A stretch of DNA of 64,000 nucleotides from Campylobacter sp. RM12651 (GCF_022369475.1 NZ_CP059600.1:1426001-1490000); one strand, 5' to 3'. Positions 1 through 64,000 are shown, numbered from the stretch's first letter. Translations and numbers: made by a program. The notes: generated from the letters alone by a model not told the origin.

Positions 1-930
1 TACCTATATTTAATTGGTGTTTAAAATACTCTTCATCTTCACTTAAAAACATAGTTTTATTATTTATCACATCGCCTTTTTGATTTACCACCATTACTAA
101 AGCTTTTTTTATATTATCATCATAAAACCATTTTATATATGTTTTTTAATTACTGACTTATCAAATCTAGGGTCTAATTCTTGACTTAGTCTAATCTCAT
201 CAGGGTCATTTAATAATTTTGGAAAATAATCAATGTATAAATGACGATTGTTCTTTTTAATTTTTGGAGCATTTTTCTTTTTATCCATAAAAAACATATC
301 ATCAAGCCTTATTACATCACCTATCTTGTCAACTAACAACTCTCTTTTTTAGCATTAAATCTTTCATAAACTTTATTTAAAGCCTCTTCATCGCTAAGAT
401 TTTCATAGCTTGGATTTTTTGGTAATTTATCAAGACTTGAACTAAGCTCTAAATTTACATTATTACTTACACCAATCCTTTTATCATACGCAAATTGCTC
501 GCTTGCAATATTTGGTGGGTTTATCATTATTTTATATTTTCTTGCTTCTTTTTCACTAATTGGTATTACATAACATTTGCAATTATAATCATTAGGTGGG
601 TAATTTATCAGCCACCAAGCATCATCTTTGTGGATTGCAACATTATGCATTTTAGAATGGCTACTTCTACTTGTGGCTAAGTTTTGCTGATTTGTAAAGC
701 CAATATGTTTTATAAGTGTAGTTCATTATCACTTTTGCAAGGCTTAGGTTATAAGCTCTTTGCATATTTGTTGTATAGATTGTTTTAAGTCTTGATGAAC
801 TTATATTTATACTTCTTACTTCGCCTGTGAGTGGATTTACAATGTCTTTTTGAGCGTACCAGCCTTTATCACTTAAAGTAGCCTTTAAGCCCTTTTTAAA
901 TTCATTAAATCCTACGCCATCTTTTTCATA
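1..930 (-). pseudogene. Decayed Mu-type phage head morphogenesis (gpF-like) gene, 3' end beyond the window
   Basis: Minus-strand reading gives one protein broken over several frames. From about 930 to 690 it reads a gpF-like block (GWYAQKDIVNPLTGEVRS, then RLKTIYTTNMQRAYN). A frame change near 650-680 leads to AWWLINYPPNDYNCKCYVI, the classic Cys-rich end of the Mu gpF fold. Another frame change near 335-345 leads to a C-terminal extension (LLVDKIGDVIRLDDMFF), and a third near 130-140 leads to KWFYDDNIKKALVMVVN, running off the window. In intact Mu-like phages this minor head protein helps assemble the portal and capsid. With at least three frameshifts it cannot give a full product. No other phage gene is visible to its right, so it is the edge of a degraded prophage or a lone relic. 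Confidence 0.8.
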
Positions 931-1413
931 TTACCTTAATGATGTTTTCATATGAGATTATGGCTTACGTCTAAATATTATTCTAATATTGATTTAACTT
1001 TAACTACCTAAAAAAACAATTAATCACCTAAGCTTATTAAATACATAATTCTTTAAACATATAAAGCTACTTAAATTAAATAAGCATACTCATATAAATA
1101 CTTTAAACATATAACTTATAAATACTTCTAGCATATACTAAAACTACTTAAAGCAAATAAAAAAAACCTATATAAAAAGTAAGAGCTATATTGTATAAGT
1201 ATCATTTAAAATATCTATTTTTATAATCTCATACTAAAAAATATAATTAAGCAAATTATTTAAAGTAAAGGTTTTAAAAACCCAAACAAAGCTAAAAAAG
1301 AAAGCAACAATAAAAACTTACCTTTTAGCCCTATCCCGTTTCTACAATTAAAAAAATATAATAAAAAAATTAAATCTAAAAATATGTATATAAAAATCAA
1401 TTATTATTAAAAA
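931..1413. other. AT-rich non-coding spacer
   Basis: Between the phage relic and the 5S rRNA end I see no open reading frame, RNA gene or convincing repeat. The stretch is almost only A and T with scattered short runs of direct TA-rich sequence. Confidence 0.6.
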
Positions 1414-1438
1414 GAAAGGAGTTAAAAAAGATTTTAAC
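1414..1438 (-). terminator. Probable terminator of the 23S-5S unit
   Basis: Just past the 3' end of 5S on the minus strand lies a short hairpin (GTTAAAA pairing with TTTTTAAC) followed by a pyrimidine-rich, T-rich stretch. The stem is weak and AT-only, so this is the likely but not certain end of the unit. Confidence 0.4.
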
Positions 1439-1440
1439 AA

Positions 1441-1556
1441 GTCCGCAACGAGCTACTTTCCCCATGCCAGTAAGGCGTAGTATCATCACCCACAATGTGC
1501 TTAGCTTCTTGGTTCGGGATGGGACAAGGCGTTACCACATTTGTATAATCACGGAC
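1441..1556 (-). rRNA. rrf: 5S ribosomal RNA
   Basis: About 116 nt, reading on the minus strand from GTCCGTGATTATAC to CTCGTTGCGGAC. The first and last six bases pair (GUCCGU with GCGGAC) as in the 5S terminal helix, and the CCATCCCGAACC block of loop B/C is present. It lies about 115 nt downstream of the 23S 3' end in the same orientation, the normal 23S-5S order. Confidence 0.95.
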
Positions 1557-1603
1557 ATTGTTATTTAAATCTATTAGTATTTAATAAACTTAAATAACAA
1601 TGT
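1555..1603 (-). other. Hairpin between 23S and 5S (5S maturation site)
   Basis: The bases just upstream of 5S (1555-1569) are the inverted complement of 1591-1603, giving a stem of about 13 bp (CATTGTTATTTAA type arms) with a loop of about 21 nt. A hairpin here is the usual place for cleavage that frees pre-5S. Seen directly; the processing role is inferred. Confidence 0.6.
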
Positions 1604-1644
1604 TAAAAGCAAGTAATTTAAACTCTTAAACTTACTAAAGTAAT

Positions 1645-1667
1645 AAACCTTAGCAAGGAAGTAATGC
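1645..1667 (-). other. 3' arm of the 23S precursor processing stem
   Basis: This 23-nt stretch is the inverted complement of 4679-4701, differing at one position that still allows a G-U pair. The two arms bracket the whole 23S gene and would form the long helix that RNase III cuts in pre-23S rRNA. Confidence 0.8.
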
Positions 1668-1671
1668 TTAT

Positions 1672-4586
<2,915 letters not shown>

Positions 4587-4678
4587 GTTAATAATGTTAT
4601 TAATATTTTTACAATTAATAGTATTAATTGAAATATATTTGCATGCATTATTGTTATTGTTTTTAGTATTACTAAAAC

Positions 4679-4701
4679 GCATTACTTCCTTGCTAAAGTT
4701 T
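4679..4701 (-). other. 5' arm of the 23S precursor processing stem
   Basis: Pairs with 1645-1667 over 23 positions, with one G-U pair. It lies about 95 nt upstream of the mature 23S 5' end, so the split-off 23S unit still carries its own complete processing helix. Confidence 0.8.
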
Positions 4702-5027
4702 TTATGTAATTATTAATCTTAATCTTCAAGACGGAAAGCGTCTAAGCTGTGATGCTTAAAAACTTTTTCTTATATATACTTAATATATGTAATAAGAAAG
4801 AGATTAAGTATAACTACCTTTAACAAGCTTATGAAATTGTTTTATATTACTTGCTTGTGACTCTTAACATTGATAAATAAAATAACACTAGGTTAGAAAC
4901 TATATATAACATAGAATTAAATTAAATAAAACCTAGAAAGAACATTTAGCTTAAATGCTCTGTTTAAGTTTTGATTTGTGAAATAAAGCTCGTATTCTAT
5001 CTCTTTAAGCTTAAATTATTCTTAAAG
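4702..5027 (-). promoter_or_regulatory. Leader and probable promoter region of the 23S-5S unit
   Basis: About 330 nt between the ppsA terminator and the 23S processing stem, with no gene. Because the ppsA terminator lies upstream and no 16S is present, the 23S promoter should be here. Several TATAAT-like strings occur (for example around 4840-4850 and 4905-4915 on the minus strand), but I cannot choose among them. The part at 4730-4870 looks like an rRNA spacer rather than a protein-gene promoter, which is inference. Confidence 0.4.
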
Positions 5028-5078
5028 TTTGAAAAAAATAAATTTACATTGCTTTTTTTGTTTTTAGCAATGTAAATT
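5028..5078 (-). terminator. Terminator of ppsA
   Basis: Downstream of the ppsA stop on the minus strand, TTTACATTGCT and AGCAATGTAAA form an 11-bp or longer stem with a loop of about 12 nt, followed by a T-rich tail. This should insulate ppsA from the 23S rRNA unit that follows. Confidence 0.85.
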
Positions 5079-5086
5079 AACTATTT

Positions 5087-7447
5087 TTAAATACTAGCTA
5101 GGCGTTTTGAAGTGCTAATAACGCTATCAGGATTAAGTGACATTGAGCTAATGCCTTTTTGCTTTAGCCAAACAGCTAAATCTATATGATCACTTGGACC
5201 TTGACCACAAATTCCTACATATTTATTTGCTTTTTTACAAGCTGTAATTGCTCTTTCTAACATAAATAAAACCGCTTCATCTCTTTCATCAAAATCAGCT
5301 ACTAAAATATCCATTCCACTATCTCTATCAAGTCCTAAAGTAAGCTGGGTTAAATCATTGCTGCCTATACTAAAACCATCAAAATATTCTAAAAACTCAT
5401 CGCATAAAATAGCATTACTAGGCACTTCGCACATCATAATCACTCTTAAGCCATTTACACCACGCTTTAAGCCATTTTTCGCTAATAAATTTATAACTGA
5501 ATTTGCTTGTGATAAAGTCCTTACAAAAGGCACCATAATTTCAATATTATTTAGCCCCATTTCATCTCTTGCTATTTTTAAAGCTTCACATTCAAGCTTA
5601 AAGCATTCCGCAAAATTAGGAGCTAAATACCTACTTGCACCTCTAAATCCTAGCATAGGGTTTTCTTCGTGCATTTCGTAAAATTCTCCGCCTAATAATT
5701 TTCTATATTCATTAGTCTTAAAATCACTAAGTCTAATAATCACAGGCTTAGGATAAAAAGCAGCTGCAATTGTAGCTATACCTTCGGCTAATTTTGATAC
5801 AAAAAATTCTCTTGCATTAGAATAGCCTTTGCTAGCTTCATTTATTTTATTTCTTAAATCATCATTTATATTGTCGTAATCTAAAATAGCATTGGGATGA
5901 ATGCCTATATGATTATTTATAATAAACTCAAGTCTAGCAAGTCCTACACCATCATTTGGCATTTGTGCGAATTTGAATGCTAATGCAGGATTTCCCACAT
6001 TCATCATTATTTTTACACCGCAATTTTGCATTTCAAATTCTTCATTTTCAATTACTTCGTATTTTAATGCCCCTTCATAAACCCTACCTTCATCTCCATG
6101 AACACAACTAACGCTTACTAAATCTCCATCTTTTAATATAGTTGTAGCATTGCTAGTGCCAACAACTGCACCAATTCCTAGCTCTCTTGCAATAATTGCT
6201 GCATGACAAGTCCTACCACCCCTATTTGTAACTATTGCTGCGGCTTTTTTCATAACAGGCTCCCAGTTTGGATCTGTCATATCAGTAACTATTACATCTC
6301 CAGCATTTACACGAGAAATCTCACTAATATCATTTATAACCTTAACTACCCCAACGCTTATTTTTTGTCCTATTGCTCTACCTGTTATTAGGACTTTTGA
6401 TTCTTCTTTTAATTTATAGCTTATATCTTTTTTCTTTTGAGATTGAACGGTTTCAGGTCTTGCTTGAAGTATATAAATCTTACCATCTAATCCATCTAAT
6501 CCCCATTCAATATCCATAGGTCTTTTATAATGCTCTTCTATAATTAAAGCATATCTTGCAAGTTCGTTTATTTGCTCATCATTTAGGCTAAATTTATCTT
6601 GCATATTTTTAGCTACATCTACTACTTTTACAGCGTTTTCTCCTGCTTTTCTTTCTTCTTTAAACTCCATTTTGATTAGCTTTGAGCCGATTTTTCTTGA
6701 GATTATTGCTTTATTATTGTTTTTTAGGCAAGTTTTTGATACATAAAACTCATCAGGATTCACCGAGCCTTGAACCACACATTCGCCTAATCCATAAGAT
6801 GAAGTGATAAATACAACATCTTTAAATCCACTTTCAGTATCAAGGCTAAACATAACCCCGCTACTTCCTTTATCGCTTCTTACCATACGCTGAATACCAG
6901 CACTAAGCGATACTTCAAAATGCGAAAAACCCTTATGCACTCTATAAGAAATCGCCCTATCATTATAAAGTGATGCAAAAACCAAACGGATTTTATCCAA
7001 TATATCATCAATTCCACTAACATTTAAAAAAGTTTCTTGCTGACCAGCAAAAGAAGCATCAGGCAAGTCTTCTGCGGTAGCTGATGAACGAACAGCAAAA
7101 GTGCCTAACCCATCGCTATCTAATTCTTTATAAAACTTAATGATTTGCTCTAAAAATAAAGGCTGAAAATTAGCTTTAGTTATTAAGCTTCTAATTTTTG
7201 CACCACACTTAGCAAGTGCATCTAAATCATCAGGATTTAAATTCTTTAACTCATTAGTAATTATTTCATCTAAATTATTGTATTTTAAAAAATCTCTAAA
7301 AGCTTGTGCTGTAGTTGCAAAACCATCAGGCACTCTAACCCCACTACTAGCAAGATTTGAAATCATCTCGCCTAAACTAGCATTTTTACCACCAACTATT
7401 TCTACATCGCTCATTCTAAGTTTTGAAAAAGCTAAAACATATTCCAT
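5087..7447 (-). CDS. ppsA: Phosphoenolpyruvate synthase
   Basis: Makes PEP from pyruvate and ATP (giving AMP and phosphate), the first step of gluconeogenesis from pyruvate or amino acids, in the cytosol. 786 residues, the usual length. The N-terminal nucleotide-binding domain begins with GGKNASLGEMI; the phosphohistidine domain holds GGRTCHAAIIAREL with the catalytic His near residue 415; the C-terminal PEP/pyruvate domain includes EVPSNAI, FSIGSNDLTQ and GICGQGPSD. An upstream GTG (7453) is possible, but AAGGAG lies 7 nt before the ATG at 7447 and only 1 nt before the GTG, so the ATG is chosen. The divergent neighbour ppsR encodes its expected regulator. Confidence 0.96.
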   Translation of the reverse strand: MEYVLAFSKLRMSDVEIVGGKNASLGEMISNLASSGVRVPDGFATTAQAFRDFLKYNNLDEIITNELKNLNPDDLDALAKCGAKIRSLITKANFQPLFLEQIIKFYKELDSDGLGTFAVRSSATAEDLPDASFAGQQETFLNVSGIDDILDKIRLVFASLYNDRAISYRVHKGFSHFEVSLSAGIQRMVRSDKGSSGVMFSLDTESGFKDVVFITSSYGLGECVVQGSVNPDEFYVSKTCLKNNNKAIISRKIGSKLIKMEFKEERKAGENAVKVVDVAKNMQDKFSLNDEQINELARYALIIEEHYKRPMDIEWGLDGLDGKIYILQARPETVQSQKKKDISYKLKEESKVLITGRAIGQKISVGVVKVINDISEISRVNAGDVIVTDMTDPNWEPVMKKAAAIVTNRGGRTCHAAIIARELGIGAVVGTSNATTILKDGDLVSVSCVHGDEGRVYEGALKYEVIENEEFEMQNCGVKIMMNVGNPALAFKFAQMPNDGVGLARLEFIINNHIGIHPNAILDYDNINDDLRNKINEASKGYSNAREFFVSKLAEGIATIAAAFYPKPVIIRLSDFKTNEYRKLLGGEFYEMHEENPMLGFRGASRYLAPNFAECFKLECEALKIARDEMGLNNIEIMVPFVRTLSQANSVINLLAKNGLKRGVNGLRVIMMCEVPSNAILCDEFLEYFDGFSIGSNDLTQLTLGLDRDSGMDILVADFDERDEAVLFMLERAITACKKANKYVGICGQGPSDHIDLAVWLKQKGISSMSLNPDSVISTSKRLASI

Positions 7448-7502
7448 TTTCACACTCCTTTTTGATAGAATTATTTTATTTTAACAAGCAAGGATAACTT
7501 AA

Positions 7503-8321
7503 ATGAAACAATTAAATAAAAAAATTGTGTTTTTTATAAGTGATGGAACAGGAATAACCGCTGAAACATTTGCTCACTCGGTATTAGCTCAATTTGAAGA
7601 TGAATATGTTTTCACACAAATTAGAGAACCTTTTATAAATACTGAAGAAAAGGCGATTAAGGTTGCAAATAAAATTAATGAATTAGCAAAAACTGATATT
7701 CCGCTAGCATTTAGCACTTTAATTAATGTAAATATTGCTAATCATATTAAGAATTCTAATTGTGTTTTTATAGATTTATTAGAGCCTTTTGTTAGCTTAA
7801 TTTCAAATAAATTAAATGTAAAACCTAGCATAAAACAAGGTCTATCCCACTCAAACACTCATAATAAAAATTATCAAAATAGAATAGAAGCTATTAATTT
7901 TACTTTAGAACACGATGATGGGCAATTCATCTACGCACTTGATAATGCTCAAATAATTTTAATAGGGGTTTCAAGATCAGCAAAAACACCAACTAGCCTT
8001 TATCTTGCTATGCAATATGGAATTAAGGTAGCAAATTATCCACTAACTCCTGATGATTTTAAGGCTTGTGCTTTGCCTAATGCTTTAAAGCCTTATAAAA
8101 ACAAGCTTTTTGGTCTTAGCATAGACCCATATCGCCTAAGTGAAATACGCAACGAAAGGCTGCCTAATTCTGAATACGCAAGTATAATTAATTGTAAAAA
8201 TGAAGTAAAAAATGCAGAATTTTTAATGAAGATAAACAATATCCCATTTTTAAATATCACAAATAAAAGTATAGAAGAAGTAACTTCTACTTTATTAGAT
8301 ATATTTGATATACATAATTAA
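7503..8321 (+). CDS. ppsR: PEP synthase regulatory protein (bifunctional kinase/pyrophosphorylase)
   Basis: PF03618 (DUF299) family. Members inactivate PEP synthase by ADP-dependent phosphorylation of a Thr next to the catalytic His and reactivate it by phosphate-dependent removal. 272 residues, normal length. The start FFISDGTGITAETFA is the family hallmark; a P-loop-like GVSRSAKTPTSLYLA lies at about 155-169, followed by ANYPL. The gene is divergent from ppsA with only about 55 bp between the starts, so the enzyme and its switch probably share a control region. ATG at 7503 follows AAGGA at a spacing of about 9 nt. Confidence 0.93.
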   Translation: MKQLNKKIVFFISDGTGITAETFAHSVLAQFEDEYVFTQIREPFINTEEKAIKVANKINELAKTDIPLAFSTLINVNIANHIKNSNCVFIDLLEPFVSLISNKLNVKPSIKQGLSHSNTHNKNYQNRIEAINFTLEHDDGQFIYALDNAQIILIGVSRSAKTPTSLYLAMQYGIKVANYPLTPDDFKACALPNALKPYKNKLFGLSIDPYRLSEIRNERLPNSEYASIINCKNEVKNAEFLMKINNIPFLNITNKSIEEVTSTLLDIFDIHN

Positions 8322-8397
8322 TTATTACTTAAAAATAATTATTAATTATTAATATTTATCTTATAAGATTTTTTATATTTATATTAAGGAGATAAAA

Positions 8398-9375
8398 ATG
8401 AAAAATCTTATAAAAATTAGTGTCGCAACAACTCTTTCAATTAGTTTGTATGCTAACAATATAAATGAAGAAATTGCTGCAAAAGAATATGATGCTCAAA
8501 AACTAGCAGATATTATTGTAAAGTTGAATGTTATGGGAGATAAAAGCAAAAAACCAAATCATCATAAGGGTTTTTGCGTAAGTGGAGTTTTTAAGCCAGA
8601 TAGTAATATTAATGAATATTTTAACATTGAGCTATTTAAACAAAAAAGCATACCTGTAAATGGAAGAGTTTCTTTAGGTGGTGGTGAATTAAATGATAAA
8701 AGTAAAGCAAGGGGTTTAGCTATTAAGCTAGAAGGAGATAATGATAATTGGACTATGGTAATGCTAAGCAATCCAATTAATTTTGCAAAAACTCTAAAAG
8801 AATTTGGATATTTTCACGAAATGCAATTACCTGATGAAAATGGTAATGTAAATAAAGAAAAAATAAAACAAGCTTTTAGCGAAGTTCAATCTTTTAAAAA
8901 TTTTGCAGAATATACTAAAAATATAGGGTTTTCAAAAAGCGTTGCTAATACTCAATTTTACAGCGTTCATACTTTTTTCTTTGATGATAAAAACAATAAC
9001 AAATTTCCAGCTAGATGGACTTTTAAACCAAAAGATGGAGTTAAATTTTTAAGCGAAGAAGAAATAAAAACAACAAGTAATGATTATTTAGCAAAAGATT
9101 TTCAAGAAAAAATAAAAAATGCTCCTATTGAATATGAATTATTTTTTACATTACCAAATGAAAATGATGAATTGTATTCAACAAATGCTTTATGGCAAGG
9201 AGAACACAAGCAAATTTTTGCGGGGACTTTGCAACTTACACAATATAATGGCTTAGATTGCAATCTTGATGTATATTTTCCTTGGGATATGGCAAAAGGA
9301 GTATATGAGCCAAAAGATGAACTTTTTATACCAAGAAACGAAGCTTATATAATAACTTTTGGTTATAGACAATAA
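8398..9375 (+). CDS. Exported catalase-family (SrpA-like) haem protein
   Basis: 325 residues starting with a signal peptide (KNLIKISVATTLSISLYANN), so the mature protein should be periplasmic. The body follows the short catalase-related peroxidase pattern: HHKGFCVSGVF (distal His region), ARGLAIKLEGDN, TMVMLSNPINFA, SVHTFFF, ARWTFKPKDG, and a C-terminal segment ending NEAYIITFGYRQ. It is much shorter than true monofunctional catalases (about 480 or more), as in the SrpA/periplasmic catalase-like group. The likely role is peroxide or organic peroxide removal in the periplasm with haem as cofactor; the substrate is not known from sequence. Monocistronic, with RBS AAGGAG and a strong hairpin after the stop. 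Confidence 0.85.
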   Translation: MKNLIKISVATTLSISLYANNINEEIAAKEYDAQKLADIIVKLNVMGDKSKKPNHHKGFCVSGVFKPDSNINEYFNIELFKQKSIPVNGRVSLGGGELNDKSKARGLAIKLEGDNDNWTMVMLSNPINFAKTLKEFGYFHEMQLPDENGNVNKEKIKQAFSEVQSFKNFAEYTKNIGFSKSVANTQFYSVHTFFFDDKNNNKFPARWTFKPKDGVKFLSEEEIKTTSNDYLAKDFQEKIKNAPIEYELFFTLPNENDELYSTNALWQGEHKQIFAGTLQLTQYNGLDCNLDVYFPWDMAKGVYEPKDELFIPRNEAYIITFGYRQ

Positions 9376-9387
9376 ACTAAAGGGGTT

Positions 9388-9419
9388 TTAGAATTTGAAA
9401 TATTAATTTCAAATTCTAA
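9388..9419. terminator. Bidirectional terminator between the catalase-like gene and ycsG
   Basis: TTAGAATTTGAAAT and its inverted copy ATTTCAAATTCTAA form a 14-bp stem with a 4-nt loop between two converging genes, flanked by T-rich and A-rich sequence suitable for both directions. Confidence 0.85.
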
Positions 9420-9424
9420 TTATT

Positions 9425-10597
9425 TTAAGAGTTTATATATTTCATTAAAGTTACATAGCACAAATACGCCATAGCAATGGTAATTAACCAACCTATTAAA
9501 GCTAGTAATTTAGAGTGTTTATAATCTCCTACTATGTTTTTCTTATAAGCTGCAATTAATATCACACATAAAGCAATAGGCAATATAAAACCATTTAAAG
9601 TCCCTACCAAAATTAATACTGCAGTTGGTTTTCCTATAGTTGAAAATACTAAAGTAGAAAATATAATAAAGGCTATTATTATATTGTTTTCATTCTTTTT
9701 AAGCCAAGGACTAAAGCTTGATATAAAACTAACTGATGTATAAGCACAGCCAACTACTGAAGTAATAGAAGCAGCCCAAATTACAATACCAAAAACAACA
9801 CTACCAAAATTACCCAAAATATATTCAAAAGGAGTAAGAGCTGGATTGTTAGGATTTAAACTAACGCCTAAAGAAATAACCCCTAAAACTGCTAAAAATA
9901 AAAATACCCTAATAATACTAGCTATAATTATTCCTGAAACCGAACTTTTACTAACTTCTTTTAGATTTTCAACACCACAAATCCCCGCATCAAGTAAGCG
10001 ATGAGCACCTGAAAAAGTAATATATCCGCCAACCGTTCCGCCTATTAAAGTAACTAAGCTTAAAGCATCAAATTTTGATGGAGCAAATGTCTCAATAGCC
10101 ACTTCTTTTAAAGGTGGATTTGATTTAAACACAATATAAATTATTATAAGTATTAATATAGCACCTAAAATCTTAGCAAATCTATCCATATGTGCACCTG
10201 CGTCTTTATTAATGAAAATACCTATAGCAATTACTGCACTAATACAAGCTCCTAAAATAGGATTTATCCCAAAAATAGTCTCAAATCCAAGTCCAGCACC
10301 TGCAATATTACCTATATTAAATGCAAGTCCACCTAAAATTATCAAAAATGATAATAAATATCCTACACCTGGAAAGACCTTATTAGCAATATCTTGAGCT
10401 TTTAATTTACTAACTGCAATAATTCTCCATACATTAAATTGAACCCCAATATCCATTAAAACCGACATTAAAATAATAAAAGCAAAACTAGCCCCTAAGC
10501 TTTGCGTAAAGCTAGCAGTTTGAGTTAAAAATCCAGGTCCAACTGCTGAAGTAGCCATTAAAAATGCAGCACCTAATATAGCTTTATTATTTTTCAT
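9425..10597 (-). CDS. ycsG: NRAMP-fold transporter of the YcsG type, probable oxoproline-linked carrier
   Basis: 390 residues with about 11 membrane segments. The first helix reads SAVGPGFLTQT and the sixth region GGTVGGYITFSGAHRL, matching the YcsG branch of the NRAMP superfamily. The canonical metal-binding DPGN motif of helix 1 and the Met-Pro-His of helix 6 are absent, so metal transport is unlikely. It is last in an operon with pxpB, pxpC, pxpA and ycsI, and its start overlaps the pxpA stop by one base. In Bacillus ycsG sits in the equivalent cluster. The substrate is inferred to be 5-oxoproline or a close precursor; this is not shown by sequence. Confidence 0.85.
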   Translation of the reverse strand: MKNNKAILGAAFLMATSAVGPGFLTQTASFTQSLGASFAFIILMSVLMDIGVQFNVWRIIAVSKLKAQDIANKVFPGVGYLLSFLIILGGLAFNIGNIAGAGLGFETIFGINPILGACISAVIAIGIFINKDAGAHMDRFAKILGAILILIIIYIVFKSNPPLKEVAIETFAPSKFDALSLVTLIGGTVGGYITFSGAHRLLDAGICGVENLKEVSKSSVSGIIIASIIRVFLFLAVLGVISLGVSLNPNNPALTPFEYILGNFGSVVFGIVIWAASITSVVGCAYTSVSFISSFSPWLKKNENNIIIAFIIFSTLVFSTIGKPTAVLILVGTLNGFILPIALCVILIAAYKKNIVGDYKHSKLLALIGWLITIAMAYLCYVTLMKYINS

Positions 10598-11340
10598 TAA
10601 TTACTCCTTATGCTTATATTGTTTTCTTCTAAAGTTTTTTTGATTTTTTGTGCAAATAAAAGTGCTTTTTTGCTATCTCCATGAACGCATAAACTATCAG
10701 CTTTTATATTAATTTTTTTACCATTTTCACTGATTACATATGAATGTTTTATCATATTTAATACTTGATTTATTGCTTCATCTTCATTTTCAATTAAAGC
10801 ATTTTCTTTAGTTCTTGATACCAACAAACCATCATCTGTATATCTTCTATCAGCAAAAACTTCACTAATACTATTAATACCTATATCATTTGCTGCACTA
10901 ATTAAACAAGAATTGCTAAGCCCCATTAATGCTATATCTTTGCCTAATTTTGCAACTTCTATTGCAATATTTTTTGCTAAGTCTAAATCAACACAAGCCA
11001 TATTATATAAAGCTCCGTGTGGTTTAACATAGCTTAATTTTACCCCTACTAATTCGCACATTTGTTTAATCGCACCAAATTGATAAGCAAGTAGTGCTTG
11101 TAATAATTCTTTATTTAAATTCTCATTAGTTCTTCCAAAATTTGCCCTATCATTAAAGCTTGGGTGAGCTCCTATTCTTAGCTTATATTTTTTAGCTTTA
11201 ATTAAAGTATTATATATTTCTTTATATCCACCAGCGTGAAGCCCACAGCATACATTAACAGAGCTTATTAAAGCTAATATCTCATCATCATTTTGCATAC
11301 CTTCAGCTAAATCTGAATTAAAATCAATTCTCACTTGCAT
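10597..11340 (-). CDS. pxpA: 5-oxoprolinase subunit A (LamB/YcsF family)
   Basis: 247 residues. The start RIDFNSDLAEG and the motifs SVNVCCGLHAGG, GAHPSFNDRANFGR, VKPHGALYN and EVFADRRYTDDG are those of PxpA. With PxpB and PxpC it forms the ATP-dependent prokaryotic 5-oxoprolinase that opens 5-oxo-L-proline (pyroglutamate) to glutamate in the cytosol. The gene overlaps pxpC by 17 nt and touches ycsG by 1 nt, so the set is translationally coupled. Confidence 0.95.
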   Translation of the reverse strand: MQVRIDFNSDLAEGMQNDDEILALISSVNVCCGLHAGGYKEIYNTLIKAKKYKLRIGAHPSFNDRANFGRTNENLNKELLQALLAYQFGAIKQMCELVGVKLSYVKPHGALYNMACVDLDLAKNIAIEVAKLGKDIALMGLSNSCLISAANDIGINSISEVFADRRYTDDGLLVSRTKENALIENEDEAINQVLNMIKHSYVISENGKKINIKADSLCVHGDSKKALLFAQKIKKTLEENNISIRSN

Positions 11341-12247
11341 ACTCCTTTATTTGATTTATATGTGAAATTCTTTCTTTTTTTGCCATTAGAGCTTCTTCAA
11401 TACTTACTAATTCAAAACTAATCTTAGAATTAATTCTACTTTGAGCAAAAAGCCCTAAATCAGCTTCAATTACTTGAGCAATTTTTGGATAACCGCCTGT
11501 TGTTTGTGCGTCTTTTAATAAAACTATAGGCTCTCCACTACTTGGCACTTGAATAGTTCCTGCACTAACTCCGTGAGATGGCAAGCTTAATTCATTGATT
11601 AAATTAAGTTTAAAATCACTATTTAGCCTATATCCCATTCTATTACTTGAGCTTGATATATTAAATTCTTGATTTAATAAATTATGCTTTGCTTCATCAC
11701 TAAAAAGCTCCCATTCAGCACCTTTAATTATTCTTATTTTATCTCTTGGTTTTATCCTAGATACTGCTATTTGAGATAAATTCATTCTTGAACCTATGCT
11801 TAATTCATCGCCTACTTTTAATGCTCTACCATTAAATCCACCAAAAGATGCGCTAAGATTTGTAGAAGCTGAATTAAGAACAAAATCAGCACTAAAACCA
11901 CCATAAGCACAAATATAAGCACACATTCCTGACATAGCTCTTATTAATCTAAGAGTTTTTCCTGCTTCAATTCTAATTCTATAATTATTATGAATTGGCT
12001 TTTCATCTATGAATGCTTCATAATTTGCCCCTGTGATACAAAAAGTCATTGCCTTATTACAATATATTTCTATCCCACCTAAAATCACTTCAATTGCAGG
12101 TGCATTTAAGTCATTTCCTAATAAAGCATTACCTAACATAAAGCTCCATTTATCTAAAGCCCCACTCTCATTTACCCCATAACTTTTATACGAAAACCTA
12201 CCTAAATCTTGAATAGTTGCAATTGATGATATTTTTGTAATTTTCAT
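11324..12247 (-). CDS. pxpC: 5-oxoprolinase subunit C (KipA/biotin-carboxylase-like family)
   Basis: 307 residues. Motifs typical of PxpC are seen: TIQDLGRFSYKSYGVNESGALD at the start, NALLGN, ITGANY, YGGF and, near the end, SHGVSAGTIQVPSSGEPI and DAQTTGGYPKIAQVIEADLG. It pairs with PxpB, whose stop overlaps its start by 4 nt. Older annotations call it an allophanate hydrolase subunit 2 or KipA, but a full urea-carboxylase partner is absent and pxpA is next door, so oxoprolinase is the better call. Confidence 0.94.
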   Translation of the reverse strand: MKITKISSIATIQDLGRFSYKSYGVNESGALDKWSFMLGNALLGNDLNAPAIEVILGGIEIYCNKAMTFCITGANYEAFIDEKPIHNNYRIRIEAGKTLRLIRAMSGMCAYICAYGGFSADFVLNSASTNLSASFGGFNGRALKVGDELSIGSRMNLSQIAVSRIKPRDKIRIIKGAEWELFSDEAKHNLLNQEFNISSSSNRMGYRLNSDFKLNLINELSLPSHGVSAGTIQVPSSGEPIVLLKDAQTTGGYPKIAQVIEADLGLFAQSRINSKISFELVSIEEALMAKKERISHINQIKEYASEN

Positions 12248-12903
12248 AATCTCTCCTTAATGCTATTGATTACAAATTTTAATCTATCACCTGCTTTTAA
12301 AAGGCTCGGATTTTCGCTATTTACATCAAATAATTTTGCCTTTGTATTTCCTATGATATTCCATCCACCTGGACTTTGATAAGGATATATTCCTGTTTGA
12401 GCTCCACCTATACCAACCGAACCTGCTGGAATTTTAAGTCTTGGGGTGCTAAGCCTTGGAGTGTGTAAAATCTCATTTAATCCACCCAAATATGCAAATC
12501 CTGGTTGAAAACCTATAAAATAAACATCATAAATAGGCTCGGCGTGTAATTTAGCAAACTCACTCATACTCATACCTTTAGCCTTTGCAATTACCTTTAA
12601 AACAAGTCCTAAATCCCCACCATAATCAACAGGAATTTCAATCAATCTTCCTGATAGCTCTAGTGGTTTAGTGCTAGTAATTAACTCATTTAATTTACTT
12701 TGTAAATCTAATAAATCTTTATAATTTAAATCACTTGTTAAGACATAAAGAGTATTCATTCCGACCACTACTTCTTTTATATAAGGCATATCTTTAATTA
12801 CTAAATTAAGTGCATAGCATAGGCGTTGTTTTTCTATGCTTATTGGAGGCTCAAGATATAAAAGCAATGAAGTTTCGCTTGTAATTTTAAATTTGTTATA
12901 CAT
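12244..12903 (-). CDS. pxpB: 5-oxoprolinase subunit B (KipI family)
   Basis: 219 residues from the ATG at 12903. The family signatures YFIGFQPGFAYLGGL and PAGSVGIGGAQTGIYPYQSPGGWNIIG are present toward the C-terminus. An ATG two codons upstream (12909) is possible, but AAGG abuts it, whereas the spacing to 12903 is about 6 nt. Works with PxpC in the 5-oxoprolinase complex; in Bacillus the KipI homologue also inhibits a sporulation kinase, which is irrelevant in this organism. Confidence 0.94.
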   Translation of the reverse strand: MYNKFKITSETSLLLYLEPPISIEKQRLCYALNLVIKDMPYIKEVVVGMNTLYVLTSDLNYKDLLDLQSKLNELITSTKPLELSGRLIEIPVDYGGDLGLVLKVIAKAKGMSMSEFAKLHAEPIYDVYFIGFQPGFAYLGGLNEILHTPRLSTPRLKIPAGSVGIGGAQTGIYPYQSPGGWNIIGNTKAKLFDVNSENPSLLKAGDRLKFVINSIKERL

Positions 12904-12933
12904 AATCATCCTTTAAATTTATTTTTTTTAATA

Positions 12934-13707
12934 CTAAAACACACTATATTCGCTATCTTTTCTATCCGTTACAAACATATATCCAGGAGAATGAGTTATC
13001 ATAATATCAGGCTTACTAGTAAGTGCTATGCTTTGCGGAGTTACCCCACAAGCCCAAAATACACATTCTTCATCAGGATAAATAGTAGATGCGTCTCCAA
13101 AATCAGGATTATTAATATCTTTAATACCTATTACACTAGGATTTCCTATATGAACAGGTGCTCCATGCACGCTAGGATAAAGAGCTGTTGCGGTTGTAGC
13201 TTTGATTAAATCTTTATGTTTAATTGGTCGCATTGAAACAACCATTTTTCCATAAAACTTACCAGCACTTGCACAATCAATATTTGTAATATACATAGGC
13301 ACATTATGATCTTCTTCAATATGTCTTAAAGGTATATTGTGATTTAATAAAGCTGCTTCAAATGAAAACGAACAACCTATTAAAAAACTCACATAATCAT
13401 CTTTAAAATGATTGATAATATTGCTTGTCTCTTCTACTAATTCGCCTTTTTTATATATTCTATATTTAGGAATACTCGTTCTAATATCTGCATTATTTGC
13501 ACTTGTTTTTGTAAGATATTCTCCCGCGTCTAAGACTTCAATTAAAGGACAAGGTTTAGGGTTTCTTTGACAAAATAATAAAAAATCATAAGCATCACTT
13601 TTAGGCAAAATCGCAAGATTAGCTTGAACATAACCTTTACAAACCCCTGCTGTAGGTTTGCTAAATTCATTTTTAGAAATTAAAGCTCTTAACTCTTCTG
13701 GTCTCAT
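12934..13707 (-). CDS. ycsI: YcsI family protein (DUF1445, D-glutamate cyclase-like)
   Basis: 257 residues, the family's usual length. Conserved blocks: FLIGCSFSFEAALL, RHIEEDHNVPMYITNI, GKMVVSMRPI, HGAPVHIGNPSVIGI and FWACGVTPQSIAL, ending ITHSPGYMFVTD. The family is annotated as a putative hydro-lyase; the mammalian member with this domain (DGLUCY) converts D-glutamate to 5-oxo-D-proline. As first gene of the pxp operon it may feed or channel 5-oxoproline, an inference from context. ATG 13707 has AAGGAG at good spacing. The first 12 codons and upstream DNA are duplicated at 17854-17998. Confidence 0.9.
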   Translation of the reverse strand: MRPEELRALISKNEFSKPTAGVCKGYVQANLAILPKSDAYDFLLFCQRNPKPCPLIEVLDAGEYLTKTSANNADIRTSIPKYRIYKKGELVEETSNIINHFKDDYVSFLIGCSFSFEAALLNHNIPLRHIEEDHNVPMYITNIDCASAGKFYGKMVVSMRPIKHKDLIKATTATALYPSVHGAPVHIGNPSVIGIKDINNPDFGDASTIYPDEECVFWACGVTPQSIALTSKPDIMITHSPGYMFVTDRKDSEYSVF

Positions 13708-13821
13708 TTTTTCTCCTTTTTGAAATTGTAGTGTGAAAAAATGTGAAGAAAAGTAAAAATATAAAAAACTTAACTAAAATTGTTACAAAATTACACAATT
13801 AATTATATGTAAAATAAGTAT
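13676..13821. repeat. Direct repeat copy A (start of ycsI plus its promoter region)
   Basis: 146 bp that recurs at 17854-17998 in the same orientation with two substitutions and one single-base gap. It holds the first 11 or so codons of ycsI, its RBS, and roughly 110 bp upstream including a TATAAT (minus strand, 13807-13802). The two copies bracket the TPP riboswitch and the thiamine operon. Confidence 0.95.
13802..13807 (-). promoter_or_regulatory. Probable -10 of the ycsI-pxpBCA-ycsG operon
   Basis: A perfect TATAAT on the minus strand about 95 nt before the ycsI ATG, preceded by T-rich sequence as usual for Campylobacter sigma-70 promoters. Just downstream is TTGTTACAAAATTACACAA, an imperfect inverted repeat that could be an operator. 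Confidence 0.5.
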
Positions 13822-13935
13822 TAAATATATTGATTATTTATATTAAAAATTAAGAAATTATTGCAATATAACAAATAATTATTGTAATATTTTATATATC
13901 TATTTCATAACTAATTTTAATTAGAATAATGATTT

Positions 13936-14014
13936 TAGGGGAGCGAAAGCTGAGAGTAGGCGTAATAGTCTTGACCCTTTGAACCTGTTTGGGTAATGCC
14001 AGCGTAGGGAGATG
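13936..14014 (+). ncRNA. TPP (thiamine pyrophosphate) riboswitch
   Basis: All conserved THI-box blocks occur in order on the plus strand: AGGGGAGC, CTGAGA, ACCCTTTGAACCTG, GGGTAATGCCAGCGTAGGGA. It lies about 58 nt before the cytX start and should lower expression of the thiamine salvage operon when TPP is plentiful. Because the first gene's RBS (GGAGAG at 14062) is close behind, control of translation or of early termination are both possible. Confidence 0.95.
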
Positions 14015-14071
14015 CAAAATTTTTCTAATCCTTTCTTAGCATTCCCATAAATTGATTTTATGGAGAGTTGT

Positions 14072-15205
14072 ATGAGTAATTTTTTCTTGTGGCTTGGAGC
14101 TAGTATTTCGCTAGCTGAAATTGAAGCCGGTAGTTTATTTTCAGGTCTTATTTTAAGTGATTCTTTATTTGCTATATTTTTTGGACATTTTTTAGGTGGA
14201 ATTTTATTTTTTGCTATGATGTATATTAGCACTAAACTAAAATGCAATGCTATGGGTAGTCTTAAATATTTTTACTCACAAAATGGCAAAATATTCTTTT
14301 CATTTTGCAATTTTCTAGCTTTAATTTGCTGGAGTGCAGTTATGATTATGAGTGCAGCAATACTACTAAATGGACTATATCCAAATATAAATTTTAACTT
14401 AGTAGTAATTTTGTTATCATCACTTTTAATAATATGGCTATTCTTAAAACAAAATTTATTAATGTCAATAAATAATTTTATAGTTTGCATACTTTTTTTG
14501 ATAGTAATTTATATTTTTTATAACTTAATTAATCTTAATTTAAACCAAATAGAAGTTAATAAAATAAACTTGATAAATGCTATTGAACTAAGTATTGCTA
14601 TGCCAATTTCTTGGCTTGCATTAGTTGGTGATTATACAAAATATTTTAAAAATCCAATAAAAGATAGTTTAGTAGCTTCAGTCGCGTATTTTCTAGGAAG
14701 TTCACTTATGTATATAATTGGATATTTAACTATGAAATACTATAGCGACCTTTCTAGTTTTTTAATCACTTTAAAATTATCAATGTTAATAATATTTTTG
14801 ATTATTTTTTCAACAATAACAACAACATATTTAGACATTTTTTCAGCTAATGAAAGTATTAAAAATATAAATAATAAATTTGGTAATAAAATTACAATTT
14901 TATTAATAATCTTTATTGCTTTATTAATAGCTATTTTTATACCTTTTTCTTTATATGAAAATTTTTTATATACATTAAGTTCAGTATTTTTACCTATGGC
15001 ATCGGTTATAGTATGTGTATATTGTTTTAAACTAAAAAATTCAGCTAAATTAAATTTTTTAATTTGGTTTATTGGATTTTTAATTTATCAAATACTGATT
15101 TATTTTGATTTTTTAGCATCAATTTTAACTTTTTTAATCATTTTAATTTTAACCTTAGGAGGAGAATATGTATCAAAACATTATGCAAAAAACAAGAAAT
15201 CATAA
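14072..15205 (+). CDS. cytX: CytX, putative hydroxymethylpyrimidine permease
   Basis: 377-residue membrane protein with about 12 helices, NCS1/CytX family: start SNFFLWLGASISLAEIEAG, then FSGLI, GHFLGG, AMPISWLALVGDYTKYF. CytX proteins are linked to TPP riboswitches and thiM/thiD and are thought to import the pyrimidine moiety of thiamine (HMP). An upstream in-frame ATG (14060) is rejected because GGAG sits inside that codon's neighbourhood and 6 nt before the ATG at 14072. The 3' end overlaps thiM by 38 nt. Confidence 0.9.
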   Translation: MSNFFLWLGASISLAEIEAGSLFSGLILSDSLFAIFFGHFLGGILFFAMMYISTKLKCNAMGSLKYFYSQNGKIFFSFCNFLALICWSAVMIMSAAILLNGLYPNINFNLVVILLSSLLIIWLFLKQNLLMSINNFIVCILFLIVIYIFYNLINLNLNQIEVNKINLINAIELSIAMPISWLALVGDYTKYFKNPIKDSLVASVAYFLGSSLMYIIGYLTMKYYSDLSSFLITLKLSMLIIFLIIFSTITTTYLDIFSANESIKNINNKFGNKITILLIIFIALLIAIFIPFSLYENFLYTLSSVFLPMASVIVCVYCFKLKNSAKLNFLIWFIGFLIYQILIYFDFLASILTFLIILILTLGGEYVSKHYAKNKKS

Positions 15206-15962
15206 AACTTTAGTAGAAAGTATTACAAATTATGTAACGATAAATGACTCAGCTAACGCTATTTTAGCTGTTGGTGGCTCACCTATTATGGGAGATTTTT
15301 ATGAAGAAGTTGGTGAAATTGTTACAATTAGTAATGCGGTTTTGCTAAATATCGGGCAGTTAAACGAAAATCTAATAAAAGCCCATAAAAACGCAGCCTT
15401 AAAGGCAAATGAATTAAATATTCCTATTGTTTTTGACCCCGTTGCAGCAGGAGTTAGTAATGCAAGAAATAATTTATGTAAATATTTAATGCAAAATATA
15501 AAGTTTTGTGTAATTAAAGGCAATGCAAGCGAGATAAATTATCTAGTAAATAAGACATTAAATACAAGTGGCTGCGATAGTAGTGATGAAATAAATCAAA
15601 ATGATTTAGAAAAATACATTGATTTTGCTAAAAAACATAAAACTATTTTGGTAATCACAGGTAAAAATGATTTTATCATCAATAAAACAAATGTTTTTAT
15701 GCTAAGCAATGGTTCGGCAATGCAAACAAAAATCACAGGTGCAGGTTGTATGCTAGGCAATATCTTAGCCGTTTTTGTAGGGGCAAATGATGATAAATTA
15801 AATTCTGTAATCACAGGTATAAGTGCATTTAACATAAGTGCTGAAATAGCCGAAACTAAAGCAAATGGCACTATGTCGTTTAAAATGCACTTAATTGATG
15901 AGTTAAGCAAAATTGATGGAACTACCATAAAAGAAAGGATAAAAATTGAAAAACTTAGATGA
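15168..15962 (+). CDS. thiM: Hydroxyethylthiazole kinase
   Basis: 264 residues. Phosphorylates 4-methyl-5-hydroxyethylthiazole for thiamine salvage. Motifs: TNYVTINDSANAILAVGGSP, MGDF, LLNIGQL, VFDPVAAGVSNAR, VIKGNASEI, and the catalytic ITGAGCMLGNILA with its Cys. The ATG at 15168 follows AGGAGGAG closely; a second ATG at 15183 cannot be fully excluded. Overlaps cytX upstream and thiE downstream. Confidence 0.95.
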   Translation: MYQNIMQKTRNHKTLVESITNYVTINDSANAILAVGGSPIMGDFYEEVGEIVTISNAVLLNIGQLNENLIKAHKNAALKANELNIPIVFDPVAAGVSNARNNLCKYLMQNIKFCVIKGNASEINYLVNKTLNTSGCDSSDEINQNDLEKYIDFAKKHKTILVITGKNDFIINKTNVFMLSNGSAMQTKITGAGCMLGNILAVFVGANDDKLNSVITGISAFNISAEIAETKANGTMSFKMHLIDELSKIDGTTIKERIKIEKLR

Positions 15963-16560
15963 AATTTTAAGATTTTATGCAATTAGTGATGATATATACA
16001 CTAAAGAAGATGAATTATTAGATATTTGTGAGATTTTATTTGATTATGTAACTTGCTTTCAAGTAAGAAATAAAGCGAACAATTATAGCCTTAATACACT
16101 TTTAAAATTAAAAAATCTTTGTGAAATAAAAAAAGTAGCTTTAATAATAAACGATGATTTAGAACTTGCAATTAAGCTAAATGCTGATGGTATTCATCTA
16201 GGACAAAGTGATATAAACAAAAATCTAAAAATACCAAAAAATATGTTTTTAGGAATAAGTGCAAGTAATTATGAAGAAGCGTTAAAGGGCTTAAAATTAG
16301 GAGCAAATTATCTAGGCATTGGAGCAATTTATGAGAGCAATACTAAAAAAGATGCAAAAATGCTAAGCAAAAATGACCTAATAAAAATAGTGCAAGAAAT
16401 AAACATTCCTAAAGTGGCAATAGGAGGATTAAATTATCAAAATATAGACAATTTAAAAGAATTTAAAATAAAAAATATAGCTTGTATAAGTGCGATTTAT
16501 GAAAATCAAAATTATAAAGCAAATTGCGAAAAATTATGGAAAAAGATTTCTCTTTTATAA
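15946..16560 (+). CDS. thiE: Thiamine phosphate synthase
   Basis: 204 residues, TIM-barrel ThiE family: YAISDD near the start, FQVRNK, LIINDDLELAIKLNADGIHLGQSD, GISASNYEEA, YLGIGAIYES and PKVAIGGLN. Joins HMP-PP to thiazole phosphate to give thiamine phosphate. The start is a TTG at 15946 with AAGGA about 6 nt upstream; no ATG lies close to the conserved N-terminus. Overlaps thiM by 17 nt. Confidence 0.93.
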   Translation: MKNLDEILRFYAISDDIYTKEDELLDICEILFDYVTCFQVRNKANNYSLNTLLKLKNLCEIKKVALIINDDLELAIKLNADGIHLGQSDINKNLKIPKNMFLGISASNYEEALKGLKLGANYLGIGAIYESNTKKDAKMLSKNDLIKIVQEINIPKVAIGGLNYQNIDNLKEFKIKNIACISAIYENQNYKANCEKLWKKISLL

Positions 16561-17090
16561 TTGACCTTGATGGCGTAATCATTGATAGCGTTGGCTTTTG
16601 GCAAGAATTAGCTAATGGATATAATTTAGATGATTTAAGTTTTTATGATGGGCTTAAAAAAATTGATGAATTAAACAAAACTAAATTAAGTAAAAAAATC
16701 ATTAAAACTTGCATTGATTTTTATAGCAAAGAAGCTAATTTATGTATAGGTGTAAATGAGTTTTTAGCCAAATTTAAAGCTTATAAAAAGTGTATTTATA
16801 CAGCTAGTCCATTTGCAAAACTTGTTTTAAAAAGATTTGATATTTTAGATAAATTTGTTTTCATTCAAGATGAAAGAAAATATTTAAAAACTACTCAAAT
16901 AGCTTTAAAAACTTGTATGAATAAGCTAAATACTAATAAATTTATTTTAATTGATGATAGCTCTAAAATAATTGATTTAGCTAATAAAAACGACATTTTT
17001 AGCGTTGGAATAAATTGCGAAAATGCAAAAATAAATATTAAAAACATAGGAGAATTAAATGAAAAAGATATTAAGCATAGCTGGAAGTGA
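16536..17090 (+). CDS. HAD-superfamily hydrolase of the thiamine operon
   Basis: 184 residues. HAD motif I is SFIIDLDGVIIDS, a Ser/Thr stands in TASPF (motif II region), a Lys lies in the middle and LIDDSSK is motif IV. The cap is small. It is enclosed by thiE and thiD with overlaps on both sides (25 and 32 nt), so its job probably belongs to thiamine metabolism, for example removing phosphate from thiamine phosphate or a pyrimidine phosphate. That is inference; the sequence alone gives only phosphatase. A TTG at 16524 would add four residues; the ATG is preferred. Confidence 0.8.
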   Translation: MEKDFSFIIDLDGVIIDSVGFWQELANGYNLDDLSFYDGLKKIDELNKTKLSKKIIKTCIDFYSKEANLCIGVNEFLAKFKAYKKCIYTASPFAKLVLKRFDILDKFVFIQDERKYLKTTQIALKTCMNKLNTNKFILIDDSSKIIDLANKNDIFSVGINCENAKINIKNIGELNEKDIKHSWK

Positions 17091-17814
17091 CCCATCTGGT
17101 GGGGCTGGGTTGCAAGCTGATATAAAGACAATTCAAGCTCATAAAATGTATGCAATGAGTGTAATTACAGCCTTAACTGCTCAAAATACTAGCGGAGTTT
17201 TTGGCGTTTTAAGGGTTGATACAGATTTTATAAAAGCTCAAATAAAAGCTTGTTTTGATGAATGCGAAATAGATTTTATAAAAATCGGAATGCTTTATAA
17301 TGAAGAAATTATAAATTGTGTTAAAAATACTCTAAATGGATATAGTAAAATCGTATTAGATCCAGTAATGGTATCTACAAGTGGTGCAAGATTGCTTGAT
17401 GAAAGGGCGATTAATACTATAAAAGATTTTGCAAAAAATGTTTATTTGATTACTCCAAATTTATATGAAGCTGAAGTTTTGTTGGGCGAAAAAATCACAA
17501 ATGAAAAAGATGCAATAAATGCAGCAAAAAGTCTAGAAAAAACTCTAAATTGTAAGGTTTTGTTAAAAGGTGGACACTTAAAAGCAAGTGATTTTTTAAG
17601 CGAAAATGGTGAAATTACGATTTTTAAAGGCAAAAAAATAAAAAATATTGTAACTCACGGCACGGGTTGTACTCTAAGCTCTGCAATTGCTTGTAATTTA
17701 GCTTTAAACGAAAATATTAAAACAGCTTGTAAAAATGCAAAAGATTATGTAAGTAATGCTTTAAAAAATAGCTTTAATTTTAATTACAAAGTAAAATTAT
17801 TAAATCATTTTTAG
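17059..17814 (+). CDS. thiD: Hydroxymethylpyrimidine (phosphate) kinase
   Basis: 251 residues, ribokinase fold. Start ILSIAGSDPSGGAGLQADIKT is diagnostic; also ITALTAQNT, KIGML, VLDPVMVSTSGARLL, LITPNLYEAEVLLG, VLLKGGH and the catalytic HGTGCTLSSAIA. Phosphorylates HMP and HMP-P to HMP-PP for ThiE. GGAG lies 6 nt before the ATG. Last gene of the riboswitch operon; the operon has no thiC, thiG, thiS or thiF, so it is a salvage set. Confidence 0.96.
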   Translation: MKKILSIAGSDPSGGAGLQADIKTIQAHKMYAMSVITALTAQNTSGVFGVLRVDTDFIKAQIKACFDECEIDFIKIGMLYNEEIINCVKNTLNGYSKIVLDPVMVSTSGARLLDERAINTIKDFAKNVYLITPNLYEAEVLLGEKITNEKDAINAAKSLEKTLNCKVLLKGGHLKASDFLSENGEITIFKGKKIKNIVTHGTGCTLSSAIACNLALNENIKTACKNAKDYVSNALKNSFNFNYKVKLLNHF

Positions 17815-17837
17815 CATTATAGTTTTAAGCTTTAATT

Positions 17838-17885
17838 TTAAAATATGTTTTTTGAAATTAAAGCTCTTAACTCTTCTGGTCTCAT
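17838..17885 (-). pseudogene. 15-codon fossil of the ycsI start
   Basis: Within repeat copy B an intact RBS and ATG open the sequence MRPEELRALISKN, identical to YcsI, then two unrelated residues and a stop (17838-17840). It is a duplicated gene start, not a gene. Its promoter copy would fire leftward, antisense to the thiD 3' end. Confidence 0.85.
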
Positions 17886-17998
17886 TTTTTCTCCTTTTTG
17901 AAAATGTAGTGTGAAAAAATGTGAAAAAAAGTAAAAATATAAAAACTTAACTAAAATTGTTACAAAATTACACAATTAATTATATGTAAAATAAGTAT
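17854..17998. repeat. Direct repeat copy B
   Basis: 145 bp, about 98 percent identical to 13676-13821 and in the same orientation. Outside this stretch the flanks of the two copies differ completely, so the ends are sharp. The 4.0 kb between the copies is exactly the TPP riboswitch and thiamine operon. Confidence 0.95.
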
Positions 17999-18101
17999 AA
18001 GGTTTTTATTATTAATTTATAAAAGATAAAAGTAGTAAAAATGTAATATTTAAAGCTTTAAAAGAATTTGAAATTCCTTAAAACTTTAAATATATATAAA
18101 A

Positions 18102-18830
18102 TTATTTAACTTTTTCTACTGCATCAAGTATTGTTTTTTGAGATTTTATATCGTTTATATCAGTTTTAAAATATAATTCAACTCTATTATTTTTTGCAGA
18201 TTCTAAACTATTATTATCAAATCTAGGATTGTTTGCTCCATAGCTTTTGATACTAAGTTTTGATGAATCAACCCCGCTTTTAATAAGTATCTCAAGGACT
18301 TCTCTAGCTCTTGCAGTCGCTAAATCAAAACTTGTTAAATAACTATCATCATTATCGCTAAATCCACGAATTTCAAGCTGAACCCCATCTCCTAAGCCTT
18401 GCATAATCATTTTAATTCTTTTAAGATATAAAATATCATCACTATTTGCAACTCTAGTTTCATCTTTATTAAATAACAATATTGAAGGAAGTTCCATATA
18501 AAATTGGTTTTCTCTTTGATCTAAGATAGCTTTTAGTTTTTCTATACTTTCTTGCTGATTTATATTTTGAGCTTGTAAAGCACGAGATTCTTCGTTATTT
18601 GATGGACTATGTTTGCCATCTGTTTTACTCTCTTTTTCTACCACCTGCGTGCTTGGAAAATCAAAAATCTTTACAAATTCTTTAGTTAAAGCCTTTGCTT
18701 TATCAGTATTTACCGAAGCAATAGCGTAAAGTGCGATAAATAACGCTAGTAATAATGAGAAAAAGTCTGCTAAAGGAACAGCCCATTTCTCGCATGCTGG
18801 TATTGGTGGGCACTTTTTTTTCTTAGACAT
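18102..18830 (-). CDS. motB: Flagellar motor stator protein MotB
   Basis: 242 residues. One N-terminal membrane helix carries the proton-binding Asp (VPLADFFSLLLALFIAL, Asp 22). The periplasmic OmpA-like peptidoglycan-binding domain fills the C-terminal half (LEIRGFSDND, DLATARAREVLEILI, LSIKSYGANNPR, NRVELYFK). With MotA it forms the stator that drives the flagellum. Starts 2 nt after the motA stop, so the pair is coupled. Confidence 0.96.
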   Translation of the reverse strand: MSKKKKCPPIPACEKWAVPLADFFSLLLALFIALYAIASVNTDKAKALTKEFVKIFDFPSTQVVEKESKTDGKHSPSNNEESRALQAQNINQQESIEKLKAILDQRENQFYMELPSILLFNKDETRVANSDDILYLKRIKMIMQGLGDGVQLEIRGFSDNDDSYLTSFDLATARAREVLEILIKSGVDSSKLSIKSYGANNPRFDNNSLESAKNNRVELYFKTDINDIKSQKTILDAVEKVK

Positions 18831-18832
18831 TA

Positions 18833-19606
18833 TTATTCACCAAATTGTGATTTAGGTACTAAACCATGTGGGAAATATAAAAATAGCTTTTGCTCTAAAT
18901 CTCTTGGATTTGCACCTTCTGCTATACCAACTACCCCAGCCATCATAAGCTCTTTTTCTACTATTAAATCATGTCCGTTACCTTTGATTTTGTTTCCCCA
19001 AGGCACAAACACTCCATAACAACAATAAATCCCTGTAACCGTAGCCGTAAATGCACCCGCAATACCCATCGCCATTGCTTGCGGATTATCAAGTAATTGA
19101 AGTGCTAGCATAAGACCGCACACCGCTCCAACAAGTCCGAATGTAGGACAAGACTCACCTACACGACAAAAGAATTCCCTACACTCATCATAATAAGTTT
19201 CTGAATGAGAAATATCAAGCTCCATACTTTCTTTTATTTCTTCAACATCTTTACCATCAACCATCATCATCATTGCTGATTTTAAGTAGTGATTATCTAT
19301 TTCAGCTACTTTTGGTTCAAGTGCTAAAAGCCCATCTTTTCTAGCAATAGAAGCAAATTCTATTAACTGATCGGTTCTTGCTTGAAAATTAACCCCACTA
19401 CCTTTAAAAACTATTTTAAGCTCTTTAAAAGCTCCTTTTATAAAATATTTATTCGTTCCAACCATAGTAGAGAAAAATGCTGTTGGTAAAACGATTAAAA
19501 CCGATGAAATATGAATAAGGTGTAATGGGTTACCACCTTCTAAAATATCCCCTACGCAAATAGATGTAAGAGCTAAAACCATTCCTAAGACCGTTGTTAA
19601 ATCCAC
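18833..19606 (-). CDS. motA: Flagellar motor stator protein MotA
   Basis: 257 residues with four membrane helices. The segments GGNPLHLIHISSVLIVLPTAFFSTMVG and FGLVGAVCGLMLAL, the cytoplasmic loop between helices 2 and 3, and FTATVTGIYCCYGVFVPWGNKI are those of MotA. Conducts protons together with MotB. RBS AAGGAAA sits before the ATG. Lies 35 nt after a diguanylate cyclase gene that might tune motility. Confidence 0.96.
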   Translation of the reverse strand: MDLTTVLGMVLALTSICVGDILEGGNPLHLIHISSVLIVLPTAFFSTMVGTNKYFIKGAFKELKIVFKGSGVNFQARTDQLIEFASIARKDGLLALEPKVAEIDNHYLKSAMMMMVDGKDVEEIKESMELDISHSETYYDECREFFCRVGESCPTFGLVGAVCGLMLALQLLDNPQAMAMGIAGAFTATVTGIYCCYGVFVPWGNKIKGNGHDLIVEKELMMAGVVGIAEGANPRDLEQKLFLYFPHGLVPKSQFGE

Positions 19607-19641
19607 ATTTTTTCCTTTATTTAAATCTTAAAATATTACAT

Positions 19642-20784
19642 TCATTTAGTTAAAATTTCTTCATTATATACTTTTATGCAATTTTTGCCAGCATTTTTAG
19701 CAGCATACACTGCTAAATCGGTTTTTTTCATAAAATCATTAGAATTTGTAATAGTAGTCGGCAAAATTGTAGCCACTCCTATACTAATACTACTTTTCCA
19801 TCTATCATCTAACTTATTTCCTACTTGAATATTTAAACTTCTAGTAACATTTAAAAGTGTTTTTGCTAGCAACATAGCACCATCAATATCTGTATTTGGT
19901 AGTAAAACAAAAAACTCATCTCCACCAAGTCTTGCTAAAACATCATCAGTTCTAATAGTTTCTTTGATTGTTTGCGAAAATTCTCTTAATACCTTATCGC
20001 CCATTTCGTGTCCATAAGTGTCATTTACTTCTTTAAAATTATCTAAATCAATCATTAAACCACTTGTAATTAATGAATTTTCTTTAGCTTCATTTAAAAT
20101 AACTTCTAAAACTTCAAATAAATGTCTTCTATTTGGCAAATTTGTTAATACATCTGTTAAAGCTATACTTCTTAAAGTTTGATTTGTTGCTGCTAATTCT
20201 CTTGTTTTCTCTTTCACTTTTAATTCAAGATTTCTTTTAAGTTCTAATAATTCGCTATTTTTCTTAACTACAACATTTAAAAGATTACTAAGAGCTTTTA
20301 CTAAAGGTGCTGTTTGCTTATTTTCATTTTGAACTACTATCTCATAAGCTTCTTTAGCTTCAAGACCTTGATTAATTAATTCTATTTGTTTTGCCATATT
20401 TTGGTCAATCCCTAAAATATGAAAAGCAAGCCAAGAAATCAAAAACTCTAACAAACTCTTAACAGCTTCTTTATTAGTGCCATCTCCAACATCATCATAT
20501 AATTGCTTAGTTTGTTCTATAAACATTTTATGACTTAATTTATGCTCTTGAAAAAAATCACTATAAATATTTACATTTTGCATTAGCATTTCTTCTTCTG
20601 AAAAATGCTCTTTAGCATAGTTTAAAATACCATTAAAAGCTTCATCTAATTCGTTTTTATTTAAATTCTTTTCGCTTAATTTTAAAGCTAGTTCATTTAT
20701 TAATTGCACTAAATAATAATGCTGCTTATCAACATTATCAATATTTGTTTCATAGTCTTTATTCCAAGCAAATATTATTTCCAT
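19642..20784 (-). CDS. Hemerythrin-GGDEF protein (oxygen-binding diguanylate cyclase)
   Basis: 380 residues. Residues 1-130 form a bacteriohemerythrin domain with all seven di-iron ligands visible: His22, His60, Glu64, His81, His85, His122 and Asp127. A helical linker (about 160-205) follows, then a GGDEF domain with GGDEF intact at about 287-291 and the inhibitory RxxD site (RTDD, 278-281) five residues upstream. It should make cyclic di-GMP from GTP under control of oxygen or redox state. No membrane segment, so cytosolic. It lies 11 nt after polA and just upstream of motAB on the same strand, suggesting a motility link; the link is inference. Confidence 0.92.
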   Translation of the reverse strand: MEIIFAWNKDYETNIDNVDKQHYYLVQLINELALKLSEKNLNKNELDEAFNGILNYAKEHFSEEEMLMQNVNIYSDFFQEHKLSHKMFIEQTKQLYDDVGDGTNKEAVKSLLEFLISWLAFHILGIDQNMAKQIELINQGLEAKEAYEIVVQNENKQTAPLVKALSNLLNVVVKKNSELLELKRNLELKVKEKTRELAATNQTLRSIALTDVLTNLPNRRHLFEVLEVILNEAKENSLITSGLMIDLDNFKEVNDTYGHEMGDKVLREFSQTIKETIRTDDVLARLGGDEFFVLLPNTDIDGAMLLAKTLLNVTRSLNIQVGNKLDDRWKSSISIGVATILPTTITNSNDFMKKTDLAVYAAKNAGKNCIKVYNEEILTK

Positions 20785-20795
20785 AACCTTTCCCT

Positions 20796-23402
20796 TTATT
20801 TTAATTTATCCCAACTTTTCCCAACACTCAAACTCGTTTTTAGTTTAACTTTTAAACCATAAGCATTTTCCATTATATTTTGAGCTATTTTTGAAAATTC
20901 CAATACATATTCATCTTTTACTTCAAAAATTAACTCATCGTGAATTTGCAATATCAATTTTGCATTTTCACTCAAATATGGATAAATCTTAATCATAGCT
21001 AATTTAATTAAATCTGCTGCCGAACCTTGCAAAATGCTATTTATACATTCTCTATCGTTTGCATTATTTATCTTAATATCATTTGTATATTTGAAAAATC
21101 TTTTCCTACCTAAAAGCGTTTTGATATAACCTAAATCTTTTGTTTGTTTTTTTGTATTTTCAAAATATTCTTTAATCAAACTAAAAGAAGCAAAATATTT
21201 TTTAATATAATCACTTGCATCACTATATGGTATTTTTAACTCTTCACTAAGTCTTCTAGCACCCATTCCATAAATTAGACCAAAATTTATGCTTTTTGCA
21301 TAATTTCTTTTATCTTTATCGCTCGTGCCAAAAATCTCAATAGCAGTTCTTGTATGAATGTCTTCATCAAATAAAAATGCTTTTAATAAATTTTCATCTT
21401 GGCTAAAATGAGCCAACATTCTAAGCTCAATTTGAGAATAATCAAGACTAATAAATGAATAGCCAGTTTGCGGGATAAAAGCTTCTTTTAGAAAACTTGC
21501 GTATTTGCTTCTAGCAGGGATATTTTGTAGATTTGGATTATTTGAGCTAAGTCTTCCTGTTGCTGTGCCTGTTTGTAAAAAGTTTGAACGCACTTTGAAA
21601 TTCTCTTGATTATCTACATTTAACTCAAGCAATGGTAAAACATAAGTGCTAAGGACTTTGCTAGCGGTTCTATATTCTAAAATCAATTCAGCAATAGGAT
21701 GCTCTATGCTTTGCAAGGCTGCTTCATTGGTTGAGCCTTTATGATTATCAGGTAGTTTTAATTTATCATATAAAATCTCTTTAAGTTGCTTTGGAGAATT
21801 TAAATTAAAGCTTAAGCCAACCATATTAAATATCTGATTTTCTAATTCTTTCAAATTAAGCTCTAATATATTTTGAAGATTTAATAATTTTTCTTTATTT
21901 AGTGTAATTCCATTATTTTCTAAAGAAATTAAAACTTTAATAAACTCACATTCAAAATCAAATTCTTTTTTACGTTCATCATCTAAGTTTTTAAAAGCGT
22001 GTTCATAAATTGCTTTAGTTATAAACGCATCTTCACTTGCATATTCACAAGCTAATTTGGTATCAATATCGCTAAAATTTTCGCCCTTTTTAACTACTTC
22101 TTCATAAGCTAAACAAGTATAATCAAAATACTCCTTAGCAAGATAATCAAGTGAGTATTTAGAACTTGAATCAAGTAGCCAAGCAGCTATCATACTATCT
22201 TTAAATTTCTTTGGATATGAAATACCTAAGTCATTTTTCAGCATTTTTAAATCAAATTTTAAATTATGACCTATTATTACTTTTTCAAATATCTTATTTA
22301 TAGCTTTTATAGCATCTTCTTTAGCAATATTTTTTGCATTTTTATGTAGTATTGGAACATAATAGCTTTTATCTTGATTGCAAAACGAAAATCCAACTAT
22401 CTTATCATCATAATTAAGCCCTGTTGTTTCGGTGTCAAACCCAACCTCATCACCTAAATTGTCTATAATCTTAAATAATTCTTCTTTATCATCTAATAAG
22501 GTTTTTGTATATTTTAAGCTTACTTGTTTTTCTTCTTTTATCTCATTTTGTTTATCTATAAATTTTAAGAATTTAAATAATTCAAATTCTCTTAATTCAT
22601 CTTCAATATTATTAAATATATTAATACTTGGCTTACTAGCCTTGCTTAGAAAATCTCCTAAAGGCAAATCATCAACTAATTTTGCTAATTTTTTAGATAA
22701 AACTGCATCATCTTTATGTTCGGCTAATTTTTTTTGAGAACTTTTATTGCCTAATACATTTAGATTTTTATATACATTATCAAGGCTATCGTATTCGTTT
22801 AATAGTTTTTTAGCAGCAACTGGTCCAATACCAGGAATACCTTTAAAATTATCAGCACTATCGCCTACTAAGGTTAAATAATCAAGCATTTGATAAGGCT
22901 TAACTCCAAATTTCTCAATACAAGCTAACTCGTTTATAATCTCATAATTCTTACCAATTAACTCGGTATTATTGTCATCAAGCAATTGATAAAGGTCTTT
23001 ATCGGTTGAATAAATGCTAGTAAATAAGCCTTGTTGCTTAGCAAACTTACTAACACTAGCAATAATATCATCAGCTTCATAATTAGGCATTTCTATTGAT
23101 AAAAATCCTGATTTTTTAATAAGTTCAATACATACTGGAATTTGCTCTTTTAATTCAGGCTCTAATTCTTTTCTATTAGCCTTATAATCAGGTAAAAGCT
23201 CTTTTCTAAATGACCCGCCCGAGCTATCTAGTGCAAAAACTACATAATCACATTCAATTTCTTCAACAATTTTTAACATAAAATTTAATAAACCAAATAT
23301 CATTCCTATTGGTTTTTCATCTTTTGCACTTTTTAAATTCCTCATCGCATAATAAGAGCGAAATAGCACATTTAAAGTATCTACTACTATTATTTTTTTC
23401 AT
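20796..23402 (-). CDS. polA: DNA polymerase I
   Basis: 868 residues. The N-terminal 5'-3' nuclease has YYAMRNL, EADDIIAS, STDKDLYQLLD and VGDSADNFKGIPGIGPVAAKKLL. The central 3'-5' exonuclease keeps its acidic FDTETTGL. The polymerase domain has GRLSSNNPNLQNIP, DYSQIELRMLAH (motif A), RNYAKSINFGLIYGMG (motif B) and QIHDELIFEV (motif C). Acts in Okazaki fragment processing and repair. All three activities look intact. Confidence 0.97.
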   Translation of the reverse strand: MKKIIVVDTLNVLFRSYYAMRNLKSAKDEKPIGMIFGLLNFMLKIVEEIECDYVVFALDSSGGSFRKELLPDYKANRKELEPELKEQIPVCIELIKKSGFLSIEMPNYEADDIIASVSKFAKQQGLFTSIYSTDKDLYQLLDDNNTELIGKNYEIINELACIEKFGVKPYQMLDYLTLVGDSADNFKGIPGIGPVAAKKLLNEYDSLDNVYKNLNVLGNKSSQKKLAEHKDDAVLSKKLAKLVDDLPLGDFLSKASKPSINIFNNIEDELREFELFKFLKFIDKQNEIKEEKQVSLKYTKTLLDDKEELFKIIDNLGDEVGFDTETTGLNYDDKIVGFSFCNQDKSYYVPILHKNAKNIAKEDAIKAINKIFEKVIIGHNLKFDLKMLKNDLGISYPKKFKDSMIAAWLLDSSSKYSLDYLAKEYFDYTCLAYEEVVKKGENFSDIDTKLACEYASEDAFITKAIYEHAFKNLDDERKKEFDFECEFIKVLISLENNGITLNKEKLLNLQNILELNLKELENQIFNMVGLSFNLNSPKQLKEILYDKLKLPDNHKGSTNEAALQSIEHPIAELILEYRTASKVLSTYVLPLLELNVDNQENFKVRSNFLQTGTATGRLSSNNPNLQNIPARSKYASFLKEAFIPQTGYSFISLDYSQIELRMLAHFSQDENLLKAFLFDEDIHTRTAIEIFGTSDKDKRNYAKSINFGLIYGMGARRLSEELKIPYSDASDYIKKYFASFSLIKEYFENTKKQTKDLGYIKTLLGRKRFFKYTNDIKINNANDRECINSILQGSAADLIKLAMIKIYPYLSENAKLILQIHDELIFEVKDEYVLEFSKIAQNIMENAYGLKVKLKTSLSVGKSWDKLK

Positions 23403-23533
23403 ATTTTCTACCTTTGATTTTGCCTTTATGTTATCAAAAGAATAATTAATAAAACTAATAAAAAACTAATTTTCATTTTTAATTTACTTTAAAGTTTAAT
23501 TTAATAAATTTCGTGTTTTTTAAAGGAGATTTT

Positions 23534-24454
23534 ATGAAAAAAATTAGCGATTTTATTTCAAAAAATTTAGCTATTTTGGTTTTAGTTTGCACTGCTTTTG
23601 CTTTGTTTTATCCAAGTATTTCTAATATTATTAAGACAAGTTATGTTAATTATTTGCTTGGAATTATTATGTTTGGAATGGGGCTTAGTGTTAGAGCTAG
23701 TGATTTTAAGGAATTATTTTTAAGACCTAAAGATGTGATTATAGGTATTTTTGCACAATTTATAATAATGCCTTTTATAGCTTTTGTTTTGATTTTTGTT
23801 TTCAAACTTGATAGTGCTTTAGCAATAGGTGTTGCTTTAGTTGGTGCTTGTCCTGGTGGCACTAGCTCAAATGTGATTAGCTACCTAGCAAAAGCTGATG
23901 TTGCTTTATCAGTTAGTATTACAAGCTGCACTACGATTTTAGCTCCGATAATTACTCCATTTATTACTTATTTATTAGTTGGAAAAAGCATTGATATTAA
24001 CGCTATTTCAATGTTTGTTAGCATTATTCAAGTGATAATTATTCCTATTTTATTAGGTGTTTTAGCTCATAAGTTTTTACCTAAAATTACTGAAAAATTA
24101 CAAGATATTTTGCCACTTATTTCAACCTTTGGAATTGTAGCTATAGTAATGAGCGTAGTTGGTGCGAACGCAACAAAAATCTTAGATAATTTAGGCATTA
24201 TTTTAATAGTTGTAATGCTTCATAATGTCTTAGGCTATCTTTTAGGCTTTTTTGCTGGAAAAATCTTTAAATTAGAATTAGCAAAACAAAAAACTCTAGC
24301 AATAGAAGTAGGAATGCAAAACTCAGGCTTAGCTGCTTCACTAGCAACTACTCATTTTGCTGCTTATCCTTTAGCTGCTGTTGTGGCTGCTTTATTTAGC
24401 GTGTGGCACAATATTTCAGGTGGGATTTTAGCAACAATTTTTAGAAGATTTTAA
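23534..24454 (+). CDS. Bile acid:sodium symporter family (BASS) transporter
   Basis: 306 residues with about nine to ten helices. The family hallmarks GMGLSVRASDF, ACPGGTSSNVISYLAKADVALSVSIT and, near the end, EVGMQNSGLAASLATTHF are present, which fits the YocS/PanS-like branch of sodium-coupled organic anion carriers. The substrate cannot be read from the sequence. A GTG at 23513 is possible, but AAAGGAG lies just before the ATG at 23534. Monocistronic with a strong terminator. Confidence 0.88.
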   Translation: MKKISDFISKNLAILVLVCTAFALFYPSISNIIKTSYVNYLLGIIMFGMGLSVRASDFKELFLRPKDVIIGIFAQFIIMPFIAFVLIFVFKLDSALAIGVALVGACPGGTSSNVISYLAKADVALSVSITSCTTILAPIITPFITYLLVGKSIDINAISMFVSIIQVIIIPILLGVLAHKFLPKITEKLQDILPLISTFGIVAIVMSVVGANATKILDNLGIILIVVMLHNVLGYLLGFFAGKIFKLELAKQKTLAIEVGMQNSGLAASLATTHFAAYPLAAVVAALFSVWHNISGGILATIFRRF

Positions 24455-24459
24455 TATTT

Positions 24460-24493
24460 ATAATTCCTATTTTAATTTTAAAATAGGAATTAT
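24460..24493. terminator. Terminator after the BASS gene
   Basis: ATAATTCCTATTTTA and TAAAATAGGAATTAT form a perfect 15-bp stem around a 4-nt loop, 5 nt past the stop, with a T-rich tail. It should also stop the minus-strand genes that converge here. Confidence 0.9.
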
Positions 24494-24535
24494 TTTAAAT
24501 TAATTTGTAAAACTAAACTAGCTTCTTTTAAATAA

Positions 24536-24667
24536 TCAACAACTTTTTTTAATCGTTTTAAATTCTTCTTCGCTTTTTGGCTTTTCGCCTGTTTTTTCAC
24601 ATTCAGCTAAGTATTTTTCATAGCTTTGAGTTTTTGTTTTAAAAAATGCTTTAAGCTTTTTAAACAT
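24536..24667 (-). CDS. YbdD/YjiX-like microprotein, 43 residues
   Basis: Reads MFKKLKAFFKTKTQSYEKYL at the start and ends EEEFKTIKKSC. It shares with 24714-24869 and with the YbdD partner of cstA (27345-27503) the pattern: basic amphipathic start, YExYL, a Pro/charged stretch, EEF, and a terminal Cys. It lies 46 nt downstream of a close relative, so it is probably cotranscribed with it. No function is known; YbdD of E. coli accompanies CstA. Confidence 0.65.
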   Translation of the reverse strand: MFKKLKAFFKTKTQSYEKYLAECEKTGEKPKSEEEFKTIKKSC

Positions 24668-24713
24668 TGCTTGTCCTTAATCTTGTATAAGCAAACTTGC
24701 TTCTTAATTAACC

Positions 24714-24869
24714 TCAAGCACAATTAGAATTTAAACGCTCTTTCTCACGCTTTAAAAATTCTTCTTTGCTTAAAGGCTCTTCATTTGGGTATTTTTCCTT
24801 ATGCTCTTTTAAATAAGCTTCATAATCAGGAATACCACAAGCTGCTTTGAGTTTATCAAAAAATCCCAT
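24714..24869 (-). CDS. YbdD/YjiX-like microprotein, 51 residues
   Basis: Begins MGFFDKLKAACGIPDYEAYL, then HKEKYPNEEPLSKEEFLKRE and ends NSNCA. GIPDYEAYL and the P-x-S/T-K/Y-EEF block match the YbdD/YjiX family, which normally follows cstA; here it stands about 2.6 kb away from cstA. AAGGAGAAAGC gives a good RBS before the ATG. Two Cys residues (11 and 50) remain. Confidence 0.75.
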   Translation of the reverse strand: MGFFDKLKAACGIPDYEAYLKEHKEKYPNEEPLSKEEFLKREKERLNSNCA

Positions 24870-24923
24870 AGCTTTCTCCTTAAGTTAAAATAAAATCTAA
24901 AGATAACATAAAAGATTTGCTAA

Positions 24924-25445
24924 TCAATCTCTTTTATGCTCTAATCTAAATTCTCTTGGATTTTGTGGATTTTTACCTTGCCATAATCCTAATTTATTGG
25001 CTCTTGCGTATTTTTCATCATCTAAATATTTTTTCGTATAGTTTTGATACGACCACGCACAACCATTTCTTACCATTGCTTTATTTATATCTTCGCCATT
25101 AGCATAGACAATACCTACAACCCGTCCATATTTATCTTTGTCTTTAATCTCTAACTTAATATCTTTATTTTTAAGAAAATCACTTAGCATATTTTTACAA
25201 AATTGCCCGTATTCTTGAGCGCTTTCAGGTGCGTCTATGCCATAAAATCTCACTTTGATTTTTTCTCCTTTGCTAAGCAAAACTATAGTATCTCCATCAC
25301 TTACTTTTTCTAGTGAATACTCTTTAGTAAAAGAAGTAAAATAAGAAAAATTTGCAACTACTAAAAAAACAATTAAAGCAATTATTTGATATTTAAATGG
25401 TAATTTTTTAATTAATTGCATTTGTGCTTTTGTTGGTTTTTTCAT
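24924..25445 (-). CDS. Membrane-anchored thermonuclease (SNase-like) family protein
   Basis: 173 residues. One membrane helix near 18-38 (YQIIALIVFLVVANFSYF) is followed by an SNase domain: VSDGDTIVLL, KVRFYGIDAPESAQEYG, DKYGRVVGIVY, and DINKAMVRNGCAWSY. The Arg and Asp/Glu residues expected at the calcium-dependent active site are present (RFYGIDAPE; GR). Likely a cell-surface or periplasmic nuclease that cuts DNA or RNA, as known in Campylobacter. Divergent from argO. Confidence 0.9.
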   Translation of the reverse strand: MKKPTKAQMQLIKKLPFKYQIIALIVFLVVANFSYFTSFTKEYSLEKVSDGDTIVLLSKGEKIKVRFYGIDAPESAQEYGQFCKNMLSDFLKNKDIKLEIKDKDKYGRVVGIVYANGEDINKAMVRNGCAWSYQNYTKKYLDDEKYARANKLGLWQGKNPQNPREFRLEHKRD

Positions 25446-25499
25446 ATTAATCCTTAAAATTATTTTTTTATATAATATTATTTTTAAAAGGATTTTACA

Positions 25500-26108
25500 A
25501 TGGTTTTTATAAAAGGTTTTATATTAATATTATCATTAATTGTTGCTATCGGAGCTCAAAATATGTTTGTAATAAAACAAGCAATATTAAAAAATCATAT
25601 AATTTTAATATGCAGTATTTGTTTTATTTGCGATGCTATTTTACTTGCTTGTGGAGTATTTGGAGTTGGTAAAGTATTATTAAAAAATGAAACAATGAGT
25701 TTAATAGTTACAATTTTAGGTATGTTATTTTTAATCACTTATGCGATGATTTCACTAAAATCAGCCTTTATGAACACTAATTGTGATTTTCAAAATGATA
25801 ATGAAAAATTAAGTGTAAAAAAAGCAATAACTTTAACCTTAGCAATTACTTTACTAAACCCACATGTTTATTTAGATACCATATTTTTAGTTGGAGCAAA
25901 CGCTATAAATATTCAACAAAATGAAAGGATATTATTTTTCTTAGGTGGTGTATGTGCTTCTTTTTTGTGGTTTTTTTCTTTAGGATTAGGAGTTAGTAAA
26001 ATTAGTAAAATACTTTTAAATAAAAAAATATATTTTTTTATAGAAATATTAACTAGCCTAATAATGATTTATATAGCTTATGATTTATTAAAAATTTTAA
26101 TCAATTAG
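25500..26108 (+). CDS. argO: LysE/ArgO family amino acid exporter
   Basis: 202 residues with six helices. IVAIGAQNMFVIKQAI, CDAILLACGVFGVG, and LLNPHVYLDTIFLVGANA are hallmarks of the LysE/ArgO branch, which exports basic amino acids such as arginine or lysine. AAAGGATTTTACA precedes the ATG. Monocistronic, with hairpins after the stop. Confidence 0.9.
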   Translation: MVFIKGFILILSLIVAIGAQNMFVIKQAILKNHIILICSICFICDAILLACGVFGVGKVLLKNETMSLIVTILGMLFLITYAMISLKSAFMNTNCDFQNDNEKLSVKKAITLTLAITLLNPHVYLDTIFLVGANAINIQQNERILFFLGGVCASFLWFFSLGLGVSKISKILLNKKIYFFIEILTSLIMIYIAYDLLKILIN

Positions 26109-26141
26109 CCGTAAAATAGCTTTTTCGTTATTATTTTACGC
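26109..26141 (+). terminator. Terminator of argO
   Basis: CGTAAAATA pairs with TATTTTACG directly after the argO stop, followed by a pyrimidine-rich stretch. Confidence 0.75.
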
Positions 26142-26224
26142 TTTCTAATTTTAACTTTTTGATGATTTTAAATTCTAGTATTTAAAACACTAGTCTAATC
26201 TTAGAATTTTAATTTTTATTTATA

Positions 26225-26260
26225 CATTAAGCTTTGTTATAAAAATAACAGAGCTTAATG
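26225..26260. terminator. Strong hairpin between argO and a converging small gene
   Basis: CATTAAGCTTTGTTAT and ATAACAGAGCTTAATG form a 16-bp stem with one G-T pair around a 4-nt A loop, followed by TTTTTAT on the plus strand. Its best fit is a second stop for argO and a stop for the minus-strand gene that ends at 26291. Confidence 0.75.
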
Positions 26261-26290
26261 TTTTTATAACTTTAAGATAAAAATATTAAA

Positions 26291-26605
26291 TCAGTTTTGT
26301 GTTTTATTTTTATTCTTAGCTTTTTGCATAAAATATAATGCTATTAACGCTATTACAAATCCTAAGATAAAAGTTAAACCATAAGAAGCATATAGTTCTA
26401 ATGCTAAACGTTCTTGCGATATAAATTTATCAAATTCCCCTACACTTTTTACTAAGTTAATTGTTGCTTCAATATTTTTCAACGAGTTATAAGGGTTATT
26501 AGGATTCTTTAAATACAACATAAAAGTAAATACCTTAGTGCTAAATAAACTAGCAGCTATTAAACCTACAATAACACCAATACCGATATTTTTCTTTTTT
26601 TTCAT
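26291..26605 (-). CDS. Small two-helix membrane protein of unknown function
   Basis: 104 residues. Helix 1 is IGIGVIVGLIAASLF near the start, helix 2 is GLTFILGFVIALIALYFM near the end, and a charged loop of about 45 residues lies between. Both ends are Lys-rich, so they probably face the cytosol. I do not recognise the family. The ATG follows AAAGGAAAA. It has its own spacers on both sides and may be a single-gene unit. Confidence 0.65.
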   Translation of the reverse strand: MKKKKNIGIGVIVGLIAASLFSTKVFTFMLYLKNPNNPYNSLKNIEATINLVKSVGEFDKFISQERLALELYASYGLTFILGFVIALIALYFMQKAKNKNKTQN

Positions 26606-26786
26606 TTTTTTCCTTTAATTTTATTTTCTTTATTTTTAATTTTAAAATGGATTAAAGGCAAAATATAGGCAAAATAACTTTGCAATATTTAACCTTACAA
26701 ATTATTTAGCTTTTAATAATTCTGTTCTTTGCTATTATCTTTTGCACTAATTTTGCCGTTATTTGGTATTGAAAACCAATTATTAC

Positions 26787-27164
26787 TTAGCCTATAGCTT
26801 GTAAAATTTTTTGATAATTACTTTGTTGAATTGCTTTATATACAAAATAAATATCTATTAAAACATAAATATATAAAGCCCATAAAATAAATATCCCTAT
26901 AAAAAGAAATACACTAATTAAGCCTATTAAAAATATTCCTAATTTTAAAAAACCTAAAGACCTATTACCTTGATAAAACCTATCAATACCTAATATCCCG
27001 AAGAAAAACCCTAAATTCATTGCCAATATAGGGTGTTTGTAATTAATACAAGAAAGATTTTTAAATTTTTCTTCACTTAAGCTGTCAAGTTTATTGCTTA
27101 GCATAAACTTTTGCTCGCTTGATATTTTATTATCAAGCAACATTAAATAAGAACTTTTGTCCAT
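26787..27164 (-). CDS. TM2-domain membrane protein
   Basis: 125 residues. An acidic helical N-terminal part (about 1-45) precedes a TM2 domain: AMNLGFFFGILGIDRFYQGN, GFLKLG, and a last helix ending DIYFVYKAI. The DRF motif between the two helices is typical. Bacterial TM2 proteins are of unknown role. The ATG has AAAGGAG upstream. Its promoter appears to contain a run of ten G, so the gene may switch on and off by slippage. Confidence 0.85.
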   Translation of the reverse strand: MDKSSYLMLLDNKISSEQKFMLSNKLDSLSEEKFKNLSCINYKHPILAMNLGFFFGILGIDRFYQGNRSLGFLKLGIFLIGLISVFLFIGIFILWALYIYVLIDIYFVYKAIQQSNYQKILQAIG

Positions 27165-27193
27165 AATGACTCCTTTGATTAAATAAAAGAGCT

Positions 27194-27220
27194 ATTGTAA
27201 TACCCCCCCCCCGCTAACAA
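27194..27220 (-). promoter_or_regulatory. Candidate phase-variable promoter of the TM2 gene (G10 spacer)
   Basis: On the minus strand TTGTTA (27220-27215) and TACAAT (27199-27194) resemble -35 and -10 boxes. The 15 nt between them are GC, ten G (27212-27203) and TAT. Gaining two G would give the optimal 17-nt spacing. Homopolymer G/C runs of this length are the usual slippage sites in Campylobacter. The TM2 ATG lies about 30 nt further on. Confidence 0.55.
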
Positions 27221-27344
27221 GAAGTTAATGGATTAAAATTATTTAATAATTATTCAAGATTTTTAAAAATAAAATTATAAAAAAAAGATAAAAATATGTG
27301 CTAATAAAGATAATTTGTATTAGCTAACTAGCTACTTAAATTTA

Positions 27345-27503
27345 TCAGCATTTTGTTTTACGCTTGCTTGTTTGTTCTATGAAAAACTCCTTTTTAGTTA
27401 AAGGAGTTTTATCAGGGTGCATTTTCTTAAAATGCTCTAAATATTTTTCATAATCAGGTGCTCCAAGCATTGCGTAAAAAAACTCACGAAGCTGCTTTTT
27501 CAT
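27345..27503 (-). CDS. ybdD: YbdD/YjiX family protein, partner of CstA
   Basis: 52 residues: MKKQLREFFYAMLGAPDYEK, then HFKKMHPDKTPLTKKEFFIE and a C-terminal Cys. GxPDYExYLEH and HPDxxPxT form the family signature. It overlaps the end of cstA by 20 nt, so it is translated from the same mRNA, as in E. coli. Too short for default gene finders. The family's biochemical role is not established. Confidence 0.88.
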   Translation of the reverse strand: MKKQLREFFYAMLGAPDYEKYLEHFKKMHPDKTPLTKKEFFIEQTSKRKTKC

Positions 27504-29568
27504 AAACCACTTCTTTAAGTGGAATGCTAAACCTATTAGAATAACTTTCTTTCCAAATTAGAACGAATTTAATTCCAACTATTATGGTAACTAATAAGAA
27601 GAAAATCGTTAAAATAGCATTTACTACATTAGAATGTGCCACTTGTTTAGCTTTATTAAATTCTTTTAAAGTCGCTTCACTATTATCTCCTGCATTAATT
27701 TTTACTAATAATTCATCAGCTTTAGCAAAATTAATTTGAGCTGTTGCTACGTGAGAAATTGAGTTTGCGATTTTGCTTTCACTTTGTGGTAATACCTTTG
27801 CAATACCTGCTGTAAATGTAGTTGAGATTACAAAAAGCGCAGGTAAAACAATAGCTAAGATATACTTTCTTTTTCCCATTTTAATAAATACAGAGCCACA
27901 TAAAAACATAGCAACTACTGCTAAAAGTTGATTTGATACGCCAAAAAGCGACCAAAGTGAATAAATTCCACCAAGTGGGTCAATAGCACCACCATATAAG
28001 AACCAACCCCATCCGGCAACACAAATTAAAGTAGCGAATATATTTGCTCCTAAATTACTTGTGTTTGCAAGTGGCTTATAAACATTTCCTAACATATCTT
28101 GAACCATAAATCTACAAGTTCTAGTTCCCGCATCAACTGCTGTTAAGATAAATAATGCTTCAAATAAAATAGCGAAGTGATACCAAAATGCCATCATTTC
28201 CTTTCCACCGATTAGCTCGTGAATAATTAATGATAAGCCTATTGCAAATGTAGGTGCTCCACCTGTTCTACTTAATATAGTGCTCTCACCTATATCATTA
28301 GCAAGTGTTTGAATATCAGCAGGAGTTACGCTAAATCCCCAAGCACTAATAGCTGCACTAGCACTCTCAAGTGTCGTGCCTATAATTGCTGGTGCTGAAT
28401 TTATTGCAAAATATACTCCAGGTTGAAGTATACAAGCAGCAATTAAAGCCATAATAGCAACCGCACTCTCCATTAACATTGAACCATAGCCTACCATTTT
28501 TGCTTGTGTTTCATTTTCTAGCATTTTTGGACTTGTTCCACTAGAAATTAATGCGTGAAAGCCTGAAATCGCCCCACAAGCAATATTTATGAATAAAAAT
28601 GGAAATAATCCACCTGCAAAAACAGGGCCTGTGCCATCTATAAAATGTGTAACTTTTGCCATTTTAATTTCAGGAGAAACTAAAACAACACAAATAGCCA
28701 TTATCAAAATTACACCAATTTTTAAAAATGTTGAAAGATAATCTCTTGGTGCAAGTAAAAACCAAACTGGTAAAATCGCAGCTATCATTCCATAGCCCAT
28801 CATTATAAAGCTAAGTTCAAGAACGCTAAAATCAAAATGTCTTGCTAAATCAGGGTCGTTTGATACAACTTTTCCTAAATATAAAGCTATCATAAGTAAA
28901 ACAAAGCCAATTATACTAGCTTCTCCGACTGCACCTGGGCGAATAAATCTCATATAAATTCCCATAAAAATAGCAATAGGAATTGTTGAAGCTATTGTAA
29001 ATGTCCCCCAAGGAGAATGTGCTAAAGCTTTTACAACAACCATAGCTAAAATAGCAATGATAATTAGCATAATAAGAAAAATTCCTATCATAGAAACAAC
29101 ACCAACGAAATTCCCCATCTCGTCTTTAATCATTTCGCCAAGACTTTTTCCACCGCGTCTGCTTGATACAAAAAGCACAACAAAATCATGCACGCTACCA
29201 ACTAAAACGCCACCAATTAATATCCATAATACACTAGGTAAATATCCCATTTGAGCTGCTAGGATTGGTCCAACAAGTGGTCCTGCACCTGCAATTGCAG
29301 CAAAGTGATGGCCAAATAAAACATATTTGTTTGTAGGAACAAAGTCTTTTCCATCATTAAGTGCTACAGCAGGAGTAATCTTAGTAGCATCAACGCCGCA
29401 AAGCTTAGTTTCTATAAACAAAGCATAAAATCTATAGCCGATTGTATAAATACAAACAGCAGCTACAACTATCCAAGCAGCATTTATTGTTTCGCCATTA
29501 TTTAAAGCAATAACGCCCATACAAAACGCTCCAAGAATAGCAACAACTATCCATAAAAGCTTATTCAT
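27484..29568 (-). CDS. cstA: Carbon starvation protein CstA (peptide/pyruvate transporter family)
   Basis: 694 residues with about 16 to 18 helices. Motifs: FGHHFAAIAGAGPLVGPILAAQMGYLPS, GGVLVGSVHDF, SSRRGGKSLGEM, GAISGFHALISSGTSPKML, and LTAVDAGTRTCRFMVQD. In Campylobacter and E. coli CstA takes up peptides; some family members (BtsT) take pyruvate. Induced on starvation elsewhere; regulation is not visible here. ybdD follows with overlap. Confidence 0.95.
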   Translation of the reverse strand: MNKLLWIVVAILGAFCMGVIALNNGETINAAWIVVAAVCIYTIGYRFYALFIETKLCGVDATKITPAVALNDGKDFVPTNKYVLFGHHFAAIAGAGPLVGPILAAQMGYLPSVLWILIGGVLVGSVHDFVVLFVSSRRGGKSLGEMIKDEMGNFVGVVSMIGIFLIMLIIIAILAMVVVKALAHSPWGTFTIASTIPIAIFMGIYMRFIRPGAVGEASIIGFVLLMIALYLGKVVSNDPDLARHFDFSVLELSFIMMGYGMIAAILPVWFLLAPRDYLSTFLKIGVILIMAICVVLVSPEIKMAKVTHFIDGTGPVFAGGLFPFLFINIACGAISGFHALISSGTSPKMLENETQAKMVGYGSMLMESAVAIMALIAACILQPGVYFAINSAPAIIGTTLESASAAISAWGFSVTPADIQTLANDIGESTILSRTGGAPTFAIGLSLIIHELIGGKEMMAFWYHFAILFEALFILTAVDAGTRTCRFMVQDMLGNVYKPLANTSNLGANIFATLICVAGWGWFLYGGAIDPLGGIYSLWSLFGVSNQLLAVVAMFLCGSVFIKMGKRKYILAIVLPALFVISTTFTAGIAKVLPQSESKIANSISHVATAQINFAKADELLVKINAGDNSEATLKEFNKAKQVAHSNVVNAILTIFFLLVTIIVGIKFVLIWKESYSNRFSIPLKEVVYEKAAS

Positions 29569-29618
29569 AGCTTCTCCTTAAAAATAAATTAATTTTTTAA
29601 TCTAATTAAAAATGTGAG

Positions 29619-29649
29619 TAAGTATTATAATCTAAAATTATAATACTTA
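29619..29649 (-). terminator. Probable terminator of the nap operon
   Basis: TAAGTATTATAA and TTATAATACTTA form a 12-bp stem around a 7-nt loop, about 50 nt past the napD stop. The stem is AT-rich and the following T run is imperfect. Confidence 0.55.
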
Positions 29650-29701
29650 TAAGAATTTTATATTAAAAGATAAAAATATAAAAAAATTACGAGTTAAATT
29701 A

Positions 29702-30013
29702 TTAATATTTATTATAAATGTTTCCATAATACTCAATATTCTCTGCATTGCCTAAAGCATTTACTTTATCTGCTATTTTTTGAGCGTTAATTTCTAAATC
29801 AAATTCACTAGCTTCACTAAAAGCCATATTAACATCTATAACACTATCTAATCGCTTAATGGCATTAAAAGTTGCTAAAGTATTGTCAAAATCACTAGCT
29901 TCAATTAAAACGATAAATTTTTTATCAATTACTTGCTCTATGTTGGCATCTTTTATATTTTTTATTTCGTTTTCAAATTCTTCATTTGCAATAACTACTA
30001 AAGATGAAATCAT
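29702..30013 (-). CDS. napD: NapD, chaperone of nitrate reductase NapA
   Basis: 103 residues with a ferredoxin-like fold pattern (ISSLVVIAN at the start, IEQVIDKKFIVLIEASDFDNTLATFNAI in the middle, VIDVNMAFS). NapD binds the twin-arginine signal peptide of NapA and holds back export until cofactor insertion is complete. Its start shares a base with the napL stop. Last gene of the nap operon, as in C. jejuni. Confidence 0.88.
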   Translation of the reverse strand: MISSLVVIANEEFENEIKNIKDANIEQVIDKKFIVLIEASDFDNTLATFNAIKRLDSVIDVNMAFSEASEFDLEINAQKIADKVNALGNAENIEYYGNIYNKY

Positions 30014-30840
30014 TAAAAATCCTTTTTGTATAAAATTTTTGAATAAGCATTGAGCTTTAATGTATTTTTATCAAATAATATTGAATTAAGATATAAATTA
30101 CCTATATTTATTTTATCCTTACCTATACAAATATTATTTTCTAAATCGCAAGAATAAGCAAAATTTAAATTATCACTTAAAGCGCAATTATAAACTAAAT
30201 TATCACTTTCTATATTAGTAATTTCATTTAATTTATCATCATTAATTATAACTTTTCTATCAGTTGAGCAAGAAATAATATTATCTTTTTTATAATCTAC
30301 ATTATAAATATTATCTTTATGAACTTCCTTGCTTATAAAATCATTAGAATTTAAATCATAAACAACTATTTTTCCACTTTCAAATCCTAAAGCAATTTTT
30401 GCCTTTTCTTTATTAATACTTGCAGCATTTATGCTTGCATTTGAAAAATGAACTTTTTTTATTAAGTTAAATGATAAATCTCTTATGATTAGTTCGCTTC
30501 CTAAAGAAGTAAGAATTATTTTATCTTTGTATAAAAATGCCTTATTAATATCGCTTGAGATTTTAAATTTCAATAATTTATTATCTTTATAAATGTTTAA
30601 AGTCTTTAATCCATCTTTTGAGCTAATTGCTAAAATGCTACTATCGTAATCATCAATAAAAATAATATTATCATCAAGGCTTAAAACCTTATCATTATTT
30701 TTATAAATATCATTGCCACACGCTACAAATTCATTATTAATATAGTTTATATAACAATCATATTCTAAATATTCTAATTCATTTAGGTTTAGCTCACTTG
30801 CTAAACCTAAACTAGCTATAAATAATAGCAATTTTTTCAC
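30013..30840 (-). CDS. napL: NapL, periplasmic WD40-like accessory protein
   Basis: 275 residues with a signal peptide (KKLLLFIASLGLASE). The rest is a run of short beta-propeller-like repeats rich in Asn, Lys and Asp, without cofactor motifs. Gene position between napB and napD is that of napL in Campylobacterota. It supports but is not strictly needed for nitrate reduction in related species. Overlaps napB by 4 nt. Confidence 0.85.
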   Translation of the reverse strand: MKKLLLFIASLGLASELNLNELEYLEYDCYINYINNEFVACGNDIYKNNDKVLSLDDNIIFIDDYDSSILAISSKDGLKTLNIYKDNKLLKFKISSDINKAFLYKDKIILTSLGSELIIRDLSFNLIKKVHFSNASINAASINKEKAKIALGFESGKIVVYDLNSNDFISKEVHKDNIYNVDYKKDNIISCSTDRKVIINDDKLNEITNIESDNLVYNCALSDNLNFAYSCDLENNICIGKDKINIGNLYLNSILFDKNTLKLNAYSKILYKKDF

Positions 30841-31358
30841 TTTAATCCTTCATTTATTACATCAAGTAAATTTGAACGATGTCTGCCTAATTCATCATTT
30901 CTAAAATCAGGCTTAAATGTGTTTTTGATTCCACTATCAATATTTGCTTGTGGTGCGTGGCATTGAACGCAGTTATATCTTGCTTGAGATATAGAATCAA
31001 GTTTTTTCTCATTTCTTAAATCATAATAATGGCTTGCTGGCATAGGAGTTGCTTCTTCAATACTAAGCTTTACACGCTCATTATCAGCACCTAAATCATG
31101 ACAGCTAAGACACATATTATTATCTTGAGTAATTGGTAAAAAATCTTCTACATTGTGTGGAATTTGTGGTGGAGCATTTAAATAAGCTCTTTCAAAACGC
31201 TCTGCTTCTCCAGCTTCTTTTTCAGAGTATGTAAAATTCTTGATTTCTAATTTTGTTTCATCGTTTAGTGAATGTTTTCTTAAACCAATTTCAGTATCAC
31301 TCACACTAGCAGCAATCAACAAACTACTAGCAGCTAAACTTAAAAATATTTTTTTCAT
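30837..31358 (-). CDS. napB: NapB, dihaem cytochrome c subunit of periplasmic nitrate reductase
   Basis: 173 residues with a signal peptide. Two haem-binding motifs, CLSCH and CVQCH, lie in the middle and C-terminal part, with PQIPH before the first and AxPASHY between. It passes electrons from NapGH/quinol to NapA. Overlaps napH by 4 nt. Confidence 0.95.
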   Translation of the reverse strand: MKKIFLSLAASSLLIAASVSDTEIGLRKHSLNDETKLEIKNFTYSEKEAGEAERFERAYLNAPPQIPHNVEDFLPITQDNNMCLSCHDLGADNERVKLSIEEATPMPASHYYDLRNEKKLDSISQARYNCVQCHAPQANIDSGIKNTFKPDFRNDELGRHRSNLLDVINEGLK

Positions 31359-32158
31359 TTTTTTCCTTTCAAAAAATTAATTAAATTAAAATTAAGTGCA
31401 TCATCATCGCATACTTCAATACATCTAGCACACTTAATGCACTCACTATTGCTAACATTACCACTATATTTTGTAATAAGTGATAATACTTGAGCTTCTG
31501 GACAAATCATTTTGCATTTCATACATTTAGTGCATTTATTTAAATCATAACTTACTTTTAACATAGCAAATTTTGAAATTAAACTATAAAAAGCACCTAA
31601 TGGACAAAGATGCGAACAAACTAAATTCCTTTGCACAAATAAATCAAGTAAAAATATAATAATTGCAACAAATATAGCCGAAGTTTGCATAAAAATTATT
31701 CCCCTAGTAATTATTCCTATATGAGAATATTTTTCAAATACTGGCTCATTTGCTATCAAACACAAAATCAAAATACTAAATAATATAAAATATCTAGTGT
31801 TTTGTTTAAAATTAGTCAGCTTAGAGCTTTTAAAACTTGTGTTTTGCTTGATAAAATCTGCTAAATTTGTAATCAAATTAACAGGACAAACAAAAGAACA
31901 AAATGCACGACCCAAAAACAAAGCATAAATAATAAAAACTAAAAATGCAGATATAAATAATCCCACATTAAGAGTAAAAGTTGCTAAAAATATTTGTAAA
32001 TACGCAAAAGGGTCGCTTAAGCTAATACTATTAAATAATAGCGAAGAGCTAAGATTTCCTTTTAAAATAAAATCAGCACTAGGTAATATAAATAAAGCTA
32101 AAAGTCCTAATTGGATAAATCTTCTTAAAATCAAATATTTATTTTTTAATATCTTCAT
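31355..32158 (-). CDS. napH: NapH, membrane iron-sulphur quinol oxidase subunit
   Basis: 267 residues with four helices. Two CxxxCP motifs (FCSFVCPVNL and VCSHLCPLGAF) lie by the membrane; two [4Fe-4S] ferredoxin sites (CTKCMKCKMICP and CIKCARCIEVC) are at the C-terminus. With NapG it moves electrons from menaquinol toward NapB. Confidence 0.95.
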   Translation of the reverse strand: MKILKNKYLILRRFIQLGLLALFILPSADFILKGNLSSSLLFNSISLSDPFAYLQIFLATFTLNVGLFISAFLVFIIYALFLGRAFCSFVCPVNLITNLADFIKQNTSFKSSKLTNFKQNTRYFILFSILILCLIANEPVFEKYSHIGIITRGIIFMQTSAIFVAIIIFLLDLFVQRNLVCSHLCPLGAFYSLISKFAMLKVSYDLNKCTKCMKCKMICPEAQVLSLITKYSGNVSNSECIKCARCIEVCDDDALNFNLINFLKGKK

Positions 32159-32910
32159 TAAAATTCTCCATCATTTAGGTAATTTATAGCTTTTTTCTCA
32201 TCGTGTTTTTTGCTAGTATCTATGTGTTTTAATCTTTCATCATCACCACTAACCCAGCCTTTAACATAATTATCATTTCTTTCACCCAATATAAAACTAG
32301 TAGGCAAAATAACAATAGCTGGCTTTTTAGTAATACAAACTTTTTCACATAAACCACAACCCACACAATAATCATAATCAACCTTAGGCACTAACATTGC
32401 ATGTTTTTTAGTTCGTTCATTTCTTTTATATTCAAGCTTTAAAGCTTTATCTATAAAAGGACACGCCCTATAGCAAGCATCACATTGAATTCCAAAATGG
32501 GCTACACAAGAGCTTTCATCTACTATTGCACGACCAATATTTACTAAAGAAATTTTATCAATACTTTTATCTAGCGCATCTGTCGGACAAGCCTTAATAC
32601 AAGGCAAATCATCGCATAAATAACAAGGAATTTCATTTGCACTAAATTTAGGAGTTCCTAAACTAGCAAATTCCCCTATCTTAGCTAAACTTAAAGTATT
32701 ATAAGGGCAAGCTTTTACACATTTAGCACAACGAATGCAATTAGCCAAAAAATGTTTTTCACTAACAACTCCTGGTGGGCGTAGAAAAAAACTCTTTTTA
32801 AGTTCAATTTTGCTTTCACTTTTTGGTGTATCGTTTAGTTTGAATATGCTAAAAGTTCCAACACCAACTGCTAAAATCTTTATAGTATTTGTAAAAAATT
32901 GCCTTCTCAT
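32158..32910 (-). CDS. napG: NapG, periplasmic ferredoxin-type electron carrier
   Basis: 250 residues. Twin-arginine start (RRQFFTNTIK) and four [4Fe-4S] sites: CIRCAKCVKACP, CYLCDDLPCIKACP, CDACYRACP, CVGCGLCEKVC. Partner of NapH in quinol-dependent nitrate reduction. The start is 5 nt after the napA stop; the stop abuts napH. Confidence 0.95.
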   Translation of the reverse strand: MRRQFFTNTIKILAVGVGTFSIFKLNDTPKSESKIELKKSFFLRPPGVVSEKHFLANCIRCAKCVKACPYNTLSLAKIGEFASLGTPKFSANEIPCYLCDDLPCIKACPTDALDKSIDKISLVNIGRAIVDESSCVAHFGIQCDACYRACPFIDKALKLEYKRNERTKKHAMLVPKVDYDYCVGCGLCEKVCITKKPAIVILPTSFILGERNDNYVKGWVSGDDERLKHIDTSKKHDEKKAINYLNDGEF

Positions 32911-32915
32911 AAATA

Positions 32916-35687
32916 TTACGCCTTAGTTATTTTTACTGCACACTTTTTAAAATCAGTTTGTTTTGAAATTGGACAAGTTGCATCTAATGTAACTTTATTA
33001 ATATAAACATTCTCATCAAACCAAGGAACATAAACAAGACCTCTTGGTGGTTTATTTCTTCCACGCATATCAATACGAGCTTTAACTTTTCCACGGCGAG
33101 ATTCTATCCATACTAATTCTCTTTGCTCAATTCCTAAAGCTTTAGCATCTTCTGGGTGAATATAACACATAGCTTCAGGAACTGCACGGAATAATTCAGG
33201 AACTCTCATTGTCATTGTTCCACTATGCCAATGCTCTAAAACCCTACCAGTACATAACCAGAATGGATATTCTTCAGATGGTCTTTCAGGTGCTTTCATA
33301 AATGGTCTAAAGAAAATCTTAGCTTTATTTGTAATTGCTGTTGCTTCTTCGCTTGTTGGTTTTACTAAATCACCACTTTTAATTGATTTATCAAAATCCC
33401 CATAGAATGCAAAATCACCTTCAGGATTTGCTTTTTTAGCATATACATCGTATTTTGTATTAAATCTCCATTGAGTTTCTTTACCATCAACAACAGGCCA
33501 TCTTAAGCCCCTTACCTTATGATAAGTTTCAAAACTAGCTAAATCGTGTCCGTGACCAGCTCCGAATTTTCTATATTCTTCCCATAAATATTTTTGAATA
33601 AAGAAATTATAGCCTTTAAATACATTGCCATCACTACCTTTTACATTTCTACTATCGCCTTTAACTTCACTATTTAACCAATCTTTTAAGCTTTCACTAT
33701 CATCTAATGAAATTTCTTTACATTCTTTATTAGCAAATAAAACATCATATAAAGTATCATCTTCTTTATATCCCATTTCTTTAGCTTTTTCTAATACGCT
33801 TGGTAATGTTGTCTTTTCATCAATTTTTACTTCATTCCAAACTTCGCTTAATTTAAAGCGTTTGCTAAGCTCTAATAATTGCCATAAATCACTCATAGCT
33901 TCGCCAACTGGCAATACTTGTTGTCTCCAATGTTGAGTTCTTCTTTCTGCGTTTCCGTAAGCTCCCCATTTTTCATAAATCATAGCTGTAGGTAAAATTA
34001 AATCCGCAACTTTTGCACTAATTCCAGGATAGCAATCACTTACTACTATAAAATTATCTTTTTCTCTAGCAGCTTTTATCCAGTGATTTGCATTTGCAGT
34101 ATTTTGCCAAGGATTATTTACCATCACCCATGCGAATTTTTGTTTTCCATCTTCAAGATTTCTCATCATTTGCATAAAGTGATTTCCTTGAACACCATTA
34201 ATTGTTCCTTCAGGAACTTTCCAAAGTTCTTCACTTTTAGCTCTATGTTTAGGATTTGCTACAACCCAATCAGCAGGTAAGCGGTGTGCAAAAGTTCCAA
34301 CTTCTCTTGCTGTTCCACAAGCACTTGGCTGACCTGTTAAAGAGAATGCTCCATCACCTGGTTTTGCTTGTTTTCCTACTAATAAATGCACAGTGTATGC
34401 AAGTTCATTTACCCAACTACCACGAGTATGTTGGTTAAAGCCCATAGTCCAAAAGCTTACTACCTTTCTGCTTTTTTCAATATATAAATCAGCTAATGCT
34501 TTTAATTTTTTCTTAAATTCTTCTATATCTTCATCAGGATTTCCTTTAGCTACGCTTGCAACATAATCTAATGTATAAGGTTCAAGTGCTTTTTTGAAAT
34601 CTTCAAATTGAATTTGCCAGTTAAGTGCTGCTTGAGCTTGATGTTTCATTTCAAATTTTTCGCCATCTTTTACACCTAAATGACTTAATGCTATTGCTTC
34701 ATCTTTATCTAAAGTGATTGCATTTTCTTTAGCTACGGTATCTTTTTCAGCTTCGCTAAAGCTTGGATGATTTGGATTATTTCTCATTCCATATCCAATA
34801 TCAGCAAATCCTGTTGTAAATACACAATGATTTTTTACAAATTCCCAATCAATTGCTTTTGGATTGTTATATACAATTTCTCTAGCAATATAATTCCATA
34901 TTGCAATATCAGAACTTGGAGTAAATATAAGTTCCATATCAGCAATATCGCTAGTTCTTGTTGTATAGGTTGAAAGATTTACAATTTTTACTTTTTCAGG
35001 GTCTCTTAATTTTCTATCACTTACACGGCTCCATAAAATTGGGTGCATTTCAGCCATATTTGAACCCCAACAAATAATAGTATCAGTAAGTTCAATATCA
35101 TCATAGCAACCTGCAGGCTCATCAATACCAAATGTTTGCATAAAGCCAATAACAGCACTTGCCATACAATGTCTAGCATTTGGGTCTATATTATTGCTTC
35201 TAAAACCAGCTTTAAATAATTTTGAAGCAGCATATCCTTCTTGAATAGTATGCTGACCACTTGCAAACATTCCTATACCATTTACACCTTGTTCTTTTAA
35301 AGCTTTTTTCATATGTTTTTCCATCTCATCAAAAGCTCTTTTCCAAGATACTGGAGCAAATTTTCCGTTCTTATCAAATTCACCCTTAGCATTTACTCTT
35401 AATAAAGGCGTTACAAGTCTGTCTTCTCCATACATAATTTTTGCATTAAAATATCCTTTAATACAATTTAAACCACGATTTACAGGTGCTTCAGGGTCGC
35501 CCTTAGTAGCTACAATTTTGCCATTTTTAGTAGCAACCATAATACCACAGCCAGTTCCACAAAATCTACAAACTGCTTTATCCCAAGTCCATTCACTTGT
35601 TTCGTCTTTTGCTAAAGCAATAGTAGGATTTATGCAAGCTGCTGCACTTGCAACTGCTGTGCTCTTTAAAAAATCTCGTCTTTGCAT
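32916..35687 (-). CDS. napA: Periplasmic nitrate reductase, molybdopterin subunit NapA
   Basis: 923 residues, the usual size in Campylobacterota. Tat signal [15 protein letters not shown] at the start; [4Fe-4S] ligands C40, C43, C47 and one more in GLNCIKGY; the molybdenum-ligating Cys is in [20 protein letters not shown]; bis-MGD contacts include [14 protein letters not shown] and FALTG-like [13 protein letters not shown]. Reduces nitrate to nitrite in the periplasm. First gene of napAGHBLD (napF missing, as in C. jejuni). Divergent from nrfHA with about 280 bp between. Confidence 0.97.
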
Positions 35688-35966
35688 TTATTCTCCTTAT
35701 AATAATAATGTAAAAATAGATTAGATTATTTGCTTTAAAATCTTATTGATTAAGATTAATATTTTTTTTAAAGTAAAGCGCATAAATATTATCAACATTA
35801 AATTAACTTAAAATTCTTAATTCAATAAAAATTGAAAAAACATTCATAAAATAATATAAAATATTTAAAAATTAAATTAAATTGAAAAAAATATATTAAT
35901 TACCATCAATTATTTTTAAGCTTTTTTATATTAAAGTAGTGTTTCAAATTTTCACAAGGTGTATAA
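35688..35966. promoter_or_regulatory. Divergent control region of nap and nrf
   Basis: 279 bp without genes, about 85 percent A/T. Both operons must start here. A TATATTAAAG string lies about 30 nt before nrfH; I cannot pick out a clear FNR- or NssR-type box by eye. Confidence 0.5.
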
Positions 35967-36434
35967 ATGAAAAAACCAACAAACAAACTTTTATTAGCCC
36001 TTTGCATAGTAATTGGGATTTTTATTGGTGGTGGAATTTATACTTTTATAATAGCAGATGGCTTTTTAATGATGACTTCTAAACCTGAAGCCTGTAGCAA
36101 ATGTCATATTATGACAGATGTTTATGATAGCTGGGCAAAAGGTGAGCATTCAAGCAATGCAGGTTGCGTAGATTGTCATTTACCTCAAGGTGATGTGGTA
36201 GCTTATTGGACTAAAAAAGCTTATCACGGATTAAAACACGGCTATTATTTTACAGTAGGAGGAAATCCACCTAATTTAGAACCTACCGAAATGACACATG
36301 AAGATGTTAATCGCAATTGTGCGACTTGTCATAAAGACTACGCACATAATGCAATCAATGCAACGACAAAATTAAATAGCGAGCCACTTGATTGCCTTAG
36401 CTGTCATAGAACAATAGGTCATTTACATAATTAA
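35967..36434 (+). CDS. nrfH: NrfH, tetrahaem quinol dehydrogenase
   Basis: 155 residues. One N-terminal membrane anchor (LLLALCIVIGIFIGGGIY) and four haem motifs: CSKCH, CVDCH, CATCH, CLSCH. Oxidises menaquinol and feeds NrfA. 11 nt before nrfA. Confidence 0.96.
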   Translation: MKKPTNKLLLALCIVIGIFIGGGIYTFIIADGFLMMTSKPEACSKCHIMTDVYDSWAKGEHSSNAGCVDCHLPQGDVVAYWTKKAYHGLKHGYYFTVGGNPPNLEPTEMTHEDVNRNCATCHKDYAHNAINATTKLNSEPLDCLSCHRTIGHLHN

Positions 36435-36445
36435 AAGGAGAAAAT

Positions 36446-38125
36446 ATGTCAAAATCAGTTTATGTTGCGGCTATTGTGGTAGCTGCTTTAGGTGGTGCAG
36501 GCTTATTTGCACTTAATACAAACATTGCAGAACATAAAGGTGAAAGTAAAACTCAACCATTAAAAACTTTTGAAATTAGTGATGAAGAACCAGATTTTGC
36601 AAAATGGGGTAGAAATTTCCCAGCTCAATTAGATGGTTATTTACAAATGAAAGATGAGTATATTGAAACACCATTTGGTGGAAGCTTACCTTATAGTAAG
36701 ATTATTCGCTGGCCGGCTGCAACAACATTTTGGAATGGATATGCTTTTGCGGTTGATTATTCTAAACCAAGAACTCACTATTACTCACAAATTGACCAAA
36801 TGGAAACAAAAAGAAACAATAAAGAATATCTAAATGCTCACGGATTACCTGCATTTAAAGGTCAGCCTGGTGCTTGTGTAAATTGCCATACTGGTTACTT
36901 AACTGCTATTTATAAAAGTGATAAATTAAGCCCAAGTTTTATGCTAGGTAAAACTGAAGTAATGGGTGCAAAGAAAATGGGATTTTTTGATGTATTTGGC
37001 GATAAAGGTGAAGCTATGAAAGAAGCTTGGACAAATATGAATAAAATGCCTTATTTTGATGTTATGAAAAAAGTAGAAGAAAAATACGGAGATGGAATTC
37101 ACGGCTCTCATATGGGATCAACCTGTGCAGATTGTCATAACCAAGATGATATGAGCCTTCGTGTAACTCGCCCTGCTTTTGTTAATGCTATGGTTTTAAG
37201 AGGCTATGAAGCAGACGCTAAAAGTGGTATCAAAGCTAGTAGAAAAGAAATGAGAAATTATGTTTGTATGCAATGCCATGTTGAGTATTATTTTGAAGGT
37301 AAAGATAGCACTTTAACATTCCCATGGACAAAATGGAAAAAAGATGAAGCATTTAAAATAGAGAATTTTGATGAATACTATGATGAAAAATTTGCAAATG
37401 GCGAATTCCCATATGATTACATTCAAAAAGATACAAAAACAAAAATAATTAAAATGCAACACCCAGAAGCTGAAATGTATTCAAGCTCTTTACATTATAG
37501 AAGTGGTGTAACTTGTGCAGATTGTCATATGCCATACAAAAGAGATGGAGCAAACAAAGTAACTAATCACAATATACTATCTCCATTAGCTGATATAAAT
37601 GCAGCTTGTAAAACTTGCCATCCACAAAGCGAACAAGTATTAAAAGATAGAATTAGCTTTATTCAAAATCGCCACGCTTATGAGCTTAGAGGTTGTGAAA
37701 ATAACTTATTAGCATTAATTGCTGATATAAAAACAGCTCGTGAAGAATTAGCAAAACTTCCTGAATTTGCAAGTCTTGAAGATAAAGCAAGAGATGATGC
37801 TATTTCAAAAGTTATAGAAAAAGCACAATATGCTCATAGAAAAGCACATATTAGATGGGACGTATCATTTAGTGAAAATAGCTATGGCTTCCACTCACCA
37901 CAAGAATTTATGAGAATTATAGGTCAATGTAAAGAAGTAGCTAGAGAAGGACAAGCAGAGTTAGCAAATGCGTTAGCTCCTTATGGAATTAAAATTGAAT
38001 TAACAAAAACAGCAACAATTCCAGCAGCACCTCTAAAGCTAGATCACAAACCACCAACAGGTTCTCTACCAACAGAAGCTATGAAAAAAGTTGATGAGGA
38101 TGTAAAAAATCTAAACTTTAAATAA
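36446..38125 (+). CDS. nrfA: NrfA, cytochrome c nitrite reductase (ammonia-forming)
   Basis: 559 residues with an N-terminal signal/anchor helix. Five haem motifs: CVNCH (about 144), CADCH (about 227), CMQCH (about 276), CADCH (about 357), CKTCH (about 393). The first, at the active site, is CXXCH and not the CXXCK of E. coli; as I recall this is the known Campylobacter form. Reduces nitrite to ammonium in six electrons, finishing the Nap pathway. Ends with a good terminator. Confidence 0.95.
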   Translation: MSKSVYVAAIVVAALGGAGLFALNTNIAEHKGESKTQPLKTFEISDEEPDFAKWGRNFPAQLDGYLQMKDEYIETPFGGSLPYSKIIRWPAATTFWNGYAFAVDYSKPRTHYYSQIDQMETKRNNKEYLNAHGLPAFKGQPGACVNCHTGYLTAIYKSDKLSPSFMLGKTEVMGAKKMGFFDVFGDKGEAMKEAWTNMNKMPYFDVMKKVEEKYGDGIHGSHMGSTCADCHNQDDMSLRVTRPAFVNAMVLRGYEADAKSGIKASRKEMRNYVCMQCHVEYYFEGKDSTLTFPWTKWKKDEAFKIENFDEYYDEKFANGEFPYDYIQKDTKTKIIKMQHPEAEMYSSSLHYRSGVTCADCHMPYKRDGANKVTNHNILSPLADINAACKTCHPQSEQVLKDRISFIQNRHAYELRGCENNLLALIADIKTAREELAKLPEFASLEDKARDDAISKVIEKAQYAHRKAHIRWDVSFSENSYGFHSPQEFMRIIGQCKEVAREGQAELANALAPYGIKIELTKTATIPAAPLKLDHKPPTGSLPTEAMKKVDEDVKNLNFK

Positions 38126-38126
38126 A

Positions 38127-38152
38127 AAATTGCGAGATTTTCTCGCAATTTA
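38127..38152 (+). terminator. Terminator of nrfHA
   Basis: AAATTGCGAGA and TCTCGCAATTT form an 11-bp stem with a 3-nt T loop directly after the nrfA stop, one of the few GC-holding hairpins of the window. Confidence 0.9.
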
Positions 38153-38309
38153 CTCATTAATTAAAGCCCAATTTTAATAGCATAAAAATTAAAACATTAT
38201 ATAATTGAAAATAAGAATTTAGTTTAAATATATTTTAATTAGTGTTAAAGCTAACTAATTTAATTGCTAAAATAATGTAATCTTAAATTATCAAAAAAAG
38301 GCTTATATT

Positions 38310-38852
38310 ATGCAAAATGATAAAGAAATAATTCTGATAGTAAATCTTAAAAAAAGCTTATTGTTTTCTATATATAAATCACTATTTTTATTATTTCCTA
38401 ATGTTATTGTATGCTTGTTTATCATTTTAATTTTTGCTTGTTCTTTGTATTTTAATGATGGTTATTTAGTGATATTGCTATTTGTTTTATTTGCCCTTCC
38501 TCACCATTTTCGTTTTATGCTTTTTCCACTTATGATAAGAAAAATTATCTGTTATGATGAGTATTTTGAAATCATTAGGCTTTTTAGTAAAACAAGGATA
38601 TATTATGATAATTTAAAAGAATATTATTTCGAATATTTAAAAACTAGATTTTCATCACACAAAATTTTACATCTATCTTATAAAAACAAATTCTTTAGCA
38701 GCATTATAAACACCGAATTGCTTAATCCAGATGATTTAGAAAAATTCATAGAATTATTAAATGCAAAGAGTATTAATAAAAAAGTTTCAATCATAGATGA
38801 TAAAATATTTTATAATGTTTTTAGTATTGTAGATAAAATCTTTAAAATTTAA
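38310..38852 (+). CDS. Membrane protein of unknown function
   Basis: 180 residues. Two to three helices fill residues 15-85 (FPNVIVCLFIILIFACSLYF, then VILLFVLFALPHHFRFMLFP). The soluble C-terminal half (IICYDEYFEIIRLFSKTRIYYDNLKEY) has the look of a small PH-like or YcxB-type domain after a membrane hairpin, but I do not recognise the family. RBS AAAGG precedes the ATG. It stands alone at the edge of the gene desert. Confidence 0.65.
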   Translation: MQNDKEIILIVNLKKSLLFSIYKSLFLLFPNVIVCLFIILIFACSLYFNDGYLVILLFVLFALPHHFRFMLFPLMIRKIICYDEYFEIIRLFSKTRIYYDNLKEYYFEYLKTRFSSHKILHLSYKNKFFSSIINTELLNPDDLEKFIELLNAKSINKKVSIIDDKIFYNVFSIVDKIFKI

Positions 38853-40165
38853 ATCTAAGTTATTAAGAGTTTTAAAGGTATTACAGCTAATAAAAGTAAC
38901 ATAAATATAATCTGTATTAAAAATCAAATTCCTCATTTTAAATTCTAAATTTTAAAACTAAACTTATTTATAAAATCTAAAATATTAGAATTTAAAACAT
39001 ACGCAATTAATAGTATTTTAAATAGCTTTTATTAGTAATTTTTCATATTAAATTATGGAATTTAAATTATAAATTTCAAATACAAATTCTTATTTTAAAT
39101 TCCATAATATTTAACATTAAAATAAATGAAATAACAACTAGAATATAAAAACTGCTGTTAAGAAACCTACCTTGATTTTTATAAATATAAGTAAGTATAA
39201 AGGTTAGAAAAACCTAGATTATGTTAAACAAAGATAATGACTAATTATGTAATAAGGATACGAGAATAACTAAATGAAGTTTGTATCCATCCCCTTCTAA
39301 GTAAAAATAAATCAGAATAAGTTTTTGAATAGAAAAAATCTATTAATTTTTAAATTTATTAAATGAAAACAGAAAAAATTACAAAGCAAATATTTGCCTT
39401 GTAAATCAATATTCTTAACCATTGCAACATTTTAAAATTGTGATAACAAAAACTTACTATTAGCTTTAAATTATAGATAAAAATATTTAAAGCCAAGAAC
39501 TTTTTTTACTCGCTAAAGTTAGATGAATTTTTATGGAATATATTGCTTAAGCTTGACTTAATATTATTTTTAAAAACTCAAACTACATAAAATATCATTA
39601 AAATATGATTTTAAGGCCTTAATAAGATTAATTTAATTTTACCTATTTTGTAAAATTAATAACGATTATATATATTACAAGTATATAATTTTGTGCATTA
39701 GTTTTTATACTTTAAAAGCTCTTTAAATTCCATTATAAAACTTTAAGTGATTTTAAAAATTCGCCACATTTTGTATATGATATATATTTACTACTTACAT
39801 TTTTTAATGTTATTTTTACAAATTTAATTATAATTTTATTTGCTTTGCTAACAAAAATACTTAAAACTCTAATCTTTTATATTTTTAAAATTAGTTTAAA
39901 ATTTAATAAAATATATATCTTAACTTAAAAACTATGGAATTTAAAATAAAAGTTTATTTTTTAAATCTAATTTTAGCCAAACTACTATTTTATACTCTAA
40001 ATAAATCTATCTATAAATACCATAAAATCTAAAAAATTGAAATAAGAATTTCAAAAACTTAATATAAATTATAAAGAATAAATAAGATACCAATTATAAA
40101 TAAGTAAAATTATTGAAATTCTTTTGATAAGTTATTTATATTAGTTATAAAAAATCATTTTAAGC
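38853..40165. other. 1.3-kb gene desert
   Basis: No open frame of size, no RNA gene that I recognise, and extreme A/T content. It holds several short inverted repeats (for example 39052-39108) and many copies of words like GGAATTTAAA and its complement. It could be a decayed gene region, structured non-coding DNA, or both. Confidence 0.6.
39052..39108. repeat. Inverted repeat in the gene desert
   Basis: ATTATGGAATTTAAA at 39052-39066 is the inverted complement of TTTAAATTCCATAAT at about 39094-39108, with a loop of about 27 nt. No gene abuts it, so it is not an ordinary terminator. Confidence 0.6.
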
Positions 40166-41095
40166 TTAAATTTTATTTTGACTTTCATAATTTAAATTAG
40201 TATTTGCAAATTCCAATTTGCTTAAGATATATTTAGCAAAATCTTCACTATCATTTGGACATTTACACACATTATAATCACCTTTATACTGATGTCTATA
40301 TTCAATATCTAATTCTAAAATAGTTTCAGAACAATCAATACAAAATGATAATGGATATATTAAAACACTTTTATTGCCTAATTTATCTAATTCATCACTA
40401 AGTGCAGGTTCTAACCATTTTACAGGTCCTAATTTTGACTGATAAGCTAATTTAATTTCTTTAAAATCGTTTTGTAATTTATCCTTTAATATAGCAAAAT
40501 GTTCTTTTATATGCTCTTCGTAAATATCACCCTTTTCTATAGTTTTTATCGGTAAAGAATGTGCTGATATTATCAAACAATCAATATTTTTATATTTTTG
40601 TATCTCATTTAAAATAATATTATTATAAAGCTCATCTTGGTAAAAATAAGGTATTTCTTTTATATTGATTTTTTTATCAAAATTTTTATAAAAATCTTGT
40701 AAAGATGATGTAGTAGTGGTTATAGAATGATGTGGATATAAAGGAAATAGTATTATTTCATCATTATCTTTAAAATCATATTTAGCTAAGACTTCTTTAG
40801 CAAAAGGCGGAACATAAGTTGATATAAAATCAAAATGAAAATCTTTTTGCAAAGAATTTAATTTATCACAAAGAGATTTTTGGATTTTAGTTAAAGGACT
40901 TTTACCACCTATTTTATTATAATTTTCTTTCATAGATTTAATACGAAATTTTCTTATCATAAACGCTACAAGACTTCTTAAAAAATCTGATTTTATTCCC
41001 AAAATATTTGGGTCATTAAACATATTTTTTAAAAATACTTCACATTCATCAATTTGATTTACACCACCCATATTGAGTAAAAAAACATATTTCAT
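40166..41095 (-). CDS. hemH: Ferrochelatase
   Basis: 309 residues. Inserts ferrous iron into protoporphyrin IX, the last step of haem synthesis. Motifs: YVFLLNMGGV at the start, YNKIGGKSPL, LFPLYPHHS, IISAHSLP with the catalytic His, YQSKLGPVKWLEP, and the Glu-rich site SFCIDCSETILELDIEY. A TTG (41101) gives two extra residues, but TTTTAGG spaces better to the ATG at 41095. Haem for the many c-type cytochromes of this region depends on it. Follows accA by 42 nt. Confidence 0.94.
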   Translation of the reverse strand: MKYVFLLNMGGVNQIDECEVFLKNMFNDPNILGIKSDFLRSLVAFMIRKFRIKSMKENYNKIGGKSPLTKIQKSLCDKLNSLQKDFHFDFISTYVPPFAKEVLAKYDFKDNDEIILFPLYPHHSITTTTSSLQDFYKNFDKKINIKEIPYFYQDELYNNIILNEIQKYKNIDCLIISAHSLPIKTIEKGDIYEEHIKEHFAILKDKLQNDFKEIKLAYQSKLGPVKWLEPALSDELDKLGNKSVLIYPLSFCIDCSETILELDIEYRHQYKGDYNVCKCPNDSEDFAKYILSKLEFANTNLNYESQNKI

Positions 41096-41137
41096 ATACA
41101 AACCTAAAATTATCCAAGTAAGATACTTGGATAAATA

Positions 41138-42073
41138 TTATTTGTCTTCATTAAAAGAACCCAATTTGAGAATTTTTTGCATTCTTTTTGCAACCAATTC
41201 ATCAAGATTTAATGGTTTTAGTTCTTCTATTTTTTCTAAAACATAATTTTGTATATTATTTGCAGTAATCTCTTTGTTTCTATGAGCAATGCCTTCTTCT
41301 ATAATATCATCTATTAATCCTTGCTCATATAAATCATCAGCACTTATTTTCATAGCCTTTGTTGCAGCTTCACTTTTACTTGGGTCATTCCATAATATAG
41401 CAGCACAACCTTCAGGAGATATTACAGAAAACACTGAATTTTTAAGCATAGCTAATTTATCAGCTACACCTAAAGCTAAAGCTCCGCCACTTCCGCCTTC
41501 TCCAATTACTATAGAAATAATTATTGTTTTTAAAGCGCTTAATTCATATAAATTTGTAGCAATTGCCTCACTTTGACCACGCTCTTCAGCTCCTACTCCA
41601 GGATAAGCACCTGGAGTATCTACTAAAAATACAATAGGTATTTTAAATTTTTCAGCCATTTTAGCAAATCTTAAAACCTTACGATAACCCTCTGGATGTG
41701 GCATACCGAAATTTCTATGTAATTTATATTTTGTTCCACGACCTTTTTGTTCGCCTATTAACATTACTTTTTGCTCGCCAATATAACCAGCAAAACAAAC
41801 TATAGCAGGGTCATCTCTAAATGCCCTATCTCCATGTAATTCATGGGCATTTTTTAAAATTATTCTCACATAATCAAGAGAATATGGTCTATCAGGATGT
41901 CTTGCTAGCTGTAGCTTTTGAAAATCACTTAAGTTTTTATAGGTTTTTGTTAATTCTTTTTCTAAATTCTTTTTTAAAATCTTAACTGCTTCTATATCGC
42001 CTTTAATATTAGCATTAATAATATCTTCATCTAATTGTTGAATATTTTTCTCAAAATCTAAATAAGCTGCCAT
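41138..42073 (-). CDS. accA: Acetyl-CoA carboxylase carboxyltransferase subunit alpha
   Basis: 311 residues. The family pattern is complete: [89 protein letters not shown], and [13 protein letters not shown]. With AccD it moves the carboxyl group from biotin to acetyl-CoA, giving malonyl-CoA. Sits 5 nt after fabF in a fatty acid operon. Confidence 0.97.
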
Positions 42074-42078
42074 CTTAA

Positions 42079-43332
42079 TTAATCCAATTTTCTAAAAATC
42101 ACTGAAGCATTCGTTCCACCAAAACCAAACGAATTACTCATAGCTGTTTTAATTGTATGCTTTCTAGCCACATTAGGCACATAATCTAAATCACAATCAG
42201 GGTCAGGGTTTTTATAATTTATTGTAGGTGGAACTATACTATCTCTCATAGCCATTAGACAAATTACTGCTTCAATAGCACCAGCAGCACCTAAACAATG
42301 TCCTGTTTGACCTTTTGTAGAACTTACTAAAGGCATATCATCTTTAAACAATTCTTTCATTGCTGCTGTTTCATTTTTATCATTAGCTGGAGTTGATGTT
42401 CCGTGTGCATTAATATAATCAATTTTAATTTTATTAGCAGAGCAATCAAATCCCTTTGCCATACATAAAGCTTTTTTCATAGCTCTTAATGGGCCATCTA
42501 AAGCTGGAGAAGTTATATGATTTGCATCTGCACTTTCACCAAACCCTATAACTTCAGCATATATTCTAGCACCTCTTTTTTTAGCATCTTCATAATCTTC
42601 TAAAACAAGAGCAGCTGCACCTTCTCCCATAACAAAGCCATCTCTACTAGCATCAAATGGACTACTAGCTGTTTCTGGAGTATCATTTTTAGTAGATAAA
42701 GCTTTCATTGAAGCAAATCCACCTATACCTACTGCACAAATAGCTGATTCAGCTCCAATTACTAACATTTTATTTGCTTGATTACAAACTATTGTTTTAT
42801 AAGCTTCGCCAATTGCATGAGTTCCTGCTGCACAAGCAGTTACACAAGATAAATTTGGACCTTTCAATTTATAATCAATTGAAGCCATTCCCCCTAGCAT
42901 ATTAACTAGAGCTGAAGGTATGAAAAAAGGCGAAATCCTGCTTGCGCCCTTTTGCAAACATACATTAGAATTTTTCTCAATATTAGGTAAGCCACCAATT
43001 CCTGCTGCACTTACTACTCCAAATTCATCTAAATCAACTTCACTAATCACGCCATCAACCATTTTAAAATTAGCATCACTTATAGCTTCTTTTGCAGCGT
43101 GTAATCCAAGTTGAATAAATCTATCAGCTTTTTTAACATCTTTTGCATTTAATACTGTTAAAGGATCGAAATCCTTAACTTCTGCGGCAATTTTAACACT
43201 TAAATCACTGGTATCAAAAAGAGTAATTTCTCCAACACCGCTTTTTCCATCACAAATCGCCTTAAACGAACTTTCTTTATCAAGCCCAAGGGCATTTATC
43301 ATTCCAATGCCAGTTACTACTACTCTTCTCAA
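42079..43332 (-). CDS. fabF: Beta-ketoacyl-ACP synthase II
   Basis: 417 residues. Catalytic triad is visible: Cys in [14 protein letters not shown], His in [16 protein letters not shown], His in [13 protein letters not shown]. Start [15 protein letters not shown] and end [12 protein letters not shown] are diagnostic. Elongates acyl-ACP in fatty acid synthesis. Follows acpP by 9 nt. Confidence 0.97.
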
Positions 43333-43341
43333 TTTAAATCC

Positions 43342-43575
43342 TTATTGTTTTTTTGCTTCTATGTATTTTACTATATCATTAACTGTTGCGATTTTTTGAC
43401 CATCTTCATCAGGAATAGAAATATCAAATTTTTCTTCTAAAGCCATAATTAATTCAACTACATCAAGTGAATCTGCACCTAAATCTTCAATAATTTTAGC
43501 ATCAGGTGTAATACTAGCTTCATCAGCTCCTAATTCTTCTACAATAACTTTTTTAACATCTTCAAAAATAGACAT
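43342..43575 (-). CDS. acpP: Acyl carrier protein
   Basis: 77 residues, acidic. The phosphopantetheine site [11 protein letters not shown] has Ser36. Carries growing acyl chains for FabF and FabG. RBS AGGAG lies before the ATG. Confidence 0.98.
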
Positions 43576-43630
43576 TTTTTTCTCCTAAAATAAAATTAAA
43601 CTCGTATTCTTACAAAAAAGTGTAAATAAA

Positions 43631-44374
43631 TTACACATACATTCCGCCATTAACTTTTAAAATCTCACCTGTAATATAACTAGAATAATCACTTAACAAA
43701 AACGCAACTGCATTTGCAACTTCGCTAGGTTTACCAAATCTAGCAAGTGGAATTGCTTTATAATAAGTTTGTTTAATTTCATCACTTAATACATCTGTCA
43801 TATCACTTTCTATAAATCCTGGAGTAATTGCGTTATAACGAACTTCTCTACTAGCTGCTTCTTTAGCAAAAGACTTAGTCATAGCAATAACTCCACCTTT
43901 ACTAGCAGAATAATTTACTTGACCTGCATTTCCCATCTCACCAACAACTGAACTAATATTTACAACACTACCAAAACGCTTTTTACTCATTACTTTAAAT
44001 GCTTCTTTACAACCTATAAAAGTTGAATTTAAATTAGCCTTTATAACATCATCAAAATCAGCTTCGCTCATTCTTAAAACTAATTTGTCTTTTGTAATTC
44101 CTGCATTATTTACTAAATAACTTAATTCTCCATCGCAATCAATTATTGTTTTAATAGCATTTGTAAAATCACTTTCACAACTTGCATCAAAACAAATAAT
44201 TGCTGCTTTACCACCATTTTTTTCAATTTCTTGTTTTAAATTCTCTGCAAGTTCAGGTTTTGAACGATAATTAATCCATACTTTTAGACCAAATCCTGCT
44301 AAAACTCTAGCTATTTCAGCACCAATGCCTTTAGATGCACCTGTAATTAATACATTTTTTCCACTAAATTTCAT
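43631..44374 (-). CDS. fabG: 3-oxoacyl-ACP reductase
   Basis: 247 residues, short-chain dehydrogenase. NADPH-binding VLITGASKGIGAEIA, NNAGITKDKLVLRM, the catalytic Ser (NISSVVGEMGNAGQ) and YSASKGG (Tyr and Lys), plus the end ITGEILKVNGGMYV. First of the fabG-acpP-fabF-accA run; 55 nt separate it from acpP. Confidence 0.96.
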   Translation of the reverse strand: MKFSGKNVLITGASKGIGAEIARVLAGFGLKVWINYRSKPELAENLKQEIEKNGGKAAIICFDASCESDFTNAIKTIIDCDGELSYLVNNAGITKDKLVLRMSEADFDDVIKANLNSTFIGCKEAFKVMSKKRFGSVVNISSVVGEMGNAGQVNYSASKGGVIAMTKSFAKEAASREVRYNAITPGFIESDMTDVLSDEIKQTYYKAIPLARFGKPSEVANAVAFLLSDYSSYITGEILKVNGGMYV

Positions 44375-44382
44375 ATTTTCTC

Positions 44383-45633
44383 CTAGTCTTTAATGATAAT
44401 ATCCGAGTGATTTTTTTCTAAAAAATTATCTTCATAATCTTTTAAATCTTTTTTAAAATCTTTTGATTTTCTCATAACAAAAGCATAATACAATATTAAA
44501 GAAAACAAAATTATCCCCGCACATATTTCATAAATCCTAGAATGCCCGTAACTAGGCTCAATCAAACCTAACAAATAAGGACTAATACCCATTCCAACAT
44601 CTAAAGCTATAAAAAATGTTGAATTTGCTAAGCCCATTTTCTCTTTAGGAGATAATTTTATAGCAAGTGATTGAAGACTTGAAGTGGCATTTCCATATCC
44701 TAAAGCACAAAAAATAGCCGATAAATACATCATTAAAGAATTGTTTGTATAAGCTAAAATTATTAAACTTGCTACATAAAACAAAATAGAAGGAACTATT
44801 ACATAATCTGCACCTATTTTATCAAATACTTTACCTGAAATTGGTCTTGAAAACACACTAATACAAGCATAAAATACAAAAAATAATGAACCTGCTTCAA
44901 TTAAATTAAGCTCTTTTGAATAAGAACTTATAAAAGCAATAATTGCTCCATAAACAAAACCCATACAAAATACAACATAAGCAACACCCAAAACCGATTT
45001 TTCAATATAATTAAAAATTGAAAAAGATTTTTTAACATGATTTATCTTATGTTTTCTAAATCTTTTAACTTTTATTACTACACTTGAAATTAATGCTATT
45101 AATATACTAATTAAAGAAATTATAAAACATAAATTAAAATTATTTTTACCCACTAAATATACTGCTAAAAATGGTCCAATAGCAGAACTTAATACAACAC
45201 TAACCGCATAATATCCTATACCAATTCCTCTTTTATTGCTAGGCACTAGTCTAGCTACTGCAGCACCACAAGCACAAGAGCATGCACCATAGCACATACC
45301 AGCAAGCAATCTTGATAATATTAATTCAAAATTAGTTGATAAAAACAAGTAATATAAATTAGGTATAAAATACAAAACTAAACTAATAATCATAACTTTT
45401 TTTATGTTTATATTATCAATAATTGAGCCAAAATAAAGTCTTGATAATAGTGCTCCAATTACAAAAATACCATTAGCAAGACCTGCTATTGCTGTGCTAG
45501 ATTGTAATATAGTTTTTGCAAAATCTGTAGAAGCAATCGTAGTGATAAAAAACACTAAACAAATAACAAAATTAATAATAAAAACACAAATAAAATTCTT
45601 ATTCCAAATATTATACTTTTTGGATAATCCCAT
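44383..45633 (-). CDS. Major facilitator superfamily transporter
   Basis: 416 residues with 12 predicted helices. SRLYFGSIIDNINIKKVM resembles the MFS loop 2-3 motif, and ISGKVFDKIGADYVI the equivalent loop of the second half. The Cys-rich GMCYGACSCACGAAVARL in helix 4 is unusual. Probably a drug or metabolite exporter under the adjacent MarR-type gene (9 nt gap). It ends 8 nt before fabG, so read-through into the fatty acid genes is likely. Confidence 0.85.
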   Translation of the reverse strand: MGLSKKYNIWNKNFICVFIINFVICLVFFITTIASTDFAKTILQSSTAIAGLANGIFVIGALLSRLYFGSIIDNINIKKVMIISLVLYFIPNLYYLFLSTNFELILSRLLAGMCYGACSCACGAAVARLVPSNKRGIGIGYYAVSVVLSSAIGPFLAVYLVGKNNFNLCFIISLISILIALISSVVIKVKRFRKHKINHVKKSFSIFNYIEKSVLGVAYVVFCMGFVYGAIIAFISSYSKELNLIEAGSLFFVFYACISVFSRPISGKVFDKIGADYVIVPSILFYVASLIILAYTNNSLMMYLSAIFCALGYGNATSSLQSLAIKLSPKEKMGLANSTFFIALDVGMGISPYLLGLIEPSYGHSRIYEICAGIILFSLILYYAFVMRKSKDFKKDLKDYEDNFLEKNHSDIIIKD

Positions 45634-45642
45634 AAAAACTCC

Positions 45643-46041
45643 TTATAATTTTTTATTGATTTTATCAAGCATATTAATGAATAATCCAAATTCAGCATAG
45701 TCTAAATCATCACAAATTTGCTTTTCGTAATTAGAAATTAAAATATTTGCATCAAAAAACAATTCCTTGCCTTTTAAACTAAGTGAAATGATTTTTTCTC
45801 TTTTATCATTTGAGCTTGAAATTTCTAAATAATTTGCTTTTTCTAGTTTCTTACAAATCCTAGACGCAATAGCCTTATCCATCTGATAAAACTCACAAAT
45901 CTCACTTAAACTAGCACTTTTTGTTGAGCTAAGATAATAAAACACTCTCCAATCAGTCGCATTAATATTAAATGGCTTTAAAATTTCATTTACTTTACTG
46001 ATTATTTTTCTATTTGCATAGGTAATTTTTTTAAAAAACAT
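45643..46041 (-). CDS. MarR-family transcription regulator
   Basis: 132 residues. Winged-helix pattern: TDWRVFYYLSS, SLSEICEFYQMDKAIASRICKKLEKANYLEI, then SSNDKREKIISLSLKGKELF (the wing, D-x-R). The track start at 46068 is a TTG, but AGGA lies 6 nt before the ATG at 46041. Expected to repress itself and the following MFS gene and to release DNA on binding a small ligand. Confidence 0.88.
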   Translation of the reverse strand: MFFKKITYANRKIISKVNEILKPFNINATDWRVFYYLSSTKSASLSEICEFYQMDKAIASRICKKLEKANYLEISSSNDKREKIISLSLKGKELFFDANILISNYEKQICDDLDYAEFGLFINMLDKINKKL

Positions 46042-46052
46042 GTTATTCCTAA

Positions 46053-46071
46053 TAGTTGATAAAGTCAATTA
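46053..46071 (-). promoter_or_regulatory. Candidate MarR operator
   Basis: TAATTGACTTTATCAACTA holds the inverted repeat TTGA-N5-TCAA 12 nt before the marR start codon, the right place and size for autorepression. Confidence 0.5.
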
Positions 46072-46152
46072 AATTAGATTTTATAATTAAATTTGTAAAT
46101 TGTCAATAAATTAGCTTTATTTTGCTAAGCTTAAAATAAAAAAAGGATACAA

Positions 46153-46821
46153 ATGATTATATTTTTTGATTTAGATGGAACTTTAATCGATTCTACCCAG
46201 CCAATAATTACTAGTCTTAGAAAAGCCTTAGAAAGTTATAATTTTAATTTAAGTGATGAATATATAAAAACATTAATTGGAATGTCTACTGAAGGAATGT
46301 TTGAAACAATAGGAGTGCCAAAAGAGCAAGTTGCTGATATAGTTAAATTATATAGACAAAATTATAAAATATATTATAAAGACGGAACTAGTCTTTTAAA
46401 TGGGGCAAAAGAAGCAGTAAAACTTGCTAGTAAAAATGCTAAAGTAGGATTAGTAACTACAAAATCTGTTTATTTTGCTAAAGAAATTTTAAAAGATTTT
46501 GACATTTTAGATGATTTTAGCGTAGTTGTGGGTGGTGATGAAGTAAAATACTGCAAACCAAATCCAGAACCAATTTATAAAGCACTAAGTCGTTTAAAAG
46601 GCTCTGAAATGCTTGAAATTAACGAACTTAAAAAAGAATTTGACTTTAGTAAAATTTATATGATAGGAGATACTTTAAACGATACAGAAGCTGCTAAAGC
46701 TGCTGGAGTGAATGCTTATGTAACTTTATTTGAATACACAGATATAAATACTCTCAAGCAAAGTTGCGATAAAATATTTACAACCCCACTTGAATGCGTT
46801 CAAGATATTTTAAAAAAATAA
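46153..46821 (+). CDS. gph: HAD-family phosphatase, phosphoglycolate phosphatase-like
   Basis: 222 residues. Motif I FFDLDGTLIDST, motif II VTTKS, Lys in CKPNPEPI, motif IV MIGDTLNDTEAAKAAG. The alpha-helical cap lies between motifs I and II as in Gph and pyrophosphatase-like members. Likely clears 2-phosphoglycolate, though the substrate is not proven by sequence. Divergent from marR, AAAGGA before the ATG. Confidence 0.82.
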   Translation: MIIFFDLDGTLIDSTQPIITSLRKALESYNFNLSDEYIKTLIGMSTEGMFETIGVPKEQVADIVKLYRQNYKIYYKDGTSLLNGAKEAVKLASKNAKVGLVTTKSVYFAKEILKDFDILDDFSVVVGGDEVKYCKPNPEPIYKALSRLKGSEMLEINELKKEFDFSKIYMIGDTLNDTEAAKAAGVNAYVTLFEYTDINTLKQSCDKIFTTPLECVQDILKK

Positions 46822-46827
46822 ATATTA

Positions 46828-46866
46828 TAAAGTAAAACTAATTTAATAAAAAATTAGTTTTACTTA
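46828..46866 (+). terminator. Terminator of the gph-like gene
   Basis: AAGTAAAACTAATTT and AAATTAGTTTTACTT form a 15-bp stem around a short loop, about 10 nt past the stop. Confidence 0.85.
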
Positions 46867-47197
46867 TATCAATAAATTAGAATGGAATTTAAAAAACTAA
46901 TAAATATATTTATTTTAATTTTAACTATATAAAATATTTATTATTACCACTTAATTAAACCTATTTTTCAATAGGGACTATTATATCTGTATAATATATA
47001 ATATTTTGATATTTATAATATATTTTAGTGCAATTAAGTATCCATACATACATTAAAAATACTATAAAAATTACTGCTATAATTAATTAAGATAATAATT
47101 ACTAATTAAATTAATTGATATTAAAATAAATTATTATACTCCTTGTCTATAAAACACACAATCTATTTAATACTTTTAATTAAAAAACATATAGAAA
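46867..47197. other. AT-rich spacer
   Basis: About 330 bp between two converging genes; no frame, RNA or clear repeat seen. Confidence 0.55.
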
Positions 47198-47599
47198 TTA
47201 TTGTCTTTTAAAAATTGCTTTAAAATTTTTATCACTTAATTGATAAGAATCAAGTAATTCAAGAGATTTTACCATATGCAATGTGCCTTTTTTATATTTT
47301 TGAAAATGTTCGGAATTAATATGTTTATTATAAGATTCTTGGTCTTTATAAATTTCTAAAATATTAATTATATTATTATTTTTTACAAGCATCATTGGAT
47401 AAATAGATATTACACCCTTTTCTTTTTCAATTGAAGCTTCAGCAACTTCTTTTGCAATAACAAGGTATTCATCAAGATACTCTGGATAAACTTCAACAAC
47501 AGAAATTCTAACCAACATTTTATTATTAATATTATCATCAGCATAAATATTAGAAGATAATCCAAATAGCGATAAAATTAAAGCTAATATTTTTTTCAT
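47198..47599 (-). CDS. Exported antibiotic-biosynthesis-monooxygenase (ABM) domain protein
   Basis: 133 residues. A signal peptide (KKILALILSLFGLSSNIYADD) precedes an ABM fold: MLVRISVVEVYPEYLDEYL, AKEVAEASIEKEKGVISIYP, ILEIYKDQESYNKHINSEHFQKYKK. The H-x-x-S-x-H-F block is typical of YgiN/quinol-monooxygenase relatives. Such proteins oxidise quinols without a cofactor; a periplasmic one is unusual. RBS AAGG before the ATG. A G9 run lies about 105 nt upstream on its strand. Confidence 0.8.
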   Translation of the reverse strand: MKKILALILSLFGLSSNIYADDNINNKMLVRISVVEVYPEYLDEYLVIAKEVAEASIEKEKGVISIYPMMLVKNNNIINILEIYKDQESYNKHINSEHFQKYKKGTLHMVKSLELLDSYQLSDKNFKAIFKRQ

Positions 47600-47863
47600 T
47601 TTTCAACCTTTCAATTTTTTAAACCAAACAATATACTATAAATACATAAACTATTCCCCCACCATAAACCACTAATCCATTAAATACTAAAAACACCCAT
47701 TAACCCCCCCCCAACCACTCTAAACAACATAAACAATACTTTAAATTAAAAACTAAAAAGCAATTAAAATCTCATTCTAAAACAACCTTCACTAACTACT
47801 AAAAACAATTAAAAACACACACCATAATAAAACAATCTCAAACATAATCACTAAACATAAAAA
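47584..47863 (-). other. Stretch with a single G on the plus strand, including a C9 run
   Basis: Only one G (47760) occurs in 280 nt of plus strand, against more than 60 C. Read on the minus strand it is nearly C-free and G/T/A only, with a run of nine G (47712-47704). It lies between tRNA-Ile and the ABM gene, in the direction of both. No frame is open. Confidence 0.85.
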
Positions 47864-48281
47864 GCTATTTTTATTAAAAGAATTTAAAACTTATAAATAC
47901 TTTATAAAAACATTAATTATATTAACTCTTAAAAATACAACTAATATTTTATTTAATAGTAAAAACATAATTATCACTTATAATTTAAATTACTTATTAC
48001 TATAAGAGTTATTTTAAAAAGATAATATATATGCTATCAAATATCACACCACTTTAATAAGTATTATAATTTATATAAAAATAGCTTTAAACATAACTAC
48101 AAGCTAAATAAGTAAAAATAAGTATTTTTAAATAAATTCAAATATCATTAAAAATATAAATATTATTTATAAGTTTTAATCTAAAATAAATACACAAGTA
48201 AAACCTAAAATAATACTAAAAACTACATATATTAAAAAGATTTAAAAAAATAATTTAAAAGATAGATAAAAAGAATAAAAA
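47864..48281. other. AT-rich spacer downstream of tRNA-Ile
   Basis: About 420 bp where a normal operon would have the spacer and 23S gene. No 23S start, no tRNA-Ala and no frame are seen. A clear terminator for the 16S-tRNA unit is not visible either. Confidence 0.6.
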
Positions 48282-48358
48282 TGGTGGGCCTAACAAGACT
48301 TGAACTTGTGACCTCACCCTTATCAGGGGTGCACTCTAACCAGCTGAGCTATAGGCCC
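48282..48358 (-). tRNA. tRNA-Ile (anticodon GAU)
   Basis: 77 nt including an encoded CCA. The acceptor GGGCCTA pairs with TAGGCCC; the D-arm has AGCTCAGCTGGTTAGAG, the anticodon loop CTGATAA, the T-arm GTTCAAGTC. It follows 16S by 122 nt as the usual spacer tRNA. tRNA-Ala, the other common spacer tRNA, is absent. Confidence 0.97.
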
Positions 48359-48393
48359 TTAAGAAGTAGAATTATTGTTATCTTATTTCATTT

Positions 48394-48415
48394 CAACCTT
48401 TGATATCCAAACAAG
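48394..48415 (-). other. 3' arm of the 16S precursor processing stem
   Basis: 22 nt complementary to 50095-50116 with two G-U pairs, lying between the 16S 3' end and tRNA-Ile. The two arms enclose 16S and should form the RNase III cut site. Confidence 0.8.
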
Positions 48416-48480
48416 CTCTCAAGAGCTCTTGAAATATTTATTATTACTCTTTAGTGTGAGTTAAAGAGTATGTACTCTAG

Positions 48481-49989
<1,509 letters not shown>

Positions 49990-50094
49990 TTAAATGATTA
50001 TTTTTTAATCTATGAAAAATTAAAAAATAAATAAAATAATGAAGTGAATGATTTAAAACTTATATATAAGAAAGTTTTAAATGGCTCTTGATCA

Positions 50095-50116
50095 CTTGTT
50101 TAGATATCAAAGATTG
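50095..50116 (-). other. 5' arm of the 16S precursor processing stem
   Basis: Pairs with 48394-48415, about 105 nt upstream of mature 16S. Confidence 0.8.
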
Positions 50117-50198
50117 ACGTTGAAATAATTGATATATTTAAAATTAACAATAAAACTATTTAAAATAACGATTTGCTAGAAGCAAATAAAAAGCTTGA

Positions 50199-50204
50199 AT
50201 TATA
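50199..50204 (-). promoter_or_regulatory. Possible -10 of the 16S unit
   Basis: TATAAT on the minus strand about 210 nt before mature 16S and 85 nt before the processing arm, behind T-rich sequence. It is the best match in the 260-bp gap after the hydroxylase operon; no clear -35 box. Confidence 0.4.
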
Positions 50205-50251
50205 TGTTATTAAACTTAAAAAACACTTAAACATAAAAATATTTTTGGAAT

Positions 50252-51037
50252 TTAGGGATTAAAATTTTTTTTATGTGCTAATTTACCTTGATTTTTGATA
50301 AGTAAAACCTCACTTAAAATACTAAACGCAATTTCTCTTGGCTCCTGATTTGCAATGTCTAAACCTATTGGAGCATAAATTTTATTAAATAATTCGGTAC
50401 TAAAATTATCTTTAATCAGCTCATCTTTAATGAATTTATGTTTAGTTTTACTTCCAATAACACCAACATATTTTGCATTTTTATCTATTACATTTTTTAA
50501 GCATTTATAATCATCTAAATGAGATTTTGTAACAATAATTACATAAGTATTATCATCAATATCTAAAAAACTCAAATCTTCATAATTGCTGAAATATTCT
50601 TCATTTGCTAAACCTTGCAAATAATCTTGCCTATCATCAATTAAAATGGAATAAAAACCTAAATATTTTGATAAAAATAATATTTCTTTACCAATATGTC
50701 CTGCTCCACATATTATTAATTTTGCTTTTTGATTAATAATTTTTATATAACCACTTGCAAGCCCGCCGCACTGCATTTTTAAATCTCCATTCGGTGTTAA
50801 TTCGTGATTAAAAATTTTACTTTTATTATTTTCTAAACATTCTTTAGCTTCTTTTAAAACTTCAAATTCTAATTTACCACCACCTATACTTCCAATGCTT
50901 GTGCCATCGCTAAATAAAGCCATCATAGAACCTGCATTTCTAGGAGTGCTGCCACTTGATTTGGTAAGAGTTATTAATGCAATTTTTTCATTTTTCTCAC
51001 ATCTTTTATATATTTCTTTTATTATCAATTCATCCAT
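50252..51037 (-). CDS. XdhC/CoxI-family molybdenum hydroxylase maturation protein
   Basis: 261 residues. N-terminal ALITLTKSSGSTPRNAGSMMAL and GSIGGGKLEFEV with the conserved GGG region, middle CGGLASGY, C-terminal Rossmann domain LIICGAGHIGKEI and IGSKTKHKF, IGLDIANQEPREIA. XdhC proteins bind sulphurated molybdenum cofactor and hand it to xanthine dehydrogenase. The ATG at 51037 follows AGGAA; the frame extends to an unlikely TTG. Overlaps the preceding gene by 8 nt. Last gene of the operon. Confidence 0.92.
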   Translation of the reverse strand: MDELIIKEIYKRCEKNEKIALITLTKSSGSTPRNAGSMMALFSDGTSIGSIGGGKLEFEVLKEAKECLENNKSKIFNHELTPNGDLKMQCGGLASGYIKIINQKAKLIICGAGHIGKEILFLSKYLGFYSILIDDRQDYLQGLANEEYFSNYEDLSFLDIDDNTYVIIVTKSHLDDYKCLKNVIDKNAKYVGVIGSKTKHKFIKDELIKDNFSTELFNKIYAPIGLDIANQEPREIAFSILSEVLLIKNQGKLAHKKNFNP

Positions 51038-51827
51038 TTTTATTCCTATTTTCAAAATACATCAAAGCTTCAAGAACCCCACCACCTATGCTCCTAGCCT
51101 TATCTGAAATACTAAAGCAATTTTCATATTCACTAATTCTTGGGTCAATATCTGCAATTTTAAGACCCTTTACTACTTCAAAATTATCATTAATAATACC
51201 TCTTAAAAGCCCACTTATACTAGCTTTAACAGGTGTATTATCAATATATGCAATAATTTCTTCTTCTTTTACAATATCACCTATTTTAGCAATAGCTTTA
51301 AAGATTCCATTATCGTTTGCATAGATTACTCTTTTTGCTCCAATTCCTTTTACTTCAGCAGGAATTCCTGTATTTTCTTCAGTAAAACCACTTAAAATAA
51401 CCTTGCCTAAATTATGGCCGCGATTACTCTCGATTACAGCGTGAGCGTCAATTCCAGCACAAAACCCAGGTCCAATAGCAATCACAACAGGAGCCATATT
51501 AATATTTGTTCCTAAATTCCTTTTAGCTAAAATTGAATCAATTAAAGCCCTTGGTTTTATATAATTTAAAATATCTAAATTCTCATCAATTATAATAGGA
51601 ATAAAATCTTTACAATCTAAAATCTCATCTTTATTAACTAACTTCGCTTTTATACCTTCTATTTCACAAGTTTTATCGTAAACTGCTTGAGAAAAACAAA
51701 CTTTTGTTCTAATTGAACTTGGTTTTAAACATTCTAATAAAAGTATCTTAAAACCTGCTCTAAAAAGCCTAGCAGCAATACCACTAGCAATATCACCCGC
51801 TCCTCTAATAATTACAAATTCACTCAT
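51030..51827 (-). CDS. yqeB: Selenium-dependent molybdenum hydroxylase maturation protein YqeB
   Basis: 265 residues from ATG 51827 (AAGG at 7 nt). Pattern VIIRGAGDIASGIAARLFRAGFKILLLE, VCFSQAVYDK, VVIAIGPGFCAGIDAHAVIESNRGHNLG, and GGGVLEAL fits the EF2563/YqeB family, which marks selenium-dependent molybdenum hydroxylases. Its exact reaction is unproven; it is thought to help add the labile selenium to the cofactor. Confidence 0.93.
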   Translation of the reverse strand: MSEFVIIRGAGDIASGIAARLFRAGFKILLLECLKPSSIRTKVCFSQAVYDKTCEIEGIKAKLVNKDEILDCKDFIPIIIDENLDILNYIKPRALIDSILAKRNLGTNINMAPVVIAIGPGFCAGIDAHAVIESNRGHNLGKVILSGFTEENTGIPAEVKGIGAKRVIYANDNGIFKAIAKIGDIVKEEEIIAYIDNTPVKASISGLLRGIINDNFEVVKGLKIADIDPRISEYENCFSISDKARSIGGGVLEALMYFENRNKNG

Positions 51828-52383
51828 CAATCAACCTTAAATCTTCTTTAGTATCTATATCTTTTCCTTCTAATTCATCATATAAATCAACAAAAATTAC
51901 TTTATCTTTATATTTTTGAATTAGCACTCTTCCACCGCTATCATTATCTAATTCGCACAATTCTTTAAAATATTTTTTATCAAAAATAGTAGGCAAGGAA
52001 TTAATATTATTAAATCTAGGAACAACAATATAATTTTCTTTATATTTTGAAATGATAGTTTTTATTGAATTAGTTTTTAAAAATATTTGATCAATCGGTA
52101 AAAATATTGCGTAATCATAATCTAAAACATTATTTAAAGCTATTTTTATACTTGTATTTTGACCCTTATTAAAGGCATTTAAAACCACATTAAAATCTTT
52201 ATAATTTGTCTTTAAATACTCGTAATTGTTCTCATTAGCAACTATTTTAATATCCATATTAAGCTCTAAAGTTTTTTGAATAATCAAATCAATAAAATAA
52301 GTATTTTTATATTTTAAAAATGATTTATTTAAACCAAGCCTTCTTGAATATCCAGCTGCTAAGATAATACAAATTCCTTTCAA
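51820..52383 (-). CDS. mocA: MocA-like molybdenum cofactor nucleotidyltransferase
   Basis: 187 residues. Begins CIILAAGYSRRLGLNKSFLKY, the nucleotidyltransferase signature LAAGxSxRxGxxK; FLPIDQIFL is the metal-binding PxDQ-like block, and GKDIDTKEDL the C-terminal motif. Family members add CMP to the pterin (MCD cofactor). The start is TTG, overlapping the yqeC stop as TTGA; no ATG exists before the conserved motif. Overlaps yqeB by 8 nt. Confidence 0.87.
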   Translation of the reverse strand: MKGICIILAAGYSRRLGLNKSFLKYKNTYFIDLIIQKTLELNMDIKIVANENNYEYLKTNYKDFNVVLNAFNKGQNTSIKIALNNVLDYDYAIFLPIDQIFLKTNSIKTIISKYKENYIVVPRFNNINSLPTIFDKKYFKELCELDNDSGGRVLIQKYKDKVIFVDLYDELEGKDIDTKEDLRLIDE

Positions 52384-53054
52384 AAATTAAGCCTTATATA
52401 TTTTTCTTCTTTTAAAAAACCAGCTAATAATCTAAAATTTTTTAATCTTTTTGCAAGTTCATTTAATACTTTTAAATCATCGCATCTATTAAAAAAAATA
52501 AAATTATCAGAATTTAAACTAATATTTTCAAACATTTTTAAACAAATTTTTTCTATTAAATCAATACTTAAAACATCACTTTTACTCACTTCAAATACTT
52601 TCAAAAAATCATCAAACCTATGAATGAAATTCTCATTTAATTGATAATTTAATAAATGAAGTGGAATAATTCCTATTATTTTATTGGTATTTTCTAAAAT
52701 AACAGGCTCATTATTTTTCCAAACTTTATAAGGCAATTCCTTAGCTCCATCAGCTTCATATATAAACAAATCACAATTTTTATAAAAATCACTAAAATCA
52801 TCTAAAGCATTTACTTTATTGTCAATAATTTTTCCACATAAATTAACGCCTTTTTTAAGATTTGTAATACTTGTTTGATTATATAGATTATTAAAATTTA
52901 TATCTTTTACTTCATACATTTTTGTACTTGTTGTAAGAATTGTGATTTTATCTTGATTTTGTTTAGCTAGATTATAAGCAAAAGTAGTCTTCCCACCAGA
53001 GCCTATAATCGCAATTTTGTCTTTATATTTAATATCTAAAGCTTCATTTAGCAT
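52380..53054 (-). CDS. yqeC: Selenium-dependent molybdenum hydroxylase maturation protein YqeC
   Basis: 224 residues. P-loop IAIIGSGGKTTFAYNLA near residue 20, TTSTKMY, YEADGAKELPYKVWKNNEPVI and FFNRCD are the YqeC pattern. With YqeB it defines the selenium-cofactor hydroxylase system. Starts inside the last codons of the iron-sulphur subunit (11-nt overlap). Confidence 0.92.
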   Translation of the reverse strand: MLNEALDIKYKDKIAIIGSGGKTTFAYNLAKQNQDKITILTTSTKMYEVKDINFNNLYNQTSITNLKKGVNLCGKIIDNKVNALDDFSDFYKNCDLFIYEADGAKELPYKVWKNNEPVILENTNKIIGIIPLHLLNYQLNENFIHRFDDFLKVFEVSKSDVLSIDLIEKICLKMFENISLNSDNFIFFNRCDDLKVLNELAKRLKNFRLLAGFLKEEKYIRLNF

Positions 53055-53505
53055 TATTTGCAGTATCTTCTATGGCTTGAAAGATTTTTTTATATCCTGT
53101 GCAACGACATAGATTACCAGACACACCTCGCCTTATTTCAAACTTAGTAGGCATTTTATTTTTACTAAGCAAAGCAGTTGATGAAATAATAAACCCAGGA
53201 GTGCAAAATCCACACTGAACAGCACCATTTTTTACAAAATTTTCTTGTAAAAGACTTAAGCCATCAAAAGGGGTTAAACCTTCTATAGTAGTTATTTTTT
53301 TACCATCAGCCCAAGCTGCTAAATAAATACAGCTATTTACATTTTTACCATCAACTAAAACAGCACAAGCTCCACATTCACCAACACTACAGCCTTCTTT
53401 AGTTCCACTTAGTTGCAATACATTTCTTATTAATTCAAGCAATGACATTCTAGGGTCAATGTGTAATTCATAAAATTTATCATTTATATAAGTTTTAATT
53501 TTCAT
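53044..53505 (-). CDS. xdhC: Xanthine dehydrogenase-type 2Fe-2S subunit
   Basis: 153 residues. Plant-type [2Fe-2S] cluster CSVGECGACAVLVDG...C and the second cluster CGFCTPG...CRCTGY. Passes electrons from the Mo centre to FAD. Named as in E. coli, where xdhC is the Fe-S subunit; not to be confused with the XdhC maturation protein at 50252-51037. Confidence 0.95.
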   Translation of the reverse strand: MKIKTYINDKFYELHIDPRMSLLELIRNVLQLSGTKEGCSVGECGACAVLVDGKNVNSCIYLAAWADGKKITTIEGLTPFDGLSLLQENFVKNGAVQCGFCTPGFIISSTALLSKNKMPTKFEIRRGVSGNLCRCTGYKKIFQAIEDTANNAK

Positions 53506-54370
53506 AATTTTTTCCTATTAATTCATAAATAGCTCTTTTTGTAAGCGTTGTTAAAAGATTATTTCTAAAATCTTTAGAAGCTCTCCAAGAATCTCTTGCC
53601 TTTGTTTCATTTAAAATATTATTAGCAATTTTTTCAATATTATCTTTAGTTAATTTTAAACCTTTTGCTAATTTTTCACTTTCTTTAGCTCTAATAGGAG
53701 TAGGAGCAGCAACTCCATAAGCTAATTTTAAATCAATTATCTCATCATTATTAGTTTTTAACATAACACTAACTCCAATTGTAGCTATATCCATAGCATT
53801 TCTTTGAGCAAATTTTATATATTTACTAACATAACCATTAAAAGATTTTTTAGGAATTTTAATACTTGTTAAAATATCTCCTTTTTCTAATTTAACAACA
53901 CCAGAACTAATATAAAAATCATTTATAGCAATTTCTTTGCGTGTGTCTTCGTTGTAAATAACTAAAATCGCATCAAGAGTAAAAAGACTTGAAGCACTAT
54001 CAGCAGAAGTTGCACCATTGCAAATATTTCCACCTATTGTAGCCATATTTCTAATTTGCGGGCCACCAACTAGAGCAGCTGCTTGTTTGAGATTTGTTAA
54101 ATTATTTTTTATAATTTCATTATTTTCTATATCATCAAAAGTGCATAATGCACCTATATGAATAAACTCATCATCAATTGTTATAGTTTTTAATTCTTTT
54201 AAAGTATTAATTCCTATTAAATGCTTATTTGCGTATTTTTTATCCAAACTTCTAAGTTTAATTAAAATATCAGTTCCGCCTGCAATTAATACCGAATCAT
54301 CTATAGTTTTTAATAACCTACTAGCTTCATTAACGCTTTTTGCTTCCGTGTAATTACTTAAATAATACAT
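53495..54370 (-). CDS. xdhB: Xanthine dehydrogenase-type FAD subunit
   Basis: 291 residues. FAD-binding AGGTDILIKLR, then GGPQIRNMATIGGNICNGATSADSASSLFTLDA, and FAQRNAMDIATIGVSV. CO-dehydrogenase flavoprotein fold. Overlaps both neighbours by 11-13 nt. Confidence 0.95.
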   Translation of the reverse strand: MYYLSNYTEAKSVNEASRLLKTIDDSVLIAGGTDILIKLRSLDKKYANKHLIGINTLKELKTITIDDEFIHIGALCTFDDIENNEIIKNNLTNLKQAAALVGGPQIRNMATIGGNICNGATSADSASSLFTLDAILVIYNEDTRKEIAINDFYISSGVVKLEKGDILTSIKIPKKSFNGYVSKYIKFAQRNAMDIATIGVSVMLKTNNDEIIDLKLAYGVAAPTPIRAKESEKLAKGLKLTKDNIEKIANNILNETKARDSWRASKDFRNNLLTTLTKRAIYELIGKNYEN

Positions 54371-56655
54371 TCTTTATCCTTAGCTTGAAAAAATCTTTCT
54401 GGTGTTATTGGAATTTGATTAAACTCTATATTTGTAGCATCAAGCACTGCATTTCTAATAGCAGGTGCAGGAGAACACATAGGAGGTTCACCTAAAGACT
54501 TATTACCAAATGGACCATAAGGGTCATAATTATCAACAAAACTAACATCTAAATCAGGAACATCAAGTGCAGTTGGAACTTTATAATCTAAAAGATTATT
54601 GTTTAAAATCTTACCTGTTTTTTTGTCATATTTTAATTCTTCTAATAAAGCATAAGGAATTGCCATTCCCATTCCGCCTTCTACTTGAGAACTTGCTAAA
54701 AGTGGATTTAATACCTTACCAGCATCATGAACATTTAAAATATCTAATATCTCTATTTTTCCTGTATTCATATCAACTTCAACCATAGCCATAGTAATAC
54801 CATAACTATAAGAATTTGTATGGCAATTTACACTTGCAAATGCCGATAAACTTTTAGCCTTTTGCCAATCATAAGTAGTGTGTAAAGCAAAATCAGCCAA
54901 ACTCATTAAAACTTCTTTATTCTTAAAAACAATATTTGCATTTTCTAAATCAAGATTTGCAAAATCAACATCTTTTAATCTCGCTGCTGTTTTTAATATT
55001 TTTGTTTTTAATTTTAAAGCAGCTTCTTTTACTGCAAGCCCTGTTACATAGCTTTGTCTTGAAGCATAAGCTCCTGTATCAAATGGAGCCGTATCTGTAT
55101 CAGTATTCGCATCAACTATAACCCAATCATAAGGAATACTTAAAACTTCTGCTGCCATTTGAGCTAAAACCGTATCAGAACCTTGTCCGATTTCAGTTGA
55201 ACCTAGCATTAGTTTAATATGTGCATCTTGATTTAGTATTACTCTAGCTGCTGCTGTTTCTAAGCCCTTTGGATAAACACCTGTTGTATAAGTAAAGGTT
55301 GCAAGCCCTACCCCACGCTTTTTATAAGAGTGTTTAAATTCTTTACAGGCTTTTTGTTTTTCATAGTAATTAAATTTATCTTTAGCAACCTTAATACATT
55401 CTTTTAATTTAGCTGATTTTTGAATAACTTGATTTAGTGGATTTAAAACATCATTTCCTACTATATTTTTTTCTCTAAAACTAATAGAATCAAAACCCAT
55501 TTTTCTAGCTACATTTTCCATAAAACTTTCTATAAAAAACATAACCTGTGGAACTCCATATCCTCTCATAGCCCCAGCTGTTGCTATATTTGTATGAACG
55601 GTTTTAATGTCATATCTAAAGTTAGGAATATTATATAAAGATAATAAAACTCCACCACCTTTAATACCAACCGAATGAGTATGAGATGCGTAAGCTCCTT
55701 TATTTGATAATACTTCTATATCTAAAGCATTTATAAAGCCATCTTTACTAATACCCATTTTTGCTTTATATTCCATTTCGTGTCTTGTTCTTGTATATGC
55801 GATACTTTCTTCTCTATCAAGTGCAATTTGAACAATTTCTCCACCCATAGCCATAGATAAAGCAACGCAAAGTGGCTCTATTGTTACTTCTTGTTTATTA
55901 CCAAAACCACCACCAACAAAAGGTTTTATGACTCTAAAATAACTCCAATGTTTTTCAAAAACTTCGCCTAAAATTCTTCTTAAAATATGTGGAATTTGAG
56001 TTGAACTTACTACCACATAACGATTATCTTGGTCTTTATAAGCATAAGCAATCTGATTTTCCATATGGCAATGTTGTTGTAAAGGAACTTTAAATGTATC
56101 ACTAAAAACATAATCGCTATTAGCTAAAGCCGATTCTACATCTCCAACTTTACTAATAGTATGAGCCATTATATTGCTATCTAAATCCTCATGAATTTTC
56201 GCAGCCCCTTCTTGCATTGCTTCTTGTGGGGTTAGATAAAAAGGAAGCTCATCATATTCAACCTTTACCTTACTTACAGCAATTTTTGCAGCTAAATCAG
56301 TGGTTGCAATAATAGCTGCTATTTCATCTCCAAATAATCTAACATGCTCTGTTAAAATGGTTCTATCATACCTATCTCTAGTCTTTGGGTCTAGTCCAAA
56401 TGGATGACCTGCGGTTGCAAACTTAGTTTTTGGCATATCTTTATAAGTTAAAATTTTAATAACCCCATCAACCTTTAAAGCTTCGCTAAAATCAAAACTT
56501 TTAACATATCCATGTGCTATGCTAGATCTTACTATTCTTGCATAAAACTTTTTCTTAGTAGGAATATCAGCAGTATAAATTGCTTTACCTGTAACTTTAG
56601 CGTAAGCATCCCATCTTGTTTCACTTTTACCTATCGTTTTAAATTCTTCTTTCAT
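54358..56655 (-). CDS. xdhA: Xanthine dehydrogenase-type molybdenum subunit
   Basis: 765 residues from ATG 56655 (AGGG spacing 6; a GTG lies two codons upstream). Motifs: TGKAIYTADI, GGGFGNKQEVTIEP, GAMRGYGVPQ (Mo-site region), LGSTEIGQGSDTVLAQMAAE, DTGAYASRQSYVTG and the near-terminal SLGEPPMCSPAPAIRNA with the catalytic Glu. Hydroxylates a purine or related N-heterocycle; the xanthine permease upstream points to xanthine/hypoxanthine. Together with YqeB/YqeC it should carry a selenium ligand. Confidence 0.94.
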   Translation of the reverse strand: MKEEFKTIGKSETRWDAYAKVTGKAIYTADIPTKKKFYARIVRSSIAHGYVKSFDFSEALKVDGVIKILTYKDMPKTKFATAGHPFGLDPKTRDRYDRTILTEHVRLFGDEIAAIIATTDLAAKIAVSKVKVEYDELPFYLTPQEAMQEGAAKIHEDLDSNIMAHTISKVGDVESALANSDYVFSDTFKVPLQQHCHMENQIAYAYKDQDNRYVVVSSTQIPHILRRILGEVFEKHWSYFRVIKPFVGGGFGNKQEVTIEPLCVALSMAMGGEIVQIALDREESIAYTRTRHEMEYKAKMGISKDGFINALDIEVLSNKGAYASHTHSVGIKGGGVLLSLYNIPNFRYDIKTVHTNIATAGAMRGYGVPQVMFFIESFMENVARKMGFDSISFREKNIVGNDVLNPLNQVIQKSAKLKECIKVAKDKFNYYEKQKACKEFKHSYKKRGVGLATFTYTTGVYPKGLETAAARVILNQDAHIKLMLGSTEIGQGSDTVLAQMAAEVLSIPYDWVIVDANTDTDTAPFDTGAYASRQSYVTGLAVKEAALKLKTKILKTAARLKDVDFANLDLENANIVFKNKEVLMSLADFALHTTYDWQKAKSLSAFASVNCHTNSYSYGITMAMVEVDMNTGKIEILDILNVHDAGKVLNPLLASSQVEGGMGMAIPYALLEELKYDKKTGKILNNNLLDYKVPTALDVPDLDVSFVDNYDPYGPFGNKSLGEPPMCSPAPAIRNAVLDATNIEFNQIPITPERFFQAKDKECII

Positions 56656-56663
56656 ACTCACCC

Positions 56664-57998
56664 TTATTTATCTTTTGCAAAAAATAAAGAAGCTATCATA
56701 GAAATTACACAAACTCCTACTATGCTATCTTTAAAAACCCAACTTATATAACCTGGCAAATTACTAGTAATTTCAGGATGGACTCCAAACCCATACCCAA
56801 GACCAAAAGTAATACCTAATATCATTACATTTTTGTTGCTAAATCCAGCATAAGCTACAATCTTAATACCATTTATCAAAATCATAGCAAAAATCATAAT
56901 AACTGCACCCCCTAAAACACTATCTGGAATAGTCCTAAAAACAGCTCCTAATTTAGGAATAAAAGCTGATACTATAATAAAAAAAGCACCTAAAGCTATG
57001 CAATATTTATTTATAATTTTTGTCATTGCTATTATTCCTGCATTTTGACCATAAGCTGTATTAGGTAAAGCATTTAACAAACTAGCCACCATACAACCAA
57101 CACCATCTGCTAAAATAGCTCCACTGATTTCTTTTTCTTTAGCACACCTATTAAAAGCTGCTACGGTAATTCCATTAACATTTCCAATAGTTTCTAAACT
57201 TGTGATTATATAAACGATAATGGCACTTACAATAGGGGCTAGTTCAAAATGAAATTCATTAATTAAAATAATTGGAATAGGCAAGCTAAACCAACTTGCT
57301 TCACTAATAATACTAGTATCTACTCTACCTACCATATAAGCTAAAAAATATCCCACAACAAGACCTATTAAAATAGCTGAAACTTTAAAGATACCCTTTG
57401 CAAATCGTTGAATAGCAATAATGATTGCAAAAGTGCTAAAAGATAAACATAAATTAATAATATCCCCATAAGTTCCCATTTTTTTAGCAGCTAAACCACC
57501 CGCACAATAATTAACACCCACATCTAATAAATTAATGCCGATTGCAATTAATACAACACCTATTACTAATTCAGATAAAATCTTTGTGATATATTTGTAA
57601 GCAAAACCAATAAATATAGTGATTATACTGCCTATAAGAGAAGAAGCTAAAATTGCACTAAAACCATAAGTATTTGCAACACTTATAGCTGTTGGCACAA
57701 AAGCAAATGTAGTCCCCATAACTATTGGAAGATTAGCACCTATTTGGATATTTTTATATTTGATTGGATAAAGTTGCAGAAGAGTTACTATGCCAGAAGC
57801 TAGCATAGCTGATTGGATTAAACTGATACTTTCTTGCGTGGATATTACAATACTCGTACTATTTAAGACCCCTATAATTATCAAAATGGGGGCTAAATTT
57901 CCTGTAAACATAGCAAGAACATGCTGCATTCCCAAAGGAAGTGCTACAAAAAACGGGGGTTTTCCTTCTAGTTGGTAAATTAAATTCTTATTTTTCAT
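56664..57998 (-). CDS. NCS2-family purine (xanthine/uric acid) permease
   Basis: 444 residues, 14 helices. PLGMQHVLAMFTGNLAPILI, QIGANLPIVMGTTFAFVPTA, and TYGQNAGIIAMTKI are hallmarks of the nucleobase-cation symporter 2 family, xanthine branch. First gene of the operon, 8 nt before xdhA. GTG at 58001 and ATG at 57998 are adjacent; ATG chosen. Confidence 0.92.
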   Translation of the reverse strand: MKNKNLIYQLEGKPPFFVALPLGMQHVLAMFTGNLAPILIIIGVLNSTSIVISTQESISLIQSAMLASGIVTLLQLYPIKYKNIQIGANLPIVMGTTFAFVPTAISVANTYGFSAILASSLIGSIITIFIGFAYKYITKILSELVIGVVLIAIGINLLDVGVNYCAGGLAAKKMGTYGDIINLCLSFSTFAIIIAIQRFAKGIFKVSAILIGLVVGYFLAYMVGRVDTSIISEASWFSLPIPIILINEFHFELAPIVSAIIVYIITSLETIGNVNGITVAAFNRCAKEKEISGAILADGVGCMVASLLNALPNTAYGQNAGIIAMTKIINKYCIALGAFFIIVSAFIPKLGAVFRTIPDSVLGGAVIMIFAMILINGIKIVAYAGFSNKNVMILGITFGLGYGFGVHPEITSNLPGYISWVFKDSIVGVCVISMIASLFFAKDK

Positions 57999-58234
57999 CA
58001 CACACTTTCATTTTAGATAAAAGTGATTATATAAAATCTTACTTAAAATCATCTTGATATTTATTGATAATGCTAAAACATAAGTAGAATTAAATTCCTA
58101 AGTTAAATAATAAAAATATATTTATACTAAAAAAATAATCATCATAAAATCTCATATATAAATATTAATTTATAACAAGGCTAAAATAAATCATATTAAA
58201 ATATAAAACCGAAAAATTAATTCCGATTTTATAT

Positions 58235-58930
58235 TTAAATTCCTAAATATTTTTTGCGAATATTATCATCATTTGCAAGGTCAATTCCTTTGCCTTCTAA
58301 AACGATTTTACCATTTTCTAAAACATAAGCCCTATCGCTTATTTTTAATGCTTGTTGGGCGTTTTGCTCTACTAATAAAATAGTAATTCCTTCATTTTTT
58401 AAAACCTTAATTATCTCAAAAACTTCTCCTACAATCTTAGGTGCAAGTCCTAGACTTGGTTCATCTAACATAAGTAATTTTGGCTCTCCCATTAAAGCTC
58501 TTGAGATTGCTAACATTTGTGCTTCTCCACCACTTAAATTCCTTGCTAAGGTATTATTTTTTTGCTTTAAGCGTGGGAATAATCTATACATTTGCTCTTT
58601 TAAATGCTCGTAATTATCAGCATTATAAAACGCTCCCATTTTAAGATTATCTTCTATGCTAAGATTTGCAAAAACTCTTCTTCCTTCTGGCACAAGGCTA
58701 ATTCCTTTTTGAACTAGAGTATGAGTTTTATGCCTTTCTATTTCATAACCTAAAAAATTAATCTCCCCACTACGCTTAGGAATATTCAAAATCGCATTTA
58801 AAGTGCTAGTTTTACCAGCCCCGTTACTACCTACAATACTTACGATTTCTCCTGAGTTTATATGAAAACTAATATCATCAACAGCTTTAATCAAACCATA
58901 ATGAACGCTTAAGTTTTTAACCTTTAACAT
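58235..58930 (-). CDS. livF: Branched-chain amino acid ABC transporter ATPase LivF
   Basis: 231 residues. Walker A GSNGAGKTS, signature NLSGGEAQML, Walker B LLMLDEPSLGLAP, switch His in LLVEQNAQQ region. LivF-type end. Shares a base with livG. Confidence 0.95.
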   Translation of the reverse strand: MLKVKNLSVHYGLIKAVDDISFHINSGEIVSIVGSNGAGKTSTLNAILNIPKRSGEINFLGYEIERHKTHTLVQKGISLVPEGRRVFANLSIEDNLKMGAFYNADNYEHLKEQMYRLFPRLKQKNNTLARNLSGGEAQMLAISRALMGEPKLLMLDEPSLGLAPKIVGEVFEIIKVLKNEGITILLVEQNAQQALKISDRAYVLENGKIVLEGKGIDLANDDNIRKKYLGI

Positions 58931-59682
58931 TAAAAATCTCCTAAATATGCTTTAATTACTTCATTATTATTAACTGCTTCTTTTGGTGAGCCTAAGAAAA
59001 TACTCTTACCATAATCAAGCACTAAAACCCTATCACATAAGCTATTTACAAACTTCATATCATGCTCAATCAACACTATACTAAGCTCTTTTTTAAGAGT
59101 AGTTATAATATCTGCTAATTCATTGCTCTCAGTCCCATTCATTCCTGCTACAGGCTCATCAAGTAATAATAATTTTGGCTTTAGTGCTAATGCTCTTGCT
59201 ATTTCTAATTTTCTTTGTTCTCCATAACTTAATTCGGTTGATTTTGCATTAGCTAAATGAGAGATTTTAAGAGTATTTAGTATTTTTATTGCTTCTTCTC
59301 TTGCTTGTTTTTCAGCCTTTTTATATCTTGCAATATGCAAAAACGCTTCAAAAATATTGTAATTAATACTACAATTTAGCCCTATTAAAACATTCTCAAG
59401 CACACTCATAGATGAAAATAATCTAATATTTTGAAAAGTCCTTGCAATGCCTAATTTTGTGATTTCTAATTGATTTAGATTTGTAATGTTTTTATTATCA
59501 AAAATAATCTCACCCGAACTTGGTTTATAAGCTCCTGAAATTATATTAAATAAAGTAGTTTTCCCTGCTCCATTAGGTCCAATAAGTCCAAAAACTTCAC
59601 CTTTTTTAACGCTAAGATTTGCATTATTTATAGCCTTTACTCCACCAAAATTCTTATCAATATTCTTAAGCTCTAAAATCAT
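58930..59682 (-). CDS. livG: Branched-chain amino acid ABC transporter ATPase LivG
   Basis: 250 residues. Walker A GPNGAGKTTLFN, ARTFQNIRLFSSMSVLENVLIG, signature LSYGEQRKLEIARAL, Walker B LLLLDEPVAGMN, IEHDMKFV. Overlaps livM by 4 nt. Confidence 0.96.
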   Translation of the reverse strand: MILELKNIDKNFGGVKAINNANLSVKKGEVFGLIGPNGAGKTTLFNIISGAYKPSSGEIIFDNKNITNLNQLEITKLGIARTFQNIRLFSSMSVLENVLIGLNCSINYNIFEAFLHIARYKKAEKQAREEAIKILNTLKISHLANAKSTELSYGEQRKLEIARALALKPKLLLLDEPVAGMNGTESNELADIITTLKKELSIVLIEHDMKFVNSLCDRVLVLDYGKSIFLGSPKEAVNNNEVIKAYLGDF

Positions 59683-60698
59683 TTTTTAAACCTTTTAAAA
59701 ATAATATCGCTTAGCTCCTTATCGCCAAAAATCCCACGCCTTGCAAATAGCATTACTAAAATTAATATGATAGAAAACACAAGCATTCTAAGTCCTGGCA
59801 AACCTTTTGTCTCATAACCAAAAATGCTCATAGGTTCATCTAAAAATCTAAGCCACTCACTTCCACCAATTACTAAAATAGCTCCAATAATTGCTCCTGT
59901 AGTGCTTCCTAACCCACCTAAAACTATGATAATTAATAATTGGAATGTAAATAAAAAGTCAAATTGTTCAGGCGTAACACTTGTGATATAACAAGCTAAA
60001 AGCCCACCTGCTACACCTTCTAAAAAAGCACTAGTCCCAAAAGCTAAAGTCTTAATCCTAAAAGTATTAATCCCCATAGCTAAAGCTGCATCTTCATCAT
60101 CTCTTACAGCCTTCATTGCTCTGCCGTATTTTGAATAAATGATATTAAGTATTAAAATAACGCTAATAATAGTAATAATTCCAACTATATATAAAAAATT
60201 ATTCGGTTTTGGAATTTCATTTAACCCTTGCACTCCGTTTGTAAAAGCTGCGAAATTAAGTGCAATTAATTTAATAATTATCCCAAATCCAAGCGTAACG
60301 ATAGCTAAATAATCTCCCCTTACACGAAAAACAGCAAAGCTTAAGATTAAAGATAAAGCCAAAGCACCAAAACCACCCGCTAATAAAGCTATAAAAAAGC
60401 TATCAGTATGAAATGATAAAATAAATGGATGCGGGTCTAATAAGCTAAATTGATCTTGCTTAGCTTCAATATCAAGCAATAATAAAGCCGTAATATAAGC
60501 ACCAACTGCAACAAAACCATTAGGCTCTAGGCTAAATTGCCCTGTTACACCATTGATTAGATTATAAGATACTGCCAAGATTATAAAAATACTAATATTT
60601 ATAAAAGTTCTTAAAGCATAATCACTCAAGCAATATTGAGCCGCAAAAATGCTTAAAACTGCTAAGATTAAAATGATTATTGAAAATATATTTTTCAT
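59679..60698 (-). CDS. livM: Branched-chain amino acid ABC permease LivM
   Basis: 339 residues, about nine helices. NLINGVTGQFSLEPNGFVAVGAY, RVRGDYLAIVTLGFG, GRAMKAVRDDEDAALAMGIN and LGGLGSTTGAIIGA are LivM blocks. Confidence 0.95.
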   Translation of the reverse strand: MKNIFSIIILILAVLSIFAAQYCLSDYALRTFINISIFIILAVSYNLINGVTGQFSLEPNGFVAVGAYITALLLLDIEAKQDQFSLLDPHPFILSFHTDSFFIALLAGGFGALALSLILSFAVFRVRGDYLAIVTLGFGIIIKLIALNFAAFTNGVQGLNEIPKPNNFLYIVGIITIISVILILNIIYSKYGRAMKAVRDDEDAALAMGINTFRIKTLAFGTSAFLEGVAGGLLACYITSVTPEQFDFLFTFQLLIIIVLGGLGSTTGAIIGAILVIGGSEWLRFLDEPMSIFGYETKGLPGLRMLVFSIILILVMLFARRGIFGDKELSDIIFKRFKK

Positions 60699-61594
60699 TA
60701 AAATCTACTCCTTTCATAATCTTGTCCCATAATTCCTGTTGGTTTAAACAATAAAACAAATACTAAAAATATAAATGCAAAACCATCTTTAAACCCTGCT
60801 AAATCAGGCACAAAAGCTACTATTAAAACTTCGCAAAATCCAATTATAAGCCCACCAAGAACAGCTCCGCCAACGCTACCAATACCACCTAAAACAGCAG
60901 CTCCAAAAGCCTTAAGCCCTATTAAAACTCCCATATTAGGGTCAATTTGTGGATATTTACACGCCCAAAAAATCCCGCCAATACAAGCTAACATTGAGCC
61001 TAGTGCAAATACAAAAGCTATAATTTTATTAGCATCAATTCCCATTAAAGCAACGGTTGAAATATCAAAAGCAAGTGCACGAATAGCAATTCCATATTTG
61101 CTTTTATACAAAATCAATAAAACAGCTATTAAAATAATAATAGTTAAAGTTGGAATTATCAAATCAAGCAAAGACATTCTAATATCAAATAAATTAATAG
61201 GATTTATCAAAATACTCGGTGCATTAAATGGTTGTGGTGTACTTGTAAATAATACATTTATTAGATTTTCTAAGAAAAACGAAACTCCAATAGCAGTGAT
61301 TAATAGTGAAATTCTAGGAGAATTTCTAAGTGGCTTATAAGCAATCTTATCAATGCTAATTCCAAGTGCAATACAAATTAATATAGCAAAACCAAAAGCA
61401 GGTATAAACGGAAAAGCAAAAAAATTAAGTGCAAATAAACAAGCATACGAGCCTATCATCATAATATCGCCGTGAGCAAAATTGATAAGCCTTAAAACTC
61501 CATAAACCATAGTATATCCAATAGCAATTAGTGCATACATTGAGCCTAGTGAAAAGCCATTGAAAATCTGTTGAATAAGTAGCGTCGAACTCAT
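60698..61594 (-). CDS. livH: Branched-chain amino acid ABC permease LivH
   Basis: 298 residues, about eight helices. FNGFSLGSMYALIAIGYTMVYGVLRLINFAHGD and LGGIGSVGGAVLGGLIIG are LivH blocks. First gene of livHMGF; no binding protein (livJ/livK) lies upstream or downstream in the window. Confidence 0.95.
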   Translation of the reverse strand: MSSTLLIQQIFNGFSLGSMYALIAIGYTMVYGVLRLINFAHGDIMMIGSYACLFALNFFAFPFIPAFGFAILICIALGISIDKIAYKPLRNSPRISLLITAIGVSFFLENLINVLFTSTPQPFNAPSILINPINLFDIRMSLLDLIIPTLTIIILIAVLLILYKSKYGIAIRALAFDISTVALMGIDANKIIAFVFALGSMLACIGGIFWACKYPQIDPNMGVLIGLKAFGAAVLGGIGSVGGAVLGGLIIGFCEVLIVAFVPDLAGFKDGFAFIFLVFVLLFKPTGIMGQDYERSRF

Positions 61595-61666
61595 TAAAAA
61601 CCTTTTTTGAAAATAAAAAGAAATATTAATAAACTAAGCTTAATTTCATAATAATTTTTAAGATTA

Positions 61667-61672
61667 ATTATA
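61667..61672 (-). promoter_or_regulatory. Probable -10 of livHMGF
   Basis: TATAAT on the minus strand about 73 nt before the livH ATG. The word TTACAAAATTACA (61699-61711), also found in the ycsI promoter, lies just upstream of it. Confidence 0.5.
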
Positions 61673-61736
61673 AGAATTTGTAAATTCGTAACACTTTTTT
61701 ACAAAATTACAAAAATTATATTTAATCTTTTAAATA

Positions 61737-62501
61737 TTATTTATAAAAATCCTTAGGAAAAGGCTTTAATATACTATTGCTTAATTCTTTAGCCATTAAG
61801 CTTTCAAATTCTAAATCCTTGCATACTTTTTTGCTCTCAATTACCTTGCCTTTATCAAGGACTAAAACTTCATCACAAAATAATTTTATAATCCTTAAAT
61901 CATGAGTTATTACGATATAGCTTAAATCCTTTTGAAGATTTTTTAAAGTCTTTAAAATCTTTGCTTGAATTAATACATCTAATGAACTTGTAGCTTCATC
62001 TAAAATAAGTATTTTTGGCTTAATTGAAATAGCTCTTGCTATGCTTAGCCTTTGTAATTGTCCCCCACTTAGCATTGAGCATTTTTTATCTAATAAGTCT
62101 TGATTTAATTCTAATAATTCTAAGCATTCTAAAGCTCTTTTTTTAATCTCGCTTTTACTAAAATTAGTAAGATTTTCTAAAGGTTCAATCAAGGCTTCAT
62201 AAACGCTAAAATCAGGGTTAAAAGATGCTCTTGAATCTTGAAATACTATTTGAATTAATTTTTTATACTCTTTATTATCTTGTATTTTTACATTGTTTAA
62301 AAATACATTTCCAGAATTTGCTTTGTAAATATTAGCAATGATTTTTGCTAAAGTGCTTTTGCCACTTCCACTAATTCCTAAAATACCTAAAGAATTATTC
62401 TCATCTAAATTAAAGCTAACTCCATTTAAAACTTGAGTATATTTATCGCTAAATAAATTTGAGTTTTTATATGAATATGAGATATTTTCTACCTTAAGCA
62501 T
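61737..62501 (-). CDS. Nickel/peptide-type ABC transporter ATPase (NikE-like)
   Basis: 254 residues. Walker A GISGSGKSTLAK, FQDSRASFNPDFSV, signature MLSGGQLQRLSIARAI, Walker B LILDEATSSLD, switch ITHDLRI. Short length and pairing with the next ATPase fit NikE/NikV rather than DppF. ATG 62501 follows GGAG; it overlaps nikD by 8 nt. Confidence 0.85.
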   Translation of the reverse strand: MLKVENISYSYKNSNLFSDKYTQVLNGVSFNLDENNSLGILGISGSGKSTLAKIIANIYKANSGNVFLNNVKIQDNKEYKKLIQIVFQDSRASFNPDFSVYEALIEPLENLTNFSKSEIKKRALECLELLELNQDLLDKKCSMLSGGQLQRLSIARAISIKPKILILDEATSSLDVLIQAKILKTLKNLQKDLSYIVITHDLRIIKLFCDEVLVLDKGKVIESKKVCKDLEFESLMAKELSNSILKPFPKDFYK

Positions 62502-63219
62502 TGCTAACTCCATATAATGATAAATGTGAATTAATTAATTCTTTTGTTATATTTGCTTGTGGGTTTTTAAATATATCAATACAAGTTGCTTCTTCAACAA
62601 TCCTTGCATTATCCATAACATAAACATAATCAGCAAGTCTTGCAACCACTCCAAAATCATGAGTTATTAACAATATCCCTATTTTGCTTGATATTTCTTC
62701 TAATATATCTAAAACTGCAGCTTGAGAAATCAAATCCAAATCACTCGTAGGCTCATCAGCTATTATAAATTTTGCACGAGATACTAAGGCTAAAGCTATC
62801 ATAATTCTTTGAAGCATTCCGCCACTGCATTCGTGTGGATAAAGATTTAAAACGCTTTCGTTCAATTTAACTTTATTTAAAATCTCTTTTATATATTCAT
62901 TATCAATTTTTAAATTCCTTGCCTTTAAAGTCTCATAAAAGCAGTTTTTGATACTAAATAAAGGATTAAAAGCTGTTCTTGGATTTTGCATAATACAAGC
63001 AATATTTTGCTTTGAATTATCATCTAAACAAATACTCCCGCTAAGCTTTAAATTATTTGCTACATATCCCATAATAGCTGTTGCTATTAGGCTTTTTCCA
63101 CTTCCACTAAGCCCTAATAAAGCCGTGATTTTTCCACTTTGTATATTCATACTAACATTATTTACTAAGGCTGTATCTTTATAAAATATATTTAAATTTT
63201 TTACTATTATTTTATCCAT
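62494..63219 (-). CDS. Nickel/peptide-type ABC transporter ATPase (NikD-like)
   Basis: 241 residues. Walker A GLSGSGKSLIATAIMG, MQNPRTAFNPLFSI, signature CSGGMLQRIMIALAL, Walker B FIIADEPTSDLD, LLITHDFGVVARLAD. NikD/NikW-type. ATG 63219 overlaps the permease end by 8 nt. Confidence 0.87.
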   Translation of the reverse strand: MDKIIVKNLNIFYKDTALVNNVSMNIQSGKITALLGLSGSGKSLIATAIMGYVANNLKLSGSICLDDNSKQNIACIMQNPRTAFNPLFSIKNCFYETLKARNLKIDNEYIKEILNKVKLNESVLNLYPHECSGGMLQRIMIALALVSRAKFIIADEPTSDLDLISQAAVLDILEEISSKIGILLITHDFGVVARLADYVYVMDNARIVEEATCIDIFKNPQANITKELINSHLSLYGVSNA

Positions 63220-64000
63220 GACTTTCAACTTGTATTAAATTTTCAAATTTATCTCTTAAAATATCGCCTAATAAATTAAAAGCAATAATTACAATTAACA
63301 TAGCAATTCCAGGATATAAAATAAGCTCATAATGAGTTAAAATATAATCTTTTGTTTCAGCTATCATTATCCCCCATTCAGCCTGTGGTGCTTTTACCCC
63401 AAGCCCAAGCAAACTAAGACCTGAAATATGCAGCATTATATGCCCCAAATCAAGTGTGCTTAATACCAGTAGCTGCATACAAATAGGCTTTGCAAAATGC
63501 TTTTTAAAAATCTTAAAATTACTAGCTCCACAAGTTTTGCTAATTAATACATATTCAGTATTTTTTAACTTTAAAACAATGCTTCTAATAATCCTTGCAT
63601 ACCAAGCCCAGTGAGTTAAAGCAATGGCTATAATTATATTTAATAAACCAGTTCCTAAAATCCCTACGAAAAATAAAGCCAAAACAATAGTAGGAAAGCA
63701 TAAAAATATATCACAAATTCTCATTAAAAAATTATCAATTTTATTATTTGAAAATCCAGCTATAAAACCTACACTAACGCCTAAAACTATTATTATAATA
63801 ATGGTTGAAAAGGTAGCTAGAATTGAAATATAAGCACCTTCTAAAATCCTTGAGAAAATATCTCGCCCTAAATGATCAGTCCCAAAAATATGCAATAATG
63901 AATTACTAGCAAATTTATTCGCTAAATTAATCTCATTTGCACTATAAGGTGCATAATATTTACCAAATAAAGCAAGTAAGATTATAAAAGCACATAAAAA
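63212..64000 (-). CDS. Nickel/peptide-type ABC permease (NikC-like), 5' end outside the window
   Basis: At least 262 residues, open to the window edge. The reading frame continues upstream of position 63895 through LFGKYYAPYSANEINL, so the start codon is outside. Typical blocks: HIFGTDHLGRDIFSRILEGAY, and the EAA-loop-like LISKTCGASNFKIFKKHFAKPI, then GLSLLGLGVKAPQAEWGIMIAE. Its partners NikA/NikB should lie to the right. Confidence 0.9.
   Translation of the reverse strand, partial: FLCAFIILLALFGKYYAPYSANEINLANKFASNSLLHIFGTDHLGRDIFSRILEGAYISILATFSTIIIIIVLGVSVGFIAGFSNNKIDNFLMRICDIFLCFPTIVLALFFVGILGTGLLNIIIAIALTHWAWYARIIRSIVLKLKNTEYVLISKTCGASNFKIFKKHFAKPICMQLLVLSTLDLGHIMLHISGLSLLGLGVKAPQAEWGIMIAETKDYILTHYELILYPGIAMLIVIIAFNLLGDILRDKFENLIQVESHG

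Follow-up and report, generated by a model that had tools for sequence, protein, structure and literature searches.

A self-contained xanthine dehydrogenase operon, probably of the selenium-cofactor type, in Campylobacter sp. RM12651

Organisation of the operon

The window, a 64,000-nucleotide stretch of DNA from Campylobacter sp. RM12651 that was analysed as a whole, contains an operon of eight intact genes that runs on the minus strand from position 58001 to 50252. All eight are full-length open frames, in the order NCS2 permease, xdhA, xdhB, xdhC, yqeC, mocA, yqeB and XdhC/CoxI-type chaperone. The features, with the model scores on which their assignment is based, are as follows.

56664..58001, minus strand: NCS2 nucleobase permease of the xanthine/urate type, operon gene 1 (PF00860 and TIGR00801 above cut-off)
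54358..56661, minus strand: xdhA, molybdopterin-binding catalytic subunit, 767 aa (NF043082, 1077 bits against a cut-off of 780)
53495..54370, minus strand: xdhB, FAD subunit, 291 aa (NF043083, 371 bits against a cut-off of 310; PF00941, PF03450)
53044..53505, minus strand: xdhC, subunit with two [2Fe-2S] clusters, 153 aa (NF043084, 214.3 bits against a cut-off of 217)
52380..53054, minus strand: yqeC, selenium-cofactor marker, 224 aa (TIGR03172, 117 bits against 73; PF19842, 105 against 27.6)
51820..52383, minus strand: mocA, molybdenum cofactor cytidylyltransferase, 187 aa (PF12804 above cut-off)
51030..51827, minus strand: yqeB, selenium-dependent molybdenum-cofactor maturation protein, 265 aa (TIGR03309, 336 bits against 220)
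50252..51037, minus strand: XdhC/CoxI-type maturation chaperone, 261 aa (PF02625 and PF13478 above cut-off)
48481..49989, minus strand: 16S rRNA gene, a neighbour outside the operon (RF00177, 1553 bits)

The first-pass annotation had described a run of eight overlapping genes, and all of them are present at these coordinates, in exactly that order and in matching families. It had also placed the DNA in a Campylobacter-like genome, which is likely, as a small-plasmid Rep gene matches Campylobacter plasmids, if distantly. Successive genes are spaced by +2, -13, -11, -11, -4, -8 and -8 bp, computed with ATG starts for YqeB and the chaperone that match those in a related genome, G345. Three assignments are best matches that fall below their curated cut-offs. 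The permease is closest to the PbuX subfamily and exceeds the cut-off of the NCS2 superfamily model only; MocA matches TIGR03310 best (124 bits, cut-off 186); and XdhC lies 2.7 bits short of NF043084, with PF01799 and PF00111 above cut-off and all eight cluster cysteines present in its translation.

Upstream of the operon lies a branched-chain-type ABC transporter gene set. The 16S rRNA gene begins 262 bp downstream, and the operon of G345 has an equivalent neighbour. Positions 48282–49989 of the window hold this 16S rRNA gene and a tRNA-Ile, without a 23S gene at the expected place, and the same arrangement is found beside the G345 operon; two of the four 16S copies in the genome have no adjoining 23S gene, while the other two are followed by one. 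The G+C content of the operon (28.9%) is close to that of the window without its rRNA (29.0%), so base composition gives no sign of a recent foreign origin. A promoter scan returned sites no more numerous than in shuffled sequence.

The operon encodes an XdhABC-type enzyme, the only molybdenum hydroxylase found in the genome

XdhA and XdhB both meet the curated cut-offs for the XdhABC type. Against TIGR03311, the model for the selenium-dependent xanthine dehydrogenase of the EF2570 type, XdhA scores 307 bits, far below the cut-off of 830, and the subunits of the enzyme are separate and not part of an FeS–Mo fusion. Judged by these family models, the operon hydroxylase is an XdhABC-type enzyme and not one of the EF2570 type. 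XdhA carries the motifs QHCHME (Glu201), TRTRH (Arg293), GAMRGYG, TEIGQG and SLGEPP (Glu725), which are common to XdhA of E. coli and Clostridium; in two Clostridium proteins SLGEPP is replaced by SIGEN or SMGEN, with the glutamate kept. From their positions in these motifs, we take Glu201, Arg293 and Glu725 to be the counterparts of Glu802, Arg880 and Glu1261 of bovine xanthine oxidoreductase.

XdhA is the sole molybdenum hydroxylase match in the genome at E values up to 1e-20, which leaves XdhABC as the only client of YqeB and YqeC. This absence of a second predicted client is the strongest argument that the two proteins serve XdhABC. Compared with G345, all eight operon genes, yqeB and yqeC included, have dN/dS values of 0.06–0.18 (Nei–Gojobori), which indicates that the whole gene set is under purifying selection.

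Selenium-cofactor marker proteins and selenium supply

Both YqeB and YqeC exceed their curated cut-offs, and their genes share the operon with the hydroxylase genes xdhABC and with the maturation genes mocA and the XdhC-type chaperone. The first-pass annotation had treated YqeB and YqeC as markers of selenium-dependent hydroxylases. This is borne out in that SelD, YqeB and YqeC form the accepted marker set and all three are present. Its statement that the markers are mostly known from Clostridia and some enterics was too narrow, however, as YqeB also occurs in Enterococcus, Collinsella and haloarchaea. YqeB of RM12651 is 46–52% identical to Clostridia-type proteins and 51% identical to that of E. 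coli.

The selD gene that had been predicted elsewhere in the genome, and whose absence the first-pass annotation had named as a refutation, was found as one clear gene (TIGR00476, 264 bits against 125; G000:C1:1934811-1935728). Its product is itself a selenoprotein, as the frame has a TGA codon for selenocysteine within the motif HAGUGAK. The genome also encodes SelB, a tRNA-Sec (anticodon TCA) and the selenouridine synthase MnmH; with this set, selenophosphate should be available to the cell. SelB, tRNA-Sec and MnmH are all present in G397 too, a relative that lacks the operon. Since SelD is needed for selenocysteine and selenouridine in any case, its presence does not discriminate in favour of a selenium-dependent enzyme.

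YqeC contains a P-loop (GSGGKT) and an N(K/R)xD motif, both conserved with Clostridia, which suggests an NTPase or a nucleotide-driven step. In a profile search of the PDB it gave weak P-loop matches (FtsY, E about 0.02), and the corresponding search with YqeB gave no meaningful match. Structures predicted from eight-sequence alignments reached a mean pLDDT of 69 for YqeB and 38 for YqeC, the latter model being useless. The YqeB model had no significant match in the PDB, with weak Rossmann-like matches only, and we therefore draw no mechanism from it. Cys238 of YqeB was considered as a conserved selenium carrier and ruled out, as E. coli and Collinsella have another residue at this position. 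A Clostridium species encodes YqeB fused to an XdhC-type chaperone in one open frame of 614 residues (L036 9998-11839), which suggests that the two proteins work together. In a Negativibacillus metagenome genome, the stretch that encodes YqeB (L044 1945-2730) has a stop codon on translation.

Distribution of the operon and its counterpart in a sister species

YqeB was found above cut-off in 3 of the 153 species searched, all three within one genus of four species; we apply the family label Campylobacteraceae to the searched species on the strength of the Campylobacter-type plasmid Rep gene. The same three YqeB-positive species, and no others, came out of a sample of 397 genomes of the class. 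XdhA of the XdhABC type exceeded its cut-off in exactly these three species, and the weaker XdhA matches in other families of the class occur without YqeB above cut-off. G345 has all eight genes in identical order, with 86–96% protein identity, and G222 has all eight in a somewhat rearranged order. By SelB identity, the fourth species, G397, falls outside the others (57–60%, against 71–87% among the other three).

Between RM12651 and G222, XdhA, XdhC and the permease are 69–73% identical, a divergence similar to that of SelB. The identity is lower (49–59%) for XdhB and the accessory proteins. As the first three proteins have diverged like SelB, the simplest reading is that the common ancestor of the three species already had them. 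In the XdhA tree these species form one clade (100/100), and they cluster with the E. coli protein and two Clostridium proteins (support 100/99). The tree is small and gives no branching order among the Campylobacter, Clostridium and E. coli lineages, and hence no donor lineage.

In G222 the homologous operon genes are surrounded by a near-complete cluster for reductive urate degradation (G222:C1, about 96.6–125 kb). It comprises YgeY, YgeW, carbamate kinase, a RidA-like protein, YgeX, a hydantoinase (HyuA), SsnA and extra nucleobase permeases, together with the C-terminal part of a YgfK-type reductase, whose frame is partial. A second hydroxylase of G222, an FeS–Mo fusion of 879 residues that is encoded in the same cluster, is the sister of the E. 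faecalis selenium-dependent xanthine dehydrogenase in the tree (100/100). The reductive urate pathway has been worked out in E. coli, and the phyla given for SsnA do not include Campylobacterota (PMC12507026).

Is XdhABC selenium-dependent?

The gene content, gene order and protein families of the operon, its co-occurrence with SelD, its single hydroxylase and the purifying selection on it are all observed. They are best explained by a self-contained xanthine dehydrogenase operon of the selenium-cofactor type, a reading to which we assign a probability of about 0.68. For XdhABC, we infer a selenium ligand, the substrate, the electron acceptor and the direction of the reaction. The permease would import purines, and XdhABC would use a molybdenum-cytosine-dinucleotide centre to hydroxylate hypoxanthine and xanthine to urate, with electrons passing through two [2Fe-2S] clusters and FAD, and then probably to NAD+. 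MocA is predicted to make the cytidylylated (cytosine dinucleotide) cofactor, and the XdhC-type chaperone to insert it. YqeB, with the help of YqeC, would exchange the terminal sulfur on molybdenum for selenium from the selenophosphate made by SelD.

To our knowledge, no sequence feature separates selenium-loaded from sulfur-loaded enzymes. We regard the selenium dependence of XdhABC as probable. The main doubt comes from E. coli, which has xdhABC, yqeB, yqeC and selD, yet likely makes no selenium hydroxylases (PMC11448449). Because the E. coli protein is one of the closest relatives of RM12651 XdhA among those compared, gene co-occurrence alone cannot settle the question. XdhABC might be a sulfur-dependent enzyme of purine salvage as in E. 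coli, with YqeB and YqeC acting as general cofactor helpers and no selenium in the enzyme. The kinship with the E. coli protein and the XdhA score far below the TIGR03311 cut-off both agree with this, and we consider it unlikely but the most serious objection. It is at odds with the report of YqeB solely from selD-positive genomes (PMC2276186) and with the finding that yqeB is as important as selD in C. difficile, where normal growth on xanthine and urate needs both genes (PMC11448449), even though a yqeC deletion had no phenotype there (PMC11448449). The sulfur-dependent alternative also sits poorly with yqeB and yqeC lying inside the operon of the sole hydroxylase, under purifying selection. 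That the genes are non-functional, left over from a larger cluster for urate degradation, is very improbable: G222 does have the whole cluster around the homologous genes, and RM12651 lost or never had the remainder, but all eight frames are intact, all are under purifying selection (the dN/dS range above) and gene order is kept in G345.

The operon resembles the described selenium-cofactor trait in that SelD, YqeB, YqeC and MocA-type and XdhC-type genes accompany a molybdenum hydroxylase (PMC2276186, PMC11448449). It differs from C. difficile, where yqeB and yqeC lie apart and hydroxylases are encoded at five loci (PMC11448449); RM12651 has these genes in a compact operon with a single hydroxylase. 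With E. coli XdhABC (NF043082/NF007426) the enzyme shares its three subunits, 44% identity in XdhA and the active-site motifs. In E. coli, however, about 10 kb separate xdhABC from yqeB within a long region for urate degradation, whereas in RM12651 the maturation genes are in the xdhABC operon and the urate genes are missing. The selenium-dependent enzyme of E. faecalis (EF2570 type, TIGR03311) belongs to the same enzyme superfamily and has the same kind of accessory genes, but is an FeS–Mo fusion with no separate FAD subunit at its locus.

The operon represents a system of known kind in a new lineage. Its genes are intact and under selection, and within its family it is rare. It extends the trait and, through G222, the anaerobic urate pathway to Campylobacteraceae. 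Our full-text literature search found no report of either in this family, and we make no claim of priority. Of all selenium pathways, the delivery of labile selenium to molybdenum hydroxylases is the one least understood; yqeB is needed for it and yqeC is puzzling. The genetic model organism, C. difficile, encodes several hydroxylases, with the genes scattered; RM12651 has a single hydroxylase, whose accessory genes all lie in the same operon, and makes the question of selenium delivery directly testable.

Purine use and the direction of the reaction

The E. coli urate cluster XdhD-YgfK-SsnA-HyuA-YgeW-YgeY-YgeX (PMC12507026) has a counterpart in G222. In the RM12651 genome SsnA, YgeX and YgeW were not found, and YgeY had no match above cut-off. 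With these four missing, converting xanthine to urate would yield electrons but no nitrogen, and the opposite reaction would supply salvage. The first-pass annotation had put forward growth on xanthine as nitrogen source as a check; such growth would probably fail in RM12651. As urate is not degraded by the known anaerobic pathway in this genome, we propose that the enzyme serves redox metabolism, purine salvage or both, and not the supply of nitrogen. A second nucleobase permease gene lies directly before that of a purine-type phosphoribosyltransferase of 146 residues (L106 92-1893), and the two are likely to form a salvage pair.

More specifically, RM12651 may have a minimal natural selenium-cofactor system of one hydroxylase, one chaperone, YqeB, YqeC and one permease, in which XdhABC charged with selenium turns xanthine into urate and back, serving electron flow or the salvage of urate and leaving the ring intact. 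We advance this tentatively. If true, interconversion of xanthine and urate without ring breakdown would be a use of the trait that is absent from the literature examined. The enzyme could also work in the opposite direction with either ligand, so that external urate is reduced to xanthine and either enters salvage in this form or acts as an electron sink. This is doubtful. Urate reduction by clostridial xanthine dehydrogenase is reversible, and urate can be returned to salvage by E. coli XdhABC (PMC12507026); both the missing urate genes and the phosphoribosyltransferase next to a permease are in keeping with it. On the other hand, urate reduction requires a strong donor, and the permease is assigned above cut-off only at the level of the NCS2 superfamily.

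A hydantoinase at G000:C1:772902 was considered as a urate-pathway gene and ruled out, as the best matches of this gene and its neighbour are to ErtD/ErtE of ergothioneine use. Two adjacent amidohydrolase genes at about 772.7–775.3 kb of G000:C1 match ErtD and ErtE best, below the cut-offs (517/600 and 410/520 bits), and are adjoined by an MFS-type transporter gene.
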